From NCBI GenBank assembly GCA_016223025.1, contig JACRPU010000065.1:1-48160 (forward strand): a DNA stretch of 48,160 bases. The letters are read 5' to 3'. The DNA is from Nitrosomonadales bacterium (GTDB lineage Bacteria; Pseudomonadota; Gammaproteobacteria; Burkholderiales; Gallionellaceae). Positions within the stretch are counted from its first letter, which is position 1, and each line of letters starts with the position of its first letter. Made by a program: the position numbers and the translations under genes. Positions 1 to 48,160 of the stretch are shown here, one piece after another. The notes below the pieces were generated by a model. It was not told where the DNA came from. It worked only from the letters and a program-made list of their open reading frames with translations, and searched no databases.

Positions 1-60
1 GGCTGCAATCTCTCGTGCTTTGCCAACCAAATCTGATTCGATGCAGCGCGGTCGAGCCAT
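1..60 (-). CDS. Partial CDS, N-terminus only, running off the window
   Basis: On the minus strand an ATG at 60 is preceded, about 7 nt upstream, by an AGGAGA ribosome binding site. It opens a reading frame that stays open to the window edge (20 codons, beginning MARPRCIESD). Too little is visible to name the product. The MARPR-type beginning is seen in some helix-turn-helix or transposase-related proteins, but that is only a hint. It lies head-to-head with the truncated restriction gene at 118, so it may belong to whatever replaced that gene's 5' half. Confidence 0.4.
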   Translation of the reverse strand, partial: MARPRCIESDLVGKAREIAA

Positions 61-117
61 GACAGTCTCCTGAGTGGAATCCTATCGTGGATGATAGCGC
101 TGTTAGTCTCATTATGA

Positions 118-474
118 AAGCGAATTAGAATTAGCCGCCTTCGCGAGCACAGCCGGAGCATAGGTATTGCTCAAGGGCTGGATCTCCCGGATTTTAGTTG
201 CCGGTTTGTTATCTTTGAGGATGCCAGCTCAGGCATGATCGGCGCCATCGAAGCCGCGCTCATCAAATTGAACAGGCCACTCTGGAATACCGCCGTGGAT
301 GGCTTCGGCAACCACGACCCCGGCAGCGGGCGGTATGAGCAGGCGAAATCGGATTGGGATGTCATTCACCCTGGCCGAACTTGGGCAGAAAAATGCAACG
401 GCGCTCATGCCAATGAAAACGACATCCTTTCCAAGATCAAGAACCACCTCAAAAATATCGGGCGCAAGCCATGA
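118..474 (+). pseudogene. 5'-truncated Eco29kI-like GIY-YIG restriction endonuclease
   Basis: Reading the + frame back from the ATG at 235, the protein stays open to a TGA at 115. The upstream residues (SRLREHSRSIG, then LPDFSCRFVIFEDASS) continue a recognisable Eco29kI-family C-terminal half, followed by RPLWNTAVDGFGNHDPGSGR and HPGRTWAEK. Using Eco29kI numbering from memory, RLREH fits Arg104/His108 and the E and N at the expected spacings fit Glu142 and Asn154. The preceding ~97 residues, which carry the GIY-YIG tyrosines, are missing. The stop overlaps the methyltransferase start by an ATGA, an arrangement expected of an intact R-M operon. A 79-residue product from ATG 235 could still be made but should not cut DNA. 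Identification is from family motifs; loss of activity is inferred. Confidence 0.72.
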
Positions 475-1652
475 AGTCGCTGGAGATATTTTCCGGTGCG
501 GGTGGATTAGCAAAGGGGCTGGAGCTTGCCGGTTTTCAGCACTCCGCATTTGTTGAATTTAACAAGCATGCCTGCGCATCGCTCCGTGAAAATTTTGACG
601 CGGAAAAAGTTTTCTTTGGTGACATTAAAGATTTTGACCTTGATGGGTTGGGCGATGTTGATGTCGCCGCGGGCGGCCCGCCTTGCCAGCCCTTTTCGTT
701 GGGTGGAAAACATAAAGCGGATCAGGATAGCCGCGACATGTTTCCCTACGCAATCCGGGCGATTGAACGGCTAACCCCGAAAGCCTTTGTATTCGAGAAC
801 GTCAAAGGCTTGCTCAGGTCATCCTTCGCGGATTATTTCGAATACATCATCCTGCGGCTTACCTACCCCGGATTTATTGCCAGACCGGGTGCGGACTGGA
901 AGGAACATTTATCCGACCTGCGCAGCATCGGCCAGCTTCCCTATGCCGGAACAAAATATAACGTCTCGTTCAAGTTAATAAACGCGGCAAATTATGGCGT
1001 CCCGCAGACGCGGGAGCGCGTAGTTATCGTAGGCACAAGAACCGATCTGGGTGTGCATTGGTCGTTCCCCGCAGAAACACATTCAGAAGACAGATTGCTT
1101 TGGGAGATGTTTGTATCGGGCGAATATTGGAAACGCCACAAAGTATCCAAATCTGAACGTGCGCCGATAGCCGAGGCTCTGCAAGAACAAATTATTCGCT
1201 TGAAGGGCAAGTACGGCATGTTCGAGCCGGAGCAACTGCCCTGGCGCACGGTCAGAGACGCGCTGCAAGGCATTCCCGATCCGCAGAGCCAACACGGCAT
1301 TGAAGATCACATCTTCCACGACGGCGCGCGCACCTACCCCGGGCACACCGGCAGCGACATAGACTGGCCCGCAAAAACCATCAAGGCCGGAGGCCACGGC
1401 GTGCCCGGTGGAGAAAACATGATCCGCTACCGGGACGGCAGCGTCCGCTACTTCACGGTGTGCGAGGCAAAACGGATACAGACCTTCCCGGACAGCTTCG
1501 TTATCAAAGGCGCATGGGGCGAAGCGATGCGCCAGATAGGGAATGCGGTTCCGGTGCTGCTGGGGGAAACGATAGGGCGTGAGTTGGCGGGTAGGTTGGG
1601 GGCGCGTGGCGGTTCGGTTAATACGGGGCGTGCGTATCGGGCAAGGCTGTAA
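471..1652 (+). CDS. DNA cytosine-C5 methyltransferase, Eco29kI-type
   Basis: This 393-residue protein would transfer a methyl group from S-adenosylmethionine to C5 of cytosine in a specific DNA site. The ordered motifs are visible: motif I FSGAGGLAKGLELAG near the N-terminus, catalytic motif IV GGPPCQPFS, motif VI FVFENVKGLL, motif VIII NYGVPQTRERVVIVG, and motif X RQIGNAVPVLLGE near the C-terminus. The variable region between VIII and IX (about residues 195-310) should hold the target-recognition domain. Its ATG overlaps the end of the Eco29kI-like nuclease fragment, so it probably began as the protective half of a CCGCGG-specific system. That specificity is inferred from the neighbour, not read from the sequence. 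With the nuclease truncated it is now probably an orphan methyltransferase. Confidence 0.9.
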   Translation: MKSLEIFSGAGGLAKGLELAGFQHSAFVEFNKHACASLRENFDAEKVFFGDIKDFDLDGLGDVDVAAGGPPCQPFSLGGKHKADQDSRDMFPYAIRAIERLTPKAFVFENVKGLLRSSFADYFEYIILRLTYPGFIARPGADWKEHLSDLRSIGQLPYAGTKYNVSFKLINAANYGVPQTRERVVIVGTRTDLGVHWSFPAETHSEDRLLWEMFVSGEYWKRHKVSKSERAPIAEALQEQIIRLKGKYGMFEPEQLPWRTVRDALQGIPDPQSQHGIEDHIFHDGARTYPGHTGSDIDWPAKTIKAGGHGVPGGENMIRYRDGSVRYFTVCEAKRIQTFPDSFVIKGAWGEAMRQIGNAVPVLLGETIGRELAGRLGARGGSVNTGRAYRARL

Positions 1653-1742
1653 CCCGCTGAATGGTCAAGGCAAAATCTCCCGCGTAGCGCATGAGCCGCA
1701 CATCTGCGTATGCAACTTGACTGGGTATAAAAAATGCCATAC

Positions 1743-1775
1743 TGTCCGCAAAAATTCCCAGAGATTTTTCGGACA
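1743..1775. repeat. Inverted repeat between the two methyltransferase genes
   Basis: TGTCCG-C-AAAAAT and ATTTTT-CGGACA face each other across an 8-nt spacer. The symmetry is nearly perfect with one bulged C. It lies about 90 nt after the first methyltransferase and about 140 nt before the start of the next gene. It could be an operator for the HTH-bearing methyltransferase downstream or a weak transcript-end hairpin; there is no clean U-run. Confidence 0.5.
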
Positions 1776-1797
1776 ACAAATCGCCATGAATGCCGCC

Positions 1798-1930
1798 CTA
1801 ACTTTCATGCAGCAGAAGCGCAGCGCCCCTGATTATGAAATAGGTTCTACTGGGCCTGAACTTATCCACAGAGTAACAGATTGATTCCATGCAACATACG
1901 GCTGTTTTCGTAAATGTATTTCACGCTAAC
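1798..1930. repeat. 133-bp exact dispersed repeat, copy 1 (DnaA box inside)
   Basis: This stretch matches 12304-12436 base for base by eye, in the same orientation. It contains a consensus DnaA box TTATCCACA at 1862-1870. Its last 17 nt include the ATG (1914) used by the fused methyltransferase gene, so the first six codons of that gene lie inside the repeat. No inverted termini or transposase are visible, so it is not an ordinary insertion sequence. It may carry a promoter or be a recombination scar. Confidence 0.85.
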
Positions 1931-3962
1931 CCTAGTCAGCGACCAAGATGTCGCGCTGGCCTATCTCACTGAAGCCCGCAAACACCACACTCAAGCCGCC
2001 ATCGCCAAACACTTGGGCGTGGGCGCCCGCACCATCAGCCGCTGGGAAGCGCGCCAAACCAACCCGCCCGCCTACCTCGCACACGCCTTGCAGCGACTGC
2101 TGCCGTTCGGGGAAGAAAGCCCCGAAGGCGCGTTCGATTTCATCGACCTGTTCGCGGGCATCGGCGGCCTGCGCAAGGCGTTCGAGCAAGTCGGCGGGCG
2201 TTGCGTGTTCACCAGCGAATGGGACAGCTACGCGCAGAAAACCTACGCCGAAAATTTCCGCGACAGGCATCCCATTGCCGGAGACATCACCCAAGTGCAG
2301 GCCGCCGACATTCCCGACCACGACGTGCTGCTGGCGGGCTTTCCCTGCCAGCCGTTCTCGATAGCCGGGGTATCGAAGAAAAACGCGCTGGGCAAAGCGC
2401 ACGGTTTCGCCTGCGAAACGCAAGGCACACTGTTCTTCGACGTGGCGCGCATCATCGAAACAAAACGCCCGCGCGCCTTCCTGCTGGAAAACGTCAAAAA
2501 CCTCGTCTCGCACGACAAAGGCCGCACCTTCGACGTCATCCGCCGCACCCTGACCGAAGTGCTCGGCTACCACATCCACTACCGCGTCATAGACGGCGCG
2601 CACTTCGTCCCACAACACCGCGAGCGCATCCTCATCGTTGGCTTCCGCGAACCGATCGCCTTCGATTTCGACGCCTTGCCACTGCCGCCCAAGGGCGCGC
2701 GCACGCTCAAAGACATCCTGCACCGCACCGATGGCAGCGAACCCGAATTGCCGTGGGACGAGGGGAGATTTTTTGATCACAAAAAACAGCGCCAGCATGA
2801 CAAATACACCCTCACCGACAACCTGTGGCGCTACTTGCAGAATTACGCCGAGAAGCACCGCGCCAAGGGCAACGGCTTCGGCTTTGGCTTGGTCAAGCCC
2901 GGAGACGTGACGCGCACTTTATCGGCGCGCTATTACAAGGACGGCTCGGAAATTCTCGTGTATCAGGGTACGCGCAAAAATCCGCGCCGGCTCACGCCGA
3001 GAGAATGCGCGCGGCTGATGGGCTACCCGGACACGTTCAGGATTCCTGTGTCGGATACGCGCGCGTACCAATTATTTTCTCAAGCGGCGGTTGTGCCGAT
3101 GGTTGAATATGCGGCTAAACTGATGGTGTCGCAACTCAACTTAGGGGAGAAGGCACCGGATGCTATCGAAGTGCCGAAGGACATCATGGCCACAGCACGC
3201 TGGACGAAAGAACAACTCAAACTCGCATTCCATCTGTATTGCCAACTTCCTTTTGGAAAGTTGCACAGCCGCAATCCCGAAATTATCAAACTCTCCAAAC
3301 TCATTGGCCGCACATCCGGTGCAGTCGCAATGAAGCTGGTGAATTTTGCCAGCCTCGATCCAGCGATCACCAGCACGGGGCGCACAGGTTTGGGTAATGC
3401 AGGCTCGCTCGACAGAGAAGTTTGGGCTGAATTCCATGCCGACTGGGAAGCGCTTGCTGTCGAGTGCGAAATGCTCAGACGCAATCTTGATCGTGCAGAA
3501 CCGCCAGAAGATGAGGCTGACGAATTGCTTGTGCCAGAAGACTATACCGGCGAAACAAGGCGGGTCGTTACCGAGCAGCGCATCAAACAAAATTTTTTCC
3601 GCCGCGCTGTGTTGAGCAGTTACCAAGGACGGTGCTGCATGTCAGGCCTTTCAGAGCCACGACTATTGGTTGCCAGTCATATCGTGCCGTGGAGCAAAGA
3701 CAAAGCCAATCGCCTCAATCCAAGTAATGGGCTATGCCTTTCGGCGATTCATGATAGAGCTTTTGACAAAGGGTTGATAACGCTCACCGATGATTTCAAA
3801 ATCGTGGTCTCGAAAGAATTGAAACGCAAGAAGGAGCCTTTCGTTATCGAAGTTCTGCTGCCTTTGGATGGACGAGTAATCGAACCGCCGGAGCGTTTCG
3901 CGCCACAAGCCGAATTTATCGCGTGGCATAGAAAAGAACTCTTCGTGGATAATCGGAAATAG
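1914..3962 (+). CDS. Fused HTH - Dcm-like C5 methyltransferase - HNH nuclease
   Basis: One 682-residue reading frame carries three modules. Residues ~20-60 are an Xre-like helix-turn-helix (TQAAIAKHLGVGARTISRWE). Residues ~75-415 are a Dcm-type cytosine methyltransferase: motif I FIDLFAGIGGLRKAFEQ, motif IV GFPCQPFSIAG, motif VI LLENVKNL, motif VIII PQHRERILIVGF, and a recognition segment GNGFGFGLVKPG...RTLSARYYKDGSEIL closely resembling E. coli Dcm (CCWGG), which makes a CCWGG-like target likely. Motif X departs from family: FSQAAVVP where FGNSVVVP is expected. Residues ~425-680 are a restriction-type HNH protein beginning WTKEQLKLAFHLYCQLPFG, with the nuclease signature ASHIVPW...NGLCLSAIHDRAFD. 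Methylation and cleavage in one chain would be a self-contained R-M enzyme. These two halves are usually separate genes; the join here is continuous and in frame. The start lies in the 133-bp repeat. Confidence 0.88.
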   Translation: MYFTLTLVSDQDVALAYLTEARKHHTQAAIAKHLGVGARTISRWEARQTNPPAYLAHALQRLLPFGEESPEGAFDFIDLFAGIGGLRKAFEQVGGRCVFTSEWDSYAQKTYAENFRDRHPIAGDITQVQAADIPDHDVLLAGFPCQPFSIAGVSKKNALGKAHGFACETQGTLFFDVARIIETKRPRAFLLENVKNLVSHDKGRTFDVIRRTLTEVLGYHIHYRVIDGAHFVPQHRERILIVGFREPIAFDFDALPLPPKGARTLKDILHRTDGSEPELPWDEGRFFDHKKQRQHDKYTLTDNLWRYLQNYAEKHRAKGNGFGFGLVKPGDVTRTLSARYYKDGSEILVYQGTRKNPRRLTPRECARLMGYPDTFRIPVSDTRAYQLFSQAAVVPMVEYAAKLMVSQLNLGEKAPDAIEVPKDIMATARWTKEQLKLAFHLYCQLPFGKLHSRNPEIIKLSKLIGRTSGAVAMKLVNFASLDPAITSTGRTGLGNAGSLDREVWAEFHADWEALAVECEMLRRNLDRAEPPEDEADELLVPEDYTGETRRVVTEQRIKQNFFRRAVLSSYQGRCCMSGLSEPRLLVASHIVPWSKDKANRLNPSNGLCLSAIHDRAFDKGLITLTDDFKIVVSKELKRKKEPFVIEVLLPLDGRVIEPPERFAPQAEFIAWHRKELFVDNRK

Positions 3963-3966
3963 GCAC

Positions 3967-4383
3967 ATGCGGCATACTGAAAAGCAGGTGGACACAACCT
4001 GTAACGCCTCAAAGGAGTGTTGCGTTTTTGAGTACCTCTATCGCGATGCGTCCAACTACAAAGCTTGGGGAGAGCTGCTTCTGTCAGGCATTCCATCGCA
4101 AAGTGACGTAGCGGCATTTAGGGCTTGCTTGGAATCTGGAGTGTATTTTGTCGCAGAACAAGTCGGCATTCCTGCTGTATACAAAGAGCTATGGGATTTG
4201 TCTGGTGGGCGAACCAGCGACGACCATGCTTTGCATGAGTTTGTCGCGTTTCGAGTAGCGACTGTAAACGAAAGTAAAACTTTTCCACTATTCGGAGATC
4301 TGTCGAGTTTGCTCAAGACATTTCAAGCTGTATCGAAGTGGGACTATTCGCTATCTTCCAATTACGATAGCTTTTGGAACTGA
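3967..4383 (+). CDS. Small hypothetical protein following the R-M fusion
   Basis: This 138-residue acidic, soluble protein begins 4 nt after the stop of the methyltransferase-nuclease fusion and is probably co-transcribed with it. I do not recognise a catalytic motif. Two patches look like conserved blocks: FEYLYRDASNYKAWGELLLSG and the central VAEQVGIPAVYKELWDLSGG followed by DDHALHEFV. Proteins with similar blocks occur as small hypotheticals near phage, plasmid or defence genes, as far as I recall. Base composition is more AT-rich than the surrounding genes, suggesting import. The first ~20 residues before FEYLYRD are less certain: AAGGAG at 4012-4017 lies inside the reading frame, so a shorter start is possible although no standard in-frame start codon follows at the right distance. 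Confidence 0.65.
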   Translation: MRHTEKQVDTTCNASKECCVFEYLYRDASNYKAWGELLLSGIPSQSDVAAFRACLESGVYFVAEQVGIPAVYKELWDLSGGRTSDDHALHEFVAFRVATVNESKTFPLFGDLSSLLKTFQAVSKWDYSLSSNYDSFWN

Positions 4384-4439
4384 ACCATCACCGGAGGCGG
4401 AACAGATAAAGGGCGCGCGTTTCTTCTGTGATGGTCGAC

Positions 4440-4500
4440 ACAAGTCGGAAGAGATGAGATCTGGGCCGGTTACAAAACGGAACCGGCTGAAATAACCTGA
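4440..4500 (+). pseudogene. Short decayed copy of a bro-type coding segment
   Basis: In the 147-nt gap before the BRO-like gene, the stretch around 4464-4497 translates as GPVTKRNRLK-stop. This matches SVTKCNRLK inside the downstream gene at 4711-4740, and the DNA itself is similar (GGTTACAAAA...AACCG...CTGAAA). Both copies can form a hairpin: GCCGGTT/AACCGGC here and AGTCGGTTAC/GTAACCGACT in the gene. The simplest reading is a remnant of a second bro-like gene. A regulatory mimic of the coding hairpin is an alternative. Confidence 0.4.
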
Positions 4501-4530
4501 ACTGCCATCCATGAACAAGGAGTCCCGACC

Positions 4531-5370
4531 ATGCAACCCCAGCCAGCCATCTTTGAAGAACATGAAATCCGCCGCGTGTATGACGAGGCCACGGAAATAT
4601 GGTGGTTTTCGGTGGTGGACATCGTGCAGGTGCTCACGCAACAGCCCGATTATCAATCCGCCCGAAACTACTGGAAGGTGCTGAAAAACAGGCTGGGCAA
4701 AGAAGGCAGCGAGTCGGTTACAAAATGTAACCGACTGAAACTGCCTGCCGCCGATGGTAAAAATTACCTCACTGATGTTGCTACTGCCGAGACCTTGTTA
4801 CGTCTGGTGCAGTCCGTGCCCAGCCCGAAGGCCGAGCCGATCAAGCTGTGGCTGGCGAAGGTGGGTTATGAACGGATGCAGGAAATGGCCGATCCCGCCC
4901 GTTCGCTCGACCGTGCCCGCGAGGCTTGGCAGAAGCACGGGCGCAGCGAAAAGTGGATACAGCAGCGCATGACCGGGCAGGAGACGCGCAACAAGTTGAC
5001 CGATTATTGGAAAGAGCACGACATCAAAGAGGGCGAGGAATACGCGATACTCACCAACATCATTCATCAGGAGTGGGCTGAGGTAGATGTGAAGGCGCAC
5101 AAGACAATGAAGGGTTTGAAGTCGCAAAACTTGCGCGACCATATGAGCGAGGCAGAACTGATTTTTACCGCACTGGCGGAATTATCCACGCGCCAGATCG
5201 CCGAGAGCATGGAGGCGACCGGCATGAACGAAAACGAGGGTGCGGCGAAAACCGGCGGCGGCATCGCCAGGAAAGCGCGGTTGGAGCTGGAGGGCAAGAC
5301 CGGCAAGAAGGTGGTTTCGGCAGAAAGCTATTTGCCCCCAAGCAAGAAAAAATTGGCACGGGAGTTGTAG
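4531..5370 (+). CDS. BRO-N / DinD-like protein
   Basis: A 279-residue protein with a strong AAGGAG ribosome binding site. The N-terminal ~100 residues (EEHEIRRVYDEATEIWWFSVVDIVQVLT, then YWKVLKNRL and LTDVATAETLLRLVQSVPSPKAEPIKLWLA) form a BRO-N domain, the DNA-binding fold of phage antirepressors. The C-terminal part (RSEKWIQQRMTGQETRNKLTDYWKEHDIKEGEEYAILTN as a recognisable block) resembles DinD-type proteins, which are linked to the DNA-damage response in E. coli. The extreme C-terminus is basic (PPSKKKLAREL). It sits between the R-M fusion and a base-excision glycosylase. Exact function is unknown; a regulatory or phage-related role is inferred. Confidence 0.75.
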   Translation: MQPQPAIFEEHEIRRVYDEATEIWWFSVVDIVQVLTQQPDYQSARNYWKVLKNRLGKEGSESVTKCNRLKLPAADGKNYLTDVATAETLLRLVQSVPSPKAEPIKLWLAKVGYERMQEMADPARSLDRAREAWQKHGRSEKWIQQRMTGQETRNKLTDYWKEHDIKEGEEYAILTNIIHQEWAEVDVKAHKTMKGLKSQNLRDHMSEAELIFTALAELSTRQIAESMEATGMNENEGAAKTGGGIARKARLELEGKTGKKVVSAESYLPPSKKKLAREL

Positions 5371-5392
5371 GGGCGCGATGAATCGCACCCCC
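5370..5392. repeat. Small palindrome between the BRO-like gene and the glycosylase
   Basis: GGGGCGCGAT and ATCGCACCCC form a nearly perfect hairpin with a 2-3 nt loop directly after the TAG of the preceding gene. No U-run follows, so it is not a clear terminator. Palindromes of this type are common dispersed repeats in proteobacterial intergenic DNA. Confidence 0.45.
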
Positions 5393-5399
5393 ACATGAC

Positions 5400-6083
5400 A
5401 TGGCTTCACCAAAATATCCTTTGTCTGTTTTTGACGTTGTCGCAGCGCTGCAAAACCGCTACCGCGACTTCAACCACTACAACCTTAAAGACCCGCTGGA
5501 CGAGTTGCTGTTCATCATTTGCAGCACCAAGACCGGCGAAACAAGCTACCGCAGCACCTTCCGCTCGCTGAAAGAAACTTTTCCCACGCATTATCAAATC
5601 GCCGAAGCGCCCGCCGAATATATCGCGCGGCCTATCGTCAGCGGTGGCCTGTCGAACCAGAAGGCGAAGGCGATCCGCGATCTTCTCGATGTCATCGTAG
5701 AGAGATTCGGCGAACCGACTTTAAAGCCGTTGCGCAAGATGGGCGACGCGGAGGCGGAAGCATTTTTGTTGTCGCTGCCGGGAGTCGGCAAAAAAGTTGC
5801 GCGATGCGTTTTGATGTACTCGCTGGACAGGCAGGTTTTCCCCGTGGATACGCATTGCTGGCGTATCGCCCGGCGTCTCGGCTGGGTCAGGCCGACGCAA
5901 AAAGACAAGCATTGCGCGCCGCGAGATATGGATCGTTTGCAATCCAAGATTCCGCCCGAGTTGCGTCATTCGTTGCACGTAAATATGATTTCTCTCGGGC
6001 GCGAGATTTGCACACCGACAGCGCCACGGTGCGATGAATGTCCGGTAGCAGCCTGGTGCCCGAGGATATGTCAGAGACCATAG
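5400..6083 (+). CDS. Endonuclease III-like HhH-GPD DNA glycosylase with 4Fe-4S cluster
   Basis: A 227-residue base-excision repair enzyme. The helix-hairpin-helix reads LPGVGKKVARCVL at about residues 123-135, and VDTHCWRIARRLG follows. The lysine in GVGKK and the aspartate in PVDTH align with the catalytic Lys and Asp of endonuclease III, so a bifunctional glycosylase/lyase is expected. The C-terminal CTPTAPRCDECPVAAWC gives the C-X6-C-X2-C-X5-C cluster loop. The N-terminal region differs from housekeeping Nth (FNHYNLKDPLDELLFIICSTKTGETSYRSTFRSL). Its position downstream of two C5 methyltransferases raises a role in repairing deaminated 5-methylcytosine, as known for Mig.MthI. However, Mig.MthI has Tyr where this protein keeps Lys, so substrate cannot be called. 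Confidence 0.85.
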   Translation: MASPKYPLSVFDVVAALQNRYRDFNHYNLKDPLDELLFIICSTKTGETSYRSTFRSLKETFPTHYQIAEAPAEYIARPIVSGGLSNQKAKAIRDLLDVIVERFGEPTLKPLRKMGDAEAEAFLLSLPGVGKKVARCVLMYSLDRQVFPVDTHCWRIARRLGWVRPTQKDKHCAPRDMDRLQSKIPPELRHSLHVNMISLGREICTPTAPRCDECPVAAWCPRICQRP

Positions 6084-6107
6084 CGGGCCGGCCCCGCTCC
6101 TTGCCGG

Positions 6108-8777
6108 TCAGCGCGAACCCGTGTGCCGCACCAGCGCCTTGCGCAGCTCTTCCAGAGCCAGCATGACCCCGGCGAAGGGGAGGATGAACAGCCAGGTGGC
6201 CGCGCTGATGGGAGAGGTTCCGAACCAATGGTTGCCCCACGGGGTATAGGCGATCAGCAGGATCAGGGCGAATTCCAGCGCGATGCCGGTTAGCAGCAGG
6301 CGGTTGCCGAACAGGGAAAAACGGAATACCGATTCACTGGGGTGGCGGCACAGGAAGACGTTCACCACCTGCATCACGATGATGGCCGACAGGCAGGCGG
6401 TGGTGGCTTGCAGATAGAGGGGATTCCCGGCATCCAGCGCTTGCCCGTATTGCCAGCCGCCGCCGCGCAGCACATAAAAAAATGCCGCCATTGCCGCCGC
6501 CGCTTCCAGCAAGCCGAGGAACAGATAGGCGCGCAACAGCAGCGGCCAGTTCAGCAGGCGTTCGGTGCGCGGGCGCGGCGGCTTCTCCATTACGTCGGCG
6601 CCGGGTTTTTCCGCGCCCAGCGCGAGCGCCGGCAGCATGTCGGTGCCGAGGTCCACCGCCAGAATCTGCACGATGGTGAGCGGCAGCGGGATCTTGAGCA
6701 GGGCAAAGGCCAGGTAAGGCACCAGTTCCGGCACGTTCGAGGTGAGGATGTACGTCAGGAACTTGCGGATGTTTTCGAATACGGCGCGCCCTTCTTCGAT
6801 GGCCGCAACGATGCTGTCGAAATTGTCGTCAACCAGGATCATATCGGCGGATTCCTTGGCGACATCGGTGCCGGACAGCCCCATGCTGATGCCGATGTCC
6901 GCCGCTTTCAGCGCCGGCGCGTCGTTCACGCCGTCGCCCGTCGCCGCCACGATTTCGCCTTTTTGCTTGAGCGCCTGCACGATGCGCAATTTCTGGTCGG
7001 CGCCGACGCGGGCAAAAATGATTTCCGGCGCATCCAGCGCCAACTGCAATTGTGTTTGCGACATGCGCTGCAACTCTGTGCCGCCGATGACAACCGGTTG
7101 CTGCGCCAGGCCGATCGCGCGCGCGATGGCGCGGGCGGTATGGGGGTGGTCGCCGGTCACCATGATGACCTTGATGCCCGCCGCGCGGCAGCGTGCTATT
7201 GCTGCCGGCACTTCCGGGCGCGGCGGGTCTTCCAGGCCGGCCAGGCCGCACAGCGTCAGCTCCCGCTCCCACTCGTCGCGCCCGCAATCGGGCGGTATGC
7301 GGCGGCAAGCCAATGCCAGCACGCGCAACCCCTGTTCGGCCATGGCTTCCTGGGCCTGGCGCAGGCGCTCAAGGCGTTGTTTGTCGAGCGGCTGGATGGC
7401 GCCGTTGCCATCCATGTCGCGGCATAGCGGCAGCACGGTTTCCGGCGCGCCCTTGCAATACAGCATCGCGCCATCCGGCGTGCGGTACAGCAGCGACAGC
7501 CGCTTGCGGTCCGCATCGAAAGGAATTTCGTCAAATCGTTCAAAACCACCGCGCGGCGCGGCGGTGGCGCGGGCCATTTTCACCAGCGCAATTTCCAGGG
7601 GATCGCCCAGCAATACGGTTTTCCCCTCCAGCAAAACTTCTTTCAGGTTGTGGCAATACAGCGCAGTCTCGAAAAACGTGGCGGTATGCGGCGGCGGTTG
7701 CCCGGCAAGATCATCCGGTGCGCGGAAAGTCTCCGAAAAAAACAGTTGCTTCACCGACATGCGGTTCTGCGTCAGCGTCCCGGTCTTGTCGGTGCAGATG
7801 ACTGTGGTAGATCCCAGCGTTTCCACCGCCGGAAGGTGGCGCACCAGCGCGTTTCTTTTCGCCATGCGCTGGGCGGCCATCGCCAGCGCCAGCGTCACGG
7901 TGGGCAGCAATCCTTCCGGGACATTGGCGACGATGATGCCGATGGCGAAGATGAAGTTGAGCCAGAAGGGCAGGCCCAGAAATTGCCCGATGAGGAAAAA
8001 CGCCGCGCCGAGCAGCAACGACAGCAGCGCGATGAGGCGGCTCAGGCGCGCGATTTCGCGTTGCAGCGGCGACGCTGCTTCGCCCTCGGTCTGGGTCAGG
8101 TGCGCGATCTTGCCGAACTCGCTGCGCATGCCGGTGGCGAACACCAGCGCCCTAGCTTCGCCCGATACCAGGGTGGTGCCCGCGAGCAGCACGTTGCGGC
8201 TGTGCAGCGCTTCGCTCTCCTCGGTCGAGTCAGCGCCGCGCGCCTTCGGCAGGGATTCGCCGGTTACGGTGGCGATGTTGACGCGCACCCCGAACGATTC
8301 CAGCAGGCGGCAATCCGCGGGGATGGCGTCGCCGCCTTCCAGCAGGATCACATCGCCCGGCACCAGGTCTGCGGCGGGGACCTGTTTGACCGCGCCGTCG
8401 CGCATGGCCTTCACCTGATGCGGCAGCAAGTCGCGCAGCGCCGCCACCGCATTCTGCGCGCGATATTCCTGCCAGAATGAAAACGCGCCGTTGACGAGGA
8501 TGACGCCGATGATGGCAAAACCCAGCGTGGCCATGCCCTGCCCCGGATCGTTCCATTCGGCGATAAAAGCGAGCGCCGCCGCAAGCCACAGGATCAACGC
8601 AAAAAAATGGGTAAACTCCCTGATGAAGGTGACAGCCAGATGCTCCGCGCGAATTTCCTCGACATGGTTCGGCCCGTATTCGAGCAGCCTCCCGCGCGCC
8701 TCGCTTCCGGAAAGTCCGGCGGGGGTGCTGTGCAGACTGGCACAGGCTTGTTCTGCGGAAAGCTGCTGGATTTTCAT
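6108..8777 (-). CDS. P2-type cation-transporting ATPase
   Basis: An inner-membrane pump of about 889 residues from ATG 8777 (MKIQQLSAEQACASL). The frame extends to 8906, but those 43 residues translate a palindromic element and are rejected. Visible landmarks are the actuator motif TGES, the phosphorylation motif ICTDKTGTLTQNRM, the hinge TGDGVNDAPALK, and about ten membrane segments in the usual 2+2+6 layout. The M4 motif NVPEGLLPTVTLALAMAAQRMAKRN resembles the NVPEGLL of Na,K- and H,K-ATPases (P2C) more than the IPEGLP of bacterial Ca2+ ATPases. No N-terminal CxxC heavy-metal domain is present, so Cu/Zn/Cd transport is unlikely. The ion (Na+, K+, Ca2+ or H+) is not determined. No beta subunit gene is adjacent. 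Confidence 0.92.
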   Translation of the reverse strand: MKIQQLSAEQACASLHSTPAGLSGSEARGRLLEYGPNHVEEIRAEHLAVTFIREFTHFFALILWLAAALAFIAEWNDPGQGMATLGFAIIGVILVNGAFSFWQEYRAQNAVAALRDLLPHQVKAMRDGAVKQVPAADLVPGDVILLEGGDAIPADCRLLESFGVRVNIATVTGESLPKARGADSTEESEALHSRNVLLAGTTLVSGEARALVFATGMRSEFGKIAHLTQTEGEAASPLQREIARLSRLIALLSLLLGAAFFLIGQFLGLPFWLNFIFAIGIIVANVPEGLLPTVTLALAMAAQRMAKRNALVRHLPAVETLGSTTVICTDKTGTLTQNRMSVKQLFFSETFRAPDDLAGQPPPHTATFFETALYCHNLKEVLLEGKTVLLGDPLEIALVKMARATAAPRGGFERFDEIPFDADRKRLSLLYRTPDGAMLYCKGAPETVLPLCRDMDGNGAIQPLDKQRLERLRQAQEAMAEQGLRVLALACRRIPPDCGRDEWERELTLCGLAGLEDPPRPEVPAAIARCRAAGIKVIMVTGDHPHTARAIARAIGLAQQPVVIGGTELQRMSQTQLQLALDAPEIIFARVGADQKLRIVQALKQKGEIVAATGDGVNDAPALKAADIGISMGLSGTDVAKESADMILVDDNFDSIVAAIEEGRAVFENIRKFLTYILTSNVPELVPYLAFALLKIPLPLTIVQILAVDLGTDMLPALALGAEKPGADVMEKPPRPRTERLLNWPLLLRAYLFLGLLEAAAAMAAFFYVLRGGGWQYGQALDAGNPLYLQATTACLSAIIVMQVVNVFLCRHPSESVFRFSLFGNRLLLTGIALEFALILLIAYTPWGNHWFGTSPISAATWLFILPFAGVMLALEELRKALVRHTGSR

Positions 8778-8815
8778 GCGCCATAACCCGGATGAGCCGG
8801 AGCCAAACAGGAGAC

Positions 8816-8905
8816 TGTCATTTCGACCGGAAAGGGAAATCCCGATGTTTGAGACGCAGGATTGCGGGCAGGAATCCTGATGGGGCCGCTTCGGTCGGAA
8901 TGACA
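8816..8905. repeat. Terminal-inverted-repeat element, 90 bp
   Basis: TGTCATTTCGACCG at 8816-8829 faces CGGTCGGAATGACA at 8892-8905 with a single mismatch. The 62-nt interior has no gene. This is a MITE-like palindrome in the promoter region of the cation ATPase, and its right end directly touches the next element at 8906. Confidence 0.7.
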
Positions 8906-9071
8906 ATATTGTCGTGAATCAGAAATAACGGAACAAATGAAACGGATGGATTTTTTTGTCAGGCAAGGCGCAGACCCGCAGCCGTATGTGGTATACGGCA
9001 AGGTGCTGCAACGCAGCATGGCAAAAAAAGACGCCGTTTCATGTTTTGTTATTTCTGATTCACGACAATAT
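8906..9071. repeat. Modular inverted-repeat element E1, 166 bp
   Basis: A 24-nt perfect inverted repeat (8906-8929 and 9048-9071, beginning ATATTGTCGTGAATCAG) encloses a core from about 8938 to 9043. The core begins ATGAAACGGATGGATTTTTT, contains CAGGCAAGGCGCAGACCCG, the palindromic CCGTATGTGGTATACGG and GCAACGCAGCATGGC, and closes CGTTTCATG. The same core, about 85-90 percent identical by eye, occurs on the opposite strand in E2 (10936-11102), which has unrelated arms. No gene is inside. Confidence 0.85.
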
Positions 9072-9137
9072 GCCCAATGCGCCTATCGTGCAACTCGCCG
9101 CGCGACTACGTTTTCCGGGATCAAATTGAAGATGGAA

Positions 9138-10550
9138 TTACAGGCCGTTCTCCCGGAGCGCTGCCGAAAAGAGTTTCACGGTGTTGCAGCCGCATTTCTT
9201 GGCGCAGTACATGGCCGCATCGGCGTTGTTGAGCAACGCTTTTTCCTCGCTGCCGTTTTCGGGGTAGACGGCGATGCCGATGCTGGAGGAAATGCGGATG
9301 CTGTGGCCGCCAAGCTCAAAAGGCCGGCAAAGGGCCTGGCGTATCTTTTCGGCGACCACCATCGCGTCCTGCCCGGTCTCGATGGCCGGCAGCAGCACCG
9401 CGAACTCGTCGCCGCCGATGCGCGCCACGGTGTCCGAGGCGCGCACGCAATCCTGCATGCGTTTTGCGGCTTCCTTGAGCAGCAGGTCGCCCGTATTGTG
9501 GCCGAAGGTATCGTTGATCGGTTTGAATTCGTCGAGGTCAACATACATCAGGGCCATGCGCGTCATGTCCCGTTTTGCGGCGGCAAGCGCCTGGTGGGTG
9601 CGGTCGCCGAGCAGTACCCGGTTGGGCAGATCGGTGAGGGTGTCATAATTCGACAGGCGCCGCAACTGCTCTTCCAGCAACTTGCGCCCGGTGATGTCCT
9701 GCGCCGCGCTGATGAAATACAGGGGCTTCCCCGCAACGTCGCGCAGCAGGGAAACCGAGATGTTGGCCCAGACGATGCTTCCATCCTTGCGGATGTAACG
9801 TTTTTCCACCGTATAGCTGTCGCTCTCGCCATCGAGCAGTTTTTTGAGCCGGGCCAGGCTGATTTCGCGATCCTCGGGAAAGGTGATCTGCTGGAAGCTG
9901 AACTGCCGCGACAGCGCTTCCTCCCGGCTGTAGCCGATGATCTTGCAGAAGACATCGTTGACCTGCCGGATGTGGCCTGTCAGGGAAACCCGCGCAATGC
10001 CGATGGCGGCGTTTTCGAAGATGGCGCGGAAGCGCTGCTCGCTTTCCAGAAGCGCTTCTTCCGCCCGCTTGCGCCCGGTCACGTCGCGCGAGACCACGAT
10101 CACCTTGGACACTTCTCCGCTGGTGTCGCAGACAACATTGCCTTCCGATTCAATATGGCGGATGCTGCCGTCTTTCAGCAGAAAACGGAACTCGGCCCGC
10201 TCGCCGATCCCGGTTGCGACAGTTTTGCGGAAGATCCCCTTGATGCGGTCGCGGTCCTCTGGGTGAATTTCGCTGAACGAGTCGGAACCGGCTTCGAGCA
10301 CCTCGTGCCCGAATATCTGCCGGTAGGAAGGGTTGTTGTAAATTCTTCTGCCACCGGTATCGAGCATCGCGATGAGATCGCCGACGTTCTCGGCGATTGT
10401 CCGGAACAGCATCTCGCTTTCGCGCAGCTTCTCTTCGGCGCGTTTGCAGTCGGGCATGTTCGCCGCCACTGCCGCAGGATTGGCAGCAGGTCCTGGTTCC
10501 GCCCTGGCCTGCCGAAGCTCAAGGTTCGGCGTGTCCGGTTTGTCTTTCAT
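9138..10550 (-). CDS. Diguanylate cyclase with two PAS domains
   Basis: A 470-residue soluble protein making cyclic di-GMP from two GTP. PAS domain 1 spans about residues 45-160 (FRTIAENVGDLIAMLDTGGRRIYNNPSYRQIFG, ending VIVVSRDVTGRKRAEE). PAS 2 spans about 170-295 (FRAIFENAAIGIARVSLTG...SAAQDITGRKLLEEQL). The GGDEF domain covers about 300-470 with the active-site loop ARIGGDEFAVL. An RASD product-inhibition site precedes it by the canonical five residues. No EAL domain, membrane helix or signal peptide is present, so it should be cytoplasmic. The first ~40 residues are low-complexity and probably unstructured. The PAS ligand is unknown. It stands alone between two palindromic element clusters. 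Confidence 0.9.
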   Translation of the reverse strand: MKDKPDTPNLELRQARAEPGPAANPAAVAANMPDCKRAEEKLRESEMLFRTIAENVGDLIAMLDTGGRRIYNNPSYRQIFGHEVLEAGSDSFSEIHPEDRDRIKGIFRKTVATGIGERAEFRFLLKDGSIRHIESEGNVVCDTSGEVSKVIVVSRDVTGRKRAEEALLESEQRFRAIFENAAIGIARVSLTGHIRQVNDVFCKIIGYSREEALSRQFSFQQITFPEDREISLARLKKLLDGESDSYTVEKRYIRKDGSIVWANISVSLLRDVAGKPLYFISAAQDITGRKLLEEQLRRLSNYDTLTDLPNRVLLGDRTHQALAAAKRDMTRMALMYVDLDEFKPINDTFGHNTGDLLLKEAAKRMQDCVRASDTVARIGGDEFAVLLPAIETGQDAMVVAEKIRQALCRPFELGGHSIRISSSIGIAVYPENGSEEKALLNNADAAMYCAKKCGCNTVKLFSAALRENGL

Positions 10551-10623
10551 CCTAGATTCCGCAGTTGAGAGTATCCGGCTTGCACGAGAAACAACATGGG
10601 CGCAGATTCTCCCTCACCCGTGC

Positions 10624-10657
10624 GTGGTTGTTGCCGCTTCAGCGGCTTTACAACCAC
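10624..10657. repeat. Strong two-step hairpin upstream of the diguanylate cyclase
   Basis: GTGGTTGT pairs with ACAACCAC, and inside them GCCGC pairs with GCGGC around TTCA. A wider CTCACCCG/CGGGTGAG pair (10613-10620 and about 10702-10709) encloses it. The rest of 10551-10935 shows no supportable gene. No U-run is seen; function unknown. Confidence 0.5.
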
Positions 10658-10935
10658 GGCCTACCAACTGGTTTTCAGGTTCATAGTTGCCAGCCGGTTT
10701 GTCGGGTGAGTGGAGGTTGGCGTGAGCATGCTGCGCCGCTCCATCCGGTGATGCAATGCAATCTCCAGCAATCGCGCGGCGGGAACGGCAGGGTGCGAAT
10801 CTGGTGCGGCCATCCCGCAAGCGATGCGAAGAGTCTGACGGGTAACGAATACTCTTCCGAGCGTAAATAATTATCGGCAAACCTGGCTGATTCATTACGG
10901 CAAACAATGCTGGTTTTACGGTGCATTTCGCCATG

Positions 10936-11102
10936 CTGGTGTAGTGTCTCGCAAATACCTCGACATGAAACCGCGCCTTTTTCCGCCATGCGTCGTTGCA
11001 GCCCCTTGCCGTATACCCCATACGGCTGCGGGCCTGCGCCTAGCCTGGCAAAAAAATCCATCGGTTTCATTCAGCCAAGCCATTTGCGAGACACTACACC
11101 AG
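10936..11102. repeat. Modular inverted-repeat element E2, 167 bp
   Basis: A 21-nt perfect inverted repeat (10936-10956 and 11082-11102, containing GGTGTAGTGTCTCGCAAAT) encloses the same core as E1 in reverse orientation: CATGAAACCG at the left, then GCCGTATACCCCATACGGC and TGCGCCTAGCCTGGC, ending CGGTTTCAT. The arms share nothing obvious with those of E1. It ends 92 nt before ald, so it may lie in the ald promoter region. Confidence 0.85.
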
Positions 11103-11194
11103 TGTTCTTTGTGAACAGTTCAAATTGGTATAAGCTCCGAAGCTGAGCAGCGTGGTTATACCGGCACGAATCATCCTGTTTCGCGGGGCAGCAC

Positions 11195-12307
11195 ATGAAA
11201 ATCGGCATTCCGAAAGAAATCAAGATCAACGAAAACCGCGTTGCTCTCGTCCCTTCCGGCGCGGAGGCGCTGGTTGCCGCCGGGCACACGGTGCTGGTGG
11301 AAAGCGGCGCAGGGCTGGGCAGCGGCTTCAGCGACGAGCAATATGCCTCGGCTGGCGCGCACGTTGCCGCCGATGCCGGCGCGATATGGGCAGAGGCGAA
11401 ACTGATCGTCAAGGTCAAGGAGCCGGTTGAGCGGGAATGGAAGCGTATCCGGCCAGAACAAACGCTGTTCACCTTTTTCCATTTTGCCGCCAGCCGGAAT
11501 CTGGTGCAGGCGCATCTGGACTCCGGCGCAACCTGCATCGCCTACGAAACTGTGCAACTGCCGTCGGGCGAGCTGCCTTTGCTGACCCCGATGTCGGAAG
11601 TGGCGGGGCGCATGGCGGTGCAGGAGGGCGCGAAATATCTGGAGAACTTATACGGCGGTCGCGGCGTGTTGCTGGGCGGCGTGCCCGGCGTACCGCCCGC
11701 GCATGTCGCCATTCTCGGCGGGGGCGTGGTGGGAGCCAACGCCGCCAGAATAGCCGCCGGGATGGGCGCGAGCGTTGTGATCCTCGACATCTCGCTGGAG
11801 CGGCTGCGCCATCTCGGCGACATCATGCCGGCGAACGTGCAACTTGTTTTTTCCAACCGCCACACCGTGCTGGAACACATCTGCCGCGCCGACCTGGTCA
11901 TAGGCAGCGTGCTGGTCACCGGCGCCGTCGCGCCCAAGCTGATCCGCCGCGACGACCTCAAGGCCATGCTCAAGGGGGCGGTAATCGTGGATGTGGCCGT
12001 GGATCAGGGCGGTTGCGCGGAAACCACGCACCCCACCACGCACGAAGACCCGGTTTATGTTGTGGATGGCGTGCTCCACTATGCGGTGGCGAACATGCCC
12101 GGCGGCGTGCCGCGCACCGCCACGCTCGCGCTCACCAACGCGACGCTGCCATATGTGCTGCAACTGGCCAACAAAGGGTGGCGGCAGGCGTTGCGCGATA
12201 ATGCGGCGCTGCTGAATGGGCTGAATATCGCTCATGGAAAAATCGCCCATCGCGCCGTCGCCGATGCGTTTGGCTTGCACTACCACCAGCCGGAGGCTCT
12301 TCTCTAA
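11195..12307 (+). CDS. ald: Alanine dehydrogenase
   Basis: A 370-residue enzyme that reversibly converts L-alanine and NAD+ to pyruvate, ammonia and NADH; length matches the family. The N-terminus MKIGIPKEIKINENRVALVPSGAEALV is diagnostic. The substrate-binding domain carries KVKEP and FTFFHFAASRNL. The Rossmann NAD-binding glycine motif is ILGGGVVGANAARIAAGMGA at about residues 169-188, followed by VVDVAVDQGG and ANMPGGVPRTATLALTNATLPY. The stop codon falls on the first bases of the second 133-bp repeat. It appears monocistronic. Pyridine nucleotide transhydrogenase PntA is related but longer, so ald is the better call. Confidence 0.96.
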   Translation: MKIGIPKEIKINENRVALVPSGAEALVAAGHTVLVESGAGLGSGFSDEQYASAGAHVAADAGAIWAEAKLIVKVKEPVEREWKRIRPEQTLFTFFHFAASRNLVQAHLDSGATCIAYETVQLPSGELPLLTPMSEVAGRMAVQEGAKYLENLYGGRGVLLGGVPGVPPAHVAILGGGVVGANAARIAAGMGASVVILDISLERLRHLGDIMPANVQLVFSNRHTVLEHICRADLVIGSVLVTGAVAPKLIRRDDLKAMLKGAVIVDVAVDQGGCAETTHPTTHEDPVYVVDGVLHYAVANMPGGVPRTATLALTNATLPYVLQLANKGWRQALRDNAALLNGLNIAHGKIAHRAVADAFGLHYHQPEALL

Positions 12308-12436
12308 CTTTCATGCAGCAGAAGCGCAGCGCCCCTGATTATGAAATAGGTTCTACTGGGCCTGAACTTATCCACAGAGTAACAGATTGATTCCATGCAA
12401 CATACGGCTGTTTTCGTAAATGTATTTCACGCTAAC
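12304..12436. repeat. 133-bp exact dispersed repeat, copy 2 (DnaA box inside)
   Basis: Identical by eye to 1798-1930 and in the same orientation, about 10.5 kb away. The DnaA box TTATCCACA lies at 12368-12376. Here the repeat ends in noncoding DNA: the ATG that starts the fused methyltransferase in copy 1 is present but soon loses any matching frame. Its left edge coincides with the ald stop codon. Confidence 0.85.
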
Positions 12437-12484
12437 GGTCATGGAAACTTCGGCCTTTGGCCTCGTTTTCCCTCACGCTACTCT

Positions 12485-12536
12485 CTGGTTATCCCGGAGG
12501 GAGAGAGGGCGAAGCCCTCGCTGCGCGAGATTCACG
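12485..12536. repeat. Dispersed palindromic repeat, copy A
   Basis: CTGGTTATCCCGGAGGGAGA continuing through GCCCTCGCTGCGCGAGATT closely matches 16508-16558. It contains local palindromes (GAGGGCGAAGCCCTC and GCGCGAG). The 12437-12689 gap otherwise shows no supportable gene, only a short CAACA-type tandem run at about 12655-12670 and an AAGGAG ribosome binding site for the next gene. Confidence 0.6.
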
Positions 12537-12689
12537 CTCGCGCAGGCTCGAAGAGCCGCCTGATGGATTATCTGGGTTCAAGGCTTGACAGGCGCGAACG
12601 GGTTGCTTGCTGGTTTACAATAACGGCCGTTCGCAATCGCCGGGCCGCATCTCACAACACAACACAACACCGCAAGGAGTGGATCAACC

Positions 12690-13157
12690 ATGGCAGCACA
12701 GCCGGGAAGCAACAAAAAGGCAACCATCGCGATAGCCGTATTCATCGCTGCGCAGGTGATAGTCGCAGCATTGGTCTGGGTGGCTTTTTCCGGATCGGAT
12801 GAGCGCGAAGGGCGCATCAAGGCCACGCTTGCGCTCGGAAAGGCCGGCGACCTGGAGAACGCCATCGCAGCTTATTACGGCGAGCATAAGGCGCTACCCG
12901 CCGACAACAACGCGCTGCGCCGGGCCAACAAGCAGGGCACGCCCTATTTCACCGCTTTTGAGGAGCGGGGCGAATTGTCGTATACGGTCAATGTCGCCAA
13001 CGGAATCATCACGCTGACATTCTCGCCAGACCAGAAGCCGGTATCCGGCAAATCGCTTGTTCTCGTCCCGCGCCTTTCTGACGGAAAACTCGAATGGAGC
13101 TGCAATGCGGGCTCACTGGAGGCGAGCCGCCGACCTTCGCAATGCCGGGGTGAGTAA
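12690..13157 (+). CDS. Pilin-like membrane-anchored protein
   Basis: A 155-residue protein with an AAGGAG ribosome binding site. A single hydrophobic helix spans about residues 11-33 (ATIAIAVFIAAQVIVAALVWVAF). The region after it resembles the globular part of type IV pilins: ALGKAGDLENAIAAYYGEHKALPADNNAL, then YTVNVANGIITLTF and a C-terminal pair of cysteines in WSCNAGSLEASRRPSQC that could form the usual disulfide loop. Two features depart from pilins. There is no prepilin peptidase site (G/FTLIE) and the N-terminus is basic and short. It is best described as a pilin-domain protein anchored by an uncleaved helix. No pilus assembly genes are nearby. Confidence 0.7.
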   Translation: MAAQPGSNKKATIAIAVFIAAQVIVAALVWVAFSGSDEREGRIKATLALGKAGDLENAIAAYYGEHKALPADNNALRRANKQGTPYFTAFEERGELSYTVNVANGIITLTFSPDQKPVSGKSLVLVPRLSDGKLEWSCNAGSLEASRRPSQCRGE

Positions 13158-13172
13158 CCGCCCGCAATCAAT

Positions 13173-14198
13173 ATGTTTCTACGGCCCGATAACAGCATGA
13201 TGCTCCCCCGTGGTTGCGCTTCTCTTTGTGGTCGCTTCTCCCTCCGCTGCCTGCTCGCCCTGCTTGCCGCATTGCTGCTTGCCGCCTGTGGCGCGATCCC
13301 CAAACAGCCCGAAGCCGAACCGCCCATTGCTCCGCCGGTTGAGCCTGCCGCTGTTGAGCCTGCTGCAATTGCGCCTCCCGTTGAACCCGCCGCTGTTGCG
13401 CCTCCCGTCGCGCGGCCACCGCCGAAAATCGCGCTGGCCCTGGGCGGCGGCGCAACGCGCGGGTTTGCCCATATCGGCGTTATCAAGGCGCTGGAAGCGC
13501 AGGGCATCACGGCGGAAATCGTTGCCGGAACAAGCGCCGGCTCGGTGGTGGGCGCGCTGTATGCCGCCGGGCACAGCGGCTTCGAAATACAGGCGCTGGC
13601 CATACAGATGGAAGAAGGGCAGATCAATGACTGGTCTTTGCCCAACCGCGGTTTTCTCAAGTGCGAAGCGATGCGGGGTTTTATCAACCGCGCCGTAAAA
13701 CAGCGCACGCTGGAAAAACTCCCGCGCCTGTTTGCGGTGGTGGCCACCGATCTGCACAGCGGCGAGATGATCGTGTTCCGCACCGGCGACACCGGCATGG
13801 CGGTGTGCGCTTCCAGCGCCGTGCCGGGCTTGTTCCAGCCGGTAACCATCAGCGGTCGCGATTACGTGGACGGCGGGCTGGTCAGCCCGGTGCCGGTGCG
13901 GGTGGCACGCTCGCTCGGCGCCGACTTCGTCATTGCGGTAGATGTCTCCGACAAGCCCCAATACGGCAAAACCGAAAGCACTCTCGACGTGCTGATGCAG
14001 ACTTTCACCATCATGGGGCAAACTATCAGCCGCAACGAGATGCCGGGTGCGGACATGGTGATCCGCCCGAACATTGACGGGCTCAGCTCGACCGACATGA
14101 AGGACCGCCACCGCGCCGTGCTGGAAGGCGAAAAGGCCGTTGCCAGGATATTGCCGGAATTGAAAGCCAGGCTGGAAAAATTGCGCGAGGGGCGCTGA
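13173..14198 (+). CDS. Patatin-like phospholipase lipoprotein
   Basis: A 341-residue predicted lipoprotein acylhydrolase. A signal sequence ends in the lipobox LLAAC at about residue 39, followed by a Pro/Ala/Glu-rich tether with imperfect PPVEPAAV repeats (residues ~48-80). The patatin core follows. The oxyanion loop is GGGATRGFAHIGVI, the nucleophile elbow GTSAGS, and the catalytic aspartate lies in YVDGGLVSPVPV. This gives the Ser-Asp dyad expected of RssA/YchK-like enzymes, here on the envelope side, probably the inner face of the outer membrane. The substrate is unknown. The start at 13173 is used because it is the longest; 13197 or 13200 would also keep the signal peptide. It begins 15 nt after the pilin-like gene, so co-transcription is likely. 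Confidence 0.88.
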   Translation: MFLRPDNSMMLPRGCASLCGRFSLRCLLALLAALLLAACGAIPKQPEAEPPIAPPVEPAAVEPAAIAPPVEPAAVAPPVARPPPKIALALGGGATRGFAHIGVIKALEAQGITAEIVAGTSAGSVVGALYAAGHSGFEIQALAIQMEEGQINDWSLPNRGFLKCEAMRGFINRAVKQRTLEKLPRLFAVVATDLHSGEMIVFRTGDTGMAVCASSAVPGLFQPVTISGRDYVDGGLVSPVPVRVARSLGADFVIAVDVSDKPQYGKTESTLDVLMQTFTIMGQTISRNEMPGADMVIRPNIDGLSSTDMKDRHRAVLEGEKAVARILPELKARLEKLREGR

Positions 14199-14200
14199 TA

Positions 14201-14341
14201 GGGCACCTCTAAAAATTCAAAATCCTAAGCCAGGCAAGGCGCGAAAAAAATTTTAGCGCGCCGCATATGTTTGATATGTAAGCGTTAAAATTTTTTGAGT
14301 AACGCAGCATCGCGACGGAGTTTGGCTTTTTAGAGGTGCCC
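14201..14341. repeat. Modular inverted-repeat element E3, 141 bp
   Basis: GGGCACCTCTAAAAA (14201-14215) and TTTTTAGAGGTGCCC (14327-14341) are perfect arms. The interior starts GCCAGGCAAGGCGCGAAAAA and has AACGCAGCATCGCGAC towards its right end. CAGGCAAGGCGC and AACGCAGCAT are the same blocks, in the same order, as in the E1 core, while the arms are unrelated to those of E1 and E2. Confidence 0.8.
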
Positions 14342-14452
14342 GATATTCCGGATGGGGCTGAAACATTGCACGGCAAAGCCCGATCGGGTTACGCTACGCA
14401 AGCCCGATCATTCCATGTGGTAGCAAGCCAACTTATTGCAGAGGTCCATGCC

Positions 14453-15241
14453 ATGAAAAACCCCGTCTTGATTGGCGCCATTGCTGTCATCCTGGGCGGC
14501 GGCATTGCCGCTTACTTCTATTGGCAGCATGGGCTGCCGAAGCCGGAGCCGGTGCAGGCGCAGGCGCCGCCGCCCAAGCCCGTGGTGCGCCAGGTGATCG
14601 AAACCCCCGCCGCATCGCCCCCGCTGCCAGCGCTGGCCGAGAGCGATAGCTTCATGCTCGATATTCTGGACGGCCTGATCGGCAACAAATCGCTGATGAA
14701 GCTCTTCCATGCCGAAAAGATAATCCGCAACATTGTCTCCACCATAGACAACCTGCCGCGCAGCCACGCCCCGATGAACGCGATGCCGGTCGAGCGGGCG
14801 CCGGGCGCGTTTGCCGTTGCGGGCAAGGCGGAAAACGATCTGACCATCGGCCCGAAAAACGCGGCGCGTTACGCGCGCTACACGAGCATCGCCGAGGCGA
14901 TGGATGCCGGGAAACTGGTGGAAATCTACGTTCGCCTTTACCCGTTGTTTCAGCAGGCATACGAGGAACTGGGCTACCCGAATAAATATTTCAATGACCG
15001 CCTGATAGAGGCGCTCGACAATCTGTTGGACACCCCGGTCATCATGGAGCCCATCAAGCTTGTTCAGCCCCATGTGCTGTACCAGTTTGCCGACCCCGAA
15101 CTGGAAGGGCGTTCCATCGGCCAGAGAATGCTGATGCGGGCAGGAAGCCAGAACGTGACCATAATCAAGGCCAGGCTGAGCGAGATCAAACAGGAACTGA
15201 GGCTCCACATGCACGAGAAGAAGATGGGGAGCGCCGGGTAA
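14453..15241 (+). CDS. DUF3014-domain membrane-anchored protein
   Basis: A 262-residue protein from ATG 14453. The longer frame upstream starts in the palindromic element and is rejected. One membrane helix (residues ~5-24, LIGAIAVILGGGIAAYFYW) is followed by a proline-rich linker (PKPEPVQAQAPPPKPVV) and a soluble, probably periplasmic, domain. The blocks LPALAESDSFMLDILDGLIG, KLFHAEKIIRNIVSTIDNLPR and RYARYTSIAEAMDAGKLVEIYVRLYPLFQQAYEELGYP fit DUF3014. No enzymatic motif is visible and function is unknown. It lies between a patatin lipoprotein and a secreted PEP-CTERM protein, so an envelope role is likely but unproven. Confidence 0.8.
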   Translation: MKNPVLIGAIAVILGGGIAAYFYWQHGLPKPEPVQAQAPPPKPVVRQVIETPAASPPLPALAESDSFMLDILDGLIGNKSLMKLFHAEKIIRNIVSTIDNLPRSHAPMNAMPVERAPGAFAVAGKAENDLTIGPKNAARYARYTSIAEAMDAGKLVEIYVRLYPLFQQAYEELGYPNKYFNDRLIEALDNLLDTPVIMEPIKLVQPHVLYQFADPELEGRSIGQRMLMRAGSQNVTIIKARLSEIKQELRLHMHEKKMGSAG

Positions 15242-15358
15242 CCGGAAACCGCTTTGCATCAGAAATATCGCGGGTTCCGCGTTCCGCCTACACGGGCTAC
15301 GCAGGTTTGTGTACCTGTACCACAGTACAGTAGCCCCTGCTGGCATAAGGGTGTATAA

Positions 15359-15387
15359 GTTCGGCGAACAGATACTTGTGGCCGAAC
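15359..15387. promoter_or_regulatory. Inverted repeat upstream of the PEP-CTERM gene
   Basis: GTTCGGC (15359-15365) and GCCGAAC (15381-15387) are perfect arms around 15 nt. A TTGACA hexamer follows at 15391-15396. This could be an operator next to a promoter for the gene at 15441, but no good -10 element was identified. The rest of 15242-15440 contains smaller hairpins such as GTACCTGTAC/GTACAG and no gene. Confidence 0.35.
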
Positions 15388-15440
15388 CTGTTGACACGCT
15401 ATGTAGCTTGAGGTCACCCAAACGAATCTAAGGAGGAATC

Positions 15441-16154
15441 GTGAAAAGAAGAAAAGCAACAACCCTGTTCCTGGCCCTTGCCCTCGGTGCCGGCCTGTTT
15501 TCCGCCAACGGCGCCAACGCCGCCCTGGTATCGGTGCTTAATGGCGATGCGGTGTACGACACCGACCTCAACGTCACCTGGCTGGCCAACACCAACCTGG
15601 CCGCCAGCAACACCTTTGGCGTAAGCGGCGTTGGCATTACCTGGGATGGAAGGATGACATGGAACACCGCGCAAAGCTGGATCGGCGCGATGAACACCGC
15701 AAACTACCTGGGCTTTAACGACTGGCGTCTGCCCACCACCCTGCAACCCGATGCTTCCTGTAGTGATCAATGGTTTGGTATCTCTTCTGGCTACGGCTGC
15801 ACCGGCAGCGAGATGGGGCATTTGTTCTACAACGAACTGGGAGGAGTGGCTGGCTCTTCGGTGTTGAGCAGCGGCGATCCGGATCTGGCCTTGTTCCAGA
15901 ATGGTCATCCCTACTACTACTATTGGTCCGGTACGGAATACGCGGCGAATCACGACAACGCATGGAGCTTCGGCACGAACGGCGGCTATCAGTACTCGTC
16001 CAACAAGGACAGCTATCGGCTTGCCTGGGCTGTGCGCCCCGGCAATTCCGCCGCCGTTTCTGCCGTCCCCGAACCGGAAACCTATGCGATGCTGCTGGCC
16101 GGGCTGGGGTTGCTGGGCTTTACCGCGCGCCGCAAAAAGAACCGCGCCGCATAA
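15441..16154 (+). CDS. Secreted PEP-CTERM protein with a DUF1566-like domain
   Basis: A 237-residue exported protein starting at GTG 15441 behind a strong AGGAGG site. A signal peptide (KRRKATTLFLALALGAGLFSANGANA) is followed by a DUF1566/Lcl-type domain: VYDTDLNVTWLANTN, WIGAMNTANYLGFNDWRLPTT and YYYYWSGTEYA...AWAVRP. The C-terminus has the PEP-CTERM sorting signal VPEPETYAMLLAGLGLLGF followed by basic residues. Such proteins are processed by an exosortase and anchored or released at the cell surface, often in exopolysaccharide producers. No exosortase gene is in the window. A rho-independent terminator follows, so the gene is a single transcription unit. Confidence 0.9.
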   Translation: MKRRKATTLFLALALGAGLFSANGANAALVSVLNGDAVYDTDLNVTWLANTNLAASNTFGVSGVGITWDGRMTWNTAQSWIGAMNTANYLGFNDWRLPTTLQPDASCSDQWFGISSGYGCTGSEMGHLFYNELGGVAGSSVLSSGDPDLALFQNGHPYYYYWSGTEYAANHDNAWSFGTNGGYQYSSNKDSYRLAWAVRPGNSAAVSAVPEPETYAMLLAGLGLLGFTARRKKNRAA

Positions 16155-16177
16155 GCCGGGTTTTTTGTTCCGCGCAG

Positions 16178-16203
16178 AACGGGAGCTTCGGCTCCCGTTT
16201 GTA
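16178..16203 (+). terminator. Rho-independent terminator of the PEP-CTERM gene
   Basis: AACGGGAGC and GCTCCCGTT pair around a stable TTCG tetraloop, 24 nt after the stop codon, followed by TTTGTATT. Confidence 0.85.
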
Positions 16204-16250
16204 TTGGGGCGGTCAATGCCGGTGGAACGCCCCGCAAAGGGCTTTAGATC

Positions 16251-16318
16251 GTAGGATGTGCTGTCGAAGGAGGCGCATCGCTCGCGATTGATGCGCTTCG
16301 TGCCTCAGTGCATCCTAC
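16251..16318. repeat. REP-like palindrome
   Basis: GTAGGATG at 16251-16258 and CATCCTAC at 16311-16318 enclose an inner palindrome GCGCATCGCTCGCGATTGATGCGC. The nested symmetry in intergenic DNA is typical of REP/MITE-like repeats of proteobacteria. Confidence 0.65.
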
Positions 16319-16737
16319 TCCTGTCTCCTTGTTGCATGACATAGTGCGACTGCGCACCTTTAACCCAGATAATCCCTCACCCCTGTTCCCCCTCTGGGTG
16401 TGACAATTGGTGAAACAACTAGCCATCCCACTAAGCAACCAGAAGACGGTTGCCAAGTGGTTGGTTATAGCCATTCGGCTAGGCTGCAAGAAGCCGCAGC
16501 CAAGCCGCTGGTTATCCCGGAAGGAGAGGGGTACGGTATGCCCTCGTTGCGCGAGATTAACGTTAACAGTCAGATGAGCCAGAAATCTGGAGTGCGTGAG
16601 CTTGCTCCCGCTTTACGGCACCCGCATGGTGCAAGAGCGGCGTCAAGCACCAAAGGTAGGCAATCCGCTATCCGGCAAGCCGGATGCGGAGTTGACGCCC
16701 GCCGCACCTCAAAGACAATGTCCTCACCCGATGAGCT
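16319..16737. other. Gene-free interval with a second copy of a palindromic repeat
   Basis: No supportable gene. The interval holds repeat copy B at 16508-16558 (CTGGTTATCCCGGAAGGAGA through CCTCGTTGCGCGAGATT), matching 12485-12532. It also holds small hairpins such as AACCCAGA/TCTGGGT (about 16363-16399) and ATCCGGC/GCCGGAT (about 16670-16687). Open frames here have no convincing starts or family resemblance. Confidence 0.55.
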
Positions 16738-17961
16738 TTATGCCGCTTCCCCGGCTGCATGACCCGAAGCCCACGCCCACTGGAAGTTGAAGCCGCCCAA
16801 TTGCCCGGTGACATCCACCACTTCGCCGATGAAATACAGGCCGGGAACTTCGTTGCATTCCAAGGTTTTCGACGATAGCGCGCGCGTATCCACGCCGCCG
16901 CAGGTGACTTCCGCCTTGGCGTAGCCGAGCGTGCCGGTCGGCGTGATTTGCCAGTCGTGCAGCTTAGCGGCAAGCGCCGCCAGCTCCTTATCCGCGTACT
17001 GGTTGAGCGGCTTGTTTCCGGCAAGCTTGTCTTCTTCCAACTGGGCACACCAGATTTCGGCAAAACGCCTGGGCAGATATTGCGCGAGGAAATTGCTCAT
17101 CAACATGCGGCTGCCGCGCTGTTGAGCAAATGTTTCCCGCATGTCGCGATCCGGCAGCAGGTTGATATGCAGCGGCTGCCCGTGTTCCCAATAAGAGGAA
17201 ATTTGCAGGATGGCGGGGCCGCTCAGGCCGCGATGGGTGAAGAGCAGATTGTCGCGGAAGTATGGTTTCCCGCAACTGGCCACCGCCTCTATGGAAATTC
17301 CAGCGAGTTCGGCATAGCCCCTCCATTCATCGGGATGAAAGCTCAATGGCACCAGCCCCGGCTTGAGCCTGGTCACGGGAATGCCGAACTGCTGCGCGAT
17401 TTTGTAACCGAAGGGCGTCGCTCCCATTTTCGGGATGGATAAACCGCCCGTGGCGATGACCAGCGACTGTGTGTCGAATGCACCGTGGCTGGTGGTCAGG
17501 GCGAAGCGTTTTGCGCCACCTCTTTCCGGAAGGGAGGCGATCTTGAGAATTTCACAGGGCGCGCACCAGCGCACGCCTGCCGCATCGCACTCGCTCTTGA
17601 GCATCGCAATGATGGCTTCGGAGCCTTCATCGCAAAACAGTTGCCCGGATTTTTTCTCGTGGTAGCCGATGCCATGTTTGCCTAGCAGCGCGATGAAATG
17701 CTGCGGGGTGTAGCGCGCCAGCGCGGAGCGGCAGAAATGCGGGTTGCCGGACAGGTAGTTTTCCGGCTTGGCGTGCAGGTTGGTGAAGTTGCAGTTGCCC
17801 CCACCGGAGATGCGGATTTTTTCCGCCAATTTTCTGGAATGATCGAGCAGCAGCACCGCGCGGCCCCGGCGCGCGGCCACAATGGCGCACATCATGCCCG
17901 CTGCCCCGGCGCCTGCGATGATTACATCGGGCACTATGCCTGCGGCTCCATCCGCTTCCAC
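16738..17961 (-). CDS. BaiN/HI0933-family FAD-dependent oxidoreductase
   Basis: A 407-residue flavoprotein. The FAD-binding Rossmann motif VIIAGAGAAGMMCAIVAARRG is at about residues 13-33 (given here as the family GxGxxG signature). It is followed by the family-specific block KIRISGGGNCNFTN and, later, VIATGGLSIPKMGATPFGY, HRGLSGPAILQISSYW and the C-terminal GLYFIGEVVDVTGQLGGFN. These match the HI0933/YhiN group of NAD(P)/FAD-dependent reductases, whose physiological substrate is generally unknown. Its start overlaps the 3' end of dnaQ by 28 nt, so it is probably translated from the rnhA-dnaQ transcript. Confidence 0.9.
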   Translation of the reverse strand: MEADGAAGIVPDVIIAGAGAAGMMCAIVAARRGRAVLLLDHSRKLAEKIRISGGGNCNFTNLHAKPENYLSGNPHFCRSALARYTPQHFIALLGKHGIGYHEKKSGQLFCDEGSEAIIAMLKSECDAAGVRWCAPCEILKIASLPERGGAKRFALTTSHGAFDTQSLVIATGGLSIPKMGATPFGYKIAQQFGIPVTRLKPGLVPLSFHPDEWRGYAELAGISIEAVASCGKPYFRDNLLFTHRGLSGPAILQISSYWEHGQPLHINLLPDRDMRETFAQQRGSRMLMSNFLAQYLPRRFAEIWCAQLEEDKLAGNKPLNQYADKELAALAAKLHDWQITPTGTLGYAKAEVTCGGVDTRALSSKTLECNEVPGLYFIGEVVDVTGQLGGFNFQWAWASGHAAGEAA

Positions 17962-18644
17962 AGGCAGGCGTCTTTGCTGGCCTTGTCTATGTCGGCCAGT
18001 TGTTGCGCGTGCAGTGCCAGCTCTTCCGCCGTTGCGGCCAGCACCCGCAACGGCGGGCGCGGCATACCGCCAAACGCCAGGGCGGCGCTATCTTCCCGCT
18101 CGTCGCACCCGTCGCCCAGCAGGCTTTCCTGGCCGCGCGTCATGGCCAGGTAAACTTCCGCCAGCAGTTCGGTATCGAGCATCGCGCCATGCAGGGTGCG
18201 GTGCGCGTTATTGATCTGGTAGCGGTCGCACAGGGCGTTCAGGTTGTTCTTTTTGCCCGGATGCAGTTCCTTGGCCAGTTTCAGGGTGTCGGTGACGCTC
18301 GCGCAGTAGCTGCCCAGGCCGGGTAAACCTGCCAGTTCCAGTTCCTTGTTGAGGAAGCCAACATCGAATGGCGCGTTATGGATGATGAGTTCCGCGCCGC
18401 CGATGAATTCGAGCAGCGCCGGGGCGATCTCGGCAAATTTCGGCTCATCCTGCAAGCGTTCCAGCGTCAGGCCGTGCAGTTCCGCCGCGCCCGACTCAAC
18501 CTCGCGCTCCGGATTGAGATAGCGGTGAAAGCGCCGCTCGGAAACCTTGCGGTTGCATAGCTCGATCGCCGCCACTTCGACGACGCGGTGCCCCAGCCTG
18601 GGGTCGAGGCCGGTGGTTTCGGTGTCGAGAACAATTTGCCTCAT
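17934..18644 (-). CDS. dnaQ: DNA polymerase III epsilon subunit (3'-5' exonuclease)
   Basis: A 236-residue proofreading exonuclease from ATG 18644 (MRQIVLDTETTGLDP); the longer frame starting at 18683 adds 13 residues without homology. DEDDh-family motifs are visible: Exo I VLDTETTGL with DxE, Exo II LIIHNAPFDVGFLNKEL, and Exo III HGAMLDTELLAEVYLAM. The C-terminal ~60 residues form the polymerase-binding tail typical of epsilon. It corrects misincorporated bases as part of the replicative core. rnhA lies immediately upstream in the same direction. In E. coli rnhA and dnaQ are neighbours but divergent, so the co-directional order here is a variant of a known pairing. Confidence 0.95.
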   Translation of the reverse strand: MRQIVLDTETTGLDPRLGHRVVEVAAIELCNRKVSERRFHRYLNPEREVESGAAELHGLTLERLQDEPKFAEIAPALLEFIGGAELIIHNAPFDVGFLNKELELAGLPGLGSYCASVTDTLKLAKELHPGKKNNLNALCDRYQINNAHRTLHGAMLDTELLAEVYLAMTRGQESLLGDGCDEREDSAALAFGGMPRPPLRVLAATAEELALHAQQLADIDKASKDACLWKRMEPQA

Positions 18645-18755
18645 GTTTTTTCCCCGCACAATAACTGTTCGATGCCCCCGCAAGGGGGGCGCCGCGAGAG
18701 AACCGGCGGCTTCCTCTCCCCGATCAAGTCATATGCGCACAAATCCACCGTCAGT

Positions 18756-19226
18756 TCACCCATGTTTCTCCGGCCGCTCAGAAAGCGCCGCCACCTCCGC
18801 GCAGCCGCGGTTGGCCAACTGGTCCGCGCGCTCGTTCCCGTCATGCCCTGCGTGCCCCTTCACCCACACCCACCGCACGTGATGCCTGCCCGCCAGCTCA
18901 TCCAGCTTGCGCCACAGATCCTCGTTTTTCACCGGCTTCCTGTCGGCAGTTTTCCAGCCGCGCCGTTTCCAGTTATGCACCCACTCGCTGATGCCCTGCT
19001 GCACGTATTTCGAGTCGGTGTGCAAGACCACCCGGCTAGGGCGCTTCAACGCCTCCAGCGCACGGATTGCGCCGGTCAGCTCCATGCGGTTGTTGGTGGT
19101 GTGCGCCTCGCCGCCACACAGCTCGCGCTCTTTGCCGCCAGCCTGCAACAGCGCGCCCCAGCCGCCCACTCCGGGGTTGCCCTTGCAGGCGCCGTCGGTA
19201 AATATTTCCACAGTTTTTTCGCTCAT
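18756..19226 (-). CDS. rnhA: Ribonuclease HI
   Basis: A 156-residue enzyme that degrades the RNA strand of RNA-DNA hybrids. The metal-binding acidic residues are visible in [14 protein letters not shown] (Asp), [13 protein letters not shown] (Glu), [13 protein letters not shown] (Asp) and [12 protein letters not shown] (the last Asp, with the preceding His loop). The basic handle [20 protein letters not shown] is present, as in E. coli RNase HI. ATG 19226 is chosen because GGGGTGG lies just ahead of it; ATG 19238 would add four residues. dnaQ follows 111 nt downstream. Confidence 0.95.
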
Positions 19227-19274
19227 CTGCCACCCCATGTTGCAGCATTGATTTCCGCACGCAATTTTAACCCA

Positions 19275-19517
19275 GCAGCCTGTCTGACTTGAAGAATCGA
19301 AGCGAAACGGTTCAAGCAGGCAAGCCGCGCAGCGGCTGCTCGCAAAATTCGGCTGGGCGAGGGCAGATTTTGCGAGCTTTCGCCTTGCGGCGAAATGCCT
19401 GCTTACCCCGCTTGACGATTTTGCAGGTCAATAGTCGTTCTATTGACCAAAAAAGCGGCGAAATATGCACCGGCCAGACGGATTTGCAGCCGATTTCCTT
19501 CAAGTCAGACAGGCTGC
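19275..19517. mobile_element. MITE-like element, copy A (243 bp)
   Basis: A 20-nt perfect terminal inverted repeat (GCAGCCTGTCTGACTTGAAG at 19275-19294 and its complement at 19498-19517) bounds an interior with no gene. The interior contains AAGCCGCGCAGCGGCTGCTCG and CGGCTGGGCGAGGGCAGATTTT. It matches 40141-40347 closely along its length, except for an extra stretch of about 40 nt here, around 19367-19410. It lies 35 nt beyond the miaA stop codon. Confidence 0.85.
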
Positions 19518-19551
19518 CAGACCCGGCTTTCGGCTTTTACTTCTTGCGCGG

Positions 19552-20523
19552 CTATTCGCGCGGGCGTAGCGCATCCGCTGCTTGTTGCAGCAAGTCTGGC
19601 GCAAGGCAATCCAGCTCAATGTTGCCCGGCATGGAGCGCAGCCAGGTGAGCTGGCGCTTGGCCAGTTGCCGCGTGGCGGCGATGCCTTTATCCAGCAATT
19701 CCGCCGCGCCGATTTCTCCGGCGAGAAATTGCCATGCCTGTCGGTAACCCACGCAACGCATGGCGGGCAGATCCGGGTGCAGGGCGTAACGCGCTTGCAG
19801 CGCGCGCAATTCCTCCGCCAGGCCGAGCTTCAGCATGGCCGCAAAGCGCGTGGCGATACGGGCATGCAAGGCGCTGCGGTCGGAGGGGACAAGCGCGATG
19901 GGGGTGATGCGATAAGGCAGGTTGCGCGCTTCCATGTCCGCCCCGGCAAGGGAAAGGGGCGAGCCGCTTTGCTGGCGGGCGAGTAGCGCGGACATCGGCG
20001 TGCCGGTGATGCGGTAGATTTCCAGCGCGCGCTGGACGCGCTGCGAGTCGTTCGGCTTCAGCCGCGCGGCAGTGGCCGGGTCAACCTTTGACAGTTCGCC
20101 GTGCATGGCCGGCCAACCGGTGCGGGCCGCCTGTTCCTCCAGTGCTGCGCGCACCGTTGGATCGGCCTGCGGCAGGTCGTCGAGGCCTTCGCGCAGCGCC
20201 TTGAAGTACAGCATCGTGCCACCCGCCAGCAACGGAATCCGGTTCCTCGAAGTGATGTCATGCATCAGCCGCAACGCATCGCGGCGGAAGGCGGCGGCGG
20301 AGTAAGTTTCGTCCGGGGAGATGATGTCTATGAGGTGGTGCGGCGCACGCGCGCGGGTCGCGGCATCCGGTTTGGCGGTGCCGATGTCCATGCCGCGGTA
20401 CACCAGCGCCGAATCCACGCTGATGATTTCCACCGGCATGCGTTGCGCCAGTTCCACCGCAACAGAGGTTTTGCCGCTGGCGGTGGGGCCCATCAGGAAA
20501 ATGGCGGGGGGAAATTGCTTCAT
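19552..20523 (-). CDS. miaA: tRNA dimethylallyltransferase
   Basis: A 323-residue enzyme that prenylates A37 of tRNAs reading UNN codons, from ATG 20523 ([20 protein letters not shown]). The P-loop is [15 protein letters not shown]. Family blocks follow: [61 protein letters not shown], and [18 protein letters not shown]. The C-terminal [17 protein letters not shown] and [15 protein letters not shown] complete the signature. Its ATG overlaps the mutL TGA by an ATGA, showing translational coupling; mutL-miaA is a well-known gene order. Confidence 0.96.
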
Positions 20524-22334
20524 CGTCCGCGCAGGAACATCGCGTCCAGTTCGGCGATGCTGATCTGAAACCACGTCGGGCGTCCGTGGTTGCATTGGCC
20601 GGAGCGTGCGGTGCGCTCCATTTCGCGCAGGATGCCGTTCATTTCCGGCAGGGTCAGGCTTTGGTTGGCGCGCACGGCCGCATGGCAGGCCAGCGTGGCG
20701 AGCAATTCGTTGCGCCGTTCGGTCAGCGCGCGGGTGGCGCCGAACTCGCGCAGTTCGCGCAGCACGTCGCGCGCGGCGGCTTCCGCGTGCGCCTGCTTGA
20801 GCGGGGCGGGCATGGCGCGCACCGCAAGCGCAGCCGGCGAGATCGGGGCAATGTCGAAACCGAGCTGCGCCAGCGCCGCCTGCTCTTCTTCCGCTGTGGC
20901 GATGTCCAGCGCATCGGCGGAAAAACTTGCCGGGATCAGCAGGGGTTGCGCCGGGATATGCTGCCCGTCGAGCGCGGCCTTGAGCTTTTCGTACACGATG
21001 CGCTCGTGCGCGGCGTGCATGTCAACCACCACCAGGCCTTGCCGGTTCTGCGCGAGGATGTAGATGCCGGCGAGCTGCGCCAGCGCAAAACCCAGCGGCG
21101 GGATGCCGGTGTCATCGGACAGCCGGCAGGCGGCTGATAATGATTTTTCACTTTCTGATTCCTGGCCACTGGTTCCTGAGTCCCGGTTCCCGAACAGCGC
21201 GTCGTAGAGCGCGAGCGGTTCGGCGGCGGCATGCAGCGGCATGGCATATTGCTGCTGAACGAACGGGGCCGTTTGGCGTGGCGTTTCGGAAATGTTTTCC
21301 GCCGGGGCGGCGGGCGCCCCCAACGCCTGTTGCAGGGTGTGGAACACGAACCGGTGGATCGCCTGGCTCTCGCGGAAACGCACTTCGCTCTTGGCCGGAT
21401 GCACGTTCACGTCCACCTGCTCCGGCGGCATGTCGAGGAACAGCGCGAAGGCCGGGTGGCGCTGGCCGTGCAGGATATCCTGATAGGCTTGCCGGATGGC
21501 GTGAGCCACCACCTTGTCGCGCACGAAGCGGCTGTTCACGAAAAAATATTGCGCATCGCGCGAAACGCGCGAGCAGGCTGGCAGCGAGGCCATCCCGTAG
21601 AGATGCAGTCCTCCTGCCCGGCGATCAACGATCGCCGCACCCCGCGCGAACTCGTCGCCGAGGAGAGCGGCTATGCGCTGTTGCAGGAGGCGCTCCCCCA
21701 CCCCTGACCCCTCCCCCGGAGGGAGAGGGGAAACAGGCAGTTGCCATACCACGCGGTTGTTGTGTTGCAGGCTGAATGCGACCTCCGGGCGCGATAGCGC
21801 AATACGCTTGAATGCTTCCTCGCAATAGGCGAATTCGGTCGCTTCGGATCTCAGGAATTTGCGTCGTGCCGGAGTGTTGAAATACAGCTCGCGCATTTCC
21901 ACGCTGGTGCCGAGCGCGTGGGCGGCTGGGGCGGCATCGCTTTGCATGCCGTCCGCCGCCTGGATCTGCCAGGCATGGGTTGCTTCGGGGTTGCGGCTGG
22001 TGAGCGTGACCTGCGCCACCGCCGCCATGCTGGCCAGCGCCTCGCCGCGAAAGCCCATGCTGGGGACGCGCCGCAAGTCATCCAGCGTGGCGATCTTGCT
22101 GGTGGCGTGGCGCTTCAGGGCGAGCGGCAGTTCGTCCGGCGCGATGCCGCCGCCATTGTCGCGCACCCGCAAAAGCCTGACTCCGCCGCCTTCCAGTTGC
22201 ACGGCAATTTCGGTGGCGCCCGCATCCAGGCTGTTCTCCATCAGTTCCTTGAGGGCGGAAGCGGGGCGCTCGATGACCTCGCCGGCAGCGATCTGGCTGA
22301 TGAGCAGGTCGGGCAAAAGTTGAATGGCGGGCAT
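20520..22334 (-). CDS. mutL: DNA mismatch repair protein MutL
   Basis: A 604-residue GHKL ATPase that couples MutS mismatch recognition to downstream endonuclease and helicase steps, from ATG 22334 ([20 protein letters not shown]). Motifs are [29 protein letters not shown] and [13 protein letters not shown] in the ATPase domain, plus the [14 protein letters not shown] signature. The C-terminal dimerisation domain has [13 protein letters not shown] and [12 protein letters not shown]. Around residues 200-215 an extra [16 protein letters not shown] is encoded by an intergenic-type palindromic repeat in frame. The linker before the C-terminal domain is poorly conserved, as usual. The metal-binding DQHAxxE endonuclease motif of many MutL proteins is [11 protein letters not shown] here, so nicking activity is doubtful. 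Confidence 0.95.
21693..21732. repeat. Palindromic repeat inserted in frame within mutL
   Basis: CCCCTCCCCC and GGGAGAGGGG with a GGA turn form a GC-rich hairpin at 21708-21730, preceded by CTCCCCCACCCCTGA. This is the style of intergenic repeat also hinted at in 12485-12536 and 16378-16560. It is translated on the minus strand as [13 protein letters not shown] without breaking the frame. Confidence 0.7.
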
Positions 22335-22482
22335 CGGGGCGCAAGCGTGAAGGTTGCGCCGCATTATAACGGATGCGGGGGCTGGAGCAGCCGCAAGGCG
22401 GGGTGCGACATCATGCCGCATTCCAAAATCGCCCCGCAGGTTTTACAGTTCGCCGCCAGAAGCTCACAACAAGGAGTTTTTC

Positions 22483-22686
22483 GTGACCAACATCACTGTA
22501 CGCAAGCTCGGTGGAGCAGCCTACGTCATCATTCCGGCGGAGGCGCTGGAAACGCTGAACATCGGGGTGGGCAGCAAACTGGATTTTGACGTGTCGGGCG
22601 GGGTGATGACCATGCGCCCTGCCGCAAAAAGCAGGTGCTATCCGATAGCCGAATTGCTGCAAGGGCGGGTAGGGGTGGCGTGCTGA
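22483..22686 (+). CDS. AbrB/MazE-type antitoxin-like protein without a toxin partner
   Basis: A 67-residue protein starting at GTG 22483, with AAGGAG eight nucleotides upstream; the longer frame from 22354 runs through the mutL promoter region and is rejected. ITVRKLGGAAYVIIPAEALETLNIGVGSKLDFDVSGG is the swapped-hairpin SpoVT/AbrB DNA-binding domain (about residues 3-40), as in MazE-like antitoxins. The tail CYPIAELLQGRVGVAC is the kind of helix that wraps a PemK/MazF toxin. No toxin gene follows: the next gene is on the opposite strand 3 nt away. It is either a solitary regulator or the survivor of a toxin-antitoxin pair. Confidence 0.75.
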   Translation: MTNITVRKLGGAAYVIIPAEALETLNIGVGSKLDFDVSGGVMTMRPAAKSRCYPIAELLQGRVGVAC

Positions 22687-22689
22687 ATC

Positions 22690-23010
22690 TTACTTGTCCG
22701 GTTTTCTGGAAAGCGAGCCATCTGGGTTGATCCGGTATTGCTCGCTGCCCGTTTTATTGTTCCGGGTGTAGCGGTTGACAGTTATTTCCATGCCGGAAGG
22801 GGCAAAAATAATTTCGAAAAACAGGTGATTCTTGAAAACCTCCTCGTAGTTCAGGTCTTGACCGGGGTTCCACGGTTTTTGGGCCGGATCAAAAGTGTCG
22901 AAATAATATGGAATGCCCGACCCGAAATGTTCCCCGGCATCGGCCTGCCAGGTTAGCGCGAGGAGAATTGCCGCGAGTGTCAGCCCGGCAAGATACAATC
23001 GGTTTTTCAT
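22690..23010 (-). CDS. Exported hypothetical protein
   Basis: A 106-residue protein with a clear signal peptide (MKNRLYLAGLTLAAILLALT, cleavage likely near QADAG). The mature ~80 residues are polar and aromatic-rich (SGIPYYFDTFDPAQKPWNPG, FKNHLFFEIIFAPSG, VNRYTRNNKTGSEQYRI). I do not recognise a family and no cysteines or heme motifs are present. It converges on the antitoxin-like gene and diverges from nirS, with 300 nt of intergenic DNA between this gene and nirS. Confidence 0.6.
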   Translation of the reverse strand: MKNRLYLAGLTLAAILLALTWQADAGEHFGSGIPYYFDTFDPAQKPWNPGQDLNYEEVFKNHLFFEIIFAPSGMEITVNRYTRNNKTGSEQYRINPDGSLSRKPDK

Positions 23011-23310
23011 GTTTGCCGACTCTATATTAAATCCTGGCTGAGATAATACACATTTTTATGGCGGGCAATGCTTATGGGGCACTAACCGTATTAAAAAACG
23101 GCATAAAAACAGGCAGAAAAACAAAACTTGTTTTTTAGCCGGTTCATCTGTAGTATCCGCGTGAGCTTAAGGGGTGCAGGAGGGATTACCTTGGCTTTTT
23201 GAGGTGCTTCGGGTTGCTTTACCGGATGATTGGTTGAGCAATCCAAAAAGCTATTTCAAAATCTCTTATGTTTGTGCGGGTGATTTTTTATTGACCATTA
23301 GGGAGGTTAT
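23011..23310. promoter_or_regulatory. Divergent intergenic region upstream of nirS
   Basis: A 300-nt AT-rich region that must hold the nirS promoter. The only notable symmetry is GATTG-N6-CAATC at 23228-23243, about 67 nt before the nirS ATG. It does not match the FNR/DNR consensus TTGAT-N4-ATCAA, so no regulator is named. GGGAGG at 23301-23306 is the nirS ribosome binding site. Confidence 0.4.
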
Positions 23311-24912
23311 ATGAAGAGGGGCTTCAAAAACACGCTGGCGGCATTGGCGGTCTCGTTTGTCATGCCGGTGGCCAGCCACAGCGCTTACGCGGCGGATGAC
23401 GATGCCGCAAAGGCAAAGTCGTTGTATTTTAACCGTTGCGCCGGATGTCACGGAACTTTGAGAAAAGGCGCTACCGGACCGAACATTACCGACGAGAACC
23501 TGAAAAAGAAGGGCTATGAAGTAAGCATAGTAAACGCCTTTATCACCAACGGAACCCCAGGCGGCATGCCGGCATTTGGCGGTGGTGAGCTATCGGCAGC
23601 AGAGATAGACCTCCTCGCAAACTTCCTCATGCAACCCCCTCCTGCCCCGCCGGAGCTGCCATTGGCGGAAATCAAAGAAAGCTGGAAGCTGATCGTTCCG
23701 GAAGACAAGAGACCCAAGAAGCCGGAGCACACCAGAAACTGGAAGAACTATTTCGGCATTGTCTTGCGGGATGCCGGCAAGGTGGCCATCCTTGACGGAG
23801 ACACCAAGGAAGTTATCAATATCGTGAATACCGGCTTTGCGGTTCACATTCTGCGCTCTTCCGCATCGGGCAGGTATTTCTATTCCATCGGGCGCGACGG
23901 CAAGGCGACCATGATTGACCTGTGGATGGATAAACCGGGCGTGGTGGCAGAGGTGAAGACCTGCCATGACGCGCGCAGCATTGACTCCAGCAAATATCAT
24001 GGCCCGAAAGGGAATTTCGAGGACAAGCTTGCCATCATCGGATGCTACTGGCCGCCCCAGTTCGCCATCCTGGATGGTCAGACGCTGGAGCCCAAGAAAC
24101 TGGTCAGCACCCGATCCTTCACTTATGACACGGGCGAGTTTGTCAATGAGGCGCGGGTGGCGGCCATTATCGCTGGGCATAAGGATTCGGTATGGATCGC
24201 CAACATCAAAGAGGCCGGATTTATCTGGACCATTGATTACTCGGATATCAAGAACCTGAAGATCACGATGGCCGAAACCGAGCGGTTCCTTCATGACGGC
24301 GGCTGGGATGCAACCAAGCGGTACGTACAGATGGCGGCCAACATGAGGAACAAGATGGTGGTCGTGGATAGCGAAACGGGGAAACAGATTGCCCAGATCG
24401 AGACCGGCCAGAAGCCTCACCCCGGTCGTGGCGCAAACTGGGATGATCCGAAGTACGGCCCGGTAACAGCGACTCCGCATTTGGGAGAAGGCAAGGTTGC
24501 CGCTTGGGGCAGCGATCCCAAGGGACATAAAGAGCATGCCTGGAAGGTTGTCAGGAATGTAGAGACCCTCGGCGGCGGCGGACTGTTTGTCAAGACTCAC
24601 CCCAAGGCCAAACATGTGTGGGTTGACCATACCCTGAACCCGGATGACAAGATCAAGAGGAGCATTTGTGCCTTTGAGAAGGCCGATCCAGCCAAGAAGA
24701 CTTGCTGGCAGGTGGCGGATCACGGTCGTGTTACCCATTTCGAGTACAACCAGGCAGGCAACGAAATATGGGTAGCCGTATGGGATCAAGTCGGCGAACT
24801 GGTCGTTTATGATGACAAGACCCTGAAGGAAATCAAGAGAATCAAAGGGGATTGGCTCAGGACGCCTACTGGCCACTTCAACGTCTACAACGGCATGACT
24901 GATACGTATTAA
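23311..24912 (+). CDS. nirS: Cytochrome cd1 nitrite reductase
   Basis: A 533-residue periplasmic enzyme reducing nitrite to nitric oxide. A signal peptide ends near SHSAYA. The N-terminal cytochrome c domain has CAGCHGTLRKGATGPN, the heme c attachment site, and GMPAFGGGELSAAEIDLL with the likely Met ligand. The C-terminal eight-bladed propeller binds heme d1, with family blocks GFAVHILRSSASGRYFYSIG, KPHPGRGANW and TATPHLGEGKVA (pocket histidines), LGGGGLFVKTHP and the ending TPTGHFNVYNGMTDTY, all very close to Pseudomonas NirS. It is the first gene of the locus, has a GGGAGG site, and is separated from the next gene by a stable hairpin. Expression is presumably anaerobic and nitrogen-oxide controlled, but no classical box was found. 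Confidence 0.97.
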   Translation: MKRGFKNTLAALAVSFVMPVASHSAYAADDDAAKAKSLYFNRCAGCHGTLRKGATGPNITDENLKKKGYEVSIVNAFITNGTPGGMPAFGGGELSAAEIDLLANFLMQPPPAPPELPLAEIKESWKLIVPEDKRPKKPEHTRNWKNYFGIVLRDAGKVAILDGDTKEVINIVNTGFAVHILRSSASGRYFYSIGRDGKATMIDLWMDKPGVVAEVKTCHDARSIDSSKYHGPKGNFEDKLAIIGCYWPPQFAILDGQTLEPKKLVSTRSFTYDTGEFVNEARVAAIIAGHKDSVWIANIKEAGFIWTIDYSDIKNLKITMAETERFLHDGGWDATKRYVQMAANMRNKMVVVDSETGKQIAQIETGQKPHPGRGANWDDPKYGPVTATPHLGEGKVAAWGSDPKGHKEHAWKVVRNVETLGGGGLFVKTHPKAKHVWVDHTLNPDDKIKRSICAFEKADPAKKTCWQVADHGRVTHFEYNQAGNEIWVAVWDQVGELVVYDDKTLKEIKRIKGDWLRTPTGHFNVYNGMTDTY

Positions 24913-24925
24913 TTGTCGCAATAAC

Positions 24926-24955
24926 CCTGCAAAGGGGTGCAAATCCCTTTGCAGG
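24926..24955 (+). promoter_or_regulatory. Intercistronic hairpin after nirS
   Basis: CCTGCAAAGGG (24926-24936) pairs perfectly with CCCTTTGCAGG (24945-24955) around an 8-nt loop. It is followed by AAAACTG, not a U-run, so it looks more like an mRNA 3'-end stabiliser or processing element than a terminator. It sits 13 nt after the nirS stop. Confidence 0.65.
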
Positions 24956-24993
24956 AAAACTGATGCAGGAAACTAACCTTTAAGGAAGAAAAC

Positions 24994-25530
24994 ATGAAGA
25001 AAATATTAGCGGCAATAGCGGCTGTAGCGATGATGATGGCAGCTCCAAGTTTTGCGGCAGATAAGGCTGCTCCGGCAGCAAAGGCACCGGCAAACTACTG
25101 GGATGGCTGGACAAAGGTTTATTCGCTGGATATGTTTCCGGAGTGCGGTGTGAATGTTCTTGGCGCGGGCGGGGATGATATCCTCCAGGCGACCGTGGAT
25201 GTCTATTGCGGGGTAAAACCGGGCGGATATGTGGCTTATATCAACCCGAAAGTGATGGATGTATACAAGAAGAAAGGCAGCAAGTACCCCGATGGTCCCG
25301 TCGGCGTTCTGGTCTTCAAGAAGATCGGCGCTGCATTTACAACAGACATCAAAGACGGCAAGCCGGTCATGGACGTTAAGGCCATAGCAGATGGCAAATC
25401 AATTGCATCAAAGGATAAGGGACACCCCTTGAATCCGGAGACATGCTTTAACTGCCATGAAACTCAACAAAAAGGCGTGTGCAAGAGCCATGGCTATGTC
25501 TGCGGCGATGTGGTATTCAGGACGAAGTAA
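24994..25530 (+). CDS. Cytochrome P460-like monoheme c-type protein
   Basis: A 178-residue exported protein (signal peptide MKKILAAIAAVAMMMAAPSFA). A single heme site CFNCHETQ lies near the C-terminus at about residues 149-153, followed by DVVFR. The pattern GGYVAYINPKVMDVYKKKGS, then DGPVGVLVFKKIG, then the C-terminal CxxCH and DVVF matches the cytochrome P460 fold by hand comparison with remembered Nitrosomonas P460 (YVDPESYAHWKKTGEF, DGTVTVKELV, CAACH, DMVF). At the position of the heme-crosslinking Lys the residue appears to be Leu, and the distal Arg appears to be Tyr, so it may resemble cytochrome c'-beta instead. Extra cysteines (PECG, VYCG, GVCK, YVCG) are unusual. Lying next to nirS, a nitric oxide-binding or electron-transfer role is inferred. 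Confidence 0.7.
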   Translation: MKKILAAIAAVAMMMAAPSFAADKAAPAAKAPANYWDGWTKVYSLDMFPECGVNVLGAGGDDILQATVDVYCGVKPGGYVAYINPKVMDVYKKKGSKYPDGPVGVLVFKKIGAAFTTDIKDGKPVMDVKAIADGKSIASKDKGHPLNPETCFNCHETQQKGVCKSHGYVCGDVVFRTK

Positions 25531-25570
25531 CTCAGGATGTAATTTAGTTTGAAGCTTCGTTGAATAAAGG

Positions 25571-25612
25571 CGGCCAAGGGGTTTTTGTAAAGTCTCTTGG
25601 CCGTTTGTTTTT
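25571..25612 (+). terminator. Rho-independent terminator after the P460-like gene
   Basis: CGGCCAAG and CTTGGCCG pair across a 17-nt loop, followed by TTTGTTTTT. It separates nirS and the P460-like gene from the nirC-onward biosynthetic genes, which should therefore have their own promoter. Confidence 0.8.
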
Positions 25613-25907
25613 CTTCCTCTCCCGTGGTGTATCGGCGTTTTTTGGTTCATGCATTTCTTTACCCTCTGGTTTGGGCGGATTCGCCTTCCCGGCTGCGTCG
25701 GGCTGATCACCATAACTCCATAAAAAACTGATGAAAACCCGGTTAATGCGCAAGGGTCGGATATTTTTAGCGTTAGGCTGCATTTGTGGCCAAGCAGTCA
25801 ATGGCAATATTTTGAAATGAGAAACGCCTATCGTTTCAACTTGTGCGACGGCGCGCTCGGTCGCACCGCGGGATACAGGCGGCTCACAGTTTTATCGGAT
25901 CCTTTAA
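25613..25907. other. Gene-free interval before nirC
   Basis: No supportable gene. Several open frames overlap here on both strands, but none has a convincing start, family resemblance or consistent codon use. The nirC-nirN promoter should be in this interval. Confidence 0.5.
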
Positions 25908-25976
25908 CGTGCAACTCGCGCAGCGAGGGCGTCGTCCCCTCTCTTACGGTTTTTCCTGATCGGCGTTCTGCCGATA

Positions 25977-26285
25977 TTGCTTGCGCACTCGAGTTTGGCC
26001 TGGAGCGATACTGCTGCCGAAGTTGTAATGCTTCCCTCTGCCGCGCGTCAGACGGAACTGCTCTATTTTGTCCGCCAGGACTGCGGGTCGTGCCACGGCT
26101 TGCGGCTTGAGGGCGGGCTCGGTGTGCCGCTCACGGCGGCTGCGCTCAAAGGGAAGCCCGCAGAGTCGCTCCGGGATACCATCCTGTACGGGCGCAGCGG
26201 CACGACGATGCCGCCCTGGAACCCGTTCTTGACCGAGGCAGAAGCGGGCTGGATCGTGCAAATGTTGCAGAAAGGATTACCCTGA
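25977..26285 (+). CDS. nirC: NirC-like cytochrome c (start codon unclear)
   Basis: A small periplasmic monoheme cytochrome. The heme site is QDCGSCHGLRLEGGLG and the Met ligand lies in GTTMPPWNPFLTEAEAGWIVQML, the layout of NirC/cytochrome c55x, which donates electrons to NirS or serves heme d1 maturation. From TTG 25977 the product is 102 residues but lacks a complete signal peptide. The same frame is open back to 25908 and encodes SPLLRFFLIGVLPILLAHSSLAWS, a good signal peptide, yet it has no ATG, GTG or TTG there. A GTG at 25909 in the adjacent frame begins MQLAQRGRRPL and hits a stop at 25957, so a single missing base near 25930-25945 would restore a full protein. nirF begins one base after the stop. 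Confidence 0.8.
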   Translation: MLAHSSLAWSDTAAEVVMLPSAARQTELLYFVRQDCGSCHGLRLEGGLGVPLTAAALKGKPAESLRDTILYGRSGTTMPPWNPFLTEAEAGWIVQMLQKGLP

Positions 26286-26286
26286 G

Positions 26287-27465
26287 ATGCGCCGCTATTT
26301 GATTTTACCCTTGCTCATCGCCCTGTTTTCCCTGGCGGGTTGCGCTGCCACCCTGCCGCAGCGCGGCACGGGCGATCTGGGCGTGGTCATCGAGCGCGCC
26401 ACGGGCAGCATCCAGGTGGTGGGAACCACAAATCGCACCAGGCTCGGCCAGATCACTGGTCTGGGAGACTTGTCCCATGCTTCCGTCAATTATTCCCGCG
26501 ACGAGCGCTATGCTTACGTGTTTGGCCGAGATGGCGGTCTGACCAAGGTGGACCTGCTGGAAATGCGCATCGTCAAGCGCGTGATACAGTCCGGTAACAG
26601 CATAGGCGGCGCGATTTCGCAGGACGGCAGGTTCGTTGCGGCGTCCAATTACACGCCCGGCGGCGTCAGGATTTTCAATGCGGAAACGCTCGATCTGGTG
26701 GCCGACATTCCTTCCGCCGACCGTGCGGGAAAATCATCCAAGGTAGTCGGTCTGGTGGATGCGCCGGGTAACCGTTTCGTGTTCAGTTTGTTCGAGGCCG
26801 GTGAAATCTGGGTGGCGGACATGAGCGCGCCGTCGGGACTGGCGGTGACGAAATTCGAACATATCGGCAAGGATCCCTACGATGCCATGATTACCGCCGA
26901 TGGCCGCTATTATCTGGCCGGGTTGTTCGGTGAAGACGGCCTGGCGTTGCTGGATATGTGGAACATGGAAGCGGGCGTAAAGCGGGTGTTGAACGGCTAC
27001 GGCAAAGGCGAGCAGCAACTGCCGGTATATAAAATGCCGCACCTGGAAGGCTGGGCGGCAACCGGCAACGAGCTGCTGGTGCCTGCGGTGGGGCGGCACG
27101 AGGTGCTGGTGATCGGCATGAACAACTGGAAAGAAGTGGGGCGCATTCCCGTCCACGGCCAGCCGGTATTCGTCGTGGCGCGCCCCGATAACCGCCAGGT
27201 ATGGGTAAACTTTGCCTTGCCGCACAATGATACGGTTCAGGTGATTGATGTGCCGAGCCGCACGATCATCAAAACACTGAAGCCTGGCAAGGCGGTGCTG
27301 CACATGGAGTTCACGCCGCGCGGGGAACAGGTCTGGATTTCGGTGCGAGACGAAGACCGGGTGGAGGTGTACGATACCGGAACATTCGCAAAAATCAAAG
27401 AACTGCCGGCCAGCAAACCCAGCGGCATTTTCTTTACACCGCGCGCCCACCGCACCGGTTTGTGA
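26287..27465 (+). CDS. nirF: Heme d1 biosynthesis protein NirF (lipoprotein)
   Basis: A 392-residue protein with a lipoprotein signal peptide (MRRYLILPLLIALFSLAGC, lipobox LAGC with Cys19), so it is exported and lipid-anchored. The rest is a d1-type beta-propeller related to the NirS and NirN d1 domains but without a heme c domain: GLGDLSHASVNYSRDERYAYVFGRDGG, SIGGAISQDGRFVAASNYTPGG, and a C-terminal KPGKAVLHMEFTPRGEQVWISVRDEDRVEVYDT. NirF is required for d1 synthesis at a step after siroheme decarboxylation, assigned in the literature to precursor modification in the periplasm. It is tightly spaced with nirC and nirDL. Confidence 0.95.
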   Translation: MRRYLILPLLIALFSLAGCAATLPQRGTGDLGVVIERATGSIQVVGTTNRTRLGQITGLGDLSHASVNYSRDERYAYVFGRDGGLTKVDLLEMRIVKRVIQSGNSIGGAISQDGRFVAASNYTPGGVRIFNAETLDLVADIPSADRAGKSSKVVGLVDAPGNRFVFSLFEAGEIWVADMSAPSGLAVTKFEHIGKDPYDAMITADGRYYLAGLFGEDGLALLDMWNMEAGVKRVLNGYGKGEQQLPVYKMPHLEGWAATGNELLVPAVGRHEVLVIGMNNWKEVGRIPVHGQPVFVVARPDNRQVWVNFALPHNDTVQVIDVPSRTIIKTLKPGKAVLHMEFTPRGEQVWISVRDEDRVEVYDTGTFAKIKELPASKPSGIFFTPRAHRTGL

Positions 27466-27475
27466 TTGCCCGTAT

Positions 27476-28504
27476 ATGGCCGACCTAGAATTTCATCTGC
27501 TCAACGATTTCCAGCGCGACTTCCCGCTGGTGCCCGCGCCTTTTGGCGTGATTGCCGACCGTTTGGGCGCGAGCGAAGCCGAAGTGCTGGAAACCTTGAA
27601 AGGGCTTCATGCCTGCGGAAAAGTGAGCCGGGTGGGCGCTGTGTTCCGGCCGCACAGCATCGGCGCAAGCACGCTTGCCGCTTTGGCTGTTCCGGCGGAG
27701 GAACTCGATGAGGCGGCGCAACTGGTCAGCGGATATGCCGAGGTAAACCACAACTACGAGCGCGAGCACCGCTACAACCTGTGGTTTGTCGTGACTGCCG
27801 CAAGCGAGGAGCGGATAGGGGGAGTGCTGGACGAAATCGGGCGGCGCACCGGTTATCAGCCGCTGCACCTGCCCATGCTCGAAGACTTTCATATTGATCT
27901 GGGCTTCGACCTGTCGCACCCGCATAAAGGGCGCAATGCAGGCATCCCGAACAGCGCAAGCAACGCGCGCTCTCTGTACCGGACATCTTTGAAGCAGCCA
28001 CCCGATACCGCGCTGATCGGTGCAGTCCAGAAAGGACTGCCGCTGGTGGCGCGCCCCTTTGCCAAAATCGGGGCGACCCTCGGGCTTGCCGAAAACGAAG
28101 TCATCGCCGGCCTTGCGCACCTGGCGGAGAAGGGTGCCATCAAGCGCATGGGCGTGATAGTGCGCCACCGCGAACTCGGCTATCGCGCCAACGCGATGGT
28201 GGTGTGGGATATACCGAACGATCAGGTGAGGACGCTGGGGCGGCGTATCGGCAGTTTCGATGCGGTCACCTTGTGCTACCGCAGGCCGCGCCGGTTGCCG
28301 GTTTGGCGCTACAACCTGTTCACCATGATCCATGGGCGTCGCCACGACGAGGTGCTGGGTCTCGTGGAGCAACTGAAGGAGCAATGCGGGCTGAAGGATG
28401 CCGCGCACGAAATCCTGTTCAGCCGCCGCTGCTTCAAGCAGTGCGGGGCGCGCTACGTGCCGGAACCTGCGGCGGCAGGCGCGCGACGTATCGCGCCCGC
28501 ATGA
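27476..28504 (+). CDS. nirDL: Fused siroheme decarboxylase NirDL
   Basis: A 342-residue fusion of two Lrp/AsnC-like halves. The N-terminal NirD-like half (residues ~1-150) has DFQRDFPLVPAPFGVIADRLG, GKVSRVGAVFRPHSIGAST and HNYEREHRYNLWFVV. The C-terminal NirL-like half (~175-330) has VQKGLPLVARPFAKIGATLGL, IKRMGVIVRHRELGYRANAMVVWD and CYRRPRRLPVWRYNLFTMIHG. The conserved HNYxR and YRR(P) blocks are the acid-base residues of siroheme decarboxylases in this family. Working with NirG and NirH it removes two carboxyl groups from siroheme to give 12,18-didecarboxysiroheme in the cytoplasm. The fusion of D and L is known in several denitrifiers. Confidence 0.94.
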   Translation: MADLEFHLLNDFQRDFPLVPAPFGVIADRLGASEAEVLETLKGLHACGKVSRVGAVFRPHSIGASTLAALAVPAEELDEAAQLVSGYAEVNHNYEREHRYNLWFVVTAASEERIGGVLDEIGRRTGYQPLHLPMLEDFHIDLGFDLSHPHKGRNAGIPNSASNARSLYRTSLKQPPDTALIGAVQKGLPLVARPFAKIGATLGLAENEVIAGLAHLAEKGAIKRMGVIVRHRELGYRANAMVVWDIPNDQVRTLGRRIGSFDAVTLCYRRPRRLPVWRYNLFTMIHGRRHDEVLGLVEQLKEQCGLKDAAHEILFSRRCFKQCGARYVPEPAAAGARRIAPA

Positions 28505-28510
28505 GGTGCG

Positions 28511-28954
28511 ATGGACGAACTGGATCGCGCCATCATCAACGAGCTACAGGGCGGCTTCCCGATCTGCGACCGCCCTTTTGCGGAAGTTGCGGCACGGTTG
28601 CGCAGCACCGAACCGGAAGTGATTGCGAGAATCGGGCAGATGCTGGAGCGCGGAACCCTGTCCCGTTTCGGCCCGATGTACCACGCCGAGCGTCTGGGCG
28701 GGAGCCTGAGCCTGGCGGCGATGAAAATACCGGATCACGATTTCGGGCGGGTGGCGGGAATCGTGAACGCGATGCCGGAAGTGGCGCATAATTACGCCCG
28801 CGACCACGCCCTCAGCATGTGGTTTGTGCTCGCCACGGAAACCCCGCGCGAGCACGCGGCGGCGCTTGAGAAAATCGAACAGGAAACCGGTTATCCGGTG
28901 TATGACATGCCCAAGATCAAGGAATACTTTGTCGGGCTCAGGCTTGCGGCATGA
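28511..28954 (+). CDS. nirG: Siroheme decarboxylase subunit NirG
   Basis: A 147-residue Lrp/AsnC-like protein: an N-terminal winged helix (MDELDRAIINELQGGFPICDRPFAEVAARL) followed by an effector-like domain with RFGPMYHAERLGGS, VAHNYARDHALSMWFVLATE and YPVYDMPKIKEYFVG. The HNYxRxH block pairs with that of the NirD half, so this subunit is NirD-like in sequence. It is part of the DLGH decarboxylase assembly. Its stop overlaps the nirH start by ATGA. Confidence 0.93.
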   Translation: MDELDRAIINELQGGFPICDRPFAEVAARLRSTEPEVIARIGQMLERGTLSRFGPMYHAERLGGSLSLAAMKIPDHDFGRVAGIVNAMPEVAHNYARDHALSMWFVLATETPREHAAALEKIEQETGYPVYDMPKIKEYFVGLRLAA

Positions 28955-29442
28955 TTACAGCAGCATCGTTCGATGAAACCGATCGCCGCATTGTCCTCGC
29001 CACCCAGTCAGGCCTGCCTCTGGAGCCGCAGCCTTATCACGCGGTGGCGCGGCAGGTTGGCATTCCCCCCGAAGAAGTGATGGCGCGCATGGCGCGCATG
29101 CTAGAAACCGGAGTGATCCGCCGGATCGGCGCGGTGCCCAACCATTACGCCCTGGGTTACAGGGCCAACGGCATGACGGTGTGGGATGTTCCGGATGAGC
29201 GGGTGGACGAGTTGGGCGAAAGGGTCGGTGCGCTGGAATTCGTCAGCCACTGCTACCACCGCCCGCGCCATTTGCCGGATTGGCCGTATAATTTCTTTGC
29301 CATGGTTCACGGGCGCGATCGCGGCGAGGTGGAAGAGCAGGTGCGCGAAATTGCCGGATTGATCGGCGATGCCGACCGTGGGCACGAAATTCTGTACAGC
29401 ACGCGCATCCTGAAAAAAACCGGGTTGCGCATCGGAAGCTGA
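28951..29442 (+). CDS. nirH: Siroheme decarboxylase subunit NirH
   Basis: A 163-residue NirL-like subunit. Winged-helix part: DETDRRIVLATQSGLPLEPQPYHAVARQVG. Effector part: VIRRIGAVPNHYALGYRANGMTVWDVPD and CYHRPRHLPDWPYNFFAMVHGRDR, then HEILYSTRILKKTGLR. The CYHRPRxLPxWPYN block parallels CYRRPRRLPVWRYN in NirDL. It overlaps nirG by four bases, indicating translational coupling. Confidence 0.93.
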   Translation: MITAASFDETDRRIVLATQSGLPLEPQPYHAVARQVGIPPEEVMARMARMLETGVIRRIGAVPNHYALGYRANGMTVWDVPDERVDELGERVGALEFVSHCYHRPRHLPDWPYNFFAMVHGRDRGEVEEQVREIAGLIGDADRGHEILYSTRILKKTGLRIGS

Positions 29443-29451
29443 AGTCCGGAC

Positions 29452-30615
29452 ATGTTTCGTATCTCCCAATTCATGCAGGAAATCGCCCGCCCCGCACCGC
29501 TGGGCGCGAAGCGCACTCCGCCCGGCCCGGTGGTGATCTGGAACCTGATCCGGCGCTGCAACCTGACCTGCAAGCACTGCTATTCGATCTCGGCGGACAA
29601 GGACTTCGCGGGCGAACTGACGACGGAAGAAATATTTGCCGCGATGGACGACCTGAAGCGCTTCCGCGTGCCGGTGCTGATCCTCTCCGGCGGCGAGCCG
29701 CTGTTGCACCCGGACATTTTCGAGATTTCCCGCCGCGCAAAGGAAATGGGGTTCTATGTCGGGTTATCCAGCAACGGCACGCTGATCGGCGAAAACAACA
29801 TCGAACGCATCGCGGCGGTTGGCTACGATTATGTCGGGGTGAGCCTGGACGGCATCAGGGAAACCCACGACGAATTCCGCCGCATGGCGGGCGCGTTCGA
29901 CAAATCCATGCGCGGCATCCGCCTGTGCAAGGAGCGCGGCATCAAGGTCGGCATCCGCTTCACGCTGACCAGGGATAACGCCCACGATTTGCCGGGGCTG
30001 CTGCGCCTGATGGAAGACGAGGGGCTGGACAAATTTTACCTGTCGCATCTCAACTATGCCGGGCGGGGCAACAAAAACCGCAAGGATGACGTGTTCCACC
30101 ATGCCACCCGGCAGGCGATGGATATGCTGTTCGACACCTGCTGGCGGTATCAGCAAGAGGGCAAACCCAAGGAGTTTGTTACCGGCAACAACGATGCCGA
30201 CGGCGTGTACCTGCTGTTCTGGGTGCGGCGGAATTTTCCCCATCTCGAAGATCATATCCGCACCAGACTCGAACAGTGGGGCGGGAATTCATCCGGCGTG
30301 AATGTCGCCAACATAGACAACCTGGGCAACGTCCACCCGGATACCATGTGGTGGAACTACACTCTCGGCAACGTGCGCGAGCGCCCGTTCTCGGAGATCT
30401 GGCAGGATACTTCCGACCCTGTCATGAAGGGGCTGAAGGCGCATCCGCGCAAAGTGGGCGGCCGTTGCGGCGAATGCCGGTATTTCAACATCTGCGGCGG
30501 CAATACACGGGTCCGCGCCTGGCAGGTGAGCGGTGACCCGTGGGCGGAAGATCCGGCTTGCTACCTGGATGACGAGGAAATCGGCATCGCCGATTCGATA
30601 ATGACTGAAGGCTGA
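29452..30615 (+). CDS. nirJ: Heme d1 biosynthesis radical SAM protein NirJ
   Basis: A 387-residue radical SAM enzyme. The 4Fe-4S cluster motif RRCNLTCKHCYSIS (CxxxCxxC) is at about residues 36-43, followed by ILSGGEPLLHPDI and VGLSSNGTLIG of the TIM barrel. The C-terminal GGRCGECRYFNICGGNTRVRAW holds extra cysteines for a second, SPASM-like cluster. NirJ removes the propionate side chains on rings A and B during d1 formation in the cytoplasm. The gene lies 10 nt after nirH and just before nirN. Confidence 0.96.
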   Translation: MFRISQFMQEIARPAPLGAKRTPPGPVVIWNLIRRCNLTCKHCYSISADKDFAGELTTEEIFAAMDDLKRFRVPVLILSGGEPLLHPDIFEISRRAKEMGFYVGLSSNGTLIGENNIERIAAVGYDYVGVSLDGIRETHDEFRRMAGAFDKSMRGIRLCKERGIKVGIRFTLTRDNAHDLPGLLRLMEDEGLDKFYLSHLNYAGRGNKNRKDDVFHHATRQAMDMLFDTCWRYQQEGKPKEFVTGNNDADGVYLLFWVRRNFPHLEDHIRTRLEQWGGNSSGVNVANIDNLGNVHPDTMWWNYTLGNVRERPFSEIWQDTSDPVMKGLKAHPRKVGGRCGECRYFNICGGNTRVRAWQVSGDPWAEDPACYLDDEEIGIADSIMTEG

Positions 30616-30617
30616 AA

Positions 30618-32111
30618 ATGATGAAGAAATTCCTGTATGGCGGTATCTCCGCGGTTGGTTTGCTGCTGGCATTCGAAGCGGCGGCAGATCAATCGGTCGA
30701 AAAAAACTATGCGGATTTCTGCGCGGCCTGCCATGGTGCAGAACGCCTGGGCGGTGCGGGTACGGCGCTGCTGCCGGAAAATCTGGCGCGCCTGCGCCGC
30801 CCCGATGCGTTCAAGACCATCGCCGAAGGGCGCAACGCCAGCCAGATGCCGAGTTTTGCCGACAAACTTGCCAAGGAAGAAATTCAGGCACTGGTGGATT
30901 TTATCTACAAGCCTTTGCCCGAAGTGCCCGCATGGGGAGCGAATGAGATCAACGCTTCACATCAGCAACATGTGCCGTCAGGGAGCCTGCCCGACAAACC
31001 GGTATTCAGTGCAGACCCGCTCAATCTCTTCGTCGTGGTGGAGCTTGGCGACCACCATGCCACCATTCTGGATGGCGACAAGTTCGAACCGATTTACCGT
31101 TTCAAGACACGCTTTGCCTTGCACGGTGGGCCAAAGTTCAGCCCGGGCGGCCGCTTTGTGTATTTCGCGTCGCGCGACGGCTGGATCAGCAAGTTCGATA
31201 TCTACAATCTGAAAGTGGTGGCCGAGATACGCGCCGGCATCAACACCCGCAACCTCGCCGTGTCCGGCGACGGCAAGACCGTGCTGGTGGGTAATTACCT
31301 GCCGCATTCCCTGGTTCTCCTGAGCGCGGAAGATCTTTCGCTGATCAAGATGATCCCGGTCGTCGGGCAGGACGGGAAAAGCTCGCGGGTGTCCGCCGTG
31401 TACCAGGCCGAACCGCGCGGCAGTTTCGTCGCGGCGCTGAAGGATGCAAAAGAGGTGTGGGAAATACCATATGGCGGCGAGGATTTTAACGTGCGCCGCA
31501 TCGCCACCGATGATTATCTGGACGACTTTTTTTTCGATCAAGCCTATCGCCATATGATCGGCGCAGCGCGGGACGGCAAGAAAGGGTTGGTGATCGATCT
31601 CAATTCCGGCAGGAAAGTCGCGGTGCTCGATTTGCCGGGCATGCCGCATCTGGGGTCCGGCATTACCTGGGAGTATCAGGGCAAGCCGGTGATGGCGACG
31701 CCCAACCTGAAAGAGCCGGTGGTGAGCGTGATAGATATGACCACCTGGAATACGATCAAGCAGATCAAGACGCTCGGCGGCGGTTTCTTCATGCGCAGCC
31801 ACGAAAATTCCCCCTATGCCTGGACCGACGGGTTCAACAGCACGGACAACCGCGACGTGATGCACATCATAGACAAGCGCACGCTGGAACTGGTCAAGGT
31901 TCTGAGACCGATACCGGGCAAGACGGCGGCGCACGTCGAATTCACCCGCGATGGGAAATATGTGCTGATCAGTATCTGGGAAGATGACGGCGCATTGCTG
32001 ATTTACGACGCGACCACGCTGGAGGAGGTCAAGCGCTTGCCGATGAAAAAACCCTCCGGCAAGTACAACGTCTATAACAAGATCATGCGTTCGGCTGGCA
32101 CCAGCCACTGA
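30618..32111 (+). CDS. nirN: Dihydro-heme d1 dehydrogenase NirN
   Basis: A 497-residue periplasmic protein with a signal peptide (MMKKFLYGGISAVGLLLAFEAAA), a cytochrome c domain (FCAACHGAERLGGAG, Met in SQMPSF) and a d1-type propeller (FALHGGPKFSPGGRFVYFASRDGW, KTAAHVEFTRDGKYVLIS, KYNVYNKIM at the C-terminus). It resembles NirS, but where NirS has TATPHLGEG this protein has MATPNLKEP, so one pocket histidine is Asn; this agrees with NirN not being a nitrite reductase. Its known role is the last step, introducing the double bond into the acrylate side chain of dihydro-d1. The order c-domain then d1-domain and its position next to nirJ support NirN over a second NirS. Confidence 0.93.
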   Translation: MMKKFLYGGISAVGLLLAFEAAADQSVEKNYADFCAACHGAERLGGAGTALLPENLARLRRPDAFKTIAEGRNASQMPSFADKLAKEEIQALVDFIYKPLPEVPAWGANEINASHQQHVPSGSLPDKPVFSADPLNLFVVVELGDHHATILDGDKFEPIYRFKTRFALHGGPKFSPGGRFVYFASRDGWISKFDIYNLKVVAEIRAGINTRNLAVSGDGKTVLVGNYLPHSLVLLSAEDLSLIKMIPVVGQDGKSSRVSAVYQAEPRGSFVAALKDAKEVWEIPYGGEDFNVRRIATDDYLDDFFFDQAYRHMIGAARDGKKGLVIDLNSGRKVAVLDLPGMPHLGSGITWEYQGKPVMATPNLKEPVVSVIDMTTWNTIKQIKTLGGGFFMRSHENSPYAWTDGFNSTDNRDVMHIIDKRTLELVKVLRPIPGKTAAHVEFTRDGKYVLISIWEDDGALLIYDATTLEEVKRLPMKKPSGKYNVYNKIMRSAGTSH

Positions 32112-32149
32112 AACCGAATACCGATAGCAAGCAAGCTTAAAGGTTCAGT

Positions 32150-33547
32150 ATGGATTTTTTACCGATTTTTATGAGTGTCAAAGGCCGCATGTGCCTGGTG
32201 GTCGGCGGAGGCGAAGTCGCACACCGCAAGGCATCGGTGCTGGCGGATGCGGGTGCGACGGTAAAAGCCGTAGCCCCGGAATTTTCCGGTGCTTTTGCCG
32301 GCAGGCAAGGCATCGAGTGCGTCGCGGAACGGTTCCGGCCCGGGCATCTGGACGATGTGCCGGCGCTGGTCATCGCCGCTACCGATGACGGAGAGGTCAA
32401 CCGGGAAGTTTCGCGGCTGGCGCGCGAGCGGAATATTCCCGTGAACGTGGTGGACAACCCCGACCTGTGTACCTTCATCATGCCGTCCATTCTGGATCGC
32501 TCGCCGCTGGTGGTGGCATTCTCCAGCGGCGGCGCCTCGCCGGTGCTTGCCCGGATGCTGCGCGGCAAGCTGGAAACGATGATCCCGCAAGGCTATGGCC
32601 GCCTGACCGCGTTCTGCGCGCGGCTCCGCAGTACCGTCAAGGCGCGCGTCACCAATCCGGCCATGCGGCGCATTTTCTGGGAGAACGTGCTGGAAGGCGC
32701 AATCGCCGAAAAGGTATTGGCGGGCGACGAAGCGGGTGCGGAAGCCATGCTGCTCGGCGAGCTGGAAAACGAAAAACCGGAACAGACCGGCGAGGTGTAT
32801 CTGGTCGGCGCGGGCCCCGGCGACCCGGATCTGCTGACTTTCCGCGCCTTGCGGCTGATGCAGAAAGCCGATGTCGTGTTGTACGATAATCTGGTATCCA
32901 AACCCGTTGTTGACATGGCGCGCCGCGATGCGACGCGCATCTTTGTCGGCAAGCAACGCGACAACCACACCCTGCCGCAGGAAGAGATCAATGCGCTGCT
33001 GGTGCGCCTGGCAAAGGAAGGCAAGCGCGTGTTGCGCCTCAAGGGCGGCGACCCGTTCATCTTCGGGCGGGGCGGAGAAGAAATCGAGACCCTCGCCGGG
33101 CACGGCATCCCGTTCCAGATTGTGCCAGGTATCACGGCGGCATCCGGCGTTTCCACCTATGCGGGCATTCCGCTGACGCACCGCGATTATGCGCAGGCCT
33201 GCGTATTCGTGACCGGGCACCTGAAGGACGGCACCATGAATCTGGATTGGGACGCGCTGGCCCGGCCCAAGCAAACCATCGTGTTCTACATGGGGCTGCA
33301 CGGCCTCGACACGCTCTGCGCCAGACTCGTCGAGCACGGCCTGCCGGGCAGCACCCCGGCAGCGATCGTGCAACAGGGGACGACGCAGAACCAGCGCGTC
33401 ATCGCCGGGACATTGGCAACGCTGCCGGACATCGCAAAAATCGAAAAACCGCAAGCGCCAACCCTGATAATCGTGGGTGGCGTGGTCGCGCTCCGGGACA
33501 AGCTGGCCTGGTTCGACCCGAAAAAACCTGCGCCGCCGGCAGGCTGA
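32150..33547 (+). CDS. cysG: Siroheme synthase (uroporphyrinogen methyltransferase / dehydrogenase / ferrochelatase)
   Basis: A 465-residue trifunctional enzyme. The N-terminal CysG-B half (residues ~1-205) has the NAD site [21 protein letters not shown] and the [30 protein letters not shown] block for precorrin-2 oxidation and iron insertion. The C-terminal CysG-A half (~215-460) is the SUMT domain with [37 protein letters not shown] and [24 protein letters not shown]. It converts uroporphyrinogen III to siroheme, the substrate of the Nir decarboxylases. Many denitrifiers carry only a SUMT (NirE) here; this locus carries the whole CysG. It may also supply siroheme to sulfite or nitrite assimilation. 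Confidence 0.95.
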
Positions 33548-33686
33548 GAACTATTGCCGACGGCTACCGGTAGCTCGTGCTGGACGGAACGCTTGTGGAG
33601 TGCGGCGGGTTGTCAACTCCTCATCCCGGCGGAACGCAACAGGCTGCCATGTATAGAATGGCCCGAAGCAGGGAGGATATCCAGTC

Positions 33687-35309
33687 ATGGTAAAACCGGC
33701 AAAACCGCCCAGGCAACCGCGCAAAGCTCCGGTCAAGGCCGCTTCAGGCAAGCCATCCCAAGCCTCATCCGCAACTCCCGCAAAGCGCGCGGCGAAAGCC
33801 GGCATCGCGGAGCAGGAGCAGTCCCAGAAAAAATTGCTCGCGCTGTTTGCGGCTATCGAACAAAGCCCCATTTCGGTAGCCATCGCCGATGCGGATGCCA
33901 ATATCCGGTACGTCAACCCGCATTTCACAACCATCACCGGGTATAGCGCCGCCGAAATCATAGGGCACAACCCGCGCATTCTCCAGTCGGGGCAGACGCC
34001 AAAAGAAACCTATGCGGATTTGTGGGGCACGCTTGACAGGGGACAGGTCTGGCACGGCGAATTCATCAACAGGCGCAAGAACGGGGAACTGTATTGGGAA
34101 GAGGCCCATGTCGCGCCGATAAAGGATGCGTCCGGCAACATCACCCAGTATGTCTGCATGAAGATAGACATTACCGGGCGCAAGCGGGTGGAGACGGAAC
34201 TGCTCGACAAACATAACCTGCTGACCTCCGTCATCAACACCTCCACCGATTTCATTTTTGTCAAAGACCTGGGGTTGCGCACCGTCCTTTGCAACGAAGC
34301 TTTTGCCAGGGCGCTGGGGCGGCGCCCGGAGGAGCTGTACGGCAAAACCGATATCGAGAACGGCTGGCCCGAAGAGCTGGTAAAAGGAAACCCCGGAAAG
34401 GGCGTCAGGGGATACCAGCAGGATGATCTTGCCGCGCTGGGCGGCAGGACGATCCGCAATGATTATGATCCGGCGCCCGTTCACGGCGAGCTTCGCGTCT
34501 TCGACACTGTCAAGCTTCCCATCTATGGCGCAAGCGGCGGCATAATCGGCCTGCTGGGCATCAGCCGCGACATTACCGACCACCGGGCGGAAGAGCAGCT
34601 TACCCGGAAATTACTGCAACAGACCCGCGCTCTTACCCGCCACATGTTCGACATCCAGGAAGAAGAGCGCCGCAAAATCTCCCGCGAGCTGCACGACGAG
34701 CTGGGGCAGTGGCTTACCGCCATCCAGGCGGAAGCCCAGGCGATCGAAAGCGTCGCCGCCAGAACATCCCCCTCTGTCCTGAGCAGCACACGCTCCATCA
34801 AACAGTGCGCGGAATCCATGCACGAGGTGATCCACCGCATCGTGCATAACCTGCGCCCGGCCCTGCTGGATACGCTGGGGCTGGCGGACAGCCTGCGCGA
34901 GCTGGAAAGGCAATGGTGCCAGCCGAGGCTGGGCATTTCCTGCGAATTTCTGCTGGAGGGCGACCTGGTCAACTTGAGCGATGAGATGAAAATTACCCTG
35001 TTCCGCGTGGTGCAGGAGGCGCTCAACAATATCGCCAGCTACGCCCAGGCCAACCATGTTTCGGTACACTTGCGGCGGGTGGTCGGCGAACCCGCAGATG
35101 CCGATGCCATTCTGCTGTCCATCGAGGATGACGGCGTCGGGTTTGATACCGGGCAGAAATTTCGCGGGACGGGTTTGCTGGGCATGCGCGAGCGGGTGAT
35201 TGCGGCGGGAGGCGAATTTGACTTGAACAGCGCGCCGGGGCAGGGGGTGCGCATCCATATCCGGTTGCCGGTCAAACTGGCGTGGGAGGAAGATTATGAG
35301 CGGTGGTAA
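33687..35309 (+). CDS. PAS-domain sensor histidine kinase (HisKA_3, NarX/UhpB type)
   Basis: A 540-residue kinase with a GGGAGGA ribosome binding site. A basic, Ala/Pro-rich N-terminus (MVKPAKPPRQPRKAPVKAAS) has no membrane helix, so it should be cytoplasmic. PAS 1 (residues ~55-175) has FAAIEQSPISVAIADADANIRYVNPHFTTITGYSAAEI and a PAC tail. PAS 2 (~180-305) has VINTSTDFIFVKDLGLRTVLCNEAFARALG. The dimerisation/phosphoacceptor box is RRKISRELHDELGQWLTAIQ with the phosphorylated His in HDELGQ. The ATPase part has RVVQEALNNIASYAQANHVSV, DDGVGFD and GTGLLGMRERV. It overlaps the response regulator gene by 14 nt and follows cysG, so regulating the adjacent nitrite genes is plausible but unproven. 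Confidence 0.92.
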   Translation: MVKPAKPPRQPRKAPVKAASGKPSQASSATPAKRAAKAGIAEQEQSQKKLLALFAAIEQSPISVAIADADANIRYVNPHFTTITGYSAAEIIGHNPRILQSGQTPKETYADLWGTLDRGQVWHGEFINRRKNGELYWEEAHVAPIKDASGNITQYVCMKIDITGRKRVETELLDKHNLLTSVINTSTDFIFVKDLGLRTVLCNEAFARALGRRPEELYGKTDIENGWPEELVKGNPGKGVRGYQQDDLAALGGRTIRNDYDPAPVHGELRVFDTVKLPIYGASGGIIGLLGISRDITDHRAEEQLTRKLLQQTRALTRHMFDIQEEERRKISRELHDELGQWLTAIQAEAQAIESVAARTSPSVLSSTRSIKQCAESMHEVIHRIVHNLRPALLDTLGLADSLRELERQWCQPRLGISCEFLLEGDLVNLSDEMKITLFRVVQEALNNIASYAQANHVSVHLRRVVGEPADADAILLSIEDDGVGFDTGQKFRGTGLLGMRERVIAAGGEFDLNSAPGQGVRIHIRLPVKLAWEEDYERW

Positions 35310-35967
35310 GGCCGTATCGGCGGGTAGCAGGCCGATCACGGTACTGCTGGTGGACGATCATCCGGTGGTGTGCGACGGCTACCGGCGCCTGCTGGAAGCC
35401 GAGCCGGACATCAAAGTGGCGGCGGAGGCCGGGGACGGAGAAACCGGCTGCGCCCAATACAGGAAACACGCGCCGGATGTGGTGGTTCTGGATATCAGCA
35501 TGCCGGGCATCGGCGGCCTCGAAACCATTCGCCGCATCAAGGCATACGATCCGGGTGCGCGCATCCTGATTTTCAGCATGCATACCAGCGAAACCATGGT
35601 CAGCCACGCGCTGCAAGCGGGCGCCACCGGCTACCTGACCAAGCAGGGCGGCATGGGGCAAATGGTGAAGGCGGTGCGCCAGGTGGCGGGCGGGGAGCCG
35701 TTTGTAGATGGCGAATATGCCGGGGGCGCAAAAAACCGGCGCCCGCCCGCCGCTCCCGAAGACCCGCTGCAGGTGCTTTCCACGCGCGAATTCCAGCTTT
35801 TCAAACTGATGGCGGAAGGGCATTCCATATCCGAGATCGCCGCGACTCTTTGCATCAGCCCGAAAACCGTCGGCGTCCATCACACCAACATCATGAAGAA
35901 ACTGGGGCTGCACAACGCGTCCCAGGTCGTCCGCCTGGCGATTCGCTGCAACGTGATCGAACCGTAA
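35296..35967 (+). CDS. LuxR/NarL-family response regulator
   Basis: A 223-residue transcription regulator. The receiver domain (residues ~14-130) has LLVDDHPVVCDGYRRLLE with the acidic pair, the phosphoacceptor Asp in PDVVVLDISMPGIGGLE, Ser/Thr in ILIFSMHTSE and Lys in GYLTKQGG. The C-terminal LuxR helix-turn-helix (~155-215) is LSTREFQLFKLMAEGHSISEIAATLCISPKTVGVHHTNIMKKLGL. It overlaps and is surely partnered with the PAS kinase upstream. Targets are unknown; the nir cluster is the obvious candidate. Confidence 0.94.
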   Translation: MSGGKAVSAGSRPITVLLVDDHPVVCDGYRRLLEAEPDIKVAAEAGDGETGCAQYRKHAPDVVVLDISMPGIGGLETIRRIKAYDPGARILIFSMHTSETMVSHALQAGATGYLTKQGGMGQMVKAVRQVAGGEPFVDGEYAGGAKNRRPPAAPEDPLQVLSTREFQLFKLMAEGHSISEIAATLCISPKTVGVHHTNIMKKLGLHNASQVVRLAIRCNVIEP

Positions 35968-35982
35968 CGCGGAAAATGCTTC

Positions 35983-38037
35983 TCAACCGGGCGCGGCGGG
36001 TCGTCCGTAGTAATAGCCTTGCGCGTAATCCACGCCCATGATCTCCAGCATCTTTGCGGTTTCCTCGTCCTCGACAAACTCGGCCACCGTTTTGAGGCCG
36101 AATTCTCTGGCCATCTGGTGAATGTGCTGCACCATGATGCGGTCGCGGTCGTCCATCGCGATCTGGCGCACGAAACTGCCTTCGATTTTCACGTAGTCCA
36201 CGGCGAGATATTTCAGGTACATGAACGAGGAAAAGCCGCTGCCGAAATCATCCAGGGCAAACGCGATCTTGCTCAGCCGCAGCTCGTCAATGATGGCTTT
36301 CACCTGGTTCAGGTGCGGCAGCGCCTCGCGCTCGGTGATCTCCAGCACCACGCTGCTGCACGCGATCCCCTGCTGCTGCACCATGTCGGGAATGGAGCGC
36401 ATCCACGCGGAATCGGCGAAGCTGCGCGCGGAAAGGTTGAAAAACATCTTGGTTTCTGGGCTGCTTTGCACGATCGTTTTGAGCCGGGACAGCGCCTTGT
36501 GGAATACCAGCCGGTCCAGTTCCTTGGCCATGCCCAGCTCCTCGGCCACCTCGATGAACTCCCCCGCCGTGATATAGGTACCCCCGTTGCGGATGCGCGC
36601 CAGCGACTCGAACGCCACCACGGCGCCGGACTTCACTTCCACGATCGGTTGCAGGAACGCCTCGATGCGGTCTTCCCGCATGGCGCCACGCAGGAAATCG
36701 CCCTGCCGGAACACCTCCATCATGATGCGGTCCTGTCCGGAATCCGCTGTCAGCACCTGGTTCTTGCCGAATTTCTTGGCCTTGTACAGCACCACGTCCA
36801 TTGACGCATAGATGCTTTCCTTGGTGGTACCGTCCTTCGGGTAGCTGACCAGGCTGAAGCTCGCCGTCATCACGATCTTGCCCACCGGCAACTCGAACTC
36901 TTCTTCTTTCAGCGTCTGGTGCAGCTTGTTCGCCACCAGCAGGCCGTTTTCGGCGGAGGTCTGGGGCAGGAGCAGCACGAATTCATCGCCGCCCAGGCGC
37001 GCCGGTACGTCTCCTTTGCGCAGGCAGGAGGTCAGCAGCGCCGCCAGTTCCTTGAGCAGCATGTCGCCGGTCGGGTGGCCGTAGGTGTCGTTGATGAACT
37101 TGAAGTTGTCGAGATCCACCATGATGACCGTGAAAGCGTTCCGGTTGCGCTCCGCGCGGATGATTTCATATTCCAGGAATTCCTCGAACTTGCGCCGGTT
37201 GTACAGGCCGGTGAGCGGGTCGCGCATGGACATCTCCTCCAGGCGGCTGTTGTATTCCTGCACCGTGCCCAGCAGCCGGTTGAAATAGTCCGACAGGTAG
37301 TGCAGCTCGGCGATCACGTGGTGGTTGCCCACGCGGTGGCTGAAGTCCATTTCGTGGGTGACTTTCTGCATCACCCCGACCAGGTTGGCGATCGGCGACA
37401 CAACCAGTTGGCGCAGCTTGAAGTACAGGATGGCGAACACCAGCGAGATGACGAGCAGGACATAGCCGACGATGGAATTGATCACATAGCTGAACGACAC
37501 CTTGATGTTGTTGATGGGGTAGGTGATGTCAATCACGCCATGCACCGCGCCCGCGTGGGACTGCGTGTGGCAGCCCAGGCATTCCTTCTCGGCCAGCACA
37601 GGGTACAGATAGCGGATGGATTTTCCCCCCTCCGGGAACAGCAGCGTGTCGTTGCCGTCGCGCAAGGCTTTCGCCAGTTCCGGGTGCGCGGCGATGGTGG
37701 CGTATTCGCCGGGCATTTCGCCGAACTGGCGCTCGACGATCCCGCCGCGGTAAACGTGGATCGAAAGGCCGGGCATGGTCGCGTTCAGCCGCTCGATCAC
37801 TTCCTTGATGTCCTGCTTGCTCCAGCCCTTGCGCATCGCCGAATACAGGCTGTTGAACACCAGCATGGAGGTTTGCCGCGCTTCCTCGCGCGCCAGGTCA
37901 TGCACCGCGCGGTCGCGCACTATGCCGGAAAAGGTGATGACCAGGGCAAAAGCGAGTATCAGGGCAAAAGCGGACAGCAGCAGCAACAGCCGGGCGAGCG
38001 TGATCCGCTCGATGAAGCCGAAGATTTTTTCTCCCAC
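35983..38037 (-). CDS. Heme-c-sensing GGDEF-EAL membrane protein
   Basis: A 684-residue inner-membrane signalling protein. TM1 is at about residues 15-38 and TM2 at about 185-208. The periplasmic loop between them (~160 residues) resembles DUF3365 and carries a covalent heme c site, KECLGCHTQSH, near its end. A HAMP-like linker follows, then GGDEF (~275-440) with ARLGGDEFVLL and an RKGD inhibitory site, then EAL (~450-680). The EAL core reads AFESLARIRNG (ESL instead of EAL), with FNLSARSF, EITERE, DDFGSGFSSF, VKIEGSF and QGYYYGRP retained, so phosphodiesterase activity remains possible. The heme suggests it senses redox state or a gas such as NO. It converges with the response regulator 15 nt away. 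Confidence 0.9.
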   Translation of the reverse strand: MGEKIFGFIERITLARLLLLLSAFALILAFALVITFSGIVRDRAVHDLAREEARQTSMLVFNSLYSAMRKGWSKQDIKEVIERLNATMPGLSIHVYRGGIVERQFGEMPGEYATIAAHPELAKALRDGNDTLLFPEGGKSIRYLYPVLAEKECLGCHTQSHAGAVHGVIDITYPINNIKVSFSYVINSIVGYVLLVISLVFAILYFKLRQLVVSPIANLVGVMQKVTHEMDFSHRVGNHHVIAELHYLSDYFNRLLGTVQEYNSRLEEMSMRDPLTGLYNRRKFEEFLEYEIIRAERNRNAFTVIMVDLDNFKFINDTYGHPTGDMLLKELAALLTSCLRKGDVPARLGGDEFVLLLPQTSAENGLLVANKLHQTLKEEEFELPVGKIVMTASFSLVSYPKDGTTKESIYASMDVVLYKAKKFGKNQVLTADSGQDRIMMEVFRQGDFLRGAMREDRIEAFLQPIVEVKSGAVVAFESLARIRNGGTYITAGEFIEVAEELGMAKELDRLVFHKALSRLKTIVQSSPETKMFFNLSARSFADSAWMRSIPDMVQQQGIACSSVVLEITEREALPHLNQVKAIIDELRLSKIAFALDDFGSGFSSFMYLKYLAVDYVKIEGSFVRQIAMDDRDRIMVQHIHQMAREFGLKTVAEFVEDEETAKMLEIMGVDYAQGYYYGRPAAPG

Positions 38038-38139
38038 GGTGAGCCTCCCAAGTTCGCAGCCTGTTATTGTTATGGAGCAGCCCTGCAGAAAACGGGAACA
38101 CTATACTCGTTCCCCCCCCGGTTCAACAATACCCCTGGG

Positions 38140-39309
38140 CTACACATCGTCGCGCCCGCGCGCGTAGCCGATCAGGCCGGTCAGCAGGCGCACCGCGCCA
38201 TAGCTGGCGCGCATCAGCAGGCGCGCCATCGCCCCCCGCCTGCGCCACGCGAAATGCGTTACCAGATGCGCGCCCAGCGCCATCTCGTGCGCCAGGCTGG
38301 CGCGCAAGGCCCCCGCAAATTCCGCGTCGCGCACCACCAGGTTGGCTTCGCGCCCCAGCCACAGGCTGAACGGGTCAATATTGGACGAGCCCACGGTGGC
38401 CCAGTAGCCGTCCACGACCGCCACCTTGGCGTGCAGGAAACTGGTGCGGTATTCGTGGATCTCCACGCCCGCGCCCAGCAATTCGCCGTAAAGCGCGAGC
38501 ATGGCATAGTGCTGCAAGCGGTATTCCACCTTCCCCTGCAACAGCAGCACCACGCGCACGCCGCGCTGCACCGCCTGCGCCAGCGCGCGCCGGAAAACGC
38601 GGCCCGGCAGGAAATAGGCGTTGGCGATGACGATCTCGCGCTGCGCTGCGGAGATGGCTTCGAGATAGGCCTGCTCGATGTCGCGCCGGTGGCGCAGGTT
38701 ATCGCGCAGCAGAAAACTCACTTTGGGTTGCGCGTCGCGGGCGGGCGCAGGCTGCAACTTTTCGCGCTCGCGCTGCCGCCGGAAATTCGTCCACGATACC
38801 AGCAGCCATAAACGGCGCATGGCCGCCTGGACGCGCTCCGCCGTATCGCCCCGCACCTCTACCGCGTAATCCAGGCGCGGCGCGGCAAGCTGGCCGCCGG
38901 GAATGTCATCTATGATGTTTATGCCGCCGACAAAAGCGATGCGCCCATCCACCGCCGCCAGCTTGCGGTGCAGGCGGCGCAGGCGGTAGCGCCGCAGCTT
39001 GAAGCGCGCGATCTCGGGGCGGAACCACAGCACATTTACGCCCGCCGCGCGCAGTTCATCCACCTGCACCGGGGGCAGCCCGGACGAGCCGAAGCCGTCC
39101 AGCAGCAGATGCACTTTTGCGCCGCGCCTTGCCGCGCGCTGCAGGGCTTCCGCTACCAGGCGCCCGGTGGCGTCGGCGGCGTAAATGTAGGTTTCCAGAT
39201 AAACCGAGAGAGCCGCGCTGTCTATTGCGGAAATCAGGCGCGGAAAATATTCCCCGCCGTTGCGCAGCAGGGTGAGGGTGTGCCCGTCAACCTGGCTTGT
39301 CGTGTTCAT
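38140..39309 (-). CDS. clsB: Cardiolipin synthase B-type phospholipase D protein
   Basis: A 389-residue enzyme from ATG 39309 (MNTTSQVDGHTLTLLRNGGEYF); the longer frame beyond it overlaps the neighbour in an implausible way. Two HKD motifs are present: LHRKLAAVDGRIAFVGGINIIDD (residues ~125-145) and LHAKVAVVDGYWATVGSSNIDPFSL (~300-325). YLETYIYAADATGRLVAEAL and ANAYFLPGRVFRRAL are further family blocks. It joins phospholipid headgroups to make cardiolipin at the inner membrane. The start overlaps the stop of the EEP-family gene by ATGA, matching the E. coli ybhP-clsB(ybhO) pair. Confidence 0.93.
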   Translation of the reverse strand: MNTTSQVDGHTLTLLRNGGEYFPRLISAIDSAALSVYLETYIYAADATGRLVAEALQRAARRGAKVHLLLDGFGSSGLPPVQVDELRAAGVNVLWFRPEIARFKLRRYRLRRLHRKLAAVDGRIAFVGGINIIDDIPGGQLAAPRLDYAVEVRGDTAERVQAAMRRLWLLVSWTNFRRQREREKLQPAPARDAQPKVSFLLRDNLRHRRDIEQAYLEAISAAQREIVIANAYFLPGRVFRRALAQAVQRGVRVVLLLQGKVEYRLQHYAMLALYGELLGAGVEIHEYRTSFLHAKVAVVDGYWATVGSSNIDPFSLWLGREANLVVRDAEFAGALRASLAHEMALGAHLVTHFAWRRRGAMARLLMRASYGAVRLLTGLIGYARGRDDV

Positions 39310-40046
39310 GGTAATACCAGAGTGGTTGAAAGCGCCGCGTGATCGGAAATTCTCCTCCAGGCATGCACGTCGCTGTGTTGAATTTCCATGCCGCGCACAT
39401 AAATGCGGTCCATGCGCAGCAGCGCCATGCCCGCCGGGTAACTGAGCGCCACTCTGCCGTGGCTTGCCTCGAAGGCTTCGTGCAAGTGCAGCTCGTGCGC
39501 CAGCAGGCGGCTGGCGTGATTGTTCCAGTCGTTGAAATCGCCCGCGATAACCAGCGGCGCATCGGCGGGAATCAACTGCTGTATGCGTTCGACCAGCGCG
39601 CCGAACTGCTGTCCGCGCCAGCGCTTGAACAAACCGAAATGCACGCAGATGCAATGGAGCGGCCGGCCGGCTTGCGGCAAGGCGATTTCGCAGTGCAGCA
39701 AACCCCGGCTTTCGAGGCGGTGCGCGGAAATGTCCTGGTTATCCCAGCGGGTGATCGGGTAGCGGCTCAGGATGGCATTGCCGTGGTGGCCGTTGCCGTA
39801 CACCGCATTCATGCCGTAGGCGCAGTGCGGCCACATTTCGTGCGCCAGAAATTCGTGCTGCGGCTGCTCCGGATAACCGGCATGGCGCCGCGCGATCGTA
39901 TTGCGCTCCCCTTGCACCTCCTGCAAAAACACAATGTCCGCGCCCAGCTCGCGCAGGCGGTCGCGCAGCTCGTGCAGCACCACGCGCCGGTTGAAATGGG
40001 AGAAGCCCTTGTGGATGTTGTAGGTGGCGATGTGGAGGGTGGTCAT
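39306..40046 (-). CDS. Endonuclease/exonuclease/phosphatase-family protein (YbhP-like)
   Basis: A 246-residue metal-dependent hydrolase of the EEP superfamily. The catalytic residues are visible in order: Asn in IATYNIHKGFSHF, Glu in VFLQEVQGER, Asn/Asp in VIAGDFNDWNNHASRL and the final His in WRRISDHAALSTTL. HGNAILSRYPI and CVHFGLFKRWRGQQ are family blocks. It is translationally coupled to clsB by an ATGA overlap, as ybhP is in E. coli, so a lipid-related phosphodiesterase substrate is more likely than DNA. No signal peptide is visible. Confidence 0.9.
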   Translation of the reverse strand: MTTLHIATYNIHKGFSHFNRRVVLHELRDRLRELGADIVFLQEVQGERNTIARRHAGYPEQPQHEFLAHEMWPHCAYGMNAVYGNGHHGNAILSRYPITRWDNQDISAHRLESRGLLHCEIALPQAGRPLHCICVHFGLFKRWRGQQFGALVERIQQLIPADAPLVIAGDFNDWNNHASRLLAHELHLHEAFEASHGRVALSYPAGMALLRMDRIYVRGMEIQHSDVHAWRRISDHAALSTTLVLP

Positions 40047-40088
40047 GGGGGTATTCTACTAAATGCCGGGGCCGGGCCGACATTAGCA

Positions 40089-40117
40089 ACATTGCTTTTG
40101 CCTCGCAAAAGCAATGT
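40089..40117. repeat. 13-bp perfect hairpin
   Basis: ACATTGCTTTTGC and GCAAAAGCAATGT form a perfect stem with a CTC loop, 42 nt upstream of the YbhP-like start. No U-run follows on either strand. It lies just outside MITE-like copy B. Confidence 0.6.
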
Positions 40118-40140
40118 GCCTCTTAACGGTTCTCGGGGCG

Positions 40141-40347
40141 CTAGCAGCCTGTCGGACTTGAAGAATCGAAGCGCATCGGGTTTAGCAGGCAAGCCGCGTA
40201 GCGGCTGCTCGCAAAATTCGGCTGGGCGAGGGCAGATTTTGACGATTTTGCAGGTCAATAGTCATTCTATTGACCAAAAAAGCGGCGAAATATGCACCGG
40301 CCAGGCGGATTTGCAGCCGATTTCCTTTAAGTCCGACAGGCTGCTAG
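40141..40347. mobile_element. MITE-like element, copy B (207 bp)
   Basis: Arms CTAGCAGCCTGTCGGACTT (40141-40159) and AAGTCCGACAGGCTGCTAG (40329-40347) are perfectly complementary. The interior matches copy A (19275-19517) apart from about 40 nt that are absent here. The right arm overlaps the end of fprA: the TAG stop at 40344-40346 is inside the arm. CTAG at both edges may be part of the arm or a target duplication. Confidence 0.85.
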
Positions 40348-41699
40348 TGCCGGGCGAGCAACGCGAGCATCGCCCCGACATCGGTGATTTTGTCGCGGGG
40401 TGCGCCGCGCCGCGTCCCGCGCGCCACCTCCACGTCTTCGAGCCGCTTCCAGTCGTCGAAGGAGACGATTTGTACGCCGCGCCCGCGCAGCAGGGAGAGG
40501 ATCGCATCGCGCTCCGGAAGCGCGCGCGCATCGAGCCCGGCGCCATCGGCGATCATGTGCTCGACCACGTGGGCGGACGCGGGTTTGTGCGAGCCGATGA
40601 GGCCCTGCGGCCCGGTGCGCGCCCAGCCGACGACGTATTCGTTGGCGGCCACGGCGCGGCTGGCGGGATCAACCACCCGCCCGTCCTCGTTGGCGATGAT
40701 GCGCGCTTTTTCGTCGTAGGGAACACCGTCAATCCGCTTGGCGGCAAAACCGATCGCGGGCAACACCATCCCGACATCGAGAACCTCGACCTCGCCGGTG
40801 CCGCGCGCGACGGTCGTGCCGTCCGGCTGAAGTTCGAGGCGGTTCTTTTCGAGCGCGAGGCCGGCCACGCCGCCATCCGCGCCAGCGATCACCCTGATCG
40901 GCGAAACGAGGAAGCGCAGGTGGAGCTTCTTCGTGTTTGCGGCGGGTTGCCGCGCGGCGAAGGACTGGAGAATCTTCAGGTTTTTTTCCTGCTGCTAGTT
41001 GCCCGCAGTTTCCGGAATGGCGCAGCCCGCAAGCTCGCCCGGCGCGACGACCGGGTCAACATCTTCCATCTCGCCGAGCTCTTTGAGTTCGGGCGGCGTG
41101 AACGAGGCTTGCTCCGGCCCGCGCCGCCCGAGTATGAAGACTTCGCGCACCCGGCTGTTGCGCAATGCCTCCAGCGCGTGTTCGGCCAAGTCGGTCTTTT
41201 CGAGTTCGGCGGGCGCGCGCAGCAGGATCCGCGCGGCGTCAATGGCGACGTTGCCGTTGCCTGCCACCGCGACGCGGGGCACCGACAAATCAATCTGGGC
41301 GTGGCGGTAGTCCGGGTGGCCGTTGTACCAGCCGATGAAGACGGTCGCGGGCGTGCAGCGCGCGATGCCTTCTCCGGGAATGCCGAGGCGCCGGTCGGCC
41401 TCGTTGCCCACCGCGTAGACGATCTGGTGGTAGTGCTGGCGCAACTCTTCCGCCGTCACGTCGCGCCCGAGGCACACGTTGCCCAGGAAGCGGAACGTGG
41501 GGCGCGCGGCAGTTTTTTCGTAAACGCGCGTGACGGCCTTGATGTTCTGGTGGTCGGGCGCGACCCCTCCCCGCACCAGGCCATACGGGGTAGGGAGGCG
41601 GTCATACATATCCACGTGGACTATCGTATCGGTGCGCTTGAGCAGCGCTTCCGCCGCGTAGAAACCGGCAGGTCCGGAGCCGATGATTGCGATGCGCAT
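40344..41699 (-). pseudogene. fprA: Adrenodoxin-reductase-like ferredoxin-NADP reductase, interrupted by an in-frame TAG
   Basis: From ATG 41699 the frame encodes an FprA-type flavoenzyme of about 451 residues that passes electrons between NADPH and ferredoxin. The FAD site is [20 protein letters not shown]. It continues [20 protein letters not shown] and [10 protein letters not shown], with the NADP Rossmann motif [18 protein letters not shown]. At 40995-40997 a TAG follows ETAGN. Reading on in the same frame gives QQEKNLKILQSFAARQPAAN, RFLVSPIRVIAG, GWARTGPQGLIGSHKPASAHVV, and so on, exactly the expected C-terminal half. One nonsense change therefore splits an otherwise intact gene. The final codon before the natural end borders a MITE arm that supplies the stop. 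Pseudogene, sequencing error or amber readthrough cannot be separated here. Confidence 0.85.
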
Positions 41700-41775
41700 G
41701 AGCCATATCCCCGGTGAGCGTGACGTGCTTCGTATATTACCCTTCCGGCGCTTTGGGGTAACGGTTAATAATTTG

Positions 41776-42120
41776 TCAGGTTGCGGCCTTCTCAATACCC
41801 GCGATCAGGTCTTTAACATTTTTAAATTCCGCCAATTCCAGATTGGAAAAAAGGGTTTTCATTTCTCCGGTAATATCAAGGATGACCGGGTAATCAAACC
41901 TGGTTGAATATTGGGCCTCAAATTCGTTTTTGTGAAGAAACTGCAAATCGTGCCTGGATGATTTCCTGAAATCTGCCCATTCGGATTTCTCGCTCAACGC
42001 ATTGTGCGTCAAAGAGCACAAAGCGCATTGGTATGTTGATGGGCTTATAACCTTGTGAGCGATATCAAACATGGAATTTAATTTTCCACTATCGGCATTG
42101 TAGACAAATAGAATTTTCAT
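41776..42120 (-). CDS. Conserved hypothetical protein with a CxxC motif
   Basis: A 114-residue cytoplasmic protein from ATG 42120 ([39 protein letters not shown]). The longer frame to 42174 is unlikely. The CALC pair after a beta-strand-like start suggests a thioredoxin-like or metal-binding site, but the rest ([24 protein letters not shown]) gives no catalytic assignment. I recall similar short proteins as conserved hypotheticals. It lies between fprA and the pentaheme cytochrome, on the same strand as both. The interval 42121-42292 shows no gene. Confidence 0.7.
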
Positions 42121-42292
42121 GTGGGTAAGCGAAGAGGTGAACGCGGCTACAAGAACCGATGCAGTTTCACACAACCGCAGGAAAAATGCATGGAGGCGAT
42201 GCGAAAAATCGGCGACAAGCCCGTGCGGCCCCCGTATCTTGCTGATGGGTTTCTTTTTTGCGAGACAAGCGAGGCGCGTTTGCCAGTAATGC

Positions 42293-43528
42293 TCAATTCG
42301 CCTTCTCCCGATTCAGGACGATACGGGCGCGAAACACGTCATAGGCGATGGGCTCCTTGTTCTCATAGCCGATTCGCCGCCTGCGGTCTTCGTCGAGCAG
42401 GTGATACTGCACCTGCGCCTCCACCGCCACCGCCGCCGGATCGCGGCGGGGATAGACATCTAACCGGAAGACTCTCGGCTGCCATCGCGGCAAGCGGTTA
42501 TCCCACAGATCAACGATAAAGGGGCGCCACAGGATGCTCCGTTTCATCACATAATCGTCTTCGCGCAGCACGGCGCCATTCTGGTCCACAAGGCGGATGG
42601 ATGCGGTCAGGTGCCGATCCGGTGTCCCGGTCGGAAAATAATGCGCTGCCCCGGTATTGGTCAGCGTCAGCGTAAAGGAGCGTTTGCCGGGTGAAAGTGA
42701 TGGCGCTTCGCGTAGTTCAGCTTCCAGCCCTTGTTTCACCGTTTCCGGATCGTGCCCGCCGCGCCACAGATGTTTGCGCACGGCCCGAACCTGCCCGCCA
42801 GCGACCAGGGATCGTTCAACGAGCGGCATGTGGCATTGGATGCAGTCGGGCGGAGTGTCCCTGGCCGCGCCCGGGGTGCTGCGAATCTCGGCGACGGTTC
42901 CGCATGGGGGGAACCGGAAAAACGTGTCCCAGCGATTTCCGCCCACGACATGGCATTTGAAACAGACCTCGTTGGGGTTGGCGAGTTTTTCCACGGGGTG
43001 CGCCGCACTCCCGCTGCCGAAGGTTCCGATAATCTTGCCGTTCCGGAGGTGGCAGGCTACGCAGGTGACGCCCTCGTGTTGCAGTTGTGCGTCAAACACC
43101 GGATTGGGTTCCAGGATAGGCTGCCATTTTTCTTTGTCGCTGAATCCAACGACCTTGTGCTCCTGCTGGCGATCGAGCGGGATATGGCAGTTCTTGCAGA
43201 TTTGCGGTTTGCCGTCAAACTCCCAATCCACCTGAAAATAGGGGTCGGTCCAGGCCTGGCTATGGATGCTCGTCGCCCATTCATCGTAAAACTCCCGGTG
43301 GCAACCGGCACAGCCTTTAGCGCTTAAGGACTGAAGTGTTGGAGGCATGTCGGCGGTTGAGACCGGGCGCTCAAATGCCTCCGATACCACGAAAATGTTC
43401 ATCGGGCGGAACAGCCGCCAAGCCAGGAACACAATCAGGGCGATCAGGGCGATGCCGGCAACTGCGGTTTTCCTGTTACGGGCAAACATCATGGAATGTC
43501 CAAATAAATGGCGCTTCAAAAAATTCAT
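42293..43528 (-). CDS. Membrane-anchored five-heme c-type cytochrome (c554-like)
   Basis: A 411-residue protein from ATG 43528 (MNFLKRHLFGHSMMFARNRK). The frame upstream runs antisense-like through the acyltransferase gene and is rejected. One N-terminal helix (about residues 24-41, VAGIALIALIVFLAWRLF) anchors it to the inner membrane with the rest periplasmic. Five CxxCH sites follow in order: CAGCHREFYDEWATS, CKNCH, CVACH, CFKCH and CIQCH. The first block, with CHxxxYxxWxxSxHS, resembles the cytochrome c554 family. The C-terminal ~150 residues are heme-free and beta-rich (FTLTLTNTGAAHYFPTGTPDRH). It may carry electrons in the periplasm; the partner is unknown. It is 32 nt downstream of the acyl-ligase gene. 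Confidence 0.85.
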   Translation of the reverse strand: MNFLKRHLFGHSMMFARNRKTAVAGIALIALIVFLAWRLFRPMNIFVVSEAFERPVSTADMPPTLQSLSAKGCAGCHREFYDEWATSIHSQAWTDPYFQVDWEFDGKPQICKNCHIPLDRQQEHKVVGFSDKEKWQPILEPNPVFDAQLQHEGVTCVACHLRNGKIIGTFGSGSAAHPVEKLANPNEVCFKCHVVGGNRWDTFFRFPPCGTVAEIRSTPGAARDTPPDCIQCHMPLVERSLVAGGQVRAVRKHLWRGGHDPETVKQGLEAELREAPSLSPGKRSFTLTLTNTGAAHYFPTGTPDRHLTASIRLVDQNGAVLREDDYVMKRSILWRPFIVDLWDNRLPRWQPRVFRLDVYPRRDPAAVAVEAQVQYHLLDEDRRRRIGYENKEPIAYDVFRARIVLNREKAN

Positions 43529-43560
43529 GTTTCTGACGAGCCTGACAGGCCGCGCCGCGC

Positions 43561-46452
43561 TTATACCGCTGCCTGGTCCTCCGCCGCCCCCGGCGCGAGA
43601 TCTGGCTCCCCGCACCTCCGCAGGATTTCCGCGCGTGCCGCGTTGCGCAGGCGGATGGCTGCGGCCCAGCCCTTTCCTTCCGGCGCGATCGGGTTGCCTA
43701 TCGTCACGGTGACGATGCCCCGGCGCGGGAACCAGTGGCCGTCGCGCAGGATGGAGCGGGTGCCGCGTATGCTCACCGGCACAACGGGCGCTCCGGCTTC
43801 GGCGGCAACGGCGAATGCGCCCATGCGGAATGGCATCAGACCGGGGATGCGGGTGAACGTGCCCTCCGGGAAAAATATTGGGCTGCGGCCAGCCTGCAAA
43901 GAGGCTGCCACTTGTTTCGCGTCCTCCACACCGCGTCGGGCATCGAAGCGTTCGACGAAACCCGAGCCGATGCGCCGGAGATAGGTGCGCGATACGAAGC
44001 TGTCCAGCAGTTCGCGCTTGGCGACAAAACTGAAATATCCGGTGCTGCCGAGTTTGCCCGGCAGCACGGCGACGAGCACGATGCCATCCAGATAGCTGGC
44101 GTGGTTTGCCACCAGCACGCAGGGCGCTTCGGGCGACAGATTTTCCAAGCCACGCACCACGAGCGGCGTCGCGCACAGGCGCGCAAACAGCCGCGCAATC
44201 GCACGGCTTGCCGCCCAGGCCAGGGCGGGGCGGGGCAGCAGCGCGGCAACCAGCCAGGCCACGGGCGCGAGCAGCCAGAACAGCGTCCAGGTGAAGGCGG
44301 CGTAACAGACATCGGACACCGCCCGGATGCTGCGGCGCAACTCGGGCAGGATTCCTGCCCACGCCAGGCGGATGATCTGCCACCACACCGCGCGCGTCGG
44401 CGCGGCGCCCTTCTCAAACAATTCGCGGCAGGCCGCGCGGCGGATTTTGCCGCTGGATGTCTTGAGCACGCTGTGTACCGGCGCCAGCACGATGTTGTCC
44501 GCCGCTACTCCCAGCATGTCCAGCGTCAGCGCGCTGATCCGGCTGCGCAGGGCTTCCCGTTGCGCGGGAGATGTCTCGCGCGTTTCGGCCAGCACCACCA
44601 GGCGCTCGGTGCCGGTGGCGGGATCCGGGCTGCCGAATACCGCAACGCAGCCCTTGCGGATGCCGGGGATGTCGCCCACGGCATCTTCCAGTTCGTGGGG
44701 ATAGATGTTGCGCCCGGCGCGGATGATGATGTCTTTTGATCGCCCGGTCAGGTAAATGTCGCCCCCGGCCAGATAGGCGAAATCGCCGGAGTCCAGCCAC
44801 TCGCCGTGGAACAGCAGGCGCGTCTGTTCCGGATTGCGGTAATAGCCGCCGGTGGCGGACGGCCCCTTGAATTCGAGATGCCCTTCCACGCGCTCGCCCA
44901 GCTCGCGCCCGGTGGCATCCACGATCCTGATCTCGTGGCCGGATAGCGGTCGGCCACATGCGACAAAACGCAACGCATCCGCTTCATCGCCGCCTGCCGG
45001 TTCGGCGTGGCCGGTGCGCGTGAAGCGGTCGCGCTGGATGCGGTCTATCAGCGGGCCGCGTCCGTCCGGCGGAAACGCCAGCCCCACCGAACATTCGGCC
45101 AGCCCATACACCGGCGCGATCGCCTGGGGGCGCAATCCGTAGCGACCGTAACGCTGTGCAAAATTGGCAATGGTTTCCGGGCTGACCGGTTCGGCGCCGT
45201 TGAATGCCATGCGCCAGCCAGACAGGTCGAGCCCTGCGAGCGCCGAATCCGGAATCTTGCGCAGGCACAGTTCGTAACCGAAATTGGGGGAGGCGGAAAG
45301 CGTGCCGCAGTGCTGGTGGATCGCCCACAGCCAGCGCTCGGGGCGCGCGAGGAAGGTGAGAGGGGACATCACTACTAGCGGGAAGGCATGGTACAGGCTG
45401 CCCAGCCAGGCGCCGATCAGGCCCATGTCGTGGTACAGCGGCAGCCAACTGACGAACACGTCGGTGGAAGTGACATGCACTGCTTGCCCCATGGCGCGGA
45501 TGTTGGCCAGCAGGTTGGCATGGGTCAGGACGACGCCCTTGGGGTTCCCGGTGCTGCCGGAGGTGTACTGGAGCAGCGCGATGTTATCGGGCTTGAGGGG
45601 GATGCCCGGCGCGCGCCCGGCGCCGGACAGATCCGCCGCCGTGGCAACCACGCGCAACGATTCCACCTGCGCCTGGAGCAGTTTTGCGATGGCCTTCGCC
45701 TCGTGTACCGTAATCAGTATGGCGGCGAGCGCATTGGAAAGTATGCCCGCATGCCGCCGCAGATGATCCTCGATCTGCGAGGGCCGGGCGGGCGGATAAA
45801 TGGGCACGGGCACGCCGCCCGCCAGCAGCACGCCGAGGAAGCAGCAGAAATATTCGCGGCTGGTGGGCAGCATGATCGCCACCGGCTGGCCGGGCTGCAA
45901 GCCGCGTTCCAGAAGCCCGGCGGCGATTTCTTCCGCACCGTCGCGCAGGGCGGCGTAGGTGATCGCGTTTTCCCCGCCCTCCGCATCCTGCAGCGTGATG
46001 TGCGCGCGCTCCGGATGGGCGCGCACATGCCAGTCCAGCACTTCCGGCAACGTCAGCGCATCCGACGGTTCGGACTGCACCCAGGCCGGCGCTTCGACCC
46101 TCCGGGTATCCGGTGCGATGGCAGGGGCGGCGGCCATGACACGGCGTTGCGGAGCATCCGGGGCGGGAATGGCCGCCTCACACCCGCTCCCGCAAGCGGC
46201 CAGCACCTCCCGAAGCAAATCGCGCGGCGTTTCGGCGATGGACAGCACCCGCTCCGGCAGGCTGACGCCGAAGACCTGCTCCAGGCGCGTGAGCAGTTCC
46301 ACCCGCCCGATGCTGTCGAAGCCCAGATCACGTTCCAGGGAGCTGTCCAGCGTGACCGGAACCGCCGCATCGGGGCGCGAGTGCAGTTCGGCTGCGAGCC
46401 GCCGGACGGTCGCCAGCAACAAGCCGGAGGTGTCATTCATAGCGCCCACCAT
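43561..46452 (-). CDS. Fused acyl carrier - fatty acyl-AMP ligase - PlsC acyltransferase
   Basis: A 963-residue three-part enzyme. Residues ~1-85 form an acyl carrier domain with the phosphopantetheine serine in LERDLGFDSIGRVELL. Residues ~130-690 form an AMP-dependent acyl ligase with LLQYTSGSTGNPKGVVLTHANL, the FAAL-like PIYPPARPSQIEDHLRRHAGIL, VYGLAECSVGLAFP, WLDSGDFAYLAGGDIYLTGRSKDIIIRAGRNIYP and the catalytic Lys in LKTSSGKIRR. Two hydrophobic helices (~725-760) follow. Residues ~780-955 form a PlsC acyltransferase with VANHASYLDGIV (NHxxxxD) and FFPEGTFTR. It probably activates a fatty acid, loads it and transfers it to a membrane lipid acceptor. ATG 46452 is used; 46440 is an alternative. 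Confidence 0.9.
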   Translation of the reverse strand: MVGAMNDTSGLLLATVRRLAAELHSRPDAAVPVTLDSSLERDLGFDSIGRVELLTRLEQVFGVSLPERVLSIAETPRDLLREVLAACGSGCEAAIPAPDAPQRRVMAAAPAIAPDTRRVEAPAWVQSEPSDALTLPEVLDWHVRAHPERAHITLQDAEGGENAITYAALRDGAEEIAAGLLERGLQPGQPVAIMLPTSREYFCCFLGVLLAGGVPVPIYPPARPSQIEDHLRRHAGILSNALAAILITVHEAKAIAKLLQAQVESLRVVATAADLSGAGRAPGIPLKPDNIALLQYTSGSTGNPKGVVLTHANLLANIRAMGQAVHVTSTDVFVSWLPLYHDMGLIGAWLGSLYHAFPLVVMSPLTFLARPERWLWAIHQHCGTLSASPNFGYELCLRKIPDSALAGLDLSGWRMAFNGAEPVSPETIANFAQRYGRYGLRPQAIAPVYGLAECSVGLAFPPDGRGPLIDRIQRDRFTRTGHAEPAGGDEADALRFVACGRPLSGHEIRIVDATGRELGERVEGHLEFKGPSATGGYYRNPEQTRLLFHGEWLDSGDFAYLAGGDIYLTGRSKDIIIRAGRNIYPHELEDAVGDIPGIRKGCVAVFGSPDPATGTERLVVLAETRETSPAQREALRSRISALTLDMLGVAADNIVLAPVHSVLKTSSGKIRRAACRELFEKGAAPTRAVWWQIIRLAWAGILPELRRSIRAVSDVCYAAFTWTLFWLLAPVAWLVAALLPRPALAWAASRAIARLFARLCATPLVVRGLENLSPEAPCVLVANHASYLDGIVLVAVLPGKLGSTGYFSFVAKRELLDSFVSRTYLRRIGSGFVERFDARRGVEDAKQVAASLQAGRSPIFFPEGTFTRIPGLMPFRMGAFAVAAEAGAPVVPVSIRGTRSILRDGHWFPRRGIVTVTIGNPIAPEGKGWAAAIRLRNAARAEILRRCGEPDLAPGAAEDQAAV

Positions 46453-46561
46453 GCACTCCCTCGCATCTTCGGGAAAGCTGCTTCCGCCACACCAGCCGTT
46501 TTACTTTCACGCCGGTACCGGTCAACAATATCCCCCCGGCAGCCCATGACCGTCAAGAAAA

Positions 46562-47854
46562 ATGCGCTCTTCCCTTGCCAAATCCGTCACTCCCCGCGAA
46601 GTCTGGGCGTGGGCCATGTACGATTTCGCCAACTCCGGCTATACCACGGTGGTCATCACCGCCATTTTCAATGCCTATTTCGTCTCGGTGGTGGCGGGTA
46701 ACGCGCCCTGGGCGACGTTTGCCTGGACGGCTGCGCTGGCGGTTTCCTACGCCGCGATCATGTGTACCGCGCCGGTCATCGGGGCGTATGCGGATGCGTA
46801 TGCCGCCAAGAAGAAACTGCTGGCGCTGACCACCATCGGCTGCGTGACCTTTACCGCGCTGCTTGCGCTGGTCGGCCCGGGCAGCCTGTGGCTTGCCATT
46901 TTGCTGATCGTGTTTTCCAATTTCTTTTACGGCAGCGGCGAAAATCTGGTGGCGGCCTTTTTGCCGGAGCTGGCGCGCGGGAACTCGCTCGGCAAAGTAT
47001 CGGGGTGGGGGTGGAGCCTGGGTTATGTTGGCGGGCTGGTCAGCCTGGGCGCCTGCCTCGCCTATGTGACCTGGGCGCAGGAGCAAGGCAGGCAGGCTGC
47101 GGATTTCGTGCCGGTGACCATGCTGATCACCGCCGTGTTGTTCGCGCTTTCCAGCCTGCCGGTTTTCCTGTTCCTCAAGGAACGCGCCGTGCCGCAACCC
47201 CATTTGCAGGGGCTGAACCTGGTTCAGGAGTCTTTTGCCCGGATCGGGCAAACCCTGGATCACGCGAGGAATTTCCGCGACCTGCGGCGCTTTCTGATCT
47301 GCACGGTGTTTTATCAGGCGGGCATCCAGGCGGTAATCACGCTCGCCGCCATCTACGCGCAACAGGCGATGCACTTCACCACCCGGCAAACCATCCTGCT
47401 GATCCTCGTGGTCAATCTCACCGCATCCGCCGGTGCGTTATTGTTCGGCCACCTGCAAGACCGCATCGGCCATATTCCCGCCATCGCCTTGACGCTGGTG
47501 GGCTGGATCGCCATGACCGGCATGGCATGGGCCGCGCAAGGTCCCGGAATGTTCTGGGCCGCCGCCAACCTTGCGGGAATCTGCATGGGCGCCAGCCAGT
47601 CCGCCGGGCGTGCGCTGGTGGGGCTGTTGAGTCCGGCCACGCGGCGTGCCGAGTTTTTCGGGCTGTGGGGGCTGTCGGTCAAACTCTCGTCGGTATTGGG
47701 GCCGCTGACTTACGGGGCGGTAAGCTGGATTTCTCAAGGCGACCACCGCCTCGCCATGTTGATCACCGGCAGTTATTTTGTCGCGGGGCTGGCGATATTG
47801 GCCGGGGTGAACGTCAGGCGGGGGAGGCGTGCGGCGCTGCGAACAACAGCCTGA
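46562..47854 (+). CDS. UMF1-family MFS transporter
   Basis: A 430-residue inner-membrane protein with about twelve membrane segments. The N-terminal signature VWAWAMYDFANSGYTTVVITAIFNAYF is typical of the UMF1/Atg22-like branch of the major facilitator superfamily. VIGAYADAYAAKKKLLALTTIGC is the loop 2-3 motif, and FFYGSGENLVAAFLPELARGNSLGKVSGWGWSLGYVGG and AGICMGASQSAGRALVGLLSPATRRAEFFGLWGLSVK are further conserved blocks. The substrate is unknown; related proteins export amino acids or are uncharacterised. It diverges from the lipid enzyme gene with about 110 nt between the starts. Confidence 0.9.
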   Translation: MRSSLAKSVTPREVWAWAMYDFANSGYTTVVITAIFNAYFVSVVAGNAPWATFAWTAALAVSYAAIMCTAPVIGAYADAYAAKKKLLALTTIGCVTFTALLALVGPGSLWLAILLIVFSNFFYGSGENLVAAFLPELARGNSLGKVSGWGWSLGYVGGLVSLGACLAYVTWAQEQGRQAADFVPVTMLITAVLFALSSLPVFLFLKERAVPQPHLQGLNLVQESFARIGQTLDHARNFRDLRRFLICTVFYQAGIQAVITLAAIYAQQAMHFTTRQTILLILVVNLTASAGALLFGHLQDRIGHIPAIALTLVGWIAMTGMAWAAQGPGMFWAAANLAGICMGASQSAGRALVGLLSPATRRAEFFGLWGLSVKLSSVLGPLTYGAVSWISQGDHRLAMLITGSYFVAGLAILAGVNVRRGRRAALRTTA

Positions 47855-47885
47855 TGCTTAGCACATAAACCTAGAAAAACTATTT

Positions 47886-48009
47886 GCCACAGAGAACACC
47901 ACAGAGTAAAACCAAACGGTTATAGAGAAAAGCTTATTCGCCTTTTGGGCGAGACCAGGAAAAGCGAATAAACCCTGACATTCTCTGTGAACTCTGTGTT
48001 CTCTGTGGC
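47886..48009. repeat. Inverted-repeat element rich in CTCTGTG
   Basis: GCCACAGAGAACACCACAGAG at the left (47886-47906, 21 nt, split here as GCCACAGAGAAC plus ACCACAGAG) faces TTCTCTGTGAACTCTGTG and TTCTCTGTGGC at the right (47981-48009). An inner pair TTATTCGCC...GCGAATAA (about 47935-47972) extends the symmetry. No coding potential. Confidence 0.65.
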
Positions 48010-48081
48010 TATCTGATTTTTTTAGTGGGGTATTCACGTAATTACGGTAGAACCATCCGCCACGGGTGGATTGGGACGGAA

Positions 48082-48160
48082 ATGTCGAGAGAAGACGGCG
48101 CTTTGTTACGAAGATTAGATGGCACAGCGAACTCCTGCTTCAGTTTTTTAGGTTTTGGAT
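48082..48160 (+). CDS. Possible partial CDS at the window end
   Basis: ATG 48082 opens a frame of 26 codons (MSREDGALLRRLDGTANSCF...) to the window edge, preceded by GGGACGGA that could act as a weak ribosome binding site. No family resemblance can be judged from this length, so it is only a candidate. Confidence 0.25.
   Translation, partial: MSREDGALLRRLDGTANSCFSFLGFG

Follow-up and report, generated by a model that had tools for sequence, protein, structure and literature searches.

The window, a 48,160-nt stretch of Gallionellaceae DNA, carries mutL on the minus strand at 20520..22334, as assigned by Pfam and alignment. The listed open reading frame reaches 22421, and the ATG at 22334 is the likely start, giving a protein that begins MPAIQLLP. 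Its Pfam matches include the GHKL ATPase fold and the MutL_C domain, and a pattern search found the motifs that we take to mark endonuclease-type MutL proteins as well as QPLLIP, presumably a motif of the clamp-binding type. By its fold, MutL_C domain and these motifs, the protein would be classified as an endonuclease-type MutL, with an activity that is predicted only.

Within the gene, 39 nt at 21693..21731 (minus strand) form an in-frame repeat insert of 13 codons, which is missing from empty-loop relatives and adds residues 202–214, numbered from MPAIQLLP. The hairpin core of the repeat, at 21708..21730, is near perfect and consists of 10-nt arms (9 of 10 positions paired) and a 3-nt loop. 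A preliminary description of this DNA had proposed a GC-rich hairpin repeat in frame in mutL, adding 13 residues in the range ~200–215, and this is confirmed.

An AlphaFold model covering the N-terminal part of MutL (mean pLDDT 86) matched Escherichia coli MutL (PDB 1b63) with a Z of 37.1 and an rmsd of 2.1 over 309 residues. In this predicted structure, most of a low-confidence loop after strand 194–199 and the first turn of helix 210–225 is formed by the insert, in agreement with its earlier placement in the ATPase domain between conserved blocks. By sequence alignment, E. coli residue ~200 (a number counted from the alignment) directly precedes the insert site, and the N-terminal sub-domains I and II, given as 1–209 and 210–331 in PMC3724809, meet close to the loop. 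The same source proposes residues 209–230 of P. aeruginosa MutL, with 245–252, as a possible NTD-CTD contact. The E. coli change R200D, tried as a MutS-interface change, is reported with a mutation rate of 0.663, the rates for wild type and empty vector being 0.121 and 5.43 (PMC4521584). Because R200 lies just before the site and R200D raises the mutation rate, a mild effect of the insert is possible; the reported data suggest a site that is tolerant of change, yet not plainly irrelevant.

Empty-loop relatives such as L033 read WQLPAQSLAQRI where the window has 25 residues. According to the preliminary description, close relatives encoding the same residues in nonrepetitive codons would point to an ancestral loop; no such loop was found, the near relatives (L033, L036, L047 and L054) having only a short loop at the insert site and the sister species, the other genome of the genus examined (G001, L032), reading WQLPASPLLPCDGPGAGGRSMQQRI, a decayed copy below the detector score. 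As the sister carries this decayed copy, the insertion predates the split of the two species of the genus. The insert has diverged faster than its surroundings: it shares 30/39 nt and 7/13 residues with the sister's copy, compared with 844/960 nt and 284/320 residues in the flanks (200 codons before and 120 after). Identity at codon positions 1, 2 and 3 is 0.85, 0.77 and 0.69 in the insert and 0.93–0.94, 0.93–0.94 and 0.75–0.79 in the flanks. From these figures, which for the insert are based on nine differences, the inserted residues seem to evolve with little constraint.

Genomic copies and relation to known elements

The preliminary description had proposed a search of the genome for the same hairpin, and dispersed copies were found both within genes and beyond MutL. 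Allowing at most three mismatches, the 20-nt core pattern had 58 matches (28 forward and 30 reverse) in the 2.75-Mb genome of 137 contigs (G000), two of them exact and the mutL copy being one of these. Two matches on contig C137 overlap, leaving 57 places, and the repeat thus fits the general description of a REP, a short palindrome in many dispersed copies. The core pattern read backwards, used as a control, had no matches in the same genome at the same threshold. A 22-nt version of the core was unique within the window and absent from 100 shuffles. The folding energy is unremarkable for such GC-rich DNA (z –1.83, with 8 of 200 shuffles equally good in single-sequence folding); it is the repeat copies, not the folding energy, that exclude chance.

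Among the 30 of the 58 matches that were read, 14 copies share by eye a longer unit of ~115 nt, while within recognizable genes most consist of the bare core or of core pairs; the copy in L023 is a nested composite. The 42-nt core has five of the six frames open in 25 of these 30 copies and all six in three, compared with 61 percent of random 42-mers of the window having five or six open frames and 20 percent having all six. Its high GC content and the openness of most copies in five of six frames make the repeat translatable.

In-frame copies were seen in six further loci of the genome (L007, L008, L010, L023, L026 and L004), whose products read as RecQ, aconitase, an ATP-grasp protein, a UvrD-like helicase, alanyl-tRNA synthetase (AlaRS) and a haemagglutinin-type protein, all but AlaRS judged from the translations by eye. 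In RecQ, the copy sits a short way ahead of DEAH. Repeats of other types (PPFTKGRD..PPFVKGGLGGG, SSFPHKRESS and PPRPPLAKGGG) are present as well in the UvrD-like helicase and AlaRS. The window itself contains a perfect 133-nt direct repeat (1798–1930 and 12304–12436) and a repeat pair of 94 percent identity (19412–19526 and 40239–40353). A second element (GTAACCAGCGACTT-like ... CTAGTAGTTC) is apparently nested in the hairpin repeat at 16395–16540 and 12485–12508 as well as, in frame, within the MutL loops of L097, L153, L159 and L162.

Three genes in the genome match Y1_Tnp (RAYT-like; L256, L257 and L258), and a palindrome of the repeat's type lies near one of them, ~400 nt downstream of L257. 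Eleven sets of empty and filled loci, inspected by eye, showed no clear target-site duplication. GTAG, CGTC and their complements are absent from the 66 nt around the window copy, which is therefore not a GTAG/CGTC-tagged REP; for 30 genomic copies, the surrounding 70 nt contained GTAG in no case, CTAC in four, CGTC in one and GACG in two. Relatives are not uniform in this respect, as the element terminates in GTAG in L034, L061 and L063, within their MutL inserts (GAGAGGGTAG).

In-frame palindromic inserts are of a known kind. Rickettsia palindromic elements (RPEs; Ogata et al. 2000 and 2002, as cited in PMC2229807, PMC10969869 and PMC3733652) are dispersed palindromic repeats found in frame in unrelated conserved proteins, as is the repeat here, in MutL and other proteins, and a guanylate kinase with such an insert is described as still active with a changed substrate affinity (same sources). 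RPEs belong to another lineage, however, and measure 105–146 nt (PMC2229807), in contrast to a core of ~40 nt here, although RPE-4 and RPE-6 count among short REP-like units (PMC3733652). The window copy also lacks their CGTC end, and as the likeness is one of description and not of aligned sequences, we make no RPE assignment. A second comparison is with intragenic GTAG/CGTC REPs, short palindromes in coding genes, many for DNA repair and some for tRNA synthetases; two Xanthomonas species carry one in recB, at nearly identical positions (PMC3733652). Here, the window copy has neither a GTAG nor a CGTC end, and a single MutL loop is filled repeatedly across a whole family. The repeat further resembles the REP/BIME elements with RAYT transposases (named in PMC3733652) in its single and paired hairpins, its many copies and the Y1_Tnp genes in the genome; it differs in that the window copy has no GTAG tag and a palindrome lies near only one of the three Y1_Tnp genes. 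The main text of PMC3733652, as distinct from its Additional file 3, does not mention mutL, and text searches of the literature (articles without their supplements) yielded no report that we recognized of mutL or Gallionellaceae carrying palindromic inserts, nor one of the recurrence in the MutL loop.

Recurrence in MutL and in other proteins

We searched MutL genes across the family for hairpins with pyrimidine-rich 9-nt arms. Among 158 family genomes, 150 had a MutL match, and 145 genes were taken (leaving out G060, G086, G128, G143 and G148); three of these (L058, L143 and L157) were not picked up by the motif search, and 142 were analyzed. In 40 of them, a total of 65 hairpins was detected: 34 in the insert loop, 30 in the linker ahead of the C-terminal domain (query residues 351–404), one at residue 251 and none elsewhere, a near-absence from the folded domains. 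Loop hairpins occur in at least 27 of the 142 genes, a lower bound because the detector misses evident inserts (L052, L097 and L159). The preliminary description had called repeat insertions that preserve the frame uncommon; for this clade that view finds no support, the MutL loop and loops of MutS, PolA, ValRS and AlaRS being filled in many relatives. Outside the family, 59 MutL genes had three hairpins and none in the loop; this outgroup came from 80 named loci, of which the 13 nearest (L176–L188, 63 to 75 percent identical and partly overlapping with the family set) were excluded and 59 of the remaining 67 were picked up. The named records, from Nitrotoga, Sideroxydans, Ferrigenium and Gallionella, one of them (L176) matching the family locus L037, put the genome in or near Gallionellaceae. 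Counted from WQLP, the loop varies from 10 to 63 residues, and its 34 hairpins are read in three frames (GEG-type for 20, GRG-type for 7 and RER-type for 6, with one unsorted). The MutL loops of L119, L124, L125, L132 and L172 have taken up nonpalindromic repeats (GGATTCAG-like units).

Filled loops are widely scattered over the MutL tree, with some clustering by kinship. On a FastTree phylogeny built with loop and linker removed (136 family rows, 26 of them filled; six short genes omitted and many forks weak), the distribution requires a minimum of 21 changes, a count that takes gain and loss together, and 200 shuffles gave 21 to 26 changes (mean 24.1), the observed value equalling the smallest. 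Well-supported neighbors differ in filling (L072/L083, L075/L151, L067 vs. L105/L109, L153 vs. L059/L066 and L082 vs. L078/L102/L150), and a test on 26 filled and 24 other rows rejected a single clade of the filled ones (p-AU 8e-83). The repeat was found in 121 of the 158 family genomes, with a median of 13 copies per genome where the loop has a hairpin (n = 27) and 2 where it has none (n = 115; Mann–Whitney p = 3e-4, kinship ignored).

That the count is no higher than the lowest shuffle value points to some clustering by kinship, whether through inheritance or exchange, and the loop sequences could in part have spread by recombination of mutL among relatives. Near-alike two-hairpin inserts (SPNSPHPQSLSRLRERE... 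and variants) in L081, L082, L103, L160 and L166, from different clades, are consistent with such spread. Other inserts differ, however, in frame, length and element, and the repeat is present in most genomes of the family; we consider recombination unlikely, though compatible with repeated insertion of a mobile repeat.

To compare other proteins, we used 30 mostly repeat-rich genomes: 28 of the 32 with at least 19 pattern matches (leaving out G107, G130, G060 and G143 for lack of a MutL sequence), plus G000 (15 matches) and G154 (13), each with a hairpin in its MutL loop. In this set, hairpins were found in MutL in 15 of 30 genomes (loop 13, linker 7), MutS in 18/27, PolA in 18/26 and AlaRS in 5/24; ValRS had them in 13/25, or 12/25 if the matches in L402 and L399 (residue 65) lie upstream of the start, the sequences being stop-to-stop frames. 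The MutL loop was without a hairpin in 17 of the 30. Excluding G000 and G154, the counts were 13/28 for MutL, 16/25 for MutS, 17/24 for PolA, 13/24 for ValRS and 4/23 for AlaRS. None was found in GyrB (0/21), UvrA (0/29) or RpoB (0/21), which at 214 kb together serve the detector as a clean negative control. MutS, PolA and ValRS each have one site that is filled in several genera. The loci used were 25/30 for ValRS, 26/30 for PolA and 29/30 for UvrA, where the remaining loci were fragments or different proteins; MutS had 28 loci (one without a motif-bearing frame, two duplicates dropped), AlaRS 27 (three without), RpoB 22 (one without a motif frame, fragments L431–L435 dropped) and GyrB 21 (ParE-like loci and fragments dropped). 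The MutS of the genome studied here (L283, G000:C94:22035-24716) has an in-frame hairpin insert, CPPHPGPLPRGERA, and both of its mismatch-repair proteins are thus decorated.

Origin and effect of the insert

Pooled, the repair genes are decorated in 51 of 112 cases and the others in 18 of 91 (Fisher p = 1e-4), but we reject a targeting of repair genes, as UvrA (0/29) and ValRS speak against it and the eight genes were hand-picked, AlaRS partly from the insert seen in the genome itself, and come from related genomes. Structural permissiveness accounts for more of the pattern than repair function does, because UvrA is undecorated and two tRNA synthetases are decorated. Many intragenic REPs are described in replication and repair genes, with a speculated mutator role (PMC3733652); this trend agrees with our data on MutS, MutL and PolA and not with those on UvrA.

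The same idea could be extended to an adaptive insert, in which a longer loop beside a MutS-contact residue would weaken or tune mismatch repair and be gained by mild mutator lineages. The pooled contrast, the frequent decoration of MutS and MutL (in the present genome, of both), the use of the adjoining R200 as a MutS-interface residue (PMC4521584) and the proposed NTD-CTD contact of the neighboring region (PMC3724809) all favor it. The decoration of ValRS and AlaRS, which are not repair proteins, and the empty record of the repair protein UvrA speak against it, as does the fast divergence of the insert, and a test of gene classes is not supported by eight hand-picked genes; we find the adaptive reading very unlikely. 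A related scenario, in which convergent decoration of MutS and MutL tunes repair, the longer loop mildly raising mutation or recombination and this then favoring the spread of the repeat, is likewise very unlikely.

An ancestral loop extension, GC-rich and repeat-like by chance and lost in some relatives, can be practically dismissed: the genus g12 (Nitrotoga; L037 matches the named L176) mostly has a long nonpalindromic loop, but the core has copies across the genome, the inserts use three frames and differ in element between lineages, most outgroups are short-looped with one visibly longer (L248), and the empty sites in relatives together with the clade test rule the extension out.

The insert is very probably a REP-like mobile repeat that entered mutL in frame before the two species of the genus split and was filtered by selection into a permissive loop, with an effect close to neutral. 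The repeat would have spread through the genome, possibly moved by a Y1-type transposase, and one copy would have landed in mutL. Because the loop at this site varies in length and lies close to where the ATPase sub-domain meets the second sub-domain, 13 extra residues could be tolerated there, as are up to ~53 in relatives. Selection would then purge copies in folded parts and spare those in loops and linkers, so that the same loops are filled repeatedly across the family, and the inserted residues would diverge under little constraint, with presumably little consequence for repair. Scattered recurrence and fast divergence argue, at the level of sequence comparison, that the insert is kept by tolerance.

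The filled sites amount to a natural map of insertion tolerance in MutL, MutS, PolA and ValRS, and the related empty and filled alleles allow a direct test of the mutation-rate question raised for intragenic repeats (PMC3733652). Mobile DNA may also rewrite conserved proteins and not only pad them. The arginine R220 is invariant in a 60-sequence MutL alignment, and in some relatives repeat DNA seems to have replaced it: in L052, L081, L082, L099, L103 and L160 (...GLGERV or GLGVRV ...LLG/ILG), its codon, judged by eye, apparently comes from the terminal part of the repeat.
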